A stretch of 46,231 bases of DNA from positions 1-46,231 of the forward strand of contig CAIRZD010000010.1 of assembly GCA_903882965.1 (NCBI GenBank), in the 5' to 3' direction. Origin of the DNA: an uncultured Bacteroidota bacterium (GTDB taxonomy: Bacteria > Bacteroidota > Bacteroidia > Chitinophagales > Chitinophagaceae). Positions 1 through 46,231 of the stretch are shown piece after piece. Position 1 is the first letter of the stretch. Every line of letters starts with the position of its first letter. The translations under genes were made by a program, and so were the position numbers. Under the pieces are notes generated by a model. That model worked only from the letters and a program-made list of their open reading frames with translations, made no database searches and was not told where the DNA came from.

Positions 1-210
1 ACCCGTTCTTTTGCAGTCTCCACCACCTTTGTATAGTTCATAGGATACAAACACAGGCTCTTTCAGATGCTTATTGAAATAGCTCGTGAATACGGGGGTC
101 TGTATCACGGTGTCAATGGATTGACTTTGCACAGAAATTGTCCAAAAGATTCCTAAAACCACAAACATTAGGAGGTTTTTCGTCATTGTATTAATACCGG
201 TATTCTTCAT
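1..210 (-). CDS. Secreted protein, N-terminal part (possible DNA/RNA non-specific endonuclease)
   Basis: The 5' end of a gene that runs off the left edge; 70 codons are visible. It can start at the ATG ending at 210 or the in-frame ATG ending at 186; the second gives a cleaner signal peptide (MTKNLLMFVVLGIFW, cleavage near VQSQS). The mature start holds a FTSYFNKHLKEPVFVSYELYKGGG stretch, in which the part after the signal resembles the opening of Bacteroidota DNA/RNA non-specific endonucleases. The catalytic DRGH-type motif would lie outside the window, so the family call is tentative. It is the last visible gene of the lysis end of the virion operon, 3 nt after the preceding stop. Confidence 0.5.
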   Translation of the reverse strand, partial: MKNTGINTMTKNLLMFVVLGIFWTISVQSQSIDTVIQTPVFTSYFNKHLKEPVFVSYELYKGGGDCKRTG

Positions 211-213
211 ATT

Positions 214-489
214 TCATGCCTTTGGTTTTAAAAGTTCTGCATCCAGCACCGAGGTTATTTCCTGTCTCTTGGTGTCAGTCTGGTCTGCGAAATATATATC
301 CACGAGTGCCTTGATCTGATCGGCTCCAAATTTGAACCGCTTACACTGATGATAGCATATCCGTAGTCTCCTTCTCATCTCTCGCTGGAGAATGATAGGC
401 ATATTGGCATCTATCAGCTTCACCATCTCAGGTGTGAGGCTTGCTCCTATCAGAGATAGGTTTTCTAAGAGTGTCGCTATTCCTATCAT
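214..489 (-). CDS. Hypothetical protein in the lysis region
   Basis: A 91-residue protein of unknown family with no signal peptide or membrane segment. Residues 35-50 are very basic with paired cysteine and histidine (RRRLRICYHQCKR). The start ATG overlaps the stop of the preceding 40-residue membrane protein (ATGA), which argues for translational coupling and for this start. It lies between the endolysin group and a secreted protein. No function can be assigned. Confidence 0.6.
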   Translation of the reverse strand: MIGIATLLENLSLIGASLTPEMVKLIDANMPIILQREMRRRLRICYHQCKRFKFGADQIKALVDIYFADQTDTKRQEITSVLDAELLKPKA

Positions 490-608
490 AAATAATGTAA
501 TGTGTCTTGATTATCATCATCGTCTCTTCGGTCACAATACCAGAATATTGCAATCACAACTATGAAAATAGCTACAAGAGATACTGTGAATATTGGTGTT
601 GACATCAT
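486..608 (-). CDS. Small single-membrane-segment protein with acidic tail
   Basis: A 40-residue ORF: two tandem start Met codons, one hydrophobic segment at about residues 6-24 (FTVSLVAIFIVVIAIFW), then an acidic tail (CDRRDDDDNQD). The start lies one base after the stop of the HNH gene upstream and its stop overlaps the next gene's ATG, so it is packed like a real operon member. Its place beside the endolysin suggests a lysis accessory protein (holin or spanin-like), an inference from position only. Confidence 0.5.
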   Translation of the reverse strand: MMSTPIFTVSLVAIFIVVIAIFWYCDRRDDDDNQDTLHYL

Positions 609-609
609 C

Positions 610-1425
610 TCAATCTCTTTTTGGTGCTTGTCCTTTCACATATCTCCAGCATTCGCCTCGATTGCCGGATGCTATTTTCAATAAATCGGTTTCAAAATTT
701 TGCATATCATAGCTATCTGATTTGCTTTGGTTTTGGAAAGGTGTCAATGCTTGCAAGTTAGCCAATGCGTTTATTATTTTCGGGTCATATATGCCTTTTG
801 ATATTAAAACAGCAATAGGAATTATGTGGTCAATATGAAACGAATTTCTATCTTCCCAAGACATTTCGGGCGTGAAATTACTCTCTATATGGCTTTTAAA
901 CTCAGACAGTGTATAGCCTAGTACTGAATTGGTTTTGCCATCTTTTGTGTATATCCCCAAAGAAATTAATCTCCGAAGCATATTCTTACATCTGCTTCTT
1001 ATGCGCGCGTTTGTTATTCTTTGATTGTCCGATAACTTATTGGCTTTTATGCCAAGCAATATATTTTCATTCCAATTAGGATTTTCCGATATAAAATTCT
1101 TTCTTTTTTCTGACATCAATTTCTTTGTTTCGTCAGATACAATCCTGCCAACACAATATTTATTCCCTAATTTAGATACAGCTATACCATCTTTTCTTTC
1201 TTGAGATAATTTCCATCCACCAGTATATATCCTTGCTTGTGCTTTTAATGATATATTTCTATTCCTATTGCAAAGGTTCATTCCATTTTCCAAAAGCAAA
1301 TTGCGAATAGTATTTTTTGATACGCCAAACTTTTTGGCAATATCTAAACACGAATTTCTTTGCTCCATGTAAAGAAGTCCTGCACATTCTAATTCGTGTT
1401 CACTAAATACTTTTCTTTTTGGCAT
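610..1425 (-). CDS. HNH homing endonuclease with N-terminal helix-turn-helix
   Basis: A 271-residue free-standing endonuclease. The N-terminus (residues 8-50) looks like a resolvase-type helix-turn-helix (DIAKKFGVSKNTIRNLL). The C-terminal third carries the HNH core: FHIDHIIPIA near residue 198, then INALANLQALTPFQNQSKSD, the usual histidine-asparagine arrangement. The middle is basic and resembles NUMOD-type DNA-binding repeats. It sits four bases after the endolysin stop and shares that gene's strand, so it is probably read from the same transcript. Such genes spread by cutting alleles that lack them. Confidence 0.85.
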   Translation of the reverse strand: MPKRKVFSEHELECAGLLYMEQRNSCLDIAKKFGVSKNTIRNLLLENGMNLCNRNRNISLKAQARIYTGGWKLSQERKDGIAVSKLGNKYCVGRIVSDETKKLMSEKRKNFISENPNWNENILLGIKANKLSDNQRITNARIRSRCKNMLRRLISLGIYTKDGKTNSVLGYTLSEFKSHIESNFTPEMSWEDRNSFHIDHIIPIAVLISKGIYDPKIINALANLQALTPFQNQSKSDSYDMQNFETDLLKIASGNRGECWRYVKGQAPKRD

Positions 1426-1429
1426 AATA

Positions 1430-1936
1430 TTATGAGTTTACCCATGCCTGATAGCCGTCTGCCTGACAGATAGTACCCCCGCTTTGCTGTAATACACCTT
1501 TCATACATACCCCGCGCTGAGTTCCTTTATTGCTATCATAGCTCACATGCACCCACCACGCACCCTTATTGTTAGTTTCTATTATCACTTCGTCACAAGG
1601 GATACTAGACGCTTTTATTTTATCGTAAAGTTCCTCCACTGTCAGTCCGGGACTTTCGATGTCTGCCGCCGCCGCCCCACCTTCACAAAGATGCTGACTA
1701 TTCCATTCTCCCCCTACGTGCGTATTAAGGCGATGGCAACGATAACCGCTACTTACTATCAAGGGCATGCCGATAAGCTCTCTAACAGGCTCTAATACGT
1801 TCGTAGCAAGTGCTGTGAGGTTACTTGTAATCTGCTCCGTAGGCTCGAATTGTTCCGTGAATCCATTGGCTGTTGCTGTTGGGCTTGCCAATAATTCAGA
1901 TAGCATAAAATGGGGTGAAAGTTGAATGTCTATCAT
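1430..1936 (-). CDS. Endolysin, peptidase M15-like (zinc carboxypeptidase fold)
   Basis: A 168-residue protein with the M15 zinc-ligand pattern: His82 (NSQH), Asp92 (AADIE) and His130 (WWVHVSY). Family members cut D-Ala-D-Ala type bonds or cross-links in peptidoglycan. There is no signal peptide, so export would need a holin, and two holin-like membrane genes lie directly upstream (1939 and 2343). The motif SSGYRCHRLN at residues 62-71 is also typical of this family in phages. It is the most probable cell-lysis enzyme in this window. Confidence 0.88.
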   Translation of the reverse strand: MIDIQLSPHFMLSELLASPTATANGFTEQFEPTEQITSNLTALATNVLEPVRELIGMPLIVSSGYRCHRLNTHVGGEWNSQHLCEGGAAAADIESPGLTVEELYDKIKASSIPCDEVIIETNNKGAWWVHVSYDSNKGTQRGVCMKGVLQQSGGTICQADGYQAWVNS

Positions 1937-1938
1937 GC

Positions 1939-2346
1939 TTAGGGTTTTTTAAATCCGGGTAAAATATTGCTTAGACGTGATGCCATAAAGTTCAAAAACC
2001 ATTCCGTCAGGAGATAGTTAAAGAACCCCACAGAGAAAGAAAAAAGTATCAAGACTGTGCTATTGGTAAAAGAAGGAGCGAATACACGCATGATTACAAG
2101 CACCACTATGAATGACCCCACAAATCTCGACCTGCGATTTGAATAAACAAACTGCATCGCTGAGGGGTCAGGAGTGGTAGTAGATGGGTCTTTATTCTCG
2201 CCGGTCATTAGTACCTTACCAAGAGCAGAAAGAAGTCCTCCACCAAAGGCAAATATCAGCCCAGCGGCTATGTTAGCCATATCGTAAGTGCCGAGCATGT
2301 TGTGTATGAACTCGCCGCCATTCCAAACTATCTGTAGTAGTGTCAT
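1939..2346 (-). CDS. Multi-membrane-segment protein, putative holin
   Basis: A 135-residue protein with three hydrophobic segments at about residues 22-46, 75-90 and 95-118. Its ATG overlaps the stop of the upstream single-membrane gene (2343-2346) and its stop lies two bases before the endolysin start, giving a tight lysis cassette. The sequence does not match a holin family I can name; the call rests on topology and position. Confidence 0.55.
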   Translation of the reverse strand: MTLLQIVWNGGEFIHNMLGTYDMANIAAGLIFAFGGGLLSALGKVLMTGENKDPSTTTPDPSAMQFVYSNRRSRFVGSFIVVLVIMRVFAPSFTNSTVLILFSFSVGFFNYLLTEWFLNFMASRLSNILPGFKKP

Positions 2347-2654
2347 TCCTTTTTATTTTCGGTTAAAAGTTCATTTTTCGGTATATCTGCCGGCATAGTA
2401 TCGCATAAATAGGTTTGCTGTTTACCTTTGTTCTCTAGCATCTTTACTCGCTGATCTATTAGAGATACACGCTCATGCGACGCATTGCTTTCATTGACCA
2501 ATAGGGTGACTGTATTATCAAATTTCCCCTCTATCGTAAGCAGGAGATGCAAAATGAAATACAGTAAGAAGCAAATTATACTCCCCGCTCCGCCTAGTAG
2601 CCATTTATGGACAGGTGACAAAACAAATGTGATGCTCTCAGTTTTTGGGTTCAT
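2343..2654 (-). CDS. Small membrane protein with coiled coil, lysis cassette
   Basis: A 103-residue protein with one strong membrane segment at about residues 18-42 (WLLGGAGSIICFLLYFILHLLL), followed by a heptad-like stretch to about residue 75 and a polar tail. This topology fits an i-spanin or a signal-anchor holin partner. It overlaps the next gene by four bases. The function is inferred from the neighbourhood. Confidence 0.55.
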   Translation of the reverse strand: MNPKTESITFVLSPVHKWLLGGAGSIICFLLYFILHLLLTIEGKFDNTVTLLVNESNASHERVSLIDQRVKMLENKGKQQTYLCDTMPADIPKNELLTENKKE

Positions 2655-2655
2655 T

Positions 2656-2733
2656 TTACTTTACTGTTGTGATTTTATTAGTTGAATAGCCGACTGCCTT
2701 GTCAATGGAAATGCTTGATATTTCGTGGTTCAT
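2656..2733 (-). CDS. Very short ORF (25 aa)
   Basis: This ATG-started 25-codon ORF fills the gap between the secreted protein at 2735 and the membrane protein at 2654. Its stop ends two bases before the next ATG. It has no recognisable feature; close packing is the only support. Confidence 0.22.
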   Translation of the reverse strand: MNHEISSISIDKAVGYSTNKITTVK

Positions 2734-2734
2734 T

Positions 2735-3057
2735 CTATTTTACATTGTTATTGATGATGTAATTCTGTGCGATCGTTTTTGTAATCGGTAAATTATTCTG
2801 CGCGGCAAAGGATAAAAATCTCCACAATGGGCTTGCATTGGCACTATCAGCTTGTGCGCCATTCCATGTTCCTACATATTGCACGTTATTGCCGTTGGCA
2901 TCTGTGCCTCCCCATACCTCTGTACGACATATAGATATTCTTGTGATAGATGTCGAAGGCACTGTCATAGTGCTAGTATATGAAGGCACTGTCAAGGGAG
3001 ACTGACCCTCACTGACTTTCGTCATTGCGATCAATAAAATTGCTAAAATTGCTTTTT

Positions 3058-3061
<4 letters not shown>
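2735..3061 (-). CDS. Secreted small protein downstream of the tail fibre
   Basis: A 108-residue protein with a clear signal peptide (MKKAILAILLIAMTKVSEG, cleavage before QS). The mature part is Ser/Thr-rich and then holds VWGGTDANGN and a TWNGAQADSAN stretch, which looks like a small beta domain. No family was recognised. It follows the collagen-like fibre gene and a tiny membrane ORF, whose stop overlaps this ATG. Confidence 0.6.
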
Positions 3062-5267
<2,206 letters not shown>

Positions 5268-5272
5268 TCAAG

Positions 5273-5878
5273 TTATGGAGCTTCAATTATGTAGTCAATG
5301 TAAATGATCAGATAACTATCTCCCGATGTAGGATTTGCACTGAATGAACGAAACACAATGGGTTTGCCGACAGGTGTAATATATTGATTTGAATTAACAG
5401 ATATGACCCCCCACGAATTTGTAGTTTGGGTAAGTGCGTTTTTGCTGTAATTATCTTCTACTTGACTTTCTATTATTTGCGATGTATCCCCTTGTATAAG
5501 TCCGGCATTGCCGGAAAATATATATTGCACCGAATTATAAACGAACTTGTATCTTATAGATATGATGTTGATTGTTGAATTCAAACTCGGAGCAATTATC
5601 AGCGTATCTGGGTGCGAGTGGCTTGCCAATATCTGCGCCGATGAAATACTATCGCGCGCATGAAGCACACACTGACATGGCCCCCTGCCTAGTTTGCCCG
5701 TTGTGTCTATTGATGCGATAGTAGTAGCTTGATTTGTAGTATTTACAGAGATAGTATCGTGGAAAAACTGATTACCATAGACAGTATCCGCACATTCCGA
5801 AGGAATAGCCATTTGGTCACCACTAGCAAAGCTAAAAAGTGGCAAAATCAGTAATAGACAAAATACTGCTTTTTTCAT
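5273..5878 (-). CDS. Secreted protein next to the tail fibre
   Basis: About 201 residues from the ATG ending at 5878; a longer in-frame ORF extends to 5956, but only the later start gives a proper signal peptide (MKKAVFCLLLILPLFSFASG) and avoids overlap with the preceding gene. The mature protein is rich in Ser, Thr and Ile and looks beta-rich. No family was recognised. It lies five bases upstream of the collagen-like fibre, so it may be a fibre partner or a fibre base. Confidence 0.65.
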   Translation of the reverse strand: MKKAVFCLLLILPLFSFASGDQMAIPSECADTVYGNQFFHDTISVNTTNQATTIASIDTTGKLGRGPCQCVLHARDSISSAQILASHSHPDTLIIAPSLNSTINIISIRYKFVYNSVQYIFSGNAGLIQGDTSQIIESQVEDNYSKNALTQTTNSWGVISVNSNQYITPVGKPIVFRSFSANPTSGDSYLIIYIDYIIEAP

Positions 5879-5888
5879 TGTTGGGGAT

Positions 5889-6407
5889 TTATGTGGTAGT
5901 CGCAGGGAGTGACCATGTGACAAAAAGTGTTTCTTTATATGCCAATATTTCACCACCTAGTAACGTAATCACGCCAGTAGTCATGTTTGCATTGTACTTG
6001 CTTGGCAATAGCGGATTGATGCCCTTTTGAACACCAATGATAGTGCCGCCTGGATTTGAAGCAATGGCAGCAATAGTAAGGACAATCTCACCACTTGGAT
6101 TAGATGCTGTGTATGTAGCTTGGGGTTGAGTTTGTTGATATGTACTCACTGGCTGCGGTTGTGATGGTATGGCAGAGTTTACCCCTGTGGAATATACTAT
6201 GTCATTATTGTTAATTAATGCGGTAGTCGTTTCATCATTCAATAGTGCCGAATCAAATATAACGCTTTGATTTGAATATGGCAAACTGTTAGGGGTAACA
6301 GCATTGTCATTCATAAATTTGACATACAAATCCATCGTGCCATAAGTGTTCATCACTACGTCCGTCCATGTCTGCCCCCACTGGCATTTATATTGCTCAA
6401 TTGCCAT
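5889..6407 (-). CDS. LysM-like baseplate or tail protein
   Basis: A 172-residue protein. Residues 9-45 (GQTWTDVVMNTYGTMDLYVKFMNDNAV) resemble the LysM-like fold of small phage hub proteins such as P2 gpX. The middle is a Gln/Pro/Thr-rich linker, and the C-terminus (about 105-170) looks like a small beta domain. The start overlaps the upstream gp25-like gene by 11 bases. Order next to gp25-, spike- and hub-like genes supports a baseplate role. Confidence 0.6.
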   Translation of the reverse strand: MAIEQYKCQWGQTWTDVVMNTYGTMDLYVKFMNDNAVTPNSLPYSNQSVIFDSALLNDETTTALINNNDIVYSTGVNSAIPSQPQPVSTYQQTQPQATYTASNPSGEIVLTIAAIASNPGGTIIGVQKGINPLLPSKYNANMTTGVITLLGGEILAYKETLFVTWSLPATTT

Positions 6408-6726
6408 TTGTAGCCGCGTTTTTTATGTTTATGATTAGTTGATCGAGTAGTGACATAATAGCGGTAAATGAAACATTGTACCCGTCTGCCATTAGTGATA
6501 GTATCGCAATCTTAGTGAGAAACTGTATGTCAGTCGGACCATTCAAATATACGCCCAAATTTGCACCGCCAGTAGGATTGTTTTTCCACCAGTTCGGGCC
6601 AGCTATGATATTATCTTCGATAAGCTGATTGTCGGAAGGAACTAAAGATAAATCTCCTAAATTCGTAAAGAACAAGTCTCCTGAACCATCTAATGCAAAG
6701 TCAAATCTTCGGGTATCTATTGCCAT
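6397..6726 (-). CDS. Baseplate wedge protein, gp25/gpW-like
   Basis: A 109-residue protein with the layout of the gp25-like family: a DFAL...G start, NQLIEDNIIAGPNWWKNNPTGGANLG in the middle and an amphipathic C-terminal helix. Members form part of the inner baseplate wedge of contractile tails. A TATATTTG -7 box (minus strand, 6731-6738) lies only four bases before the ATG. Confidence 0.68.
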   Translation of the reverse strand: MAIDTRRFDFALDGSGDLFFTNLGDLSLVPSDNQLIEDNIIAGPNWWKNNPTGGANLGVYLNGPTDIQFLTKIAILSLMADGYNVSFTAIMSLLDQLIINIKNAATNGN

Positions 6727-6730
6727 TTTG

Positions 6731-6738
6731 CAAATATA
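6731..6738 (-). promoter_or_regulatory. Possible -7 box, TATATTTG, before the gp25-like gene
   Basis: The octamer matches TAnnTTTG and ends four bases before the start codon, so any transcript would be nearly leaderless. No TTTG element was seen at the expected distance, so support is weak. Confidence 0.3.
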
Positions 6739-6743
6739 ATTAT

Positions 6744-7358
6744 TTAAGTTGACCCATGAGTGATATACGCATCTTCAATGTCCGATCTTAGGGTCTTAAC
6801 TAATTTCTCGCCGAACCAATCTGATGCCTCTCCCTTCAAAGATGCACCGCCGTCTTGTGGCTGTGGTGTCCAGTTGGCAAAAGCGGTTTTCAAATTATTA
6901 ATATCGGTTTCTATTTTATTCAATCTCGCAAGTACACCAGCGTCTGTATTATTTGGGTCAAGTAGCTTTAGTAATCCACCATATGAAGTTTGAGTATATG
7001 CTGAATCTTCGCCATTTTTATTCCATATACAAAGCCACGCATTTTGATTTTGCAGATAGATTGCGTCAAGGTCGGAAAATAGTAAAATAAAATAATTATT
7101 GCTATTTCGGTTTTTGGTTATTACCACCTGTGAGCCATCGCTTGGGACTTTTAAAAAACCATTACAGAAAGTAGCCTGTAATGCCACATTAGGATAGCTG
7201 ACATCCTGCGAGCCTGTCACGCTACAAGTCGGGCAACCAATATCGGTATTATCTAGGTTCACACTTCCTTCATCCACAATACCCCAAATATACTCTATGT
7301 GGTCCGATCCGTATGTTCCAGCTAATTTCCGTATGCTATCTGCTATGCTTCTTTCCAT
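6744..7358 (-). CDS. Baseplate spike or hub protein, gpV-like (tentative)
   Basis: A 204-residue protein. Residues 1-100 could form the OB-fold of gpV/gp5-type spikes (VALQATFCNGFLKVPSDGSQVVITKNR, then FILLFSDLDAIYL). Residues 140-165 form a short coiled coil, and the last 50 residues are charged. Its start touches the stop of the gpD-like hub gene, the usual partner of gpV in contractile tails. The family assignment is inferred from order and fold pattern. Confidence 0.55.
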   Translation of the reverse strand: MERSIADSIRKLAGTYGSDHIEYIWGIVDEGSVNLDNTDIGCPTCSVTGSQDVSYPNVALQATFCNGFLKVPSDGSQVVITKNRNSNNYFILLFSDLDAIYLQNQNAWLCIWNKNGEDSAYTQTSYGGLLKLLDPNNTDAGVLARLNKIETDINNLKTAFANWTPQPQDGGASLKGEASDWFGEKLVKTLRSDIEDAYITHGST

Positions 7359-8803
7359 TATTCCTCTGAGTTATCGCCAAGTGGCGTTTGATTGGATTGA
7401 CCGACCACGCCGGGAGGTAAAGCTACTTGTGGCGGTTGAGAAAGCACAGGATTCACCAACGGCGGCACGATCACAGTGCCATTATTTGTAATCAGCGAAT
7501 AAGCGAGTTCTATCACTTGCCTGCCGCCGCCTACGCCACCGCTTTTAGGGGTAACGCCTTTGACTACATAAAATCCACTCCTATCAGGCAATACCAAATC
7601 CTCCAATTTGATATAGTCCCCGACATTTATATCTGGCACGGCAAAAGTAGTAAACTTGCCTTTGAAACCTGTGTAGTAGAATTTAGCTAGTTCAGCGACT
7701 CCCGCCTGTGCGAGTGTGAAAGCATCTGTGATAGTGATAAGCCCGCTATCTTGCAATCCGAAATGAAAAAATAAAGTACGCCTTTCGCCTTCTTCATTCG
7801 CGGGCAGTTCAACATTTTTCTGCTTAACCATGTACTGCCATTGGTTCGTGCCAGTCTTTAGGTTTATGCCATACCATACCAACACCGTAAGCCGTTGCTG
7901 TGTGCTTTTTTTCTGCCCTTGCTTATTGGTTTTGCCAGTGAAAACGGTATTGATACTTTCACAGACTGCCGACAATTTCACATCATCCACTCTTTGATAA
8001 ACTAGCTCATCACTGATGATGTTATTCTGAAATTGGAATAGCGGAACTTGTGTAGGTAGTGGGTTGGGCGGTATATAAACGACACTGCCTATTCTCAATT
8101 CACATCCTGCGGGTTGCGCTACTCCATTGATTGGCGCGGCTGTCCCGAAATATGCCTCTAAGTGATAGTCTTTGCGAAGCCTTTGTAAAACTTGCGCCAC
8201 TGATTCATTCAGTATAACAAAGTCCCCTATTGTTGTTTCTGTGAGCGCATTTACGGTTATAGGATTGCCGTTTGAGGTTGCGCCCGATAGTAGCGAGTTC
8301 ATTAATTCCTCTACCGTCTTTGTCCGAGGCCACACTTGTGGTGTACATGGTATTTGCTTTAGCAGCCACATATTATCCTCTAATTCCAGTTCAATAGGCA
8401 TCTTTGAGCCTACCTGAGTAATGAAACCACTGAATACCTGTGTTTGGTCTAAAGTCTCATTGCCTGCCGTGTCATACATATAGTAGCCTGTATTGATGGT
8501 CACACTATCACCGCGCATGAATAGATTTGCGATAAGCTGTGAGGCATTTTGTGAGCCGTAGAGATTCTTCTTAGCACCTGTTGTATTGCCGTCAATGACA
8601 TAGACATTTTTGGGAATAGTTAGCTTACCTTTGTTCGTCAGATTTATCCATGTCTCATCACACTCCCAACTATGGCAAAAGTCAAACTCAATTCGCAGCA
8701 ATGCTCCATTAGCAGTACGGACAGCCGAATCGGTTAACTGTTGTATCACAATTTTTGTGTAAACGCGCGGCATGTAGTAAGCCATAGCCACAAATTTAAT
8801 CAA
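7358..8803 (-). CDS. Tail hub protein, gpD/gp27-like
   Basis: About 481 residues; MAYYMPRV at residue 7 is an equally good start. The sequence has the pattern of late-control gpD-type hubs: N-terminal beta domains with FSGFITQVGSKMPIELELEDNMWLLKQ, then a tower-like region, and a C-terminal segment with AVPDINVGDYIKLED and GFYVVKGV. It should form the trimeric hub between tail tube and spike. It is flanked by spike-like and tail-tube-initiator-like genes. Confidence 0.75.
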   Translation of the reverse strand: MIKFVAMAYYMPRVYTKIVIQQLTDSAVRTANGALLRIEFDFCHSWECDETWINLTNKGKLTIPKNVYVIDGNTTGAKKNLYGSQNASQLIANLFMRGDSVTINTGYYMYDTAGNETLDQTQVFSGFITQVGSKMPIELELEDNMWLLKQIPCTPQVWPRTKTVEELMNSLLSGATSNGNPITVNALTETTIGDFVILNESVAQVLQRLRKDYHLEAYFGTAAPINGVAQPAGCELRIGSVVYIPPNPLPTQVPLFQFQNNIISDELVYQRVDDVKLSAVCESINTVFTGKTNKQGQKKSTQQRLTVLVWYGINLKTGTNQWQYMVKQKNVELPANEEGERRTLFFHFGLQDSGLITITDAFTLAQAGVAELAKFYYTGFKGKFTTFAVPDINVGDYIKLEDLVLPDRSGFYVVKGVTPKSGGVGGGRQVIELAYSLITNNGTVIVPPLVNPVLSQPPQVALPPGVVGQSNQTPLGDNSEE

Positions 8804-8837
8804 TATTTATTTGGTGTGGTGTCTGGACAAAATAAAC

Positions 8838-9506
8838 CTACTGAATCGGTGCGTACACCTTCAACGCCACCGCTATATCCGCCTTGCAATTTATTGTGAA
8901 AAACTGCTGCGAATATGAGCCCTCCATTTGCGGAAGGTCGTATCCCTTGACTATCACATTGAAGATATTGAGATTATTCAGCCATCGACACGAAATACCT
9001 TTAGAAACAGGCGCGTCCAGCCATTCCTGTAGCAAGGCAGTGTTTGTGTATGGATGTACTCCATTTTTGCTTGTAATCACGCCCTTGATAGTAATGAGTG
9101 CATTTTTCGAGCCTATGTACTCAGTCACTTCCGTCCCGCCCTGTATTTCTGTTTCTTTCAGCACCGCAACCTTAGTCATGGTTATGATACAGGTCTGAAA
9201 TTTCATGTATGGCTTGCCTGGTGTTCCTACGGTGACCTTGTCGCCGGTCACAGTATCGGTGTAAGCGCACCCTTCAATAGTCAAATCCGAATATACGGGA
9301 ATGCCACTACCAAGCTGTGCGGACGTAGATATTTTAGCATCAGGTGTATAGCTTAGTACCTGATCTGTGAACTGGCTCGGCTTATCGGTTGCGATGGTGA
9401 CATTTTGCAGTCCTGCCAAAAAAATCAGGGACTTTAATTCAGCGACGGCTTGCATTATGGCATCCTGCGCGACCTTGATGGGTATTTGATTGGGGAAGTT
9501 TGCCAT
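8838..9506 (-). CDS. Tail protein, DUF6046-like
   Basis: A 222-residue beta-rich protein resembling the DUF6046 proteins found in tail modules of Bacteroidota phages (LTIEGCAYTDTVTGDKV, FQTCIITMTKVAVLKETEIQGG, VKEYIG-type segments). Its position between tape measure and hub is where a distal tube or LysM-type adaptor is expected. The molecular role is not established. Confidence 0.6.
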   Translation of the reverse strand: MANFPNQIPIKVAQDAIMQAVAELKSLIFLAGLQNVTIATDKPSQFTDQVLSYTPDAKISTSAQLGSGIPVYSDLTIEGCAYTDTVTGDKVTVGTPGKPYMKFQTCIITMTKVAVLKETEIQGGTEVTEYIGSKNALITIKGVITSKNGVHPYTNTALLQEWLDAPVSKGISCRWLNNLNIFNVIVKGYDLPQMEGSYSQQFFTINCKADIAVALKVYAPIQ

Positions 9507-9799
9507 TATGGGGTAATTATTATTCTTCCGTACTTATCAATACGCCAACAAGCCACAACTTCATCGTTCACATAGAATTCCGTCTTAAGATTGTGAGTTA
9601 TAGATTTTAGATGCACCCCACCTTTTAGTATTTCCGTAACGATGCCTGTATTTAGCTTCTCAGCATCGCTCACTACTTTTAATATCTTATCAGTTACGTG
9701 CTGTATTATAGCATCAATTTCACTGTCTTTTAGCGAATCTGAAATATTCAATGTGCCTATAAGATTGTCGACATTAATAATTATTGGTTTTTCTTTCAT
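9506..9799 (-). CDS. Hypothetical tail-region protein
   Basis: A 97-residue protein with no recognised family. It reads as two helices (residues 15-50) followed by a short beta domain ending WRIDKYGRIIITP. It lies between the tape measure and the DUF6046-like gene and overlaps the latter by one base, so it probably belongs to tail assembly. Confidence 0.6.
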   Translation of the reverse strand: MKEKPIIINVDNLIGTLNISDSLKDSEIDAIIQHVTDKILKVVSDAEKLNTGIVTEILKGGVHLKSITHNLKTEFYVNDEVVACWRIDKYGRIIITP

Positions 9800-9811
9800 A
9801 TTGTTTGTTTT

Positions 9812-11395
9812 TTATATCGCAGCATGGAGTGAGGCATCATTGACCGCTCTCAATAACACATTGGCTACCTTTTGCTCTATTTCTTCGATAGCCTCGCCAA
9901 AGGTATTAGTAATGATTTTCATTTCGTGAACTAAGCCGCCATTGATAGCAATATTGATTGTGATAGCTTTTGTGCCTGTGGCTTTGGATGCTTTGGGCGC
10001 AGTGTCTCCTGTGGGCGTTTCACCTGCGTGCTTAATTCTTTTATCACCATCACCCCAATCGCCGCCTGCACCATGAATATGGCCATAGGTACCAGCTTCT
10101 ATATCACCTTCTTCCTGCCATGATGCTTTAGCTTGCTCCCAATTTTTCTTTGCGCCAGACATATCTCCGTTGGCTGCATATAAAGCCGCTGCAATTGCAT
10201 ATCCAGCAGCCATGGCAGCATCTTCTATTCCTTTCCAGGCTAATTGCCATTTGCCTAATTTCTCTATAGCGGGATCGTAATGGATTTCATTGCCAAGTTC
10301 ATCAACTTTGGCGGTCATATCCTCTAAGGAATCTACAGCCATGTATATTGCGCCAGCGATAGCTACTATGCCTGCCACCAATATACCTGCTGGATTTGCA
10401 TCCATAGCAATGTTCAATGACCACATGGCAGTAGTTAGAAGCCCTGTTTCTGCAGCCGCTGCCAGTTCCGCCACATCCATCGCCCATGTATAAGCCGCTG
10501 CCGCTTTGGTGAGTCCTGTATTGATTAAAAGAACCGCATTGTAAGCCACATATGCACCTGCTACTATTCCCACCACTTCACCAACTTTTTTAATCAGGTC
10601 TTTATGTTCACCGATCCAATGTATGCCACTTGCGAAAGTATGAGAGATTGATTCAAGGGCGGGCGCAAGTTCCATTTTCAACTTTTCTACATAGATGCCA
10701 ACGGCCTCTTTATTATGTTCCATCTGCTTATTGTATCGCGCTAGCGGATCTAGATTGAAAGCCTGCTGCGCGAAATCTCCCGCTTTTTTTTCTGTGGCGG
10801 CGAGAAGCTCCATACGTGCAGCGGCTATATGTCCAGCCTTGCCAAGTTCCTCTATTTTGTCCTGCTCAACTCTTGATATGGCAAACATCTTGGCTACGCG
10901 CCCTAATTGCTCTGGGTCAACCAAAGCGCGCTGTAGCATCTTGCCCGCGCTTTCAATATCTGTACCCATTTTTGCGGCAATTCCGGCACTGACAGCAATA
11001 GCCCTATGTGCCATATCATCGGTGAGTCCGTCCACCATTTGCATATTTGCCTGTAGCTTTATTACCTCTGCTGTTGATGCCTTTACATTGTCACTAAAAG
11101 ATTTTGCCCAAGCCACATTTTTTTCTTTGCTTTCATCTGAGTATGTACCCATATTCTGCATGGTATTGGCAAGATTCAATTCAGCAAGTTCTAACTCATG
11201 TGCTTTTTCGCCTGCCTGTTCAAAGTATTCCACAACCTTTTCAGCACCCCATATTGCGCCGAAAATTTCAGCGTATGATTCAACTCTTTCTAATGTTTTA
11301 TGAAATACCTCAGCGCGTTCATTCGCGTGATCGAGGACGTGAGAAATATTATCTTTCGCACTTATTTTATAAATTATATCCGCGCCTGATGCCAT
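9812..11395 (-). CDS. Tail tape measure protein
   Basis: A 527-residue, helix-rich protein: a long N-terminal coiled region (about 1-260), hydrophobic segments at about 265-350 (VGEVVGIVAGAYVAYNAVLL, ANPAGILVAGIVAIAGAIYMAV), and a C-terminal domain. This is the standard tape-measure layout. At about 1.5 angstroms per residue it predicts a short tail near 80 nm. Its ATG overlaps the stop of the frameshifted chaperone extension (TAATG), the classic gene order. Confidence 0.85.
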   Translation of the reverse strand: MASGADIIYKISAKDNISHVLDHANERAEVFHKTLERVESYAEIFGAIWGAEKVVEYFEQAGEKAHELELAELNLANTMQNMGTYSDESKEKNVAWAKSFSDNVKASTAEVIKLQANMQMVDGLTDDMAHRAIAVSAGIAAKMGTDIESAGKMLQRALVDPEQLGRVAKMFAISRVEQDKIEELGKAGHIAAARMELLAATEKKAGDFAQQAFNLDPLARYNKQMEHNKEAVGIYVEKLKMELAPALESISHTFASGIHWIGEHKDLIKKVGEVVGIVAGAYVAYNAVLLINTGLTKAAAAYTWAMDVAELAAAAETGLLTTAMWSLNIAMDANPAGILVAGIVAIAGAIYMAVDSLEDMTAKVDELGNEIHYDPAIEKLGKWQLAWKGIEDAAMAAGYAIAAALYAANGDMSGAKKNWEQAKASWQEEGDIEAGTYGHIHGAGGDWGDGDKRIKHAGETPTGDTAPKASKATGTKAITINIAINGGLVHEMKIITNTFGEAIEEIEQKVANVLLRAVNDASLHAAI

Positions 11396-11954
11396 TATTC
11401 GGAAGGTAAATTTTTGTTCATTTCAAGATAGCAAACCATGCGAGAGTAATATTTTATAAAGTCATCTTCATCCAAAGTGTCAGGGTCAATTCTAAATCTA
11501 AGGTGCATTTGCGCTATTGATCTCGCCCAATGATTATTTTCGCATATGGCTGCTTCGTCTATTTTTTTTTAAACTTATTGTAGGCATATGTGACCATGCT
11601 TTGCGCTACTTTGATAGCACCGAGATAGTTTTCTGAGTTTTCGTCAGTAGCCGTATATGTTTCGGGGTCGCTTTCTTCTTTGATGATGCAGTTTTCAAGT
11701 ATCATTTCCCCGGCCATTGATTGAGACTGCAAAAGCATGTCTGTATAGCTCATTTGAAACCTCAGTGATGGCTTTTTCATATAGCCGACATAGGTTATTT
11801 TGCCGCCCGTTTCTTTGAGCAGTGCTATCGGAAATATCTGACATTTAAACTTTTCTTCAAGCTCTTTTTGCTTGGCTTCTATCTCCAAAACTTTAGCCTC
11901 ATTGTATTGGGCATTTGTAAGTTCTATTGGTGTTTCGGTAGTCTCTTCTGCCAT
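11395..11954 (-). CDS. Tail assembly chaperone long form, made by -1 ribosomal frameshift
   Basis: The zero frame is read from 11954 to the A9 run at 11562-11570, then the -1 frame continues from the ATA codon at 11562 to the TAA at 11395-11397. The extension adds 55 residues (starts IDEAAICENNHW, ends MNKNLPSE), giving about 186 residues. The extension has no start codon of its own, and its stop overlaps the tape measure ATG. This reproduces the lambda G/GT arrangement. Confidence 0.82.
11559..11954 (-). CDS. Tail assembly chaperone, short form
   Basis: A 131-residue protein ending YNKFKKK at a TAG right after the A9 slippery run. Known counterparts bind the tape measure during tail assembly, and the frameshifted long form recruits the tube protein. 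A TACATTTG -7 box lies upstream (minus strand, 11973-11980), after the tube-gene terminator. The protein has an acidic N-terminus and a PSLRFQMSYTDMLLQ core. Assignment rests mainly on position and the frameshift signal. Confidence 0.8.
   Translation of the reverse strand: MAEETTETPIELTNAQYNEAKVLEIEAKQKELEEKFKCQIFPIALLKETGGKITYVGYMKKPSLRFQMSYTDMLLQSQSMAGEMILENCIIKEESDPETYTATDENSENYLGAIKVAQSMVTYAYNKFKKK
11562..11573 (-). promoter_or_regulatory. Slippery sequence for -1 frameshift (TTTAAAAAAAAA before TAG)
   Basis: On the coding strand the codons TTT AAA AAA AAA precede a TAG stop. The run contains A-AAA-AAA slip heptamers, and a -1 shift opens the 55-codon extension that ends at the tape measure start. 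Confidence 0.82.
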
Positions 11955-11972
11955 ATCTGTTTTTAGTTTTTA

Positions 11973-11980
11973 CAAATGTA
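11973..11980 (-). promoter_or_regulatory. Candidate -7 box TACATTTG for the chaperone/tape-measure genes
   Basis: It matches TAnnTTTG, lies 18 bases before the chaperone ATG, and comes directly after the tube-gene terminator hairpin. There is no clear -33 element. Confidence 0.35.
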
Positions 11981-11999
11981 GTGATTATTTATAAAAGAA

Positions 12000-12021
12000 T
12001 CGCCTCCGATTAAAGAGGCGA
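12000..12021 (-). terminator. Hairpin terminator or attenuator after the tail tube gene
   Basis: A perfect 7-bp stem (TCGCCTC / GAGGCGA, 8-nt loop), followed on the minus strand by TTCTTTTAT. It separates the tube gene from the chaperone gene. It fits a need for more sheath/tube than tape measure mRNA. Confidence 0.65.
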
Positions 12022-12060
12022 CACCAAAACAAATGAAGAAGAATGAAAGTACTATTTTTA

Positions 12061-12483
12061 TTAAGCTGGTATGTGTATGATGCCTCCTATGATAAGTGGG
12101 ATGGTGACAAGTATCTTTGTGTCTCCCTGCTTGGTATTCAGCGGATCTTCCAAGAACTCCGCAGCTAAGAGCCTATCGGTGCAAGCTGTCACTGCTGACC
12201 CGCCATACACCACCTGTATTTCACTGAATGGAGACTGCAAAGGGTCTGCACTAGGTGCTGCTTTGATGATGCTATTCCATACGTCACGATAAAGCGTAAT
12301 AGATGCTTCGTATTCTACATTGCCATATGTACGACCGATAGGATATACACCCTGTCCGTACACGTTTTCTTTTTTCTGTTTGGCCTTGTATGATATTTCA
12401 GTGATGCCAGTGACAGGCACTCCAAAGAGTACCAGCTTTACGTTAGCCCATGAGTAATATACTTGATTTACGGTTAAGCCCAT
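12061..12483 (-). CDS. Tail tube protein
   Basis: A 140-residue beta-rich protein with the typical tube-protein pattern: an N-terminal FGVPVTGITEISYKAKQKKENVYG segment, a central RTYGNVEYEASITLYRDVW, and a C-terminal KILVTIPLIIGGI strand. It lies two bases after the sheath gene, the fixed order for contractile tails, and is followed by a terminator hairpin that could set its high level. Confidence 0.85.
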   Translation of the reverse strand: MGLTVNQVYYSWANVKLVLFGVPVTGITEISYKAKQKKENVYGQGVYPIGRTYGNVEYEASITLYRDVWNSIIKAAPSADPLQSPFSEIQVVYGGSAVTACTDRLLAAEFLEDPLNTKQGDTKILVTIPLIIGGIIHIPA

Positions 12484-12485
12484 GA

Positions 12486-14141
12486 TTACGGTAATTGAAG
12501 TACGTAGCCAATATTGACTTCGATGTTACGGCTTATGCCAATAGCTAACAGATATACATTTATCGCTAAACTGCCGGTCTGTTGGATGAGTTGCGCGGTC
12601 GGTATCGTAACTTCGGCATCAGATAAGTTGCCCGCCGATATCATCGCATTGAGCGGCACATATGCAAGCCCTGTGATGTATGCGATAGTCGTGTCCGATA
12701 AAGTGCCATCATCATTCAGCAAAAGAGGACCCTTTAACTGTGGCAAGATAGAGGCATATAGCCCGCGATCTGCCTTGTCGATAACCCTGTTATTTTCTAT
12801 ATAGGCATAATCACTACTTAGTGTGCATGCGCAATGTGAATCATTGAAAAATACGCCTGAATTACCCACATATGTGAGAAGGAAAATATACCTGTTTGAA
12901 TCTATAGCCGTAAGATAGTTTGCCGATACACCAGGTGCGCCGATCAGTTGTCCGTTAGACAGTGCAGGAGTATTCAGTTCGCTACCGTTGGTCATATTGA
13001 ACTTAGCCAGCCAACCTATATCTTCTTGCACATTCGCATAAGAAGTTGCACCGAGAGCCGCCCCTATACATGATATTGAATAGCCCGCCGTGGTAAAAAG
13101 AAATGCACCTTGCGCTGCGCCATCCTGTCCGAGTATGATAGATACTTTGTTGTTATTGTAGTTATTAAGGTTTGGCAGTGTCGAAAGTGATGATGAATAG
13201 GTTGTAACCATATCAGCAGAATAAAGCACCGACATAGGCATCTTTGCGCCGTCATCATTCGCTACAACTTCACTATTGATGGCAGTAGTGTCACCGACTG
13301 TAAAAGCATGCGTATATGAAGGGTTGCCCATATACACGCCCATTTGCCTTATGATGCCATTCGTACCTGTTTGTATAGTAGTAAGCTCGGTAAATGTGTA
13401 TGCGCTATTGACAGCGTAGAATGATACGTACAGTTGTCCTTGTGGCTGCAACCTGAAATACTCGCTGATATGATAGTACCATATAGCTTGAAGTGATTGC
13501 GTGCCGGGAGTAGCTGCTGCTGGCTGTGTGAGTGTGAAAACGCCTGTAGTGCTGCCGTTGCTATCTGTTACCGCAAACGGGGCAGAGCCTATCAAAGTAG
13601 TTGATCCGTTCAAAGATGTGCCATACGCTTTAGGTGCTGATATGGATATTGTGCCAGTAGCAGAAGTTGCGCTAAAGCCAGTCAGATAAGTATTCGAATT
13701 TATAGCTGCCGCAATGCTCGCGCCCTGTATCGTGGTGCTGCTATCTGCTGTCAGTATAGTATATGTGCAAAGCGTGATTGTCTTTGCTCCGATATACGCC
13801 TGATTGGTTGATGTGTTTACCAACTGTGCAGGCACTTTGCATGTGATAGTAATTATGTCGCCTGTGACAAATTTAGTAGTAATGGCAACGGTAGATATGG
13901 CGGCGGTAGCATCTGCATAATTGCTATCAGCGAGCAGGTTGTTCGGATTGTAATTCGAAAGTATGCCATTAGTATTGGCATCCTGTGTCTGATACAGACA
14001 GACGGTACGATTAGCCGTTGTCCATCCACTTGGCAAACTACCATTGGCACAATAGAAAGTCAAGCCGGATATGAAGTCCTGCCCCGCTAGTGGTCGACTT
14101 AACCCGCCTTGTCCCTTATTAAAAACTATACCTAATAGCAT
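12486..14141 (-). CDS. Tail sheath protein (DUF2586-like)
   Basis: A 551-residue protein with the long N-terminal half and conserved C-terminal half of sheath proteins. Near the C-terminus are YAYIENNRVIDKADRGLYASILPQL, PLLLNDDGTLSD and NIEVNIGYVLQLP, the strand that interlocks sheath subunits. An inserted beta domain (about residues 85-215) is Thr/Ser/Ala-rich and probably surface-exposed. The presence of a sheath defines a contractile tail. Confidence 0.85.
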   Translation of the reverse strand: MLLGIVFNKGQGGLSRPLAGQDFISGLTFYCANGSLPSGWTTANRTVCLYQTQDANTNGILSNYNPNNLLADSNYADATAAISTVAITTKFVTGDIITITCKVPAQLVNTSTNQAYIGAKTITLCTYTILTADSSTTIQGASIAAAINSNTYLTGFSATSATGTISISAPKAYGTSLNGSTTLIGSAPFAVTDSNGSTTGVFTLTQPAAATPGTQSLQAIWYYHISEYFRLQPQGQLYVSFYAVNSAYTFTELTTIQTGTNGIIRQMGVYMGNPSYTHAFTVGDTTAINSEVVANDDGAKMPMSVLYSADMVTTYSSSLSTLPNLNNYNNNKVSIILGQDGAAQGAFLFTTAGYSISCIGAALGATSYANVQEDIGWLAKFNMTNGSELNTPALSNGQLIGAPGVSANYLTAIDSNRYIFLLTYVGNSGVFFNDSHCACTLSSDYAYIENNRVIDKADRGLYASILPQLKGPLLLNDDGTLSDTTIAYITGLAYVPLNAMISAGNLSDAEVTIPTAQLIQQTGSLAINVYLLAIGISRNIEVNIGYVLQLP

Positions 14142-14158
14142 TGATTACTTTTTACTGA

Positions 14159-14398
14159 TTATGCAAACTCGATGTTGCCGATCTTGTTATCTTGGAGGTA
14201 AGCATTTTTTTTGCTTGCTCCATCCTTGCGCTTGTTTTCATATTCATCCTTGCGGGCTTCGTGTGTCACGAGCTTGCATCCTCGTGTTTCGCGCAGATGA
14301 TGTTCGCCCGTGCTTTCATTTATCCATAGTTCGTGAACATGTGGCAATGCTTCGAAAAGCTCATCGGTAGAAAGTGGTTTGTCTTTGGACTTAGCCAT
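14159..14398 (-). CDS. Small charged hypothetical protein
   Basis: A 79-residue protein, highly charged, with HVHELWINESTGEHHL in the middle. No family was recognised. It lies between a secreted protein gene and the sheath gene. Confidence 0.6.
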   Translation of the reverse strand: MAKSKDKPLSTDELFEALPHVHELWINESTGEHHLRETRGCKLVTHEARKDEYENKRKDGASKKNAYLQDNKIGNIEFA

Positions 14399-14425
14399 GA
14401 TATTTTTGATTTTGTGTTTATGAAA

Positions 14426-14896
14426 TTATAGAGTTGCAGCTACCCGACTTGTCTCCACCCATACTGATCCATTAAATGTGAATACGATAATGGCAGGTTT
14501 TGAGGCGGTGAGATATAAAGTGCCAGGCACACCGACCGTAGCTAGTGCTGATGGCTTTAGATATGCCCCCGCGAATTTCAGTGCCTTGCCAGTAGATGTA
14601 TTGTTTACATGAAATTCGAGTATGTCTCCATTATATGAAGATGTATTTACTACTACATTTACAGCCACACTATCAAGAAGCGAATCCACTTCTATGATGG
14701 CCTTGTATGCCTTCGGATAAAGTTTCACGGTATCAAGCCCTGCCGCGTCCTGTCCTAACACTACAAAGTGATAGTTCAATGCACGACCAGTATTGTCCAA
14801 ATTGGTATATGGCGCCACTCCCGTTCTTGGCGTAGTGGATTGCGCTGATATAGCGATAGAAAAAAGAACTGCTATTACAAAAAGTATATTTTTCAT
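14426..14896 (-). CDS. Secreted protein directly downstream of the major capsid gene
   Basis: 156 residues from the ATG ending at 14896 (a longer in-frame ORF to 14968 overlaps the capsid gene). The first 19 residues form a signal peptide (MKNILFVIAVLFSIAISAQ). The mature part is beta-rich and ends in VFTFNGSVWVET, similar in style to small phage surface domains. No family was recognised. A signal peptide here is odd because head decoration proteins act in the cytoplasm. Confidence 0.65.
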   Translation of the reverse strand: MKNILFVIAVLFSIAISAQSTTPRTGVAPYTNLDNTGRALNYHFVVLGQDAAGLDTVKLYPKAYKAIIEVDSLLDSVAVNVVVNTSSYNGDILEFHVNNTSTGKALKFAGAYLKPSALATVGVPGTLYLTASKPAIIVFTFNGSVWVETSRVAATL

Positions 14897-14906
14897 TGTG
14901 CTGATT

Positions 14907-15917
14907 TTATACGTTGAATGATGCCGCTGTGAGGGTGGTGAACAAAAATACTTCCTGAGAGAAGCCATACTGAGTATCCATCTTCATCAGTCCCTTGATG
15001 AAGAATAACTCCGAGTTATTTTGCAGCCTTTGGAGTTGCAGTGCATTGTCCTCGGTTGAGTTTATGCCGAGATACAGGTTTGAGCTTGTATCGGGGATTC
15101 CCTCTGCAAATACGATGGTATTGTCAGCCATACCCGCCAATGTTTCTACAGTATAGCCCTTGTATGGCTTGATACCGCGATCCATTGTATTTTGGCCTTT
15201 GAAAGTCACGCCGGTAGTCAGCCATGTTTGATAAAGTTGCTCGGTAGCGACCGAGATAAAGAACTTCATCCGGTCATACCTCTTAGACCTTGCGAGGAGG
15301 GCTTTCTTATTAGTAGCTGCGAGGCTGATCAGCGCATCGAATGCGTCAGCTACTCCATATACACCCGATGCCGTTTCAGCGGCGAGAGGCAGTGGAGATG
15401 ACACTTGCAATACTGCGCTATCATTGACCATCTTTTTGAGGAAGCCATCGAAAAAGCAAAGCTGCCCGTTGCCTGCTGAGCCTGGTATCGCAGTATATGA
15501 AAGGCTACCTTGCCATATGCCCGTCTCCTGCTGCTCAAATGCCCTGTCGAGTGCTATTTGAAGCATATATGTTTCTACCGTAGCAGGGATACCGCGAGAC
15601 AGAAGTGTCGGAGACAGGTCCTCTGCGATAAATGATGTTTCGAAGTTTCTTGGGTTCACCTCAGAATATATCATCATATCCTTTGGTGTCAATGTGCGCC
15701 CGTCAATGGTGAATGAGCTTGGCCCACTTATCGGTGTGGCTGTACGCGGCTGGATAGGCTGTGAGTAGTCCATACGGTCTATTGTATGGGCTTTCTTGAT
15801 GCCGTCCTTCACATAGACTGCTTTCTTTTGGACTGTATCCATTCCGAAAGTCGCAGGAAGCCAAAAGTAGCTTGCGAAATCACCGGGATATGTTTGATCT
15901 AGAATTATTAATGACAT
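14907..15917 (-). CDS. Major capsid protein
   Basis: A 336-residue protein with the layout of HK97-fold capsid proteins: extended N-terminal arm, GPSSFTIDGRTLTPKDMMIYSEVNPRNFETSF, a long helix region, and a C-terminal MKMDTQYGFSQEVFLFTT strand. It is preceded by the protease-scaffold gene, the usual order. The family was not checked by search. Confidence 0.82.
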   Translation of the reverse strand: MSLIILDQTYPGDFASYFWLPATFGMDTVQKKAVYVKDGIKKAHTIDRMDYSQPIQPRTATPISGPSSFTIDGRTLTPKDMMIYSEVNPRNFETSFIAEDLSPTLLSRGIPATVETYMLQIALDRAFEQQETGIWQGSLSYTAIPGSAGNGQLCFFDGFLKKMVNDSAVLQVSSPLPLAAETASGVYGVADAFDALISLAATNKKALLARSKRYDRMKFFISVATEQLYQTWLTTGVTFKGQNTMDRGIKPYKGYTVETLAGMADNTIVFAEGIPDTSSNLYLGINSTEDNALQLQRLQNNSELFFIKGLMKMDTQYGFSQEVFLFTTLTAASFNV

Positions 15918-15945
15918 ATGCTGTTTTTAATTTTTGGTTTTTAGA

Positions 15946-17151
15946 TTACGCTTGTGATTTGGTTTTGCGAGCCAAATCTCTCATCATCGCCTCGGCAGAT
16001 ATTGGTATCACTTTGCCGCTGTCTTTGTTTTCGATATGCACAAATGGCATGGCCTTATTCAGAGGCAGGGCTTCGATGAGTTCTTTTGCCTCTGTTTTGC
16101 CGAGCTTCTTGATGGTATTTTTCCATCGCAGGATTTCGGTATCTTCGTTTTTGATGCGTCCTATTTTGGCATAGTTTTTGGCCATTTCTTCGGCTTCTTC
16201 ATCCTCATCCTTTTCTTTCTTGGCTTTATTTTTTGCCTCCTCTTCTTCGCGCTCCTGCTTCATTTTAGCGAGGCGGTCTTTGCAGTCTTTCAGATCTTCC
16301 TCTTTGTCTTTAAGGTCTTTGACGAGCTTGTCATATTCAGCGTCCTTTTCTTTACGGGCATTGATAGCCTTGTCCATTTCGTCTTTGGCTTCATCGACTT
16401 CCTTCTTTGCCTTATTTTGGATGTCAGTGATGGCAGCTATGATACTATCGCCCGTTGCATCTTTACGAAGGCCGAGCCTGTTTGTGATTGCCGTAAATTC
16501 CGATTTGTATTCTGCTATGTCCATAATGTTGGAGTTATTTTGATTTTTAATTTTACTTATTGCGTGATTGAGTATTTTATTTCCTACTTCCCACTTTGCT
16601 TTTACTGTGTCTGCGCCAGCTAGTCTTTTTTTGTTGTGATCTTCGCTGTTTTCAACTTCGGTACAAAAACCCATATCATAAGCCTCGTCAGCAAGTATGA
16701 ATGTTTCGCGCGTCAGCATCTTTTTGATAAAGTCCTCACTCTTTCCCGTTCTGCTACATACCATCCTTATAAGGCTATCGGTTATCAGATTTAGGCTTTT
16801 GTCATCCCCGCCAAATGGCAAGTGATACATGAGCCATGAATAGTCTGACATTATTCTGTTCCTGCCAGCTAAGAATATAACCCCTGCGATACTTGCGGCA
16901 CACCCTGTGCAATATGTATCTACTTTCGTTTTGGTCTTTAGAATAGCATTGAATATGCTATATCCGTCAGTGACTACACCGCCGGGGCTATTGATCCAAA
17001 CTTTGATTACCTTTTTACCCAAACCGTCAAGTGAGAGTAATTCCTGTGCAAATAAAGAACCATCAATGCCTTGCCCGTCTTCGGAATCAAAGCCAATGTG
17101 CTTATCAATAAGCATTATCGGTTCGTCTGATTCTGGATTTATACAATACAC
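15946..17151 (-). CDS. Head maturation protease (ClpP-like) fused to scaffold
   Basis: A 401-residue protein. Residues 1-165 form a ClpP/S14-type protease: INSPGG at 53-58, nucleophile Ser87 in GCAASIAG, and His110 in MYHLP. Residues about 230-340 are a long charged coiled coil typical of scaffolds. The reading starts with GTG (end 17151); Met13 (end 17115) is an alternative start. Met210 (ATG ending 16524) begins the scaffold part and could serve as an internal start, as for lambda C/Nu3. It cleaves scaffold and capsid N-termini during head maturation. Confidence 0.83.
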   Translation of the reverse strand: MYCINPESDEPIMLIDKHIGFDSEDGQGIDGSLFAQELLSLDGLGKKVIKVWINSPGGVVTDGYSIFNAILKTKTKVDTYCTGCAASIAGVIFLAGRNRIMSDYSWLMYHLPFGGDDKSLNLITDSLIRMVCSRTGKSEDFIKKMLTRETFILADEAYDMGFCTEVENSEDHNKKRLAGADTVKAKWEVGNKILNHAISKIKNQNNSNIMDIAEYKSEFTAITNRLGLRKDATGDSIIAAITDIQNKAKKEVDEAKDEMDKAINARKEKDAEYDKLVKDLKDKEEDLKDCKDRLAKMKQEREEEEAKNKAKKEKDEDEEAEEMAKNYAKIGRIKNEDTEILRWKNTIKKLGKTEAKELIEALPLNKAMPFVHIENKDSGKVIPISAEAMMRDLARKTKSQA

Positions 17152-17155
17152 ACAT

Positions 17156-17163
17156 CAAAAGTA
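17156..17163 (-). promoter_or_regulatory. Possible -7 box TACTTTTG upstream of the protease gene
   Basis: It matches TAnnTTTG. It ends five bases before the GTG start and would favour use of Met13 for an mRNA with a leader. No -33 element was seen. Confidence 0.28.
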
Positions 17164-17215
17164 AAAACAGATAAATACATTATCGGAATGTGGCACACAA
17201 TTCGTATATTGCACT

Positions 17216-17752
17216 GTGGCAACAATTAAACTAACTAGCAAGAAACTCGGCGATCACAATGTATATATTGATGATGTCGATTACAATCGTGTAATGCAAT
17301 TTAAGTGGAGCTTATGGAAAAATAAAAATGGCAATATATACGCTGTTAGGCGAAATCATGTATTATCCGAACCAACAAGAGTGTATTTGCATCGCTTTAT
17401 TTTAAATGTTACAGATTCAAAAATAATAGTTGACCATAAAAACCATAATGGATTAGATTGCAGTAGGAATAATATTAGACTCTCAAATAAATCTACGAAT
17501 GCCCAAAATTCATTAAAGCAAAAGACGGAATCGTCATCTAAATACAAGGGTGTTTCGTGGTGTAATTCAAAAAGTAGGTGGCGTGCTCAAATATGTGTCA
17601 ATAGAAGGCCTATTAATCTAGGTCTATTTCGCTCCGAGGAGGAAGCTGCTTACGCCTATGATAAGGCCGCAGAAGAGCACTTTGGAGATTTCGCTCTTAT
17701 TAATTTCCCGCTTTTTCAATTTCCAACTGCTTTGCGGCAACGCGGTATTTAG
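17216..17752 (+). CDS. HNH endonuclease with AP2 DNA-binding domain
   Basis: A 178-residue homing endonuclease with a GTG start. The HNH core is DHKNHNGLDCSRNNIRL at about residues 76-92. The C-terminal AP2 domain is YKGVSWCNSKSRWRAQI...GLFRSEEEAAYAYDKAA. It is transcribed against the structural genes. The AP2 homology ends at LINFP, exactly where it meets the antisense 3' end of the next gene; the last 13 codons are read from that gene's complementary strand, which marks the insertion edge. Confidence 0.88.
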   Translation: MATIKLTSKKLGDHNVYIDDVDYNRVMQFKWSLWKNKNGNIYAVRRNHVLSEPTRVYLHRFILNVTDSKIIVDHKNHNGLDCSRNNIRLSNKSTNAQNSLKQKTESSSKYKGVSWCNSKSRWRAQICVNRRPINLGLFRSEEEAAYAYDKAAEEHFGDFALINFPLFQFPTALRQRGI

Positions 17753-17921
17753 CAAGCTTTTCATAGCTAGTATCTTTAAAATATTTAGCTAGTGCCTCAT
17801 TGATAAGCTCCGATAATTTTATTTCCTCAACAAGCATGTACCCTATAACTACAGGATGCAATTTTGGAGTAAGATAACCTACTACGCGCCTTTCGTGAGC
17901 TATGGATTTTTGTCCTGCCAT
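17700..17921 (-). CDS. Small protein, possible ribbon-helix-helix type
   Basis: A 73-residue protein. GYLTPKLHPVVIGYMLVEEIKLSELINEALAKYF has the strand-helix-helix rhythm of Arc/MetJ proteins, although the basic strand is weak. It follows the fibre-like gene at 17925. Its 3' end overlaps the convergent endonuclease gene by 53 bases. Confidence 0.5.
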   Translation of the reverse strand: MAGQKSIAHERRVVGYLTPKLHPVVIGYMLVEEIKLSELINEALAKYFKDTSYEKLAKYRVAAKQLEIEKAGN

Positions 17922-17924
17922 CTA

Positions 17925-18902
17925 TTAGGTTGTTTGTGCTATAATTTGACCTGATACGGTATATGTGTGAGTGCTTACAAGACTATTGCCAGTACCCATA
18001 TATATCACGAAGTTTATGCCTGTGTTTACAACAGGCACGACCGAGCCGACAAGGTTTGCAGATATTGCACCTGCGTTATCCAAGAAAGTGCAAACAGATG
18101 CAGCAGTGCCAGTCGCAAATGATATACCTGCCGGATTTGCATATGTCAGACTTACAGTACCGCCGCCTGTATTATTCCACACAAAATTGAATGAGAAATT
18201 TATTATAATGGTTTTGCTGCCACTACCTAATCTATGCCATGAAACATTAACCGAGTTCAATGTAATGCCACCTGTGCCGCCTGTGCCAGTGTATGAAAAG
18301 AAAGTGCCGCTGCCTGAATTTGTATCTAATCCCTCCCATGCTGCAAGCATAGGATTTAGCAATGTCACTTGTGCCTGTATGCCACCCTCTGCGCTTAATG
18401 CCCGATTGCGCTCTGCGACTATTGACGAAAGTATGCTTGGTATTGATTGAAGCTGATATGACAATGCACTAAAATCGCTTACATTGCCACTACCACTTGC
18501 GCCTGCTGAAATAACTATGGTGCGTATATTGTGGACATTATATTGCACCTGATTACTGAATGTCACCGGATCAGGAAGTGCCGGTGGTGCGGTGACTATG
18601 TTCATTACAGCCACTTGACCCGTAGTATATGTCAATGACGCGGCAGGCACTTCGAATATTTCTCCGTTAAGGATTATTGCACCCGCCGAAATTGTTGCCG
18701 GTGCTGGCCCTAGTATATTCGGCGTAAGGCCAAAGACGGTATATGTTTGTGTGGGGTAAACGGTGCTGTCAAAACCCATGAGTGCAGCCATAATATCATT
18801 CATGCCATTTTTATAGGCATCTTGAATGAATTTAAGTGTTCCTGCTTTTACAGGTTGCACTACCGTTGCACTTGCATTTGATACATCTAATATTCTTGCC
18901 AT
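17925..18902 (-). CDS. Baseplate-attached fibre-like protein
   Basis: A 325-residue protein. The N-terminal 120 residues (AGTLKFIQDAYKNGMNDIMAALMG, then GAIILNGEIFEV) resemble the attachment end of short fibres. A helix lies at about 145-180, and the C-terminal half is Gly/Ser/Thr-rich beta sequence. Its place after baseplate J and the wedge-like gene is the usual place for a receptor-binding protein or its adaptor. No exact family was recognised. Confidence 0.6.
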   Translation of the reverse strand: MARILDVSNASATVVQPVKAGTLKFIQDAYKNGMNDIMAALMGFDSTVYPTQTYTVFGLTPNILGPAPATISAGAIILNGEIFEVPAASLTYTTGQVAVMNIVTAPPALPDPVTFSNQVQYNVHNIRTIVISAGASGSGNVSDFSALSYQLQSIPSILSSIVAERNRALSAEGGIQAQVTLLNPMLAAWEGLDTNSGSGTFFSYTGTGGTGGITLNSVNVSWHRLGSGSKTIIINFSFNFVWNNTGGGTVSLTYANPAGISFATGTAASVCTFLDNAGAISANLVGSVVPVVNTGINFVIYMGTGNSLVSTHTYTVSGQIIAQTT

Positions 18903-18930
18903 GTTATTTCTTTGTAGTCAGCTTTAAAAG

Positions 18931-19938
18931 TTAATACGTTTTTATATTCCATTGAACCCCCGCGTAAGCGAGTGGTCTGATAAAATTGTTCACCTCAGAA
19001 TCGTTTGTGTTTGCATAAACCGCACTTGGTAAATATACCGTAAAATTATCTCCTATCAAAAATGGATTCAGATAGCCTATGCCGTCAATTTTAAACCAAT
19101 ATGTTTGATCGGTCGGCACTTCCTGATTTACCGTATTTACTATGCATACATAAACGAAGTTGTCATAGTTCACGGCCTGCCCTGCTCTATAGTCTACACT
19201 TGACCATATAGGATAGTCTATAGTATCTCCAATGTCCTTAGTGACCACGCCTGATGTGAGGATATAGTTTGCGGGCGGTGCGCCGAGATTTGACCAGTGC
19301 GCCGAATTGAATGTGCTATCTGAATTTGATGTTGTACAAAGATACTCTATACCTGAGTGCATTACCTTACTCAATCCTGCCGTATATGAAGTTGAAGCTA
19401 CCCAATTCTTAGGTATAAAATCTCGTGTACCTACATTGAATCCTACAATTTCATACGCATTATTTAGGATAAAAATATCTGAATATTGTGCATGGTTGCT
19501 ATCGGGTGCGGTTGGTGTGCCGGGTGTATCCACTGGATAATAGTAGCCAAGAAGCAAGGGCTGTCTGAAATTGGTTTGAAAATATTGATTGAGCGCAAAC
19601 TCCAAGATCAATTTATTTCCGTTGAACTTTTGCCTTTCATTTGCTCCGATAAAAGATGGCAGATAGACTACCCAATTGGGGGACGGCGGAATATCGGTAG
19701 TAGTAGTCAATGCCTGATATACTATGCCTTTATACTTTACCAATTGCCCTGCCGTATATGAGCCTGCTACCCATGTTGGATATGTGTCACCATTAAGATA
19801 TTGACCGAAGTATTTATTTGCTACCCATTGAACCGAGGATAATAGGGATTGAACAAAGCCTATGGTCTTCGGGAAACGCTTATTTACGGGTAGCCATTCG
19901 ACCGCCTTAGTATTATAATTTATGTCGAAGATGCTCAC
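18931..19938 (-). CDS. Baseplate wedge-like protein carrying carbohydrate-binding-like repeats
   Basis: A 335-residue protein. The first 50 residues (PVNKRFPKTIGFVQSLLSSVQW) could be a gpI/wedge-type attachment segment. Three repeats follow with the CBM5/12-like pattern W-x-SYTAG-Q-V-x-Y-x-G-x-x-Y-x-C/A: about residues 56-95, 179-219 and 245-285 (YTAGQLVKYKGIVYQAL, STSYTAG, DYRAGQAVNYDNFVYVC). Such modules bind chitin-like or other glycans in known enzymes. The same repeat type occurs in the neck protein at 25201-26484. Confidence 0.62.
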   Translation of the reverse strand: MSIFDINYNTKAVEWLPVNKRFPKTIGFVQSLLSSVQWVANKYFGQYLNGDTYPTWVAGSYTAGQLVKYKGIVYQALTTTTDIPPSPNWVVYLPSFIGANERQKFNGNKLILEFALNQYFQTNFRQPLLLGYYYPVDTPGTPTAPDSNHAQYSDIFILNNAYEIVGFNVGTRDFIPKNWVASTSYTAGLSKVMHSGIEYLCTTSNSDSTFNSAHWSNLGAPPANYILTSGVVTKDIGDTIDYPIWSSVDYRAGQAVNYDNFVYVCIVNTVNQEVPTDQTYWFKIDGIGYLNPFLIGDNFTVYLPSAVYANTNDSEVNNFIRPLAYAGVQWNIKTY

Positions 19939-20162
19939 CCTATATGGACTTTAAATTGAAATCTTTTGTGTAAGTCATTTTCAACTCCCATTCGCAACTT
20001 ATTCCCGTTCCTACCTTGCCTACTTACGTATTTGCAAAGCAACTCTTGTGAATCATGGCTTTTGAAATCATAGTTATCATACACGCTTTTTATGGTATGG
20101 TGTCTATCAAGCTCAATTGCTGTCCCGTGTTTAATAACTATGATTTCAAATGACTTAGTCAT
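19935..20162 (-). CDS. Small hypothetical protein in the baseplate region
   Basis: A 75-residue basic protein between baseplate J and the wedge-like gene; it overlaps the latter by four bases (ATGA). It holds HGTAIELDRHHTIKSVYDNYDF and a C-terminal basic stretch. No family was recognised. Confidence 0.5.
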   Translation of the reverse strand: MTKSFEIIVIKHGTAIELDRHHTIKSVYDNYDFKSHDSQELLCKYVSRQGRNGNKLRMGVENDLHKRFQFKVHIG

Positions 20163-20163
20163 A

Positions 20164-21075
20164 TTACTGTGCTGTAAAGGTTAGTGAATCTGCCAAAGTA
20201 AATCCAGCCGTGCTTTCGCTTTGATAATACCCCGCACTGCCGGGTATCGAATTTGGCGTGTATATTCTATCCACCCATGTTTCTGCAATGACCAAAGGAA
20301 TGCCGACAGGTCCCGATACAGGTGGTGTACTTGTAGCCTGTCTGATATACACATACTGCAATACGACATCATTTACACCTGTGATAGATGCTATTTCATC
20401 TTCTAGCTGCGATAGCTTTAGTGAGCCATCAAGGTTTTGATTTGACAGATTGGCAAGCCACGCATTTATTGCATTGATGACATTTACCTGTATGACATTT
20501 GAGTACATACCATTATAGAATATCTGAGCTTGGATATACACTAAATCGGGTGCAAAACTTTGTACATTGTAATTTATGCCTGCCCCACCTATTTGATTCA
20601 TGTATGACTGCGCGGCTGCTACCTGTTGCGATGTGGCTTGCCCTAATGTTGGCGATCCCGTGGCAAACTTTACCTGCACTGTGTTTGAAATGTCGGTATA
20701 GACCGCGCAGGCTGTGATTATCTTTAGCGCAGGGTCTACACTTGGATATTGCGGTATGCCATTGATGAAAGAAACTATCTGCGGGTCGGTAGATGAATAC
20801 TGAAATTGAAACATTTGATATTGAATCCACGCAGTAGATGCCCCCGCGCTCACCGCTATCAGCCCTTCCATAATTACGACCTGCAAATCCTGTAGCTGTT
20901 CAAATACTGCGATGGCCAAAGCCACGCAATATACCATTGCACCCCATAGAGAAAACTGGCTTGTGTTGTAAGTTATATTGCGAGTGATGCCATTGCCATC
21001 TACATACGTCAAATTGGGGTTTGCTGCTATGTTGGCAGTAATTTGAGTAACAATCTGCTGTACTGTTCTTGCCAT
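20164..21075 (-). CDS. Baseplate protein J-like
   Basis: A 303-residue protein with the gpJ/gp6 wedge pattern: an N-terminal helical domain to about residue 95, a beta domain with VQVKFATGSPTLGQATSQQVAAAQSYMNQIGGAG, and the conserved VQSFAPDLVYIQAQIFYNG...VINAINAWLANL segment ending with QLEDEIASITGVNDVVL. Six or so copies form the baseplate ring. It starts on the stop base of the tail terminator gene. Confidence 0.82.
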   Translation of the reverse strand: MARTVQQIVTQITANIAANPNLTYVDGNGITRNITYNTSQFSLWGAMVYCVALAIAVFEQLQDLQVVIMEGLIAVSAGASTAWIQYQMFQFQYSSTDPQIVSFINGIPQYPSVDPALKIITACAVYTDISNTVQVKFATGSPTLGQATSQQVAAAQSYMNQIGGAGINYNVQSFAPDLVYIQAQIFYNGMYSNVIQVNVINAINAWLANLSNQNLDGSLKLSQLEDEIASITGVNDVVLQYVYIRQATSTPPVSGPVGIPLVIAETWVDRIYTPNSIPGSAGYYQSESTAGFTLADSLTFTAQ

Positions 21076-21833
21076 TATATTGTAAATTCAAAAGCGGGCG
21101 TTGTAAAATCATTTACCTCGCCTGTTGCTGTGATTGAATAATTGCCCGAAGATAATGAAACCGATTGAGTAAATGTATTTTCACCTGTAGCCGCTGCGAA
21201 AGTCCATTGATTGCTATCAAGATTTAAAACTACATTCTGAGGTTCATCGACCAAATTAAAAAGCATTATTAAGTCGCCGCCCGTATAACTTACATGCAAT
21301 ATTTCAATAAGCGCGAATCCTGAATTTATCACAAGGTTTGTCGGCGGTGTGCTTTGCTCGGTAGGATATTTACTGCCTGATGTTTCAATGAAATGCGTTA
21401 TCAGGTCAAATTGATACACACATACACTATCGTGGTCTGTGTCGAACCTTTCATCATCGCATTGCATGAGTGAGCAGCCTGTGGGCTGGAAATGAACTAA
21501 AGACTCTTGCAAGGCATCTCGAAGATCATATATGGTGAGGTTTTGGTCTAAAGTCCCGTCTCCCGCGTCCGGCTGATTCATTACGGCGTGTATTCTGAAA
21601 ATCACATCATAGCCCCACGAGCCGAAGCCTATCTCGCCGCCTGTCTTTTGAGGTATGGCTTCAACAAATGCGGCGGGGAGTGAGTAGTTGTACTCTTCGC
21701 CTGCTTTCATTCGCTCAATCTGATTATTGAAGATGGCAGAATATAGATTAGGACTTGCGCCTGCGTTATTCGCAAAGGGTATAGTCTTTATCTGATTGAC
21801 AATGTCTAATATGGGTTGTTTGATGCCTGCCAT
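21075..21833 (-). CDS. Tail terminator-like protein with an extra C-terminal beta domain
   Basis: A 252-residue protein. Residues 1-160 follow the tail-terminator/gpU-type pattern (YDVIFRIHAVMNQ, TIYDLRDALQESLVHF, ERFDTDHDSVCVYQFDLITHF). Residues about 170-252 are an added Ig-like beta domain rich in Asn, Ser and Thr. The protein should cap the tail tube and join it to the head. The family assignment is from pattern and position. Confidence 0.65.
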   Translation of the reverse strand: MAGIKQPILDIVNQIKTIPFANNAGASPNLYSAIFNNQIERMKAGEEYNYSLPAAFVEAIPQKTGGEIGFGSWGYDVIFRIHAVMNQPDAGDGTLDQNLTIYDLRDALQESLVHFQPTGCSLMQCDDERFDTDHDSVCVYQFDLITHFIETSGSKYPTEQSTPPTNLVINSGFALIEILHVSYTGGDLIMLFNLVDEPQNVVLNLDSNQWTFAAATGENTFTQSVSLSSGNYSITATGEVNDFTTPAFEFTI

Positions 21834-22315
21834 TAACTATTTATTTTCCAAGCCTTATCCGTTTCGCGCTTAATCACTTTCCTTTGTATCGCTGTCAGGT
21901 CTGCGGGCTGCCCTTTGCCCTGTATTGGCATAAACTGTCTCTGTGGCATTGTGAATCCCGATCCGCGACCTGATTTCAACCCTTCATTGTGAACCTTAGC
22001 ATAAGGCACTTTTACCACAAATACTATTTCATCCCAGTTGCAAGTTTTCAAACTGTCATTCACTTCTTTTTTTAGAAAGGCGCGACCACTGCCGACAAGT
22101 ATCTGCCTTGTCCTCGCGGCTGGCTTTGCGTACTTATTCGCTTTCGTACCCGGCACACGCCTTTGAACTTCTGCCCACGCCTTGCCGTCATAGCCTTGCT
22201 TCTCCCATGAAGATAAAAAATACCTTCGTGTCACGGATGCAAGTATTTTCGGCACATCTTCTTTGACGCGCTGAATATTTTGCTTTATACGGTCGAAGCC
22301 GAAAGGATTAGCCAT
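21833..22315 (-). CDS. Phage virion morphogenesis protein (Mu G / P2 S-like)
   Basis: A 160-residue basic protein. It holds VPYAKVHNEG (about residues 103-112) and MPQRQFMPIQG (about 124-134), hallmarks of the virion-morphogenesis / tail-completion family. The start is one base into the tail terminator's end region, giving an overlapping pair. It acts at the head-tail junction during assembly. Confidence 0.8.
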   Translation of the reverse strand: MANPFGFDRIKQNIQRVKEDVPKILASVTRRYFLSSWEKQGYDGKAWAEVQRRVPGTKANKYAKPAARTRQILVGSGRAFLKKEVNDSLKTCNWDEIVFVVKVPYAKVHNEGLKSGRGSGFTMPQRQFMPIQGKGQPADLTAIQRKVIKRETDKAWKINS

Positions 22316-22318
22316 GAT

Positions 22319-22462
22319 TTAATTTAAACAAAATTCGCATCCGAAAGAAAACAGTTCACTTTCATATTTCACAATGACCACATAAGTTAAAAGTGCCGCT
22401 TCGCCCTTGCCAAGATAATACCAGTTGTACCGATTTACATAAACAAAGGGTTGCTTCACCAT
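22319..22462 (-). CDS. Small hypothetical protein (47 aa)
   Basis: A 47-codon ORF (starts MVKQPFVYVNRYNWYYLG) with aromatic-rich beta-type sequence; its stop lies three bases before the next gene's ATG. It fills an otherwise empty gap in the structural operon, and its upstream flank holds the oppositely oriented gene at 22499. Confidence 0.5.
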   Translation of the reverse strand: MVKQPFVYVNRYNWYYLGKGEAALLTYVVIVKYESELFSFGCEFCLN

Positions 22463-22486
22463 ATCGCAAATTTAATCATTTATTTC

Positions 22487-22494
22487 TATCTTTG
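22487..22494 (+). promoter_or_regulatory. -7 box TATCTTTG of the moron-like gene
   Basis: A perfect TAnnTTTG match four bases before the ATG at 22499, so the mRNA would be nearly leaderless. No clear -33 element was found. Confidence 0.45.
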
Positions 22495-22498
22495 AACT

Positions 22499-22711
22499 AT
22501 GGCAAAGAATAAGACATTGATTGAAAGAATGAAGAAGCTAGGATTCACTATGGCTTTTAAGGACGGAGAGAATCGAGGCTGTGGATTCTACAAGGGCAAA
22601 GGTTTCAATAAAAAAGAAACATTCCTTGCTAGGAATATCAATCAGATCAGGTCTATCACCGAAGCGGAATGGAATGAAGCTAATCCAGCGGAAGCCCAAA
22701 GTTCTTCTTAG
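22499..22711 (+). CDS. Moron-like small basic protein on the opposite strand of the structural operon
   Basis: A 70-residue lysine-rich protein (N-terminus MAKNKTLIERMKKLGF, middle ENRGCGFYKGKGFNKKETFLARN). It is the only non-endonuclease plus-strand gene inside the minus-strand virion module. It has its own host-type -7 box and its 3' end overlaps that of the MuF gene by 32 bases. These are the marks of a moron, a self-transcribed cargo gene. No function was recognised. Confidence 0.6.
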   Translation: MAKNKTLIERMKKLGFTMAFKDGENRGCGFYKGKGFNKKETFLARNINQIRSITEAEWNEANPAEAQSSS

Positions 22712-23504
22712 CAAACTCCAAATACTTACCAGGCACATCAAAAGCGGGTGTGTCTTTATTGAATATCTCGCGGGTCTTGTAAGAATTGCCCCGACACATT
22801 GGAGAGATATTATCTTTATTTTCCTCCCATGTTTTATTTACTTCCTCTTTATCATATTTGTCATCACCCGTTTCTTTATCAACTTGCTCCCAAAATCCTC
22901 GGCAATTAGGATGTATCTCAGCACCTAGTTCATTGCATATCGGATCACTAACAGGTACGGTTAGATTATTATAAGGCTCACATAGTTCACATTCGTTTTC
23001 GTCTTCCACTTCATTGCGCATAACATATGGCAGCACCTCTTTATCTGCCTCTATACGCTCCCAGTTCACACAATGTTGGGCATTACTCACAGTCATATTA
23101 TACTCAGTCTGCAAATAGCCAATCTTCTCTTCATCCTGCATGAACTTGCCGCCATTGTACCGCGCATAGATGTCGGCGGCTTCTTTTTTGAACTGAGAGA
23201 ATGAAAGTAGTTCTCCGTCCTTAGTAAGTGCGTCTGTCATATCTTTAGTCTGCTGAAATGTCTTAGCGGCACTGAAATGCGCAATATTTGTTTTTAGTTC
23301 TTCGACTAGCTTTAAGGGTTTGTCAGATAGCTCCGTTTCATTCTTTATTTCAAAGCCTTTATAGAGTGCCTGCTTTAAAAGGAAATTTACATGGTAATAA
23401 TATTCGATTGGCAGATTAAATTCATCAATCTCGCCTGAATGCACTTTCTCTATGAGTGATTCGATTTCTTTGGTAGTAAGATTGAGTTGTGGGGTTTTGG
23501 GCAT
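22680..23504 (-). CDS. Head morphogenesis protein, MuF/SPP1 gp7-like
   Basis: About 274 residues from MPKTPQ (ATG ending 23504); the open frame extends to a TTG at 23555, but a small ORF ends just before the chosen start. Conserved cysteines lie near the C-terminal third: ECELCEPYN...DPICNELGAEIHPNCRGFW, the MuF signature. The protein is a minor head component that assists assembly beside the portal, which is the next gene upstream. Confidence 0.8.
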   Translation of the reverse strand: MPKTPQLNLTTKEIESLIEKVHSGEIDEFNLPIEYYYHVNFLLKQALYKGFEIKNETELSDKPLKLVEELKTNIAHFSAAKTFQQTKDMTDALTKDGELLSFSQFKKEAADIYARYNGGKFMQDEEKIGYLQTEYNMTVSNAQHCVNWERIEADKEVLPYVMRNEVEDENECELCEPYNNLTVPVSDPICNELGAEIHPNCRGFWEQVDKETGDDKYDKEEVNKTWEENKDNISPMCRGNSYKTREIFNKDTPAFDVPGKYLEFAKKNFGLPLD

Positions 23505-23508
23505 AATT

Positions 23509-23616
23509 TCACGGTTTAAATAGTGTGCCACTACCCGCTGCATATCCAATAGCAAACGCTACTATAAAATATAGTAGTAAGCAAAGGGCAAATTCTATGT
23601 TTTTACTTTTAAACAA
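23509..23616 (-). CDS. Possible tiny membrane protein with TTG start (35 aa)
   Basis: The frame encodes a hydrophobic segment (IEFALCLLLYFIVAFAIGYAAG) between portal and MuF genes and stops four bases before the MuF ATG. It needs a TTG start, so support is limited. Confidence 0.3.
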   Translation of the reverse strand: MFKSKNIEFALCLLLYFIVAFAIGYAAGSGTLFKP

Positions 23617-23662
23617 TTAGTTCGCTTGGTGCTTTTCGTCAAATTCTATGTCATTCATTCTT

Positions 23663-25030
23663 TTAGTGTTTATGCTTATACAAATTCGCTATCCTGTTAA
23701 TCTTGTCTTCGGGCAGTTCTTGTTTGACGGGTGTTGGCATTGCTATCAAAGTAGTTTTAATTCCCGTCCTCTTTTCAAACTCGGCGGGATCATATTGAAG
23801 TTTAGCAGATGCCATTGTTTGCGCTATCTGAGCAGTCACAAGGTTATTCGCATCTTCTTTTTTCCTTGCCTCAACTAATTCCTGATTATTGCTGAATTTG
23901 AATTTATACTTGGTATCAATCGTGAATCCCAAATTTATCAGCTTTGGAATAAAGATGTCATTGACAATATCTTCGATAAATGCACCGTCACTTGCCTGTT
24001 TGTCGCGCATTGCCATACCTGCGGGGCTTTCTTCGCCCTGAGTAGCACCGAGCTTTCCCGGTATGCTGTCCATTGCATCAGCATGCCCTAAAATTATTTT
24101 CGTAGTCTTAGCTTCAAGCCTTTTTTCAAAGTCACCGTAAATCTTATACCCCTGCCCCATGCCTTTAGACTCTATAAGGTCTAATGTATCACCGCTAAAG
24201 GCATCAAGTAGAATTGCACCCGTGCTACCCATATTGGTCATGGCATTCATAAACTCGGCGCGTTCGTGTTCTTCTGTCTTATTGGTTGTGCCTTTACGTA
24301 CAGGCATACCATACAGCTCAATAGCATCAGCGTTATTGGCTTGCAGATTTCGGGCTAGTATTTCATATATGGCGACATTGTACAAAATGCCATAGCCGAC
24401 ATCAGACGTGCCGACATCGGTATTTGTAGGAATCCACACATGCCAATCTACATACGGTTGCTCCAAGAACTGCGCACCTGACAATGAATATATATACTGA
24501 GTGACATTTAGGCGGTCAGGCGACACATTGAAACGTTTGATAAGTTTCATTTTCGGGAATCCATCATTTACGATGTCATTGAGTGCTATCAGTGTGTATC
24601 CGAATAACCGTGCCTCTAATGTCCATTCGAGGAATGTTGCGAACCATCTTTTATTGAATAGCTTTTTTAGTTCTTTGTTTTCCTTGTCTGCCTCATTTAC
24701 AAAATCCCAATCACGAAGCAATGTCAAATCCTTTCTGCGATTGACGCATGCAAGAGTATGCCCTGATAGTATCGTGTCATTTAGTAGTTGCTGTGTCTTG
24801 ACGCGGTGCGGTGTCCATACGTTTTCAATTTCGTTCATGGCCTCGCGCCACATCTTCACATCGGCCTTTAGGCGTTCAAGTTGAACGGGAGCGATGTAAT
24901 ATTGCAGATTGTGATTAACTGCGTTCTTTCTCGGATTGAAGTCGGGCGGATCGGCAAATGTCGGATAAGCATATGCCTGATTGCGCACTGCCTTGATTAC
25001 TCTCTGAAATATATTTGGTTTATTTGCCAT
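23663..25030 (-). CDS. Portal protein, DUF935 / Mu gp29-like
   Basis: A 455-residue protein with the DUF935-type portal pattern: an N-terminal region with IAPVQLERLKADVKMWREAM, HTLACVNRRKDLTLLRDWDF near residue 95, RLFGYTLIALN, and a C-terminal AMDSIPGKLGATQGEESPAG..MAMRDKQASDGAFIEDIV stretch that forms the wing and stem helices. A dodecamer forms the DNA gate of the head. It lies next to MuF and neck genes, in Mu-like order. Confidence 0.85.
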   Translation of the reverse strand: MANKPNIFQRVIKAVRNQAYAYPTFADPPDFNPRKNAVNHNLQYYIAPVQLERLKADVKMWREAMNEIENVWTPHRVKTQQLLNDTILSGHTLACVNRRKDLTLLRDWDFVNEADKENKELKKLFNKRWFATFLEWTLEARLFGYTLIALNDIVNDGFPKMKLIKRFNVSPDRLNVTQYIYSLSGAQFLEQPYVDWHVWIPTNTDVGTSDVGYGILYNVAIYEILARNLQANNADAIELYGMPVRKGTTNKTEEHERAEFMNAMTNMGSTGAILLDAFSGDTLDLIESKGMGQGYKIYGDFEKRLEAKTTKIILGHADAMDSIPGKLGATQGEESPAGMAMRDKQASDGAFIEDIVNDIFIPKLINLGFTIDTKYKFKFSNNQELVEARKKEDANNLVTAQIAQTMASAKLQYDPAEFEKRTGIKTTLIAMPTPVKQELPEDKINRIANLYKHKH

Positions 25031-25199
25031 TAGAACTTATGAGTTTATAGAACCCTTGCATTGTTATGGGTTCATGTAATTTTTCTATAGCGTTTGTTTG
25101 ATTAATGGCATTCCACACTCTGTCTTCTTGCTTCTTAAATGCATCCAAAAGTTGCTTTTTTGCTTTGTGCTCTGCCTCTTCAATCCACTTTGCATTCAT
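25020..25199 (-). CDS. Small helical hypothetical protein (59 aa)
   Basis: A 59-residue ORF beginning MNAKWIEEAEHKAKKQLLDAF, strongly helical and charged. The stop overlaps the portal start, and the start lies two bases after the neck gene's stop, giving perfect packing. No family was recognised. Confidence 0.55.
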   Translation of the reverse strand: MNAKWIEEAEHKAKKQLLDAFKKQEDRVWNAINQTNAIEKLHEPITMQGFYKLISSNGK

Positions 25200-25200
25200 G

Positions 25201-26484
25201 TCAATAATTATTTATTTGTCGTGGTTTACTTGAAAAACGAATGCGGCTCCCCTGTGTCGGCTGCAATAGCGGTAGATTGGGTGTTATCTCACCCCTGGCG
25301 CATCCTTGTAGCCATCCTAGTGCTGAATATAAAGGATAAAACATTTTGCCCGTAAAATGGGTCTTATCATTGTCAGCACCCATGTAAGCGAAAATAAGTT
25401 TGTCAGGGATGTTCTTTGGCGCAATGTTTTTACTAAGCCTATAAGCGGTTATATCTACCATACGGCTCACTAAGTCCACGTCCCTATTATCTCCTGCCGT
25501 CCAATATAGGGTATTTGTGATAGGTGTTCCTTTGGGAATATAGTAAGGAATACCAATACCCCAACATTTTGAGCCATTGCTCGGATCATCAGGGAATACA
25601 TTGCCAGCTATTACTCCCGTTGTCGTTTCAACTTGCAACTCTTCGGTATGGTCGGGATAGCGAGTGCCAATTATACACGAATACACAAGCCCTTTATAAT
25701 AGACCTGATTGCCTGTGACATAATAGCCATTTGAATAATCAAAGGCGGTCACATTCGGCGGTAGTGCGCCGTAGAAAATAGAATTGCATTGACCCGCTAA
25801 CGTCCAATGCGCGGGATTAAAGGCTTCGGGTGCTACGATTGCAGTCGTGCATACATAGACTGCGCCAATATAGGATTGAGGCCCGACTTGTCTCCACTTC
25901 GCTGGAGTAAATGTTGTATCGCTGTTGGCGATGGCACACATATAAATATTCCCATCGGTATAAAGTATTTGCTGATTGAGTGTGTATGATGTTGATGCTA
26001 CCCACGGAGCATTGTAAATAACCAAAGCATTTAAAGCATACGTGATGCCTGAGCTATATCCTTGTGCCGATAAATATATTCTGTCATTGGCCTGATATGG
26101 GATTGAGCCTGTTGCACCCAAATTAATCCAGTGGGCAGATATGAAAGTGGCATCGTTATTTAGTAAAATGCACTGATAGATATTGCTATCCGTCCATTCC
26201 ACAAACTGTCCAACGGTATAGCTTGTATTGGCTACCCATGCAGCGGCTGTCAATGCTGTACGAGTGGGATAATTCGCCAAAGACACGCCTGATGGATTCC
26301 ATGGTGCGGTAGGGGTAAATTCCTTAGTGGTATCATATTTCTGCCTTAGATGGCTTATGACCTCTGCCTGCGCGGCTTGCTCGGCTAAATGCTGTGATGC
26401 AATATTATTCTGCGTCATTCCAGTAAGGTCGCCGGTTTGGACGGACGGGAGATAATCAGATGAAATTAGATAGCTTGCTGCCAT
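25201..26484 (-). CDS. Neck/head-completion protein (gp36/DUF1320-like) split by carbohydrate-binding-like repeats
   Basis: A 427-residue protein. Residues 1-55 (YLISSDYLPSVQTGDL...AEQAAQAEVISHLRQKYD) and 325-427 (NRDVDLVSRMVDITAYRLSK...YPLYSALGWLQGCARGEITPNLPLL) together read like one gp36/DUF1320-type head-tail adaptor of about 150 residues. Between them lie about 270 residues with CBM5/12-like repeats: 83-123, 161-200, a partial one at 209-231 and a weaker one at 250-275 (TSYTVGQFVEW, TSYTLNQQILY, NIYQC, NIYMC). The insertion would place glycan-binding modules at the head-tail junction. This is inferred from sequence pattern only. Confidence 0.65.
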   Translation of the reverse strand: MAASYLISSDYLPSVQTGDLTGMTQNNIASQHLAEQAAQAEVISHLRQKYDTTKEFTPTAPWNPSGVSLANYPTRTALTAAAWVANTSYTVGQFVEWTDSNIYQCILLNNDATFISAHWINLGATGSIPYQANDRIYLSAQGYSSGITYALNALVIYNAPWVASTSYTLNQQILYTDGNIYMCAIANSDTTFTPAKWRQVGPQSYIGAVYVCTTAIVAPEAFNPAHWTLAGQCNSIFYGALPPNVTAFDYSNGYYVTGNQVYYKGLVYSCIIGTRYPDHTEELQVETTTGVIAGNVFPDDPSNGSKCWGIGIPYYIPKGTPITNTLYWTAGDNRDVDLVSRMVDITAYRLSKNIAPKNIPDKLIFAYMGADNDKTHFTGKMFYPLYSALGWLQGCARGEITPNLPLLQPTQGSRIRFSSKPRQINNY

Positions 26485-26489
26485 ATTTG

Positions 26490-26497
26490 CAAAGATA
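26490..26497 (-). promoter_or_regulatory. -7 box TATCTTTG before the neck gene
   Basis: A perfect TAnnTTTG match, five bases upstream of the ATG at 26484. It would restart transcription of the head genes after the non-coding interval, giving a nearly leaderless mRNA. Confidence 0.42.
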
Positions 26498-26556
26498 GTA
26501 AAAGTTGATAAATAAAATCCAGTCTCAACTTTCGCCTAATTTCCTAATAAAAAGTG

Positions 26557-26671
26557 GGAGTCCAATCGGATTCGAACCGATTATCTCACACTACTGCTAA
26601 TCCTTCTTTACAGCCTATTTCTAGTCAAAGCGCCCGAATAATACCCTTAGAGGATTAATTCTATGAACTCC
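26557..26671 (-). tRNA. tRNA-like element, non-canonical (115 nt)
   Basis: An 8-bp acceptor-like stem pairs 26664-26671 with 26557-26564, next to a perfect T arm (ATCGG-TTCGAAT-CCGAT, 26565-26581) and a following CA. Inside, TAATCCT (26651-26657) pairs with AGGATTA (26598-26604). No normal D or anticodon arm can be drawn and the element is 40 nt too long for a tRNA. It may be a degenerate tRNA, a tRNA interrupted by an insert, or the 3' domain of the larger RNA. Confidence 0.42.
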
Positions 26672-26765
26672 ATTTAAAAACCCACCGTTTCTTAATCAGC
26701 AGATATAAGGTATCCCATGTTTCAAAAGTAAACAATTTTTCTTTTTTTCTCGCGTTTTTTTTAGT

Positions 26766-26896
26766 TACCTTTGAGTTTAGGATAATACACCGTCTATAGA
26801 GAGTGTATTTATTTTCAAACTAGCAGCCACAGCAAGTCCTTTCTAAATAACACATCAATGTCCCCTTTTTTCTGAATAAGACTAAGGGGCTTTTTT
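26766..26896 (+). ncRNA. Candidate small plus-strand RNA, antisense to the large RNA
   Basis: A TACCTTTG -7 box (26766-26773) is followed within 11 bases by a 7-bp hairpin (AATACAC 26784-26790 / GTGTATT 26803-26809) whose loop contains the palindrome TCTATAGA. The unit ends in a terminator (CCCCTT 26862-26867 / AAGGGG 26884-26889 and T6). The transcript would be about 115-120 nt with no ORF. The -33 element is only TTTT. Confidence 0.45.
26862..26896 (+). terminator. Intrinsic terminator, plus strand
   Basis: A 6-bp GC-rich stem (CCCCTT / AAGGGG), 16-nt loop, then C and T6. On the minus strand the U-run would precede the stem, so it works only for plus-strand transcripts. Confidence 0.7.
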
Positions 26897-27224
26897 ATGT
26901 CTGCTTCAATTCCTGAGTAGCAGGTCATTTGATGTCGTGTTACCTTTCGGCACTCTCTAATTGGTCGTCACGGTGTCAGACGTTGCCAATCTACTTTTTG
27001 ACATCAACGGAAGTTTCAAAGTTGTTTTTGATTGAAGGTCGTCTAATCCTGTCGGGCAGTTCAACTATACACAACTGCCTTTGTATGTAAGGTCAGTTAT
27101 CGAAATAGCATAAATGCCCACACAGAATGCTTGATAACAAAACACCGTGAGGTGAGCGTTAAATCTGTGTGGGAGTATTTTAAAGTAAAAAAGTCAAACA
27201 TAAATGTTTTATTATCAAGCGTAA

Positions 27225-27255
27225 CAAAAGTATGAATAAAATTTGAATTTACAAA
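27225..27255 (-). promoter_or_regulatory. Consensus Bacteroidota promoter for the large RNA
   Basis: On the minus strand TTTG (27255-27252), 19 bases, then TACTTTTG (27232-27225). The predicted start at about 27219 coincides with the first base of the 15-bp pseudoknot stem. Confidence 0.65.
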
Positions 27256-27350
27256 AGGCATTAATCAATAGCCATAGTCTCGTGGCATTATGATTCTCTA
27301 CGTCTAATATCAGCGATAATGGTGTGGACTGTTTTGACTTCACAGAAAAT

Positions 27351-27377
27351 AAAAAACCCACTGTGTGAGGCAGTGGG
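27351..27377 (-). terminator. Intrinsic terminator downstream of terL
   Basis: A perfect 7-bp stem (CCCACTG 27377-27371 / CAGTGGG 27363-27357) with a 7-nt loop, followed by six U residues. It lies 134 bases after the terL stop and ends the terminase transcript and the small RNA. Confidence 0.82.
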
Positions 27378-27479
27378 CGGGTTTAAAATAGATTCCTTTC
27401 GGTTTCTGCTTCAAACAAACCCCGACTCCATACCTCACATATGGACTTGGGATTTTTATAATTCCTTTGCCTTTCGGCT
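27351..27479 (-). ncRNA. Candidate small RNA with complementary hairpin loops, downstream of terL
   Basis: On the minus strand: GCC-GAAA-GGC hairpin (27478-27469); a long hairpin with outer stem 27449-27455 / 27417-27423 (7 bp, one G-U), internal loop, inner stem TCCATA/TATGGA and loop TGTGAGG (27439-27433); then the terminator hairpin with loop CCTCACA (27370-27364) and U6. The two 7-nt loops are exact reverse complements, so they can kiss within or between molecules. A TATATTTG box at 27484-27491 predicts a start at the first hairpin. Outer stem pairing requires U-G, which on the plus strand would be C-A, so the minus strand is the likely RNA. Confidence 0.6.
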
Positions 27480-27483
27480 GTCA

Positions 27484-27491
27484 CAAATATA
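27484..27491 (-). promoter_or_regulatory. -7 box TATATTTG for the small RNA
   Basis: It matches TAnnTTTG, 20 bases after the terL stop codon, with the GCC-GAAA-GGC hairpin beginning six bases later. No TTTG lies at the expected -33 distance. Confidence 0.42.
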
Positions 27492-27510
27492 CAAACACTT
27501 TTTTAATTTC

Positions 27511-28918
27511 CTAATAACTATTTTTCGATGTAGCGTTTTTGCCGAAAGTGGGCAGCGATTGAACCGCACCGCCGCGCTGATAGGCGGCAAATTCTGCGGC
27601 GAAGGCGGAGCAGAGGATATAATCGGTCAGGTCGACCATGTGGCCGACTTTCTGATAGCGCACCCCGCTTGTATTGGTTTCCATTTCTTTATATTTAGTT
27701 CCATCAGCCGCCTCTTTTGTGGCCACAAAATCATTTATTGTCTTCTTACAATGACTGCCTATAATTATTTTAATTCCACCAATCTCCTTTTCAAGAATCG
27801 TATTTATCCAGTTGCCTCGCATTACTACCGATGGATTGCTATTCAGTACACGCAATGATGGCTTATACTGCCTCAATGCTTCTGTGATCAGTTTATAAAA
27901 ATTCATGCCCTTTTCCAGCTTGGTATCTTCTTTATTTGCGGTAGCATCGCCGTAAATGAACATACCCTTATCATGTGCTGGATATTTGCGTATTATTTCC
28001 CGGCACACGGCAGATATGGTATTGTTTGGAGTTACACCAGCAATTTCATCGACCATGCTTATTGTCTTGCCTTCGATCTGAAATATACCACATGGTAGAT
28101 ATGGGTTAACGTTGTCATCCCATGATATGTGCAATGGCAATAGTGGATTATATTTTGCGTCAGCTACATGGCTATCAAGTTCAAAGCACTTATAAAACTC
28201 CCCGCCTGTTTTTAATTGCAAATCCCAATTGCCTTCTACAAATTGCTCATACTGATAGCGAGGCATCATTTTCAAAGATTCCATGTAAACCGAATCCTCA
28301 AGCACAAATGGATTGTCAAAGATGCGTGACTGAATGTATTTCCACTGAGATGGCAATGTGCCATTTTTAGCAGGCTCGTAGATTAATTCTTTCACCCAGT
28401 TATTTGACGGGTTACACGTAGCCATGATCAAAGGCTGTGGCTTATTCGGTATGATGTGCGCTCCGGCCCGCTCAATGGCTTTGTAAAAACTAGCCTGCTG
28501 TAATTCATTAACTTCCTCTAAAAGAAAACCGTTTACTTCCAATCCTTTCCACCTATCTAACTGCTTATCGTCATCGTAGTTCTCGGAAAAGAAAAGTATC
28601 TGCGACCCGTTGGTGAACGTTACGACCTGTGTATCTTGGTTATACTGCTTGATAAAGTTCTTGGGACAAACCTTAAAGAAAGAGGGGATAGTATTTCGCT
28701 TAAGTGTTGGCAAAGTGTCGCGCACTATTGCCCATTTTGATTTAGGATATTTTTTGCAGAGTAATAGTAATGCCCCTATTCCGGCGAATGTTTTTCCCCC
28801 GCTATCGTATCGCGCCACCGTAGAAGATGGCCGTGAAACGACCACCAAAGACGGCTTCCAAAAACTCTATTTGTTTTGGAAATGGCGCGAATAATATTTC
28901 TGTTTTAGTTTCTGACAT
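27511..28918 (-). pseudogene. terL: Large terminase subunit with a frame break inside Walker A
   Basis: Frame 1 runs from ATG 28918 (MSETKTEILFAPFPKQ...FYGGAIR) to a TAG at 28802-28804. A second frame continues SGGKTFAGIGALLLLCKKYP from 28803 to 27511. Together they form a normal TerL of about 467 residues: P-loop, Walker B region GFLLEEVNEL, and nuclease acidic residues in WDDNVNP, GDATANKED and VDLTDY. Compared with a nine-residue GGAIRxGKT loop, the join has four extra bases in CGATACGATAGCGG. An ATG-started frame at 28848 gives an unrelated N-terminus and is not the true start. Either a mutation, an assembly error or a recoding site explains this. Confidence 0.82.
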
Positions 28919-28920
28919 TT

Positions 28921-29400
28921 TTAAAATTCTACTTCTGTGCCACCTATTTTAAAAATCTGCTTTATTTCATTGCCTCCTGTGGTCACATCTTGCTTATCAG
29001 TAAGTCCCAAATCCCTTGCGATGATGTTGGCGTTAAAGAAGCCAGAAGCGGCCCCGGTGAACTTCTGATTGTAGATTATTTCCCGCACACGTTTGATGAT
29101 TATAGAAAAATCGGCAGACACTTCGTCTGTTTTATCAGCTAATGTGCGTTCAAGTTGGTTAATATACTGAGTATTACAATCGAGATACAAACACAAACCT
29201 TGAATTGTAAATGGTCGAAGTTTTTTAGTTTCAACTATTTTCCCCGCGCTTACCTCTTCACATGGTAGCGGATTGTTTTCGCACCATTCAAAATATTCGG
29301 TACACGCTTCCCACAGCAAAGTTGGAGACGAAAAAAGCATCTCGCGTCCGTTTTTTGATCTTTGCTCCCAAAATCTATTTCCTTGTTGAAATTCTGCCAT
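28921..29400 (-). CDS. terS: Terminase small subunit
   Basis: A 159-residue protein with the pattern of small terminases of this group: FSSPTLLWEACTEYFEWCENNPL, RPFTIQGLCLYLDCNTQYINQLE (a helix-turn-helix-like DNA-binding part) and FTGAASGFFNANIIARDLGLTDKQ. It binds the packaging site and stimulates the ATPase. It lies two bases upstream of terL, and its ATG overlaps the stop of a 28-codon ORF. Confidence 0.85.
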   Translation of the reverse strand: MAEFQQGNRFWEQRSKNGREMLFSSPTLLWEACTEYFEWCENNPLPCEEVSAGKIVETKKLRPFTIQGLCLYLDCNTQYINQLERTLADKTDEVSADFSIIIKRVREIIYNQKFTGAASGFFNANIIARDLGLTDKQDVTTGGNEIKQIFKIGGTEVEF

Positions 29401-29486
29401 TATATTTCAAAGTTAGATGAAATTTTCGACATTTCGTATGTTTTCGGTCTCTTTTGATCGAGTATATTATTTTGGTCGTTTGTCAT
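29400..29486 (-). CDS. Tiny ORF (28 aa) coupled to terS
   Basis: The ATG overlaps the stop of the ribbon-helix-helix gene (ATGA), and the TAA overlaps the terS ATG (TAATG). The peptide is polar (MTNDQNNILDQKRPKTYEMS). Its double overlap suggests it is translated at least to pass ribosomes to terS. Confidence 0.4.
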   Translation of the reverse strand: MTNDQNNILDQKRPKTYEMSKISSNFEI

Positions 29487-29635
29487 TCTTTTACCTTTTT
29501 AATGACATCATTAATAAACCTTGTACGGCTATCCAGTCCCCGGAGCCTGTCAATCTTTGCAAGCTGGTCCGTAGGTATTTTTATTAATAGCGGTTGAACT
29601 TCGATACCGTTCTTTTTTATTTGTGTCTTTGCCAT
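29483..29635 (-). CDS. Ribbon-helix-helix-like small protein (50 aa)
   Basis: A 50-residue protein beginning MAKTQIKKNGIEVQPLLIKIP, then DQLAKIDRLRGLDSRTRFINDVIKKV. This is the strand-helix-helix pattern of CopG/Arc repressors. It is the first gene of the leftward virion operon, directly after a consensus promoter whose -7 box overlaps one of three repeated operator-like sites, so autoregulation or control of the divergent promoters is plausible. Confidence 0.62.
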   Translation of the reverse strand: MAKTQIKKNGIEVQPLLIKIPTDQLAKIDRLRGLDSRTRFINDVIKKVKE

Positions 29636-29652
29636 GTTATTATTATTTGAGG

Positions 29653-29683
29653 CAAATCTACCTATTATATATCAAATATCAAA
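29653..29683 (-). promoter_or_regulatory. Leftward (virion operon) promoter
   Basis: On the minus strand TTTG (29683-29680), 19 bases, then TAGATTTG (29660-29653), the full Bacteroidota consensus. The predicted start lies about 12 bases before the ribbon-helix-helix ATG. Repeat 1 (29658-29673) covers the -7 edge and the spacer. Confidence 0.72.
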
Positions 29684-29783
29684 GAGACAGTTAAAAAATA
29701 TCTCCATTATATACGTTTGATATAATATTATTGCCGTTCGTTGAAATAAAAGAAACACTAGTTAGCTACCTATTGTATATACC
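29658..29783. repeat. Three direct operator-like repeats between divergent promoters
   Basis: Sites: CTACCTATTATATATC (29658-29673), TATCTCCATTATATACG (29699-29715) and CTACCTATTGTATATACC (29766-29783). The first covers the leftward -7 region; the third covers the rightward -33 element. Such spacing suits a repressor that switches both promoters. Confidence 0.6.
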
Positions 29784-29802
29784 AAATATATGCATAGCTT
29801 TG
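29773..29802 (+). promoter_or_regulatory. Rightward (early) promoter
   Basis: TTG (29773-29775), 19 bases, TAGCTTTG (29795-29802). It drives the early plus-strand genes starting at 29874. The -33 element lies within repeat 3. Confidence 0.68.
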
Positions 29803-29873
29803 CATTGTCTAAGCAATTAGATACTATTATTAATCAATAAAACAAACGCGGCGGCGGTTAAACGCAAAATAAA

Positions 29874-30095
29874 ATGACAAATACTAAAACAAAGATCTGC
29901 AAATCAAATTTTGACTTCGAATTTCAAGGCAGAGGCGCATACAAAGTAAGGTATCGCAGTGATATAACTGGCAAATGTACACCCTGGAAATACATCACAG
30001 AAATGACTGTAATTGATAAGACAAAAAATGCTGAATATCCACTAATCAAAGACCTCACCGACTTAAAGAGGCTTTGCAAGTCTAAGGAGTGGTAA
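29874..30095 (+). CDS. First early gene, small hypothetical protein
   Basis: A 73-residue basic protein (CKSNFDFEFQGRGAYKVRYRSD in the first third, beta-type). It is the first gene of the rightward transcript, the position where phages often carry host-takeover genes. It has no recognised family. Confidence 0.6.
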   Translation: MTNTKTKICKSNFDFEFQGRGAYKVRYRSDITGKCTPWKYITEMTVIDKTKNAEYPLIKDLTDLKRLCKSKEW

Positions 30096-30197
30096 AATGT
30101 CGTAAGCGGGGCGCGGCGTTCATACGTGCAAATCCTTTCCCTTCGGTTTAGCCGTGATCTTCGAAGATAAAAGGGAGCTAACAATAAAACAACATCT

Positions 30198-30219
30198 CCC
30201 CTATGATGTAAAAGAGGGG
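30198..30219 (+). promoter_or_regulatory. Small hairpin over the ribosome-binding region of the next gene
   Basis: CCCCT (30198-30202) can pair with AGGGG (30215-30219), four bases before the ATG at 30224. It could reduce translation; the stem is short. The 128-base gap before it otherwise holds nothing recognised. Confidence 0.25.
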
Positions 30220-30223
30220 TAAA

Positions 30224-31351
30224 ATGACAACAATTGAAACACTAAACTACACAGAGACAGCCACAGAGCACCACGAGCCGTTACGATCAATCAAGGTGAC
30301 ATATTCAGACGGGCAAACCATACACACGAGCATGGCAGCGCATTTAGATGATGATGAAATGCTATCTTATTACAAGGTCGGCAAATGGTTTAACCTTGCC
30401 AATGGGATTGAAGATAATATGCAGCAAATAGTGAGTGCTGAAATCACAGACGGGCGCAAAGTGGGTTTAACACTTTTGGTAGACATGAAAACAACTGCGG
30501 GACGTGCTTTTTATTGGCAGTCATTCAATCCCGAAAAAAGAGCAAAAAACACCCTCAAGGAGCACGAAGAGGAACTAATACAGGATATGGAACATATACG
30601 CTCAATCAGTGACGAAACAACCGCGCAAAGGTATTGTGTAAAGTATAAATCTAAAATGTCTGCTTGGCTCAATTCTGAAAGTAACTGTGCAAGTTCTGCC
30701 GTCACCGGTGGGTCAAATTTTCCGCAACGCCAACAAGAAAAACGCCATAACTGGGCACATAACGCATACGGCGAATTTAGAGAGTTTCGCAAACGTATGA
30801 TAGCAGCCATTGAGAAAGCCCAAAGGAGGGCAGCAAAAGCGCAAATAGACCCTATCCAAGACTTACAGCAGAGAATAGCGGATAAAGTGTGGAATCATGC
30901 TATAATGAAGGAAATAAACGTCCTTTTCCGCAAGGTGACAGATGCAGACCAACGCATCAAGATGCTTGGCAACTATGGAATAGAGATAAATGAATGTAGG
31001 TACATACTCAAAAGCGGTGGATTCAGAACATTTAGCTTAACTAATAATCTGTCCGAGATCAAAAGACTGCAAGACAGACTAGCCGTTGAAACTAAAAAAG
31101 CGGCAATATCTGAGAAGGTCGGAGGTAATTTAAACTTTCAGTTTGATGGATACGAAGTGATAATAAACTTTGATATGGACAGAATACAGGTAAAGCATGA
31201 GCAAAAGCCAAGCCCTGACATTATACAGACCCTAAAGAAAATAGCCTTTAAGTGGTCACCAAGTCAAGGCGTATGGCAGAGACAGCTAACGGCTAATGCT
31301 GTACACGCTTTTAACTACACATTTAATCTCGATATAAAGGTAACGGCCTAA
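30224..31351 (+). CDS. Large-polyvalent-type accessory protein
   Basis: A 375-residue protein. The segment GGSNFPQRQQEKRHNWAHNAYGEFREFRKRM (about residues 162-192) and the C-terminal KKIAFKWSPSQGVWQRQLTANAVHAF (about 338-365) are patterns I associate with large polyvalent proteins of Bacteroidota phages and conjugative elements. The middle is helical and charged. The role is unknown; members are often injected or early proteins. It is the largest early gene before the methyltransferase. Confidence 0.6.
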   Translation: MTTIETLNYTETATEHHEPLRSIKVTYSDGQTIHTSMAAHLDDDEMLSYYKVGKWFNLANGIEDNMQQIVSAEITDGRKVGLTLLVDMKTTAGRAFYWQSFNPEKRAKNTLKEHEEELIQDMEHIRSISDETTAQRYCVKYKSKMSAWLNSESNCASSAVTGGSNFPQRQQEKRHNWAHNAYGEFREFRKRMIAAIEKAQRRAAKAQIDPIQDLQQRIADKVWNHAIMKEINVLFRKVTDADQRIKMLGNYGIEINECRYILKSGGFRTFSLTNNLSEIKRLQDRLAVETKKAAISEKVGGNLNFQFDGYEVIINFDMDRIQVKHEQKPSPDIIQTLKKIAFKWSPSQGVWQRQLTANAVHAFNYTFNLDIKVTA

Positions 31352-31367
31352 ACTTTTGTTTTATTGA

Positions 31368-31401
31368 GGGGAGTTAAAGGCGCAAGCCCTCCCCATTTTT
31401 T
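31368..31401 (+). terminator. Intrinsic terminator
   Basis: A GGGGAG (31368-31373) / CTCCCC (31389-31394) stem followed by ATTTTTT, 16 bases after the preceding stop. It would end the first early transcript, at least in part. Confidence 0.7.
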
Positions 31402-31422
31402 AACCAATCAAAAAATAATAAA

Positions 31423-31629
31423 ATGACAAACGAAGAAAAAAATATAATGGCTTTGCAAATACCTGTTGCAGATGTGCCGGCTTTTGAGAAAACTATAAAC
31501 GATAACAATCTATTTGTACCAAAAATTGAGGATTGGAGCGGTGAAAATTTCGCTTTTTATGACACCTCAAAACTAACCAGGCAGCAATTATATATTGTCG
31601 GTAGATTGGTAACTATTAATAAATTTTAA
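31423..31629 (+). CDS. Small hypothetical early protein
   Basis: A 68-residue acidic protein (ALQIPVADVPAFEKTINDNN, KIEDWSGENFAFYDTSKL). No family was recognised. It lies just after a terminator, so a promoter or read-through is needed; none was clear. Confidence 0.5.
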   Translation: MTNEEKNIMALQIPVADVPAFEKTINDNNLFVPKIEDWSGENFAFYDTSKLTRQQLYIVGRLVTINKF

Positions 31630-31658
31630 TTCACGGAAAGCAAACAAGAAAAAATAAG

Positions 31659-31871
31659 ATGAAAGGAATTGATTTGCAATTAACATCAGACAGGGTTCGT
31701 GTCGACCCCAATAATGGAGGAACGGTAAGCGTAGAGATAGATAATGTTTCAATATCTGAACTATTGAGCCAGTTAACAACTGCCCAAATTGTGGAATATG
31801 TTGGATGGTCTGAGTTGGTAGACGAAATGTCAAAACAAGATGTAATTAAATACTTAGAAGATGAAAAATAG
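31659..31871 (+). CDS. Small hypothetical early protein
   Basis: A 70-residue acidic protein: an N-terminal beta part (LQLTSDRVRVDPNNGGTVSVEIDNV) and a C-terminal helical part (LLSQLTTAQIVEYVGWSELVDEM). It has no recognised family. Confidence 0.5.
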   Translation: MKGIDLQLTSDRVRVDPNNGGTVSVEIDNVSISELLSQLTTAQIVEYVGWSELVDEMSKQDVIKYLEDEK

Positions 31872-31960
31872 CGATTAACTACCCGAAAAAATTTTCTTTA
31901 TTCTAACTAAAATCAATAAAACTAAAAACAGATGAATAAAACTACAATAATCTACTTCCT

Positions 31961-32101
31961 ATGAAAGCACCGGAACAACCTAAACCAAAAGCACCGAAGC
32001 CGATGTCTCCTCTTGGAGCATATCTATTTGAAGAAGCTAAACGGATCACAGAGGCATACTGTAAGCTACATAATATACCCTTTGAAAAGAAAAAAGATTG
32101 A
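31961..32101 (+). CDS. Small hypothetical protein (46 aa)
   Basis: The ORF encodes a Pro/Lys-rich N-terminus (MKAPEQPKPKAPKPMSPLG) and a helical C-terminus ending in basic residues. The next ORF starts one base after its stop (TGATATG). No family was recognised. Confidence 0.45.
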   Translation: MKAPEQPKPKAPKPMSPLGAYLFEEAKRITEAYCKLHNIPFEKKKD

Positions 32102-32102
32102 T

Positions 32103-32234
32103 ATGTTACCAGCAGCACAGCGATCAATAGCGGTTAAACAGCTTATCAAAATGGTAGATAAAATCATTCAGGATAAGTCAAAACTAGTAATCGTAAAACA
32201 CAGTAAACCCCTTTTAAAACTTGAAAATATATAA
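32103..32234 (+). CDS. Small basic hypothetical protein (43 aa)
   Basis: The ATG at 32103 is chosen over an upstream one at 32013 because it follows the previous stop directly. The product (MLPAAQRSIAVKQLIKMVDK...) is helical then beta and basic. No family was recognised. Confidence 0.42.
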   Translation: MLPAAQRSIAVKQLIKMVDKIIQDKSKLVIVKHSKPLLKLENI

Positions 32235-32236
32235 TC

Positions 32237-32398
32237 ATGGAGAAAATGAACAAAAGAGCAGCAGATCCCTTAACCGATGTCGTTCTTGATATAATCTGGA
32301 ATCTCACAGGTAAAGATTTGGATTATGAAATCTCCCGTTTCTGTATCTACATTATGACGGCTATCGGAGCAGTATTACTATTAGCTTATTATTTATAA
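32237..32398 (+). CDS. Small membrane protein (53 aa)
   Basis: A charged N-terminal half and one C-terminal hydrophobic segment (FCIYIMTAIGAVLLLAYYL) that ends at the stop. It starts two bases after the previous stop. Its topology suggests a tail-anchored early protein of unknown role. Confidence 0.5.
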   Translation: MEKMNKRAADPLTDVVLDIIWNLTGKDLDYEISRFCIYIMTAIGAVLLLAYYL

Positions 32399-32408
32399 AA
32401 CCAAAACT

Positions 32409-32546
32409 ATGACACCAATCGAATCAAAAGTATGGGCGCATAAAGCTCAATATGTACACTGGCAGCTATTCGGAAATGCAATCAGAACATGGCGAAACTA
32501 TAAACTGTCTTTAGATATTGCTCACTTGATAGAGTTAGCGGTATGA
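32409..32546 (+). CDS. Small hypothetical protein (45 aa)
   Basis: Aromatic and basic (KVWAHKAQYVHWQLFGNAIRTW). The stop overlaps the next ATG (ATGA), which supports real coupling. No family was recognised. Confidence 0.45.
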   Translation: MTPIESKVWAHKAQYVHWQLFGNAIRTWRNYKLSLDIAHLIELAV

Positions 32547-32884
32547 CACCTCAACAGCGAACCCAAGACCTTTCAGCGTCTTTCTATCGGCAACTCTTTA
32601 TGATAAGATTGTGCCGGATAGAACTATCATGCTTTGAAAAGCAAATCCGCACCGAGAAACTTTTTAAAAACATATCCAGGCTGATGAGAAACGAGATAGC
32701 AAGCATAGACCTGTTTCACGATCAAATACTAAAGCTCATGCCAAGTAGCAAAGAAACCATTACCAAAGCTGTAGATGAAGATAAACTACTGATTCTGTCC
32801 TCAATCATGGAGAAACTTAGCTATTGTACCATTGAGCAGTTAGAGCAGGTGGACGAGGAAATAAAATTTGAAGAACAAAGGTAA
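32543..32884 (+). CDS. Helical hypothetical early protein
   Basis: A 113-residue, mostly helical protein (RLCRIELSCFEKQIRTEKLFKNISRLMRNEI). It is the last gene before the pseudoknotted RNA candidate. No family was recognised. Confidence 0.55.
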   Translation: MTPQQRTQDLSASFYRQLFMIRLCRIELSCFEKQIRTEKLFKNISRLMRNEIASIDLFHDQILKLMPSSKETITKAVDEDKLLILSSIMEKLSYCTIEQLEQVDEEIKFEEQR

Positions 32885-32886
32885 GT

Positions 32887-32917
32887 TTTGAAATATCCGA
32901 AAAGTGCAGTATATTTG
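32887..32917 (+). promoter_or_regulatory. Consensus promoter before the pseudoknotted RNA
   Basis: TTTG (32887-32890), 19 bases, TATATTTG (32910-32917). The predicted start at about 32922 is the first base of the 10-bp stem. Confidence 0.7.
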
Positions 32918-32921
32918 GACT

Positions 32922-33022
32922 GCTTATCCACATGAAAATCATTAAAAATATCCCGTCAGTCCGATGCCTCTTGATACATTCTGTGTCGGTGGATAAGCCT
33001 TCGTGTCTGGCGGGTACTTTTT
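32922..33022 (+). ncRNA. Candidate pseudoknotted small RNA
   Basis: GCTTATCCAC (32922-32931) pairs with GTGGATAAGC (32989-32998). CCCGTCAG (32952-32959), inside that loop, pairs with CTGGCGGG (33007-33014, one U-G), giving an H-type pseudoknot. The last strand is followed by TACTTTTT, so the RNA of about 100 nt has a terminator-like end. The element fills the gap before an HNH-AP2 endonuclease gene (start 33026). Its strand order matches the pseudoknot at the 5' end of the large minus-strand RNA. Confidence 0.62.
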
Positions 33023-33025
33023 AGT

Positions 33026-33490
33026 ATGAAATTAATACCGCTTTCAAAAAATAACAAGAATCTCACAGGCAAATACTTTGCCATTGTTGATGATGATATG
33101 TATGATTATCTTATGGGGAGAAATTGGTTTGTAAGATTAGTGAGAGGCAAACCATATGTATATAGTAGCAAGATACTACTACATAGAGAAGTAATGGGCA
33201 TTATGGATTCTAAAGTTTTTATTGATCACAAAGACAGAAATGGGTTAAACTGTCAGAAAGGAAATTTAAGAATCTGCACAAATTCTCAAAACCAAGCAAA
33301 TAAAGCTTCTCGCCCAAGGAGTAGTTCTAAATATTTGGGGGTTCATTGGCATAAAAATGGGAATAAATGGAGGGCAAAAGTTAAGAATATTAGTCTCGGT
33401 CTTTTTGAAATCGAGGAAGACGCTGCGAGAGCGTATGATGCAAAGGCCAAGGAAATTCATGGCGAATTTGCAAACTTAAATTTCAGGTAG
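33026..33490 (+). CDS. HNH endonuclease with AP2 domain
   Basis: A 154-residue homing endonuclease. HNH core: DHKDRNGLNCQKGNLRI at about residues 73-89. AP2 domain: YLGVHWHKNGNKWRAKV...LGLFEIEEDAARAYDAKAKEIHGEFANLNF. It is a relative of the gene at 17216, but about as long as the two domains need. It starts three bases after the T-run of the pseudoknotted RNA. Confidence 0.88.
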   Translation: MKLIPLSKNNKNLTGKYFAIVDDDMYDYLMGRNWFVRLVRGKPYVYSSKILLHREVMGIMDSKVFIDHKDRNGLNCQKGNLRICTNSQNQANKASRPRSSSKYLGVHWHKNGNKWRAKVKNISLGLFEIEEDAARAYDAKAKEIHGEFANLNFR

Positions 33491-33545
33491 CTTGTTTCAG
33501 TCCTCTTTTCTTTTTCTAAAACTGCTTAACTATTAAATATGATAT

Positions 33546-33887
33546 ATGAAAGAAATACTAGAATCTCGCGAAATATTTGAATCCTATGTAAGACATGATT
33601 ATTGGCTATTTATCCTTGATGGAATTCAGAAAGAAATGCAAGGGAGAAAAAGAAGCCCTATTGAAAAAGCGATTGACAAAACCACTGGATATAGCGATTC
33701 GGTTGAACTAACCGACCTAATGAATGTCTTAGAGTGCCTAGAGGGGACTTTGGTAGAGAAAAACATAATGGAAGCAGACACCGAACAAAATGAAGATGCT
33801 GTTTCTCAGTTAAAACTTCTCATCAAAAGCTACACCGACAAAGGCGTAAAACCGATTGAGACTAAGAGATTAAAATGGGAGGATTGA
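33546..33887 (+). CDS. Hypothetical early protein
   Basis: A 113-residue charged helical protein (FESYVRHDYWLFILDGIQKEMQGRKRSPIEKAIDK). It precedes the cytosine methyltransferase. No family was recognised. Confidence 0.55.
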   Translation: MKEILESREIFESYVRHDYWLFILDGIQKEMQGRKRSPIEKAIDKTTGYSDSVELTDLMNVLECLEGTLVEKNIMEADTEQNEDAVSQLKLLIKSYTDKGVKPIETKRLKWED

Positions 33888-33932
33888 TATGATTAACCAC
33901 CCGATTGTTGACCAAAGTAAGAGAAAAAAAAG

Positions 33933-35396
33933 ATGAACAATAAACCTATTACAGTCTTATCCCTTTTTGATGGTGTGAGTTGTGGACAGCTAGCTTTAAA
34001 CCGAGCAGGCATCAAATACGATAAATATTATGCTAGTGAGATAGACAAATATGCCATAAAGATTGCTCAAAAGAACTATCCTGATACTATTCAATTAGGC
34101 TCAGTAATTGACGTTGATGTGAGCAAATTACCCCCTATTGATTGGTTACAAGGGGGTTCGCCTTGTACAAATTTCAGTTTCGCCGGCAAACGCAAAGGCA
34201 TGTCCACCACTGATGAAGTTGAGATATTAACTCTCGACCACTATCTTGAATTGAAATCACAGAACTACGAATTTGAAGGTCAATCGTATCTTTTTTGGGA
34301 GTACATGAGAATCTTAACTGACATACAGAAATACAATCCTGATGTGATATTCTTTTTGGAGAATGTTGAAATGGGTGAGAAGTGGGAGAAAGTATTAAGT
34401 CGAGCCATCGGAGTAAACGGTATTCATATAAATTCCGCTTTGGTTTCCGCTCAATCAAGACCCAGGATATACTGGACGAATTTGGGTTTAGAAAAATCAG
34501 GACTATTCGGAGATTTAACTTCTATTATTACTCAGCCAAAAGATAGGGGTATTTATCTCAAAGACATACTTGAAACAAACGTGGATGAGAAGTATTATTT
34601 GAGTGATAAGATGGTTAGTTATCTGAATAGTCGAAAGAAGAATTATAATGGAGGAAAGATAAATTACAAAACAGGCGTTGATAAGGCGAGCTGTATTAAC
34701 GCCTGTTCAGGATCCCTGGATATATCAGACAATATTATTGTGGACAAGAACAGAAAGGCTTCATGTTTTACTGCTGGTGCTCATTCCGGAGGATTGCATA
34801 GTGAAATGGATACCATTGTAGAGGGGCAAAGCACGATGATAGAAGTAACCTGTGCAGCATCAAGAGGGCGAAACCCCGATAATCCCAAAAGCCGTAAAAC
34901 TGGATTAGAAACAGAGCAACACCTTGAGGAGCGTTTCGATGGTAAGACAAATTGTCTTACCAGTGTGGCTAAAGATAATTATGTGGTAGAGAAAGCCAGT
35001 GAACCTGTATTGATGCTTACCTTAAACAAATCCGCAGCTTTTCATCATGAAAAGCTGGATAACAAATCTTATTCATTAGCTGCCCGAAGTGATTTAGCGA
35101 TAGTTGAGCCAATAACCGTCCACAATATGATGCCACGAAGTAGCAAAACAGGGAAAGGGGGAACTGGGCATCTGTCCAGGACAGATGGGAAAACTTACAC
35201 ATTAGCTTGCTCAGATATAAACCGAGTTGAATACAAACAGCGAATAAGGAGATTGACCGAGGTAGAGTGCGAGAGACTTCAAACCTTGCCAGACTTTTAC
35301 ACAGAAGGTATTTCTTCAACTCAGCGTTACCGAGCTTTAGGCAACGGCTGGAACGTGGACACTATCGTTTATCTATTCGGATATTATAAGGGTTAA
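33933..35396 (+). CDS. DNA cytosine-5 methyltransferase
   Basis: A 487-residue enzyme that transfers methyl from S-adenosylmethionine to C5 of cytosine. Motif I LFDGVSCG at 11-18, catalytic Cys78 in GGSPC, ENV at 143-145, QSRPRIYW at 174-181, and C-terminal motifs IX/X (RRLTEVECERLQTLPDFYT...YRALGNGWNVDTIVY). The segment between motifs VIII and IX is over 200 residues, larger than usual, and holds internal repeats of a K-x-xCLT/SLA type. No restriction enzyme is beside it, so it probably protects phage DNA. Its stop overlaps the convergent DUF1064 gene. Confidence 0.92.
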   Translation: MNNKPITVLSLFDGVSCGQLALNRAGIKYDKYYASEIDKYAIKIAQKNYPDTIQLGSVIDVDVSKLPPIDWLQGGSPCTNFSFAGKRKGMSTTDEVEILTLDHYLELKSQNYEFEGQSYLFWEYMRILTDIQKYNPDVIFFLENVEMGEKWEKVLSRAIGVNGIHINSALVSAQSRPRIYWTNLGLEKSGLFGDLTSIITQPKDRGIYLKDILETNVDEKYYLSDKMVSYLNSRKKNYNGGKINYKTGVDKASCINACSGSLDISDNIIVDKNRKASCFTAGAHSGGLHSEMDTIVEGQSTMIEVTCAASRGRNPDNPKSRKTGLETEQHLEERFDGKTNCLTSVAKDNYVVEKASEPVLMLTLNKSAAFHHEKLDNKSYSLAARSDLAIVEPITVHNMMPRSSKTGKGGTGHLSRTDGKTYTLACSDINRVEYKQRIRRLTEVECERLQTLPDFYTEGISSTQRYRALGNGWNVDTIVYLFGYYKG

Positions 35397-35797
35397 CTCT
35401 CTAATATATCAATACCATAAACAGCCTTAACTAATTTCTTCTTTAGCCTATATATGGGTGTTTTCATTCCTTTTACATCCTCCAAAATCTTTACCCCATT
35501 TCTGATATACTCAAAATCACCTTTGTATTTACATACTAAGACACCATTAATTTCTATTGGATAGACAGGTTGTAGCTTTAAACTTGATATTGCACCAGCA
35601 AAGGATTCAATTTTCAAATCCTGATACCTTTTAGCTTCTTTGGCAGAATCGAATTTTATTCCTTCTACTTCTGTCCTAGTGTTGCCGTATTTGCTTCGTT
35701 TTGGCTTATATGTGGCCTTATTTTCCTTCTTGGTTACCCTTAATGCTTTGCCACCCTTTATCTCGTATCCTAGAGCCTTTAAATCAGCGGTGGTCAT
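35393..35797 (-). CDS. DUF1064 protein (restriction-endonuclease-like fold)
   Basis: A 134-residue protein matching the DUF1064 pattern: KYGNTRTEVEGIKFDSAKEAKRYQDLK (about 37-63), LKLQPVYPIEING, and FEYIRNGVKILEDVKGMKTPIYRLKKKLVKAVYGI. Conserved Glu, Asp and Lys residues suggest a PD-(D/E)XK-type nuclease, often proposed as a phage resolvase or replication nuclease. It is the last gene of the leftward replication operon. Confidence 0.85.
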   Translation of the reverse strand: MTTADLKALGYEIKGGKALRVTKKENKATYKPKRSKYGNTRTEVEGIKFDSAKEAKRYQDLKIESFAGAISSLKLQPVYPIEINGVLVCKYKGDFEYIRNGVKILEDVKGMKTPIYRLKKKLVKAVYGIDILES

Positions 35798-35807
35798 ATA
35801 AATAGAG

Positions 35808-35888
35808 GGTAACTATATACTTATTACACCCAACGGGGCTTTATTGTTAAAAAATACTTGTCTGTCTTGTGTTTAGTTCAATTCGTTT
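35808..35888. repeat. Copy a of an 82-bp inverted duplication
   Basis: This segment matches the reverse complement of 42148-42229 nearly throughout. It covers the last 14 codons of the methyltransferase fragment and the following intergenic sequence up to GGTAACTATATACTTATT. Confidence 0.88.
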
Positions 35889-36137
35889 AACAGATTTATC
35901 ATAATGCTCTTTCATCAGTTCAAAGGCTATATAGGCTCTATCCATTTTCTTAGCGGCGAGGGATACTGTACCACTGCCACTAAAGAAATCAACTACCAAC
36001 TCCCCCTCCACGGAAATATCCCTCATTATAGCCTCAATCAAATTGAGTGGCTTTTCATTAGGATGTGCTAACTTATCTGGAGATACGCGAATTGCCTTAT
36101 GTACCGATTTTGGTCTTGTGCCTTTGAATGTGGTCAT
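35847..36137 (-). pseudogene. C-terminal fragment of an adenine/cytosine-N4 DNA methyltransferase
   Basis: A 96-residue ORF. It keeps HPNEKPLNLIEAIM (25-38) and the SAM-binding motif DFFSGSGTVSLAAKK, but lacks the DPPY catalytic motif that should precede them. The C-terminus RIELNTRQTSIF is identical to that of the full enzyme at 41572-42189, also at the DNA level. It is likely a remnant left by recombination with that gene. Confidence 0.7.
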
Positions 36138-36138
36138 T

Positions 36139-36408
36139 TTAGATTTTTATCTTGTTGATTTTAGCAAGTTGTTTGATTTTCTTATCGAGAACTTGTTGAA
36201 CAGATTTTATTCTCATCTCTATGTAGTCAAGGTGATTTTGCTTGCACTCCTCGGGTGTCGCCCCAACCTCTTGAGGGCCAAAAAATTTAGTGGAAAGATT
36301 AGTTTGTATCCACCCACTTCCGCCCCTTCTTGTGACACGCGCCGATTGAATCTTACCTCTTACCAGTACGAAAATGGTATCGTCTATGTTTGGTATTATT
36401 TTGCTCAT
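36139..36408 (-). CDS. Hypothetical protein
   Basis: An 89-residue protein: beta-type N-terminus (DDTIFVLVRGKIQSARVTRRGG) and a helical basic C-terminus. The ATG overlaps the stop of the upstream gene (36405-36408). No family was recognised. Confidence 0.6.
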   Translation of the reverse strand: MSKIIPNIDDTIFVLVRGKIQSARVTRRGGSGWIQTNLSTKFFGPQEVGATPEECKQNHLDYIEMRIKSVQQVLDKKIKQLAKINKIKI

Positions 36409-36665
36409 GATTTTACGGGCAGTTCTTTAAGTTTGGTGATGTAATAGTTCTCGTTATCTGAGCGAACACGATAGTTCTTTATTCCTGTCTTTTTCGGATA
36501 TATCATGCTCAGGTTTGTAGAAGGGTGAGAATCTGCTATCCAGTCTTTACGAGGAACCACCAATGTTTCGTTTACTCTGATTGCCCGGTACGCATCTCGC
36601 ACCTTTTCAATGCTCACTTCAACTGGTAGCGATTTCTCTAATTCTTCTTGACTTAAAACTTTCAT
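36405..36665 (-). CDS. Hypothetical protein
   Basis: 86 residues from MKVLSQEEL (ATG ending 36665). The in-frame ATG ending 36686 overlaps the promoter's -7 box and is less likely. The C-terminal part is beta-type (NYRVRSDNENYYITKL). No family was recognised. Confidence 0.58.
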   Translation of the reverse strand: MKVLSQEELEKSLPVEVSIEKVRDAYRAIRVNETLVVPRKDWIADSHPSTNLSMIYPKKTGIKNYRVRSDNENYYITKLKELPVKS

Positions 36666-36683
36666 GTTTCTTATTTCGTTATG

Positions 36684-36713
36684 CAAATGTAAAAGTTGTT
36701 TTTGTATTTCAAA
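36684..36713 (-). promoter_or_regulatory. Candidate promoter within the replication operon
   Basis: On the minus strand TTTG (36713-36710), 18 bases, TACATTTG (36691-36684), with the start codon at 36665. The spacer is one base short of the common length. Confidence 0.45.
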
Positions 36714-36717
36714 ATGG

Positions 36718-36906
36718 TTATTTGTTAAATCTTTGAATAAACTTATTATTTACAAAGTAACCAACATTTTTGTGTAGGATTAGCAACACTTTGAGCATGG
36801 TTATACCCAAATATCCACACACACCCGCAAATGGTTCTATGACTTTATCATGTGGTTTTGGATACCACTTTACAAGCATAGATTTAGAGCCATAGTATGT
36901 CCACAT
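36718..36906 (-). pseudogene. N-terminal fragment of a Dam-type (D12) adenine methyltransferase
   Basis: 62 codons. The start MWTYYGSKSMLVKWYPKPHDKVIEPFAG is the classic N-terminus of this family, including the FAG SAM-binding motif. After about residue 30 the sequence no longer resembles the family and stops. The ATG overlaps the stop of the previous ORF (TAATG). The missing catalytic D-P-P-Y half makes it inactive as a methylase. Confidence 0.65.
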
Positions 36907-37037
36907 TAAAAAGGATTTAAAATTGATTCATGTATTTCATCGAGCATATCCATTGATAGACGGTATAGGGCATCACGCTTTCTTTCCGTTGGAAACCTTT
37001 TGTACCGATCATACAGTCGAAGGAATTTATGTCTCAT
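36906..37037 (-). CDS. Small basic hypothetical protein (43 aa)
   Basis: Helical and basic (MRHKFLRLYDRYKRFPTERKRDALY). It is tightly packed between a 31-codon membrane ORF and the methyltransferase fragment. No family was recognised. Confidence 0.48.
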   Translation of the reverse strand: MRHKFLRLYDRYKRFPTERKRDALYRLSMDMLDEIHESILNPF

Positions 37038-37041
37038 AGTT

Positions 37042-37137
37042 TTATTGAGTTATTTCTTTCATCAGGAAAAAATATCCCGCAAATGATAGGATAGCTATTG
37101 CTATCAGTAAAATGTATTGTAAAAATCTGTTGGTCAT
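37042..37137 (-). CDS. Tiny membrane protein (31 aa)
   Basis: One hydrophobic segment (FLQYILLIAIAILSFAGYFFL) starting just after the HNH gene's stop, with which it overlaps by four bases. The role is unknown. Confidence 0.42.
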   Translation of the reverse strand: MTNRFLQYILLIAIAILSFAGYFFLMKEITQ

Positions 37138-37424
37138 GTTGCAAGGGTTTGTTTATAGTGCGTCTTTAATAGTCTCTTTAGATCTTTCTCTGTATATTCT
37201 ACATGTTTATATTTGTCATCTTCAAGTTTCTTGTGGCAGGAATCGCAAACTGTGACAAGCCATTTAGTGTCAATTTCCCAAGCCATACCACAGTAGAATA
37301 AATGATGCACCTGTAATTGTTTTCTATCATCATTACATACACGACATTTCCACTTGTCGCGGTTCATAACACGTAATCGCACCTTCTGCCAACGGGGGTC
37401 AAGTAATTGCTCTGCGTATGTCAT
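37134..37424 (-). CDS. HNH endonuclease, small zinc-binding type
   Basis: A 96-residue protein with the CxxC...HH...CxxCH arrangement: CRVC at about 28-31, VHHLFY at 39-44, and CDSCHKKLE at about 60-68. Small HNH proteins of this type occur in phage replication and packaging modules. It starts on the last base of the primase-helicase gene. Confidence 0.85.
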   Translation of the reverse strand: MTYAEQLLDPRWQKVRLRVMNRDKWKCRVCNDDRKQLQVHHLFYCGMAWEIDTKWLVTVCDSCHKKLEDDKYKHVEYTEKDLKRLLKTHYKQTLAT

Positions 37425-39301
37425 TAGAATGCGTATGGTTTGCCGTCATCATCTAAATCAAGTATCTGTTGTTCCTCCTTGTCGGGTTTAGGCGGTGAAA
37501 CTCTATCGGGGAAACTTTTTATTATCTTCTTGGTCGTGTCCTCAAATTCTTTCGGTGTCGGTGCAATATACTTGCCGTCCGACAATGGGCTAACTCCATC
37601 AATGTAATATCGGTTTGTTTTTCTCTGAAAATCAAAAACACAAGTGCCAGGTATGCCGACTAATTTTTGCTTCTTGATTTTTCGTACATGAACCTCTACC
37701 GTAGTATCCATAGGGTCGGTCAAAAACTTTGGTCTATGGATAACCATTATATTATCCATTTTATTGCCCCACATCGCCCCTCCCGCTATTTCGTACATAT
37801 CGGGGACATCGTACTCCCCGCTTTTATTTCTTGACATCGTACGCGGGTGTGTGCTGATTATGTCGTGTCCATTATAGTCGATAGCTCTGCGTTTCCTAAC
37901 TGTCAAAAACTTACTAAGAAACTGGTCGGTACGCGCTCCCTCGTCATAGGATACCTGATTCATGGGGTCAATAAAAGTGCCGCATATTTTTTTGTCTTTT
38001 ATCAGATAGTCAAAGTTGGCATCTATTTCTTCTATCGTATGACTCTCGGGATACACATAGAAAAAATGATTCCTTACAAATTCATAGCCTTTTCTGTATT
38101 CGTCAATAGTCATTTGCGATGAACCATAAAATGGGTCGGTTGTTTTTCCAATATAGGTATGTATCAAAGAATCATAAAATTCATCTTCGGGATAATTCTC
38201 GGGGCTAAAAACGCCCCACTTCCAATCATCAAAAACAGATTTCATTGTCATTAACTGTAATCCAAATTCCGTTTTCCCTGAATTTGGTCGGGCAATAATC
38301 AAAGTTATTTCCCCTGCTTTCCATTTAAAATTTTCATCAAATCTCGGAAAATGAGTAGTCTCCCCTCTTTTCTTTCCATGCTTGAATGAATGCTCCATTA
38401 TGTCCCACACATCATCAATAGGCTTCACGCCACTTGAAGTAATAACTTTTTGAGATACAGAAACTACCTTTTGATCTTCGGGTAGTGGCTTTTGCATTCC
38501 CTTCGCCAAACAAGTCCTAATTGTTTTTTGAGCAGCTGCAAAACTTTCAATGGGCTTTTGCTGTATCTCATATTCAAGTAGGGCTATACATTCCGATTCG
38601 GTCAGTGAGCCATTTGCTACCGCCCCGCCTAACAAATAACTAGCATCCCTTAACTCCTGATGCTTGTTTCCGTCAGTAGATTCACGTATCATTTTCGCTG
38701 CCCTAGCGAGACGGTCATAGTCTTTTTTGACATCTTTAAACTCCGTTTCCGCATACTGCCTGTCACTAACCACTTTAGCGTCTGGAATATAACCCGTAAA
38801 CTCCAATGCGCTAGGGTTTACATAAATATCGGGGTCATATGAAGCATAGCATACCCTGCTTAAATTTATGCTCGTTTCGTCCACCCCTTCAAATTTCTTT
38901 GCAAGAGCCTTATAATAACCCCTATGCTTTTCGATGTCGGCAGGTATTTTTACTACCACCTTTAATCCGTCCCCACTAGGAGAGATAAAAGCAGCCTCTA
39001 CGAACTCATAGGAGGACATTTCAGCCCGTTTCCCTTCGGGGTCGGGTAGTTTATCGAAATCAAGGACGCAAAGCCCAGAATGACTTATAATTGCCCCGTC
39101 CTCCCTTTTGCTAAAAATACCCGAAAAACAGATACTTACCGATTCGTCCTTTAGCTTCCTTTTTTTCTGCGGGTCTTTCTCTGCCCGTATTTTCTCCACA
39201 TGGTCACGGTACTTACCTGACTTGATAGTCCTATATACAACCTCGGGGGTAGTAATCACAGGGTTTGATATGTCCCGAATGTTCTTAAACGCTGTTATCA
39301 T
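37424..39301 (-). CDS. Primase-helicase (BT4734-like N-terminus, DnaB-like ATPase)
   Basis: A 625-residue fusion. Residues about 50-170 resemble the BT4734-like/VirE N-terminal domain (LCVLDFDKL at 77-85, ISPSGDGLKVVVKIP at 106-120), a primase-type fold. Residues about 295-560 form a RecA-type helicase domain with Walker A RPNSGKT at 338-344 and the region GTFIDPMNQ. This enzyme should open and prime the phage origin. Its start overlaps the stop of the replisome-organizer gene. Confidence 0.82.
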   Translation of the reverse strand: MITAFKNIRDISNPVITTPEVVYRTIKSGKYRDHVEKIRAEKDPQKKRKLKDESVSICFSGIFSKREDGAIISHSGLCVLDFDKLPDPEGKRAEMSSYEFVEAAFISPSGDGLKVVVKIPADIEKHRGYYKALAKKFEGVDETSINLSRVCYASYDPDIYVNPSALEFTGYIPDAKVVSDRQYAETEFKDVKKDYDRLARAAKMIRESTDGNKHQELRDASYLLGGAVANGSLTESECIALLEYEIQQKPIESFAAAQKTIRTCLAKGMQKPLPEDQKVVSVSQKVITSSGVKPIDDVWDIMEHSFKHGKKRGETTHFPRFDENFKWKAGEITLIIARPNSGKTEFGLQLMTMKSVFDDWKWGVFSPENYPEDEFYDSLIHTYIGKTTDPFYGSSQMTIDEYRKGYEFVRNHFFYVYPESHTIEEIDANFDYLIKDKKICGTFIDPMNQVSYDEGARTDQFLSKFLTVRKRRAIDYNGHDIISTHPRTMSRNKSGEYDVPDMYEIAGGAMWGNKMDNIMVIHRPKFLTDPMDTTVEVHVRKIKKQKLVGIPGTCVFDFQRKTNRYYIDGVSPLSDGKYIAPTPKEFEDTTKKIIKSFPDRVSPPKPDKEEQQILDLDDDGKPYAF

Positions 39302-39972
39302 CCTCCAAATTCTTTATCTGCTGTCCCTACTGCGCGGTTGGTATTCCGATTCGGCTCCTGTGTTTCTTCTACACCAAATTTACCCTCAAGTATTTTAATG
39401 TAATTACCCTGGTTTTTAATAATCCAGTCAAAATTAAACCACTCTCCCGAAAATATCCACTTCTGCTTAGAGGCTATTTCTAAGATACTCTTAAAGTCAA
39501 AAAGCGGTTCTTTTTTTCTAACATCTAATTTCAATATTCTTTCAGGTGTAATAGCCTTTAGTGTCTTTCTGCCATTCTTTACTGCAAAATCATTCCACAT
39601 CAGCAACATTGTATTATTATCTATTTCATTTACATTAGCATTAACACTAACACTTAGGCTTTTTTGGGTTTCCGAAATAAGGCTTGGGTTTTTTGGGTTT
39701 TCTTTTTTAGGCTTGGGTTTTGTTGGTCTGCCACCCTTAGATCCATTGGTAGCCTGCTTTTCACGGAAAACTTGGTATTTTATCAAATCCCTTTTAAGCT
39801 GCTGTTTTATCGGTTCAAAGGCAATCTGCAAAAGCAAATCTTCGGTAGTTGGGTTAAGGTCATTTACATACTCAAGTATCAAAACAAGCAGTTCGCCCGC
39901 TTTATCTTTTGGTAGTTTCTGTACAGTATGCAACAGGTCTGCGTAAAGAACGAAAGATTTTTTGCCCTCCAT
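39298..39972 (-). CDS. Replisome organizer-like protein (DUF6291-like N-terminus)
   Basis: A 224-residue protein. Residues 1-85 (KSFVLYADLLHTVQKLPKDKAGELLVLILEYVND...EPIKQQLKRDLIKY, then NGSKGGRPTKPKPKK) match the N-terminal domain common in Bacteroidota phage replication proteins. After a basic linker, the C-terminal domain (about 120-200) could be a replisome-organizer fold that loads the helicase encoded next. It is the first gene of the leftward replication operon. Confidence 0.75.
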   Translation of the reverse strand: MEGKKSFVLYADLLHTVQKLPKDKAGELLVLILEYVNDLNPTTEDLLLQIAFEPIKQQLKRDLIKYQVFREKQATNGSKGGRPTKPKPKKENPKNPSLISETQKSLSVSVNANVNEIDNNTMLLMWNDFAVKNGRKTLKAITPERILKLDVRKKEPLFDFKSILEIASKQKWIFSGEWFNFDWIIKNQGNYIKILEGKFGVEETQEPNRNTNRAVGTADKEFGG

Positions 39973-39989
39973 TATATCTATTGAGATTG

Positions 39990-40019
39990 CAAAGATAGTA
40001 AATATTTGTACTTTCCAAA
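39990..40019 (-). promoter_or_regulatory. Leftward replication promoter
   Basis: On the minus strand TTTG (40019-40016), 18 bases, TATCTTTG (39997-39990). It lies 17 bases before the replisome-organizer ATG and back to back with the rightward promoter. Confidence 0.52.
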
Positions 40020-40046
40020 TAAAAAATAAATTTTATTTTATAAAAG

Positions 40047-40077
40047 TTTGGTGGTTTAAAAATACTTTGTAGATTTG
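40047..40077 (+). promoter_or_regulatory. Rightward promoter of the HTH regulator operon
   Basis: TTTG (40047-40050), 19 bases, TAGATTTG (40070-40077): full consensus, with the ATG at 40110. Confidence 0.72.
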
Positions 40078-40109
40078 CACTCAGAACGACAACAAAAGGG
40101 AAAAATTAT

Positions 40110-40334
40110 ATGAACAAACTAAAGCAAATATATGCTGATCTAATTAAAGAAAAATTAGGGTTGCGCGGCGAGATAGCCGACTTAACAGGCAAACACGAAA
40201 CCACTATTTTTCGTTGGGCAGATAGCAATAGTCCATTTCTGACAATGCCAGATGTCCTTACGGTAATCAGTAAGTACACAGGCGACCCCGTTTCCGACCT
40301 GACCGAAATAACCACAAAAGAAATAGTAAAATAA
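40110..40334 (+). CDS. Helix-turn-helix regulator
   Basis: A 74-residue protein. LRGEIADLTGKHETTIFRWAD (about residues 17-37) fits a Cro/CII-like helix-turn-helix, and the rest is helical. It is the first gene after a consensus promoter that faces the replication promoter, the usual place for a transcription switch. Its stop overlaps the next ATG region. Confidence 0.72.
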   Translation: MNKLKQIYADLIKEKLGLRGEIADLTGKHETTIFRWADSNSPFLTMPDVLTVISKYTGDPVSDLTEITTKEIVK

Positions 40335-40588
40335 TGGCACTCTCAGACGAAGTAATACAGAAAAAGCTAATTGAAGCAGGGATTAAAAATCTGAAAGAGT
40401 TTGGATACCCTGATGTCAATTCGGAAAATATATTGACCGATATTGTTTACGCGGGGTTTTTCAAATCTATGCTGAATGATAACAAGGGTCAATCTACCGA
40501 CCAAGTGGATGGCGTTATTAACAGCCTGATTGACAAAATTGCCCAATCCGAATTATTAACCGATACAATCGAAACTGTAAAGAAATGA
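40334..40588 (+). CDS. Small hypothetical protein
   Basis: An 84-residue helical acidic protein (SDEVIQKKLIEAGIKNLKEFGYPDVNSENILTD). Similar small genes follow HTH regulators in related phages. Function unknown. Confidence 0.6.
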   Translation: MALSDEVIQKKLIEAGIKNLKEFGYPDVNSENILTDIVYAGFFKSMLNDNKGQSTDQVDGVINSLIDKIAQSELLTDTIETVKK

Positions 40589-40839
40589 TAAAGTATAAAA
40601 CATGGGATTGGAGTTCGGATATTATGAAAATCGAAATTGATAGGGAAACGCCATCTACGATTTGGATTAAAGGCTCAAAGTATAGTGAGCGGAAGGGTAA
40701 AAACATCCACGACACTAAAGAGATGGCTATTGAATATCTAGTAGAGAGGGAAAGTCAGAATGTGGCATCAAAAGCCAAATCACTTAGCGGTGCTCAAGAG
40801 GCACTTGCTAAACTCAAAGCAAAATATAACATTCAATAA
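40585..40839 (+). CDS. Small hypothetical protein
   Basis: An 84-residue protein with a beta-type N-terminus (WSSDIMKIEIDRETPSTIWIKGSKY) and a helical C-terminus. It overlaps the previous gene (ATGA). No family was recognised. Confidence 0.6.
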   Translation: MIKYKTWDWSSDIMKIEIDRETPSTIWIKGSKYSERKGKNIHDTKEMAIEYLVERESQNVASKAKSLSGAQEALAKLKAKYNIQ

Positions 40840-40861
40840 TCAACCCATTCGCGTAAATCAT

Positions 40862-40946
40862 AAAAAAAACCTATCCCCGAAAGAGATATAATCGTAAACC
40901 TGCTGTACATAAGCGAACCGTTGCAGGTATTGAGTAGGGTTTTTTT
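40862..40946 (+). terminator. Large branched terminator
   Basis: A-run plus CCTA (40862-40873) pairs with TAGGG plus T7 (40935-40946), with one mismatch. Inside is a second stem ACCTGC (40898-40903) / GCAGGT (40923-40928). It ends the HTH operon. The inner 24-nt unpaired stretch contains CCCCGAAAGAG. Confidence 0.65.
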
Positions 40947-40963
40947 AAAGGATAAAATTATAA

Positions 40964-40981
40964 GGCAACTATATACTTATT
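40964..40981 (+). repeat. Left inverted repeat of the HNH/methyltransferase cassette
   Basis: GGCAACTATATACTTATT, an exact reverse complement of 42212-42229. It precedes the HNH gene. Confidence 0.85.
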
Positions 40982-41056
40982 CAACCTGACTAATTAAATG
41001 AACAAAGAACTATTACATATCACAACGAGGACTGCATGGCTTAATATCCTTTTACA

Positions 41057-41088
41057 TTTGGATAATTGGACATTATTTATTATTTTTG
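41057..41088 (+). promoter_or_regulatory. Promoter of the HNH gene, near-leaderless
   Basis: TTTG (41057-41060), 20 bases, TATTTTTG (41081-41088), followed four bases later by ATG at 41093. Confidence 0.62.
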
Positions 41089-41092
41089 TGGT

Positions 41093-41578
41093 ATGCAAAC
41101 ACCCGAAGAACGGAAACAAAAGAAAGCAGCCCGAAACAAAAAGTGGCGGGAAGCAAATATTGAAAGATGTGCTACTGTCACCAAAAAATACAGGCAATCA
41201 CACTTAATAGAATTCAATGAATACCGTAATGAATACAGAAAGAAAAATCCAAGAGGGATTTATGATGTCGTAAAGCAAGGGGCAAAAAGGAGGAACTTGC
41301 CTTTTGAACTAAATAGAGATGCCTTTGAAGTTTGGTATCTGAATCAGCCTAGAATTTGCGTCTATTGTAAACGGTCAGAATCAGTAGTTGTGCAAGATAA
41401 ATTAGTGCAAAAAGAATCTCAAAGATTAACTATTGACAGGATGGATAATTCGTTGGGGTATAGCATTTCTAACATAGCCCTCAGTTGTCAAAGGTGCAAT
41501 AATATAAAAGGGAATTTCTTTACTTATGATGAAATGGTTAAGATTGGTAGAATAATCAGACAAAAATTACTATGCTAG
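41093..41578 (+). CDS. HNH endonuclease paired with a methyltransferase
   Basis: 161 residues from MQTPEERKQ (ATG 41093). An upstream in-frame ATG at 41066 lies inside the promoter spacer and is rejected. The N-terminus is basic. The C-terminal half holds CVYCKRSES, RLTIDRMDNSLGYSISNIALSCQRCNNIKGNF, the Cys/His-Asp-Asn pattern of HNH endonucleases. Its end overlaps the start of the methyltransferase (41572), so both are made together. Confidence 0.83.
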   Translation: MQTPEERKQKKAARNKKWREANIERCATVTKKYRQSHLIEFNEYRNEYRKKNPRGIYDVVKQGAKRRNLPFELNRDAFEVWYLNQPRICVYCKRSESVVVQDKLVQKESQRLTIDRMDNSLGYSISNIALSCQRCNNIKGNFFTYDEMVKIGRIIRQKLLC

Positions 41579-42189
41579 ATATTAGAAATTGTGATTGTAT
41601 GGATATGATGAAGGAATTTCCCGACAATCACTTTGAACTGGCTATTGTTGATCCGCCTTACGGATTGGGCAAACGAACTACTGATGGAGGCACGAAAAGA
41701 AATACTCAAACTAAATTTATGCAGGATATACGGAGAACAAATTGGGATGACAATGTGCCTACTGATGAATACTGGAAAGAGTTGTTTAGAGTATCTAAAA
41801 ATCAAATTGTGTGGGGTGGAAACTACTTTGGCTTACCTGCACACCGTTGTTTCATTGTGTGGGATAAAATGACCTATGTGCCAACAATGAGCCAAGTAGA
41901 ACAGGCGTGGACTTCTTTTGATAGCCCTGCACGATTGAAGAAGATAAACAGCAATAATGCAAACAGAATACACCCGACCCAAAAACCAATATCATTATAT
42001 AAATGGCTTCTTTCAAACTACGCCAAAAATGGCGACAAGATACTTGACACCCACATGGGCAGCGGCTCAATAGCCATCGCTTGTCAACAGATGGGCTACG
42101 ACCTCACCGCCTGCGAGCTGGACAAAGACTACTATGACGACGCCATGAAACGAATTGAACTAAACACAAGACAGACAAGTATTTTTTAA
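41572..42189 (+). CDS. DNA adenine-N6 (or cytosine-N4) methyltransferase
   Basis: A 205-residue enzyme with the order DPPYG (27-31), HPTQKP (134-139), then the SAM motif DTHMGSGS (159-166), typical of beta-type amino-methyltransferases. It overlaps the HNH gene by seven bases. The last 14 codons and the 3' flank are duplicated in inverted form at 35808-35888. Probable role: protection of phage DNA, possibly as partner of the HNH enzyme. Confidence 0.88.
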   Translation: MLDIRNCDCMDMMKEFPDNHFELAIVDPPYGLGKRTTDGGTKRNTQTKFMQDIRRTNWDDNVPTDEYWKELFRVSKNQIVWGGNYFGLPAHRCFIVWDKMTYVPTMSQVEQAWTSFDSPARLKKINSNNANRIHPTQKPISLYKWLLSNYAKNGDKILDTHMGSGSIAIACQQMGYDLTACELDKDYYDDAMKRIELNTRQTSIF

Positions 42190-42229
42190 CAATAAAGACC
42201 CGATTGGGTGTAATAAGTATATAGTTGCC
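42148..42229. repeat. Copy c of the 82-bp inverted duplication; right end of the cassette
   Basis: The reverse complement of 35808-35888 with only a few differences near CCCGATTGGG. Its last 18 bases (42212-42229) are the exact inverted match of 40964-40981. Confidence 0.88.
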
Positions 42230-42238
42230 AATTATAAA

Positions 42239-42952
42239 ATGTCAAACTTAGCCGTACCAACACTTTCAGACCTTGTGAATGAGTCTGATGAACTTTACAA
42301 AGACAACGCCTTTATGGTATTACTGAATCAAGACCCGCCGGATAAATGGCTAGACTCGCACCCTATCATTAAAGTGAAAAATGCTAAAGGTGAATCGGTG
42401 CCATTGAAATATCTGCCCATTACCCGCGTTGAGTATATACTTAGCCGAATATTTACTAAGTGGTGGGTAGAGGTCAAAGACGTGAAGCTGGTGGCTAATA
42501 GTGTGGTGGTCACAGTGAGGGTATTTGTAAAGAACCCGACCAATGGAGAAATAGAATGGAATGATGGTATAGGCGCAAGCCCCATACAGATAAAGGCCAA
42601 TAGCGGTGGCGCAATAGATTTTCAAAACATGCAATCTGCCGCCATTCAAATGTCTGCTCCTGCTGCTGAGTCATACGCGGTGAAAGATGCTGCTGAAAAG
42701 TGGGGAAAGATATTCGGTAAAGACCTCAACAGAAAGGATGTTATTGATTATAGCAGCTTACTTAAAGAAGAGAACTGCACCTTTGATGAACTAAATGAAC
42801 TTTACGAAACTCTTGATAAATATGAAACCGAAAGGGGTATTGACCTGCTGACCGATGATGAACGCGCACAGGCTTTGAGGGTCATAAAGAACAAAGAGGA
42901 GCGCACCTATAATGTTATTCGCAAACTACTCACCACAAAACTAGGCATATGA
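42239..42952 (+). CDS. Single-strand annealing protein, Rad52-like
   Basis: A 237-residue protein. KYLPITRVEYILSRIFTKWWVEVKDVKLVANSVVVTVRVFVKNP...GIGASPIQ and AESYAVKDAAEKWGKIFG (about residues 57-160) follow the Rad52/Sak-type annealing core. It is followed by an exonuclease and an SSB-like gene, the complete phage recombination set. It would anneal resected DNA during replication-linked recombination. Confidence 0.78.
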   Translation: MSNLAVPTLSDLVNESDELYKDNAFMVLLNQDPPDKWLDSHPIIKVKNAKGESVPLKYLPITRVEYILSRIFTKWWVEVKDVKLVANSVVVTVRVFVKNPTNGEIEWNDGIGASPIQIKANSGGAIDFQNMQSAAIQMSAPAAESYAVKDAAEKWGKIFGKDLNRKDVIDYSSLLKEENCTFDELNELYETLDKYETERGIDLLTDDERAQALRVIKNKEERTYNVIRKLLTTKLGI

Positions 42953-43737
42953 CACCAATCAAAAGCATAGGCAATTTTTCGTCCTCAGAGATAATAGCCC
43001 TGCTCAGTATGGGCAAAATAGAAATGACACCCGAAGAACTAGCAGCGCGTCCCAAGTCTGGGGTCGGGAGTGCTGTAAAGTATAAAGATGGCGGTCTTGG
43101 TACTGCTGCCATGACTTACATTAAGCAGACAAATTGGGAACGCCGGGCAGGACGATCTATGTCGCAAACTTCATGGTCTAAAGAAACGGCCTGGGGCAAG
43201 ATGTTAGAGTCTCGCGTATTTGACATTTTAGGCGGCTCATACAAGCGACTGGACATGGATGGCAGCTTACTACACCCGCGCATTGATTATTGGACTGGTA
43301 CGCCTGACGGAGAGAAATACAAGCTATTGGAGCGCGAGAAAGTGGCCGAGGTAAAATGTCCATTTACCTTAAACTCATTTTTCACTTTTGCCGATTGCAA
43401 GGACATAGCCGAGGTGAGGGATAAGCACCCTGACGGCGAGAAATATTACTGGCAATGTGTGTCCAATGGGTCTATGCTTGGGCTTGACAAGGCAGAACTT
43501 ATAATCTACTGTCCCTTTGAGGATGAATTAGAAGATATAGTCAAAGATGCACAGTTCGCTGCCGACATTCGCACAGAAAAATGGATTGAGCGTTGTACTA
43601 GCAGCGAATTGCCTTATTTGATACGCAATAAGAGCTATAACAATATTATTGTATTCGATTTCGACATCCCACAGGCAGATAAGGATTATTTGGAATCACG
43701 AGTGATAGAGGCGGGTAAACAACTAATAAATATATAA
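42949..43737 (+). CDS. Recombination exonuclease, YqaJ/lambda-exo-like
   Basis: A 262-residue PD-(D/E)XK nuclease. GTPDG (117-121) and EVKCP (134-138) supply the acidic residues and lysine; KYYWQCVSNGSML follows the family pattern. It resects 5' ends so that the annealing protein encoded upstream can act. It starts inside the end of that gene (ATGA overlap). Confidence 0.85.
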   Translation: MTPIKSIGNFSSSEIIALLSMGKIEMTPEELAARPKSGVGSAVKYKDGGLGTAAMTYIKQTNWERRAGRSMSQTSWSKETAWGKMLESRVFDILGGSYKRLDMDGSLLHPRIDYWTGTPDGEKYKLLEREKVAEVKCPFTLNSFFTFADCKDIAEVRDKHPDGEKYYWQCVSNGSMLGLDKAELIIYCPFEDELEDIVKDAQFAADIRTEKWIERCTSSELPYLIRNKSYNNIIVFDFDIPQADKDYLESRVIEAGKQLINI

Positions 43738-43739
43738 CA

Positions 43740-44063
43740 ATGGCAGACAACAAATTTCCGCAAGGACTAAAAGGCTTTCAGAAACACCAAAATTCGCCCG
43801 ATTTCGTAGTAGGGCAGTTAATCATTGAGCCACGCGCTTTATTCGACTGGTTTAAGACCGAAGAGGGACGCGCCTCACTGAAAGACTACAATGGCACAAA
43901 GCAAGCTAAATTCAGCATCCTAAAGAGCAAACAAGGAAACTTTTTGAACTTTCAAGTGGATACGTATGAGAAGCCAGAAGGCTATCAGGGTAAGCCTAAA
44001 TCGCAGGATCAGGAACAGTCTAAGTCAGAAAAGTATGATGATAGCGATGGGCTACCATTCTAA
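43740..44063 (+). CDS. Single-stranded DNA-binding protein, phage type
   Basis: A 107-residue protein with a beta-rich core (PDFVVGQLIIEPRALFDWF, KFSILKSKQGNFLNFQVDTYEK) and a polar linker ending in the acidic tail DDSDGLPF, similar to the SSB tip that binds partner proteins. Its place right after exonuclease and annealing genes supports the call. Confidence 0.68.
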   Translation: MADNKFPQGLKGFQKHQNSPDFVVGQLIIEPRALFDWFKTEEGRASLKDYNGTKQAKFSILKSKQGNFLNFQVDTYEKPEGYQGKPKSQDQEQSKSEKYDDSDGLPF

Positions 44064-44128
44064 AATGGTAGTAAAATAAATTCCCCCCTTTAAGACATAA
44101 GTATTTGAGATTTTAAAAATAAAAAGCC

Positions 44129-44554
44129 ATGACCGCATCAGACTACATATCAAGTAATATAGGCGTTTTAATGCCCCTTGTATTTTTCTTTATAGCTGTG
44201 ATAGCTGTTATGGTGTATGTATATGATGGAATCGTTTTGCATCTTAATTCAAAGGTTAAGGTATTGCGTAAACTTTATCATGAAAAATCTATTTCTAATG
44301 CCGGCTTAGAAATTGATGCTGCTATTCTTGAAAAGGCCATAAAGGCTTGTGAATCTGCAAATGTTTATCTTCACAAGGAATCTTCCGAGTGGAAAAAATC
44401 CTGCGAACAATGGATGGATGCCAATAAAAAACTATCTAAAGAACTTGAAGAAGAAAAGAGCAACTATAACAGAATGTCGAAGTCATTTAATAAAGTAGTT
44501 AGTCAGATCGGTGTGTTGAAAAGAAAAAAAAGTAAGCCATGCCTAGTTGAATAA
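44129..44554 (+). CDS. Membrane-anchored coiled-coil protein
   Basis: A 141-residue protein with one membrane segment at about 13-35 (VLMPLVFFFIAVIAVMVYVYDG) and a long charged coiled coil at about 75-130. It has no recognised family. The topology suggests an inner-membrane protein with a cytoplasmic helical arm. Confidence 0.6.
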   Translation: MTASDYISSNIGVLMPLVFFFIAVIAVMVYVYDGIVLHLNSKVKVLRKLYHEKSISNAGLEIDAAILEKAIKACESANVYLHKESSEWKKSCEQWMDANKKLSKELEEEKSNYNRMSKSFNKVVSQIGVLKRKKSKPCLVE

Positions 44555-44561
44555 GTATATA
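44546..44561 (-). repeat. Fourth copy (d) of the TATATACTTATT repeat family
   Basis: GTTGAATAAGTATATA is the exact reverse complement of 40970-40985 and overlaps the stop codon of the preceding gene. The shared 12-bp core also occurs in copies a and c. Confidence 0.75.
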
Positions 44562-44623
44562 ACAACATTTATTTTTTAATCATAAAACAAAGTAAAACGC
44601 GGAGACGGCGGTAAAGATCAGGC

Positions 44624-44697
44624 GGGGAGGTAGCGTAAATTGGATTACCGCCAAGAGTAATGTCAAGGCAATGCTGGTTCGAGTCCAGCCCTCTCCA
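44624..44697 (+). tRNA. tRNA-like element with atypical anticodon arm
   Basis: Acceptor GGGGAGG (44624-44630) / CCTCTCC (44690-44696) with one G-U, D-arm-like GCG/CGC with a GG-containing loop, and a perfect T arm GCTGG-TTCGAGT-CCAGC. Length fits a tRNA (about 74 nt), but no anticodon stem forms and CCA is not encoded. An alternative 8-bp pairing, GGCGGTAA (44607-44614) with TTACCGCC (44645-44652), extends the structure upstream and resembles the layout of the element at 26557-26671. Confidence 0.5.
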
Positions 44698-44714
44698 CAA
44701 CTGAGTTCTGTTTG

Positions 44715-45497
44715 ATGCCTATTATGAAGTCAGTCTACGAAATATTAAGATGCAAATTCCCCGAAAAGGAATATGCCCTACTCCAAGAGGTCAGCGATGC
44801 GGCTGGATTTTCTCGGTCAAGGTCTGCTGACTACATGATTATGTCTCTATACCCATCTCGCGGCAATTCGTTGTCTGGAGTGGAGCTAAAGAGCCACAGA
44901 GGGGATTGGCTGAATGAACTCAAGAAGCCCGACAAGGCTGAAAATATATTCCAATACTGCGACTACTTCTGGCTACTCACAGATGGTGATAATATTGCCA
45001 AGCTGGAGGAGATACCAGAGACGTGGGGTTGGATGTCTATCAAGGGTGGGCGAATCTCGATTATGAAAGTTGCGCCAAAGTTATCCCCAAAGCCGATAAC
45101 TAAAAGTTTCTTGGCGGCTCTACTTAAACGGGCTACGGATAAATCAAATTTCATCCATCGCTCATCTATTGAAGGTGAAATCAAGAATGCAGTGGAGCAG
45201 GGGATAAATAAACGAGCTGCTAATTTTGAGGACTTAAAAAATAAATATGATGAACTATCTACCTATGTCAGTGAATTCGAAAAGGCAACAGGCATAACCC
45301 TCAACCGTTATGTTCGGTGGAAAACCTCGCCAGCCCAAATAGGTCAAACGGTCAAGCTGATAGAGAATGGCGGAACAAAGAATATCGAAAAGGACTTGGC
45401 GCAACTACAAACAACAGCTAAAGACATCCACGAGCGTATAAGTGCTGCGCTGGAGAACCTAAAACTGGTTAATGAATTTGTCGAAACAAATCAATAA
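44715..45497 (+). CDS. MmcB-like putative nuclease (PD-(D/E)XK type)
   Basis: About 260 residues; the frame opens with a TTG at 44712, and ATG at 44715 or 44724 are likely starts. RSADYMIMSLYPSRGNSLSGVELKSHRGDWLNELKKPDKAENIFQYCDYFWLL (about residues 37-90) has the GVELK motif of the MmcB/DNA-repair-like nuclease family. The C-terminal half is helical with coiled-coil parts. It sits directly after the tRNA-like element. Confidence 0.7.
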   Translation: MPIMKSVYEILRCKFPEKEYALLQEVSDAAGFSRSRSADYMIMSLYPSRGNSLSGVELKSHRGDWLNELKKPDKAENIFQYCDYFWLLTDGDNIAKLEEIPETWGWMSIKGGRISIMKVAPKLSPKPITKSFLAALLKRATDKSNFIHRSSIEGEIKNAVEQGINKRAANFEDLKNKYDELSTYVSEFEKATGITLNRYVRWKTSPAQIGQTVKLIENGGTKNIEKDLAQLQTTAKDIHERISAALENLKLVNEFVETNQ

Positions 45498-45501
45498 AAA
45501 C

Positions 45502-45543
45502 GGCAGTGATATATTTTGATGTACACTAAAGTATATCATTGCC
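45502..45543. repeat. 12-bp inverted repeat
   Basis: GGCAGTGATATA (45502-45513) and TATATCATTGCC (45532-45543), one G-U mismatch, 18-nt spacer. It lies between two genes and ends before the ATG at 45554, so it could be an operator or leader hairpin. Confidence 0.55.
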
Positions 45544-45553
45544 TAAATCTGGC

Positions 45554-45667
45554 ATGTTTCATAAGTATGTGAAGGAGAATAACAACTTCATGGGGCAGTT
45601 GTACCGAGATGATCTCAAGCCGATGTTCGACAAATTAATTGAGCTAACCAAAACACCAATGCCATGA
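45554..45667 (+). CDS. Small hypothetical protein (37 aa)
   Basis: The ORF MFHKYVKENNNFMGQLYRDD... ends with a stop that overlaps the next ATG (ATGA), which supports translation. No family was recognised. Confidence 0.45.
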   Translation: MFHKYVKENNNFMGQLYRDDLKPMFDKLIELTKTPMP

Positions 45668-46074
45668 AAGATATTAGAGACTTTGATATTAAGCAAGCAC
45701 TTATAGACTTGAATCAGGCTGCAATTGATCATTTATTTTCAAAAGAAGAAAATGCAGTTGAGCGGCTACGTGAAATTAAAATTAAACAAGAACAAATCAT
45801 CCAAGCCTTCGAGAGCAAGGATAAGTGGATAGATGTGAATGAAAGACTGCCTGATAGAGAAACACCTGTTATAGGATATTTTCCTTGTGGTGATGAATCA
45901 GGAGCAAAAGTGGCAGGAGCAATCAGATATGGTAAAACACTTCATAGCGATGCACCTAATTCTACTGCACATTGCTTTATACCAACACATTGGATGCCAT
46001 TGCCAAATGCACCTGATAAAAAAAGCACCACCCTTTCGGATGATGCCCCTTTCAACCCTAAACCCAATTTATGA
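45664..46074 (+). CDS. DUF551-containing protein
   Basis: A 136-residue protein. The N-terminal half is helical (LIDLNQAAIDHLFSKEENAVERLREIKIKQ). The C-terminal half has the DUF551 pattern: WIDVNERLPDRETPVIGYFP and THWMPLPNAP. DUF551 genes are frequent accessory genes in phages; their role is unknown. It is the last visible plus-strand gene. Confidence 0.75.
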   Translation: MKDIRDFDIKQALIDLNQAAIDHLFSKEENAVERLREIKIKQEQIIQAFESKDKWIDVNERLPDRETPVIGYFPCGDESGAKVAGAIRYGKTLHSDAPNSTAHCFIPTHWMPLPNAPDKKSTTLSDDAPFNPKPNL

Positions 46075-46096
46075 AAAGAGTTTGAGTGTCTTTTGA

Positions 46097-46231
46097 TTAC
46101 TTTCCAGCTTCAGCTACCGCAGCAGCATATTTCTTGGGTGCAAAGATTTTCTCAAAGAAAGTCTTGATACCCGCAAATACCGGATTGCCTGTGCCTGATT
46201 CAAGATTGCCGATCAGAACTTCACCCTCTTC
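46097..46231 (-). CDS. C-terminal end of a gene entering from the right edge
   Basis: 44 codons ending in TAA at 46097-46099, convergent with the DUF551 gene. The visible part (VLIGNLESGTGNPVFAGIKTFFEKIFAPKKYAAA) is partly hydrophobic and basic. It is too short for a family call. Confidence 0.55.
   Translation of the reverse strand, partial: EEGEVLIGNLESGTGNPVFAGIKTFFEKIFAPKKYAAAVAEAGK

Follow-up and report, generated by a model that had tools for sequence, protein, structure and literature searches.

This study asked what is encoded at the boundary between the DNA-packaging and head genes of a phage contig, where a long intergenic stretch separates the large terminase gene (TerL) from its downstream neighbor. 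The window, i.e., the whole stretch of DNA that was analyzed, is one complete contig (46,231 bp) of an assembly with 508 contigs. Its minus strand carries TerS and TerL, followed in order by genes for a 427-aa protein, for the portal and for a minor head protein; TerL stops at 27511 and the gene for the 427-aa protein starts at 26484, with the stretch of interest in between. No ORF of at least 60 aa overlaps 26551-27220, and the longest small ORF in the region has 54 aa, in agreement with an earlier sequence-only reading that had found no ORF to explain the region and had proposed a densely folded RNA instead. To our knowledge, only a few large, intricately folded phage RNAs have been described, and their role is an open question.

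The putative RNA gene and its predicted domains

The features that define the putative RNA gene, including the part that it has in common with a homolog (L162), are as follows.

26551-27220, minus strand: structured RNA of ~670 nt (folding; both ends placed by the promoter and the U5)
27225-27255, minus strand: Bacteroidetes-type promoter, TTTG-N19-TACTTTTG (full-motif match)
27356-27378, minus strand: hairpin resembling an intrinsic terminator, behind TerL and ahead of the RNA promoter (terminator scan)
27117-27220, minus strand: 5' pseudoknot of helices P1 and P2 (stem scans; suggestive counterpart in L162)
26785-27090, minus strand: core common to the window and L162 at 76-77% identity, the central ~300 nt (sequence searches)
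26720-26770, minus strand: A-rich linker from the core to the 3' domain, limits approximate (sequence)
26549-26720, minus strand: 3' domain, with a T-arm hairpin (26581-26565) and U5 (26553-26549)

The full minus-strand promoter that had been read upstream of the RNA is present at 27255-27225 and belongs to a motif enriched in the window, where nine full TTTG-N19-TACTTTTG matches were found vs. 1.29 expected, a count reached by none of 100 shuffles. The terminator scan called the hairpin behind TerL and no terminator at the 3' end of the RNA, where the minus strand reads U5 (26553-26549). Combined, the RNA's own promoter and the separate terminator of TerL suggest, as the likeliest reading, that the RNA is expressed as its own unit. 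We infer its transcription and both of its ends; the complete fold and an action in trans are likewise presumed. Additionally, the stretch from the TerL stop to the terminator (27321-27503, minus strand) is well folded (z -3.18 for the 160-nt window 27321-27480) and carries CCGAAAGG motifs. A second small RNA may lie here, or an element of the 3' UTR.

Folding of 27220-26551 on the minus strand gave -172.3 kcal/mol and a z of -3.73, with none of 100 dinucleotide shuffles as good, whereas the plus strand of the same 670-nt stretch gave a z of -1.40, with 9 of 100 shuffles as good. The excess over shuffles (-27 kcal/mol) was above that of all 39 other 670-nt minus-strand segments (the next being -20.6); by z, calculated with 8 shuffles each, one of the 39 comparison segments (start 21851) reached -4.0. 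The 160-nt windows inside the RNA are unexceptional, the best minus-strand z being -2.96, and in the 3' part z is near or above zero in places. The strand-specific folding (z -3.73 vs. -1.40), together with a homolog that has two-sided changes in its helices, supports the earlier proposal of a structured RNA on the minus strand. Elsewhere in the window, a long near-perfect inverted repeat at 20062-20150 has a very low z on both strands and is the longest stem in the minus-strand scan (19 bp with G-U).

In the 5' domain, both helices of the earlier reading are found, and they interlock as a pseudoknot. The 15-bp P1 pairs 27220-27206 with 27143-27129; the 10-bp P2, which is Watson-Crick throughout, pairs 27173-27164 with 27126-27117. 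When G-U pairs are counted, only one of the 200 minus-strand stems of at least 10 bp that span at most 130 nt is longer than P1. Interlocked stem pairs as such (at least 10 bp) are no commoner than random, with 24 on the minus strand vs. 12-35 in six random versions.

At the opposite end, the reading of a tRNA-like structure followed by U5 fared unevenly: the T-arm hairpin and the U5 are present, whereas ARAGORN and Rfam find no tRNA or tmRNA at the RNA 3' end. An acceptor-like pairing is possible in the 3' domain (26671-26664 with 26564-26557); this pairing has a thermodynamically preferred alternative, and CCA is absent. The other scanned loci have 12 strict T-arm motifs, six of them inside called tRNA or tmRNA genes, so that finding one within a 1-kb region is unlikely yet not striking. 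The 22-nt T-arm stretch has no near copy (at most 3 mismatches) elsewhere in its own genome. The sequence makes a T-arm hairpin at the 3' end credible and a wider tRNA-like structure a candidate only, the original proposal being only partly borne out. Other tRNA-like elements were observed beside the locus under study: T-arm-like sequence was seen by eye on the opposite strand in the post-TerL gap of one TerL relative (67%; L003, ~1572-1752), a permuted tmRNA is called by ARAGORN on a related phage contig (L070, 2455-2821), and the plus strand of the window holds at 44624-44698 a tRNA-like gene with a good acceptor and T arm, to which ARAGORN assigns no identity and in which a regular anticodon arm is absent by eye.

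The conserved core in a second phage

A seed scan of IMG/VR with 15 junction bases (CTGACACCGTGACGA) returned at least 69 stretches, among them one true relative, L162 (IMGVR_UViG_3300002307_000047, 71,706 bp), which matches at an nhmmer E of 2.4e-37 with 184 bits and 76% identity. The compared cores differ by 66 substitutions in 290 ungapped columns and have identical runs of 26, 16 and 14 nt. Decayed coding sequence, which the earlier reading had named as a finding that would count against its RNA if seen at this place in related phages, is not supported: stop codons fall in all six frames of both cores, and the indels between them are mostly not multiples of three. Folded alone, the L162 core has a z of -3.05 (0 of 100 shuffles as good) and the window core a z of -2.58 (1 of 100).

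The TerL of the L162 phage is of a different family (phrog_6681 vs. phrog_979 in the window), and a comparison over 38 kb found just two ORFs that resemble ones of the window. Both RNA-carrying phages have a DUF1064 / phrog_190 gene (49.6% amino-acid identity), and a cytosine methylase is likewise common to them (46-47% identity).

33933-35797 in the window; 1038-1469 and 17908-18951 in L308: positions of the shared genes (protein comparison)

The RNA of L162 sits between an 87-aa ORF, with which its 5' part would overlap, and a YopX-like gene; the successive ORFs around it share its strand, and a full promoter was not identified there by eye. Overall sequence similarity between the 5' domain and the L162 flank is absent (148 of 300 shuffles score equally), and no counterpart of the 3' domain was seen in L162 (253 of 300 shuffles score equally). 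An identical UCUGUGUG stands at the corresponding place in the L162 flank and takes part there in an 11-bp stem that interlocks with another of 7 bp, a result that 17 of 600 octamer-keeping shuffles equal. These P1- and P2-like stems lie at 1874-2013 (minus strand) inside the 87-aa ORF upstream of the core, a doubtful ORF with no match in phages and a PHROGs E of 0.16. The sequence is thereby suggestive of a counterpart of the 5' pseudoknot in L162.

Within the core, the following elements pair in both sequences or recur between them.

27055-27079, minus strand: 7-bp hairpin GGCAGUU/AACUGCC, identical in L162 (alignment)
26929-27014, minus strand: junction domain with UUGAUGU/ACAUCAA, GAUUGG/CCAAUU, CGUC/GACG and a CCGAAAGG loop (pairing in both sequences)
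26798-26958, minus strand: long-range helix of AGAGAGUG (26958-26951) with CACUCUCU (26805-26798), one two-sided change
26788-26975, minus strand: loop-strand pseudoknot of CACCGU (26975-26970) with ACGGUG (26793-26788), unchanged in both
26862-26889, minus strand: hairpin CCCCUU/AAGGGG with a conserved loop, resembling terminator-like hairpins elsewhere

The 7-bp hairpin (27079-27055) and the junction closed by 8 bp (27007-27000 with 26936-26929) with its GAAA loop had both been predicted from the window alone, and both are present. Inside the junction domain, ACUU/AAGU interlocks with UUGAUGU/ACAUCAA. In L162, ACUU/AAGU becomes ACUG/CAGU, UUGAUGU/ACAUCAA becomes UGGAUGU/AUAUCCA, GAUUGG/CCAAUU becomes GCGUGG/CCGCGU, and the two strands of the long-range helix, AGAGAGUG and CACUCUCU (~145 nt apart), become AGAGGGUG and CACCCUCU; CCCCUU/AAGGGG is found in a shorter form with U-A changed to C-G.

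All 51 of the 51 chosen core pairs, which were partly chosen with both sequences in view, are paired in both sequences, six of them with both sides changed, a number that 7 of 500 shuffles reach in a control that is weak at n=2. When the core structure is slid by 1-3 columns, at most 47% of cells pair and at most one two-sided change is found. Set against column permutation, a control free of structure choice, the alignment has four stacks that reach 6 bp and include a two-sided change vs. a mean of 1.24 (12 of 300 shuffles), one of the four stacks being absent from the 51-pair structure, and five two-sided changes vs. a mean of 1.33 (5 of 300 shuffles); counts of stacks of at least 7 bp are not unusual (54 of 300 shuffles). 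With the column-shuffling control at ~0.02-0.04, the support for the core structure is therefore real, but based on two sequences, and the covariation is thin because the family has two members only. The complete minimum free energy (MFE) fold calculated from the window only retains 10 of the 27 changed core pairs, decoys being equally good (0.38); therefore, much of this MFE fold is probably wrong in detail.

Distribution of the RNA and its probable insertion behind TerL

A search of 4,227 Rfam families returned only chance matches for the window region and L162, and the models for ROOL, GOLLD and tmRNA had no match in either at E <= 10 with permissive filters, nor had any intron model at E <= 10. 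Membership in ROOL, GOLLD or tmRNA, which the sequence-only reading had raised on grounds of resemblance, is therefore not supported by these models. Against phage records, blastn gave short chance matches that each cover at most 8% of the query (three for the whole region, 22 for the L162 core and seven for the window core), and against plasmids one short match only. The genomes of 98 relatives (own excluded) gave no BLAST match at E <= 0.001. At E <= 1, 353 of 396 order genomes had matches, short among the matches listed; the seven best non-own order loci (L129-L135) were rejected as short local matches only, and the weak partial match of one of them to a covariance model (CM) (L133, E 0.24) is a terminator-like hairpin.

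Among the further patterns sought in IMG/VR, the exact pattern GTGCCGAAAGGTAACAC gave 0 stretches and the P2 arms gave one, which is unrelated (L090). The pattern CGCTCACCTCACGGTG returned 15 stretches, several of them terminator-like hairpins by eye and none matched by nhmmer; GACTAGAAATAGGCTG returned five, of which three matched at an nhmmer E of 0.4-0.9 without a CM match; and TGCTGTGGCTGCTAGT returned at least 69, none accepted. One stretch of the TGCTGTGGCTGCTAGT scan (L283) scored 42.5 vs. a median of 18 but falls within long ORFs, and the CM does not match it.

A covariance model, R1, was built from the two sequences (186 columns). On 395 phylum genomes it recovered the own copy, the single one in that genome, and five weak matches (E 2.7e-4 to 0.007), which were rejected: one keeps a similar hairpin without the junction (L302), and the others are poor or partial. 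In draws of class (395), family (304) and order (318) genomes, which overlap and were searched with stricter filters, only the own copy was found at E <= 5e-4. Therefore, either the searched collections contain few members of the family, or its members have diverged beyond the reach of a model built from two sequences. Among 50 complete IMG/VR records, 47 from the 80 TerL relatives described below and 3 others, R1 matched none, a positive-control-free result that shows little. The literature titles and abstracts listed gave no paper on this RNA; PMC8040213 reports thousands of candidate RNAs in supplements, and these supplement candidates are outside the scope of titles and abstracts.

A direct repeat brackets the RNA gene and the 3' end region of TerL; the sequence-only reading had mentioned neither this repeat nor the insertion-like look of the region.

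26537-26550, unstranded: left and probably duplicated copy of TAATTTCCTAATAA, a perfect direct repeat of 14 bp (repeat scan)
27504-27517, unstranded: right copy, overlapping the TerL stop codon (repeat scan)
26551-27503, minus strand: 953-bp ORF-free insert, holding the TerL 3' end region with the terminator and the RNA gene (presumed insertion)

Because the right copy lies on the TerL stop, with similar codons in relatives, the left copy is probably the extra one. No further copy of TAATTTCCTAATAA (at most one mismatch) was found in the window. Eight direct-repeat pairs reach 14 bp with their copies within 1500 bp, vs. 0.65 expected at random; six are in one repeat-rich gene, one is the TAATTTCCTAATAA pair and one is elsewhere. 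As a separate observation, a tail-fibre-like gene (3147-5267) has short tandem repeats at window 4045-4850.

TerL relatives were found in 102 IMG/VR stretches, of which the best 80 were kept (55-70% identity). The next same-strand ORF of at least 90 aa after TerL was found in 75 of these 80, at a gap of at most 300 nt in 68 of the 75, one of the short gaps (L073) being a negative artifact; in the remaining seven the apparent gap is in every case occupied by same-strand ORFs of at least 30 aa, and in L046 the next gene follows immediately. The RNA was not detected in the 80 TerL loci, with nothing below an E of 0.034 by BLAST and nothing at E <= 10 by nhmmer. On 94 fetched loci, R1 gave only one partial match at a locus end (L065, one of the 80 TerL loci, E 0.064), which was not counted; the positive control of this search, L162, was recovered at 221 bits. 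The six TerL loci found in GTDB genomes had no nhmmer or CM match. The bracketing 14-bp repeat and the absence of the RNA near TerL in the 80 relatives point to an inserted accessory RNA gene. The flanks of L162 have no comparable repeat, only an imperfect 11-nt pair.

Interpretation and comparison with known systems

Overall, we consider it probable that the locus encodes a large structured noncoding RNA of a new family whose members act in trans and are carried as an accessory gene by Bacteroidota-type phages. A self-contained cassette with its own promoter would have been inserted between TerL and the next structural gene. From 5' to 3', its ~670-nt RNA would comprise a pseudoknot, a conserved ~300-nt core held together by the long-range helix and pseudoknots, an A-rich linker, and a 3' domain that terminates in the T-arm hairpin. 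The likeliest role of such an RNA in trans would be a structural or scaffolding one, which has also been proposed for ROOL and GOLLD; taken by itself, this role is suggested tentatively and by analogy. More speculative still is the broader proposition that the RNA represents a further ornate phage RNA class unrelated to ROOL and GOLLD, in which a multimerising ~300-nt pseudoknotted core is connected by an A-rich linker with a 3' domain that can be exchanged (here a T-arm or a tRNA mimic), and in which a protein-free cassette spreads between Bacteroidota phages, leaving a 14-bp target duplication.

The gene arrangement could also be read as that of a cis-acting leader of the downstream gene (an attenuator, a riboswitch-like or a translational control element), since the L162 core lies directly upstream of the same-strand YopX-like gene without a clear promoter of its own and the window RNA is upstream of a same-strand gene as well. 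This reading is nevertheless improbable: the genes downstream of the two RNAs bear no relation to each other, one encoding a 427-aa phage protein and the other YopX, the window RNA has a full promoter and a terminal U5, a -7-like TATCTTTG can be seen by eye before the next window gene, and 670 nt is long for a leader. The RNA of a self-moving mobile element (ribozyme, intron-like or transposon guide RNA), with a structure that serves mobility, would fit the 953-bp insert bracketed by a 14-bp direct repeat, its absence from the TerL relatives and the recurrence of the core in an unrelated phage, but has the smaller chance of the two, given that no Rfam intron, ribozyme or other family matches, that the insert is protein-free and present as one copy in its own genome, and that L162 has no such flanking repeat (an imperfect 11-nt pair only).

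It is very unlikely that ROOL, GOLLD, tmRNA or another known family is present in a form too divergent for the models used: nothing was found at E <= 10 with permissive filters in either sequence, and ARAGORN found no tmRNA, even though the pseudoknots, the T-arm hairpin, a phage location and a size near the 659 nt of ROOL env-120 (the last two as given in PMC12286853) would suit such a relative. The strand-specific folding, the two-sided changes, the runs of 26, 16 and 14 nt that recur identically in an unrelated phage and the stops in every core frame leave hardly any credence for inverted repeats and decayed DNA remnants with no functional RNA, despite interlocked stems being common by chance, the 160-nt windows not being extreme and the MFE fold as a whole not being preserved.

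An independent family whose compact conserved core is common to two unrelated phages would suggest repeated recruitment of such RNAs by phages, and structural and functional work could start from a smaller object. In addition, an RNA gene that encodes no protein and lies inside a direct repeat would let one ask how such RNAs move between phages.

ROOL is an RNA nanocage of the octameric type. In PMC12286853, ROOL is described as phage-encoded, complex with pseudoknots and of unknown function (env-120, 659 nt), and GOLLD as phage-encoded and large, with a conserved and a less conserved region and sometimes a tRNA in the linker. From that description, the likeness of the present RNA to ROOL is one of kind only (phage-encoded, similar in length, pseudoknotted), and that to GOLLD is in being phage-encoded and large. 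Unlike ROOL, the RNA leaves the Rfam model unmatched and has a conserved part of only ~300 nt; ROOL is often near tRNA islands, whereas the window's only tRNA call is 17 kb away and L162 has none. The GOLLD model is unmatched as well, and here the T-arm domain is 3'-terminal after an A-rich linker and is not a recognizable tRNA; in GOLLD the 3' region is universally conserved and the 5' region variable. In the present RNA (n=2) the middle is conserved and no counterpart of the 3' part was seen.

The T-arm hairpin and the possible acceptor-like pairing at the 3' end recall tmRNA, which joins a tRNA-like domain to a tag reading frame, and tRNA, which folds as a cloverleaf; the RNA differs from both in the negative ARAGORN and Rfam results and in having no CCA; the Rfam core models of group I and group II introns were unmatched at E <= 10. 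Phage morons are autonomously transcribed inserted genes, and the present gene resembles them in its own promoter, in the separate terminator upstream and in its absence from relatives at the same place. It differs from a moron in that an RNA and no protein is encoded and in that a 14-bp direct repeat brackets the insert.
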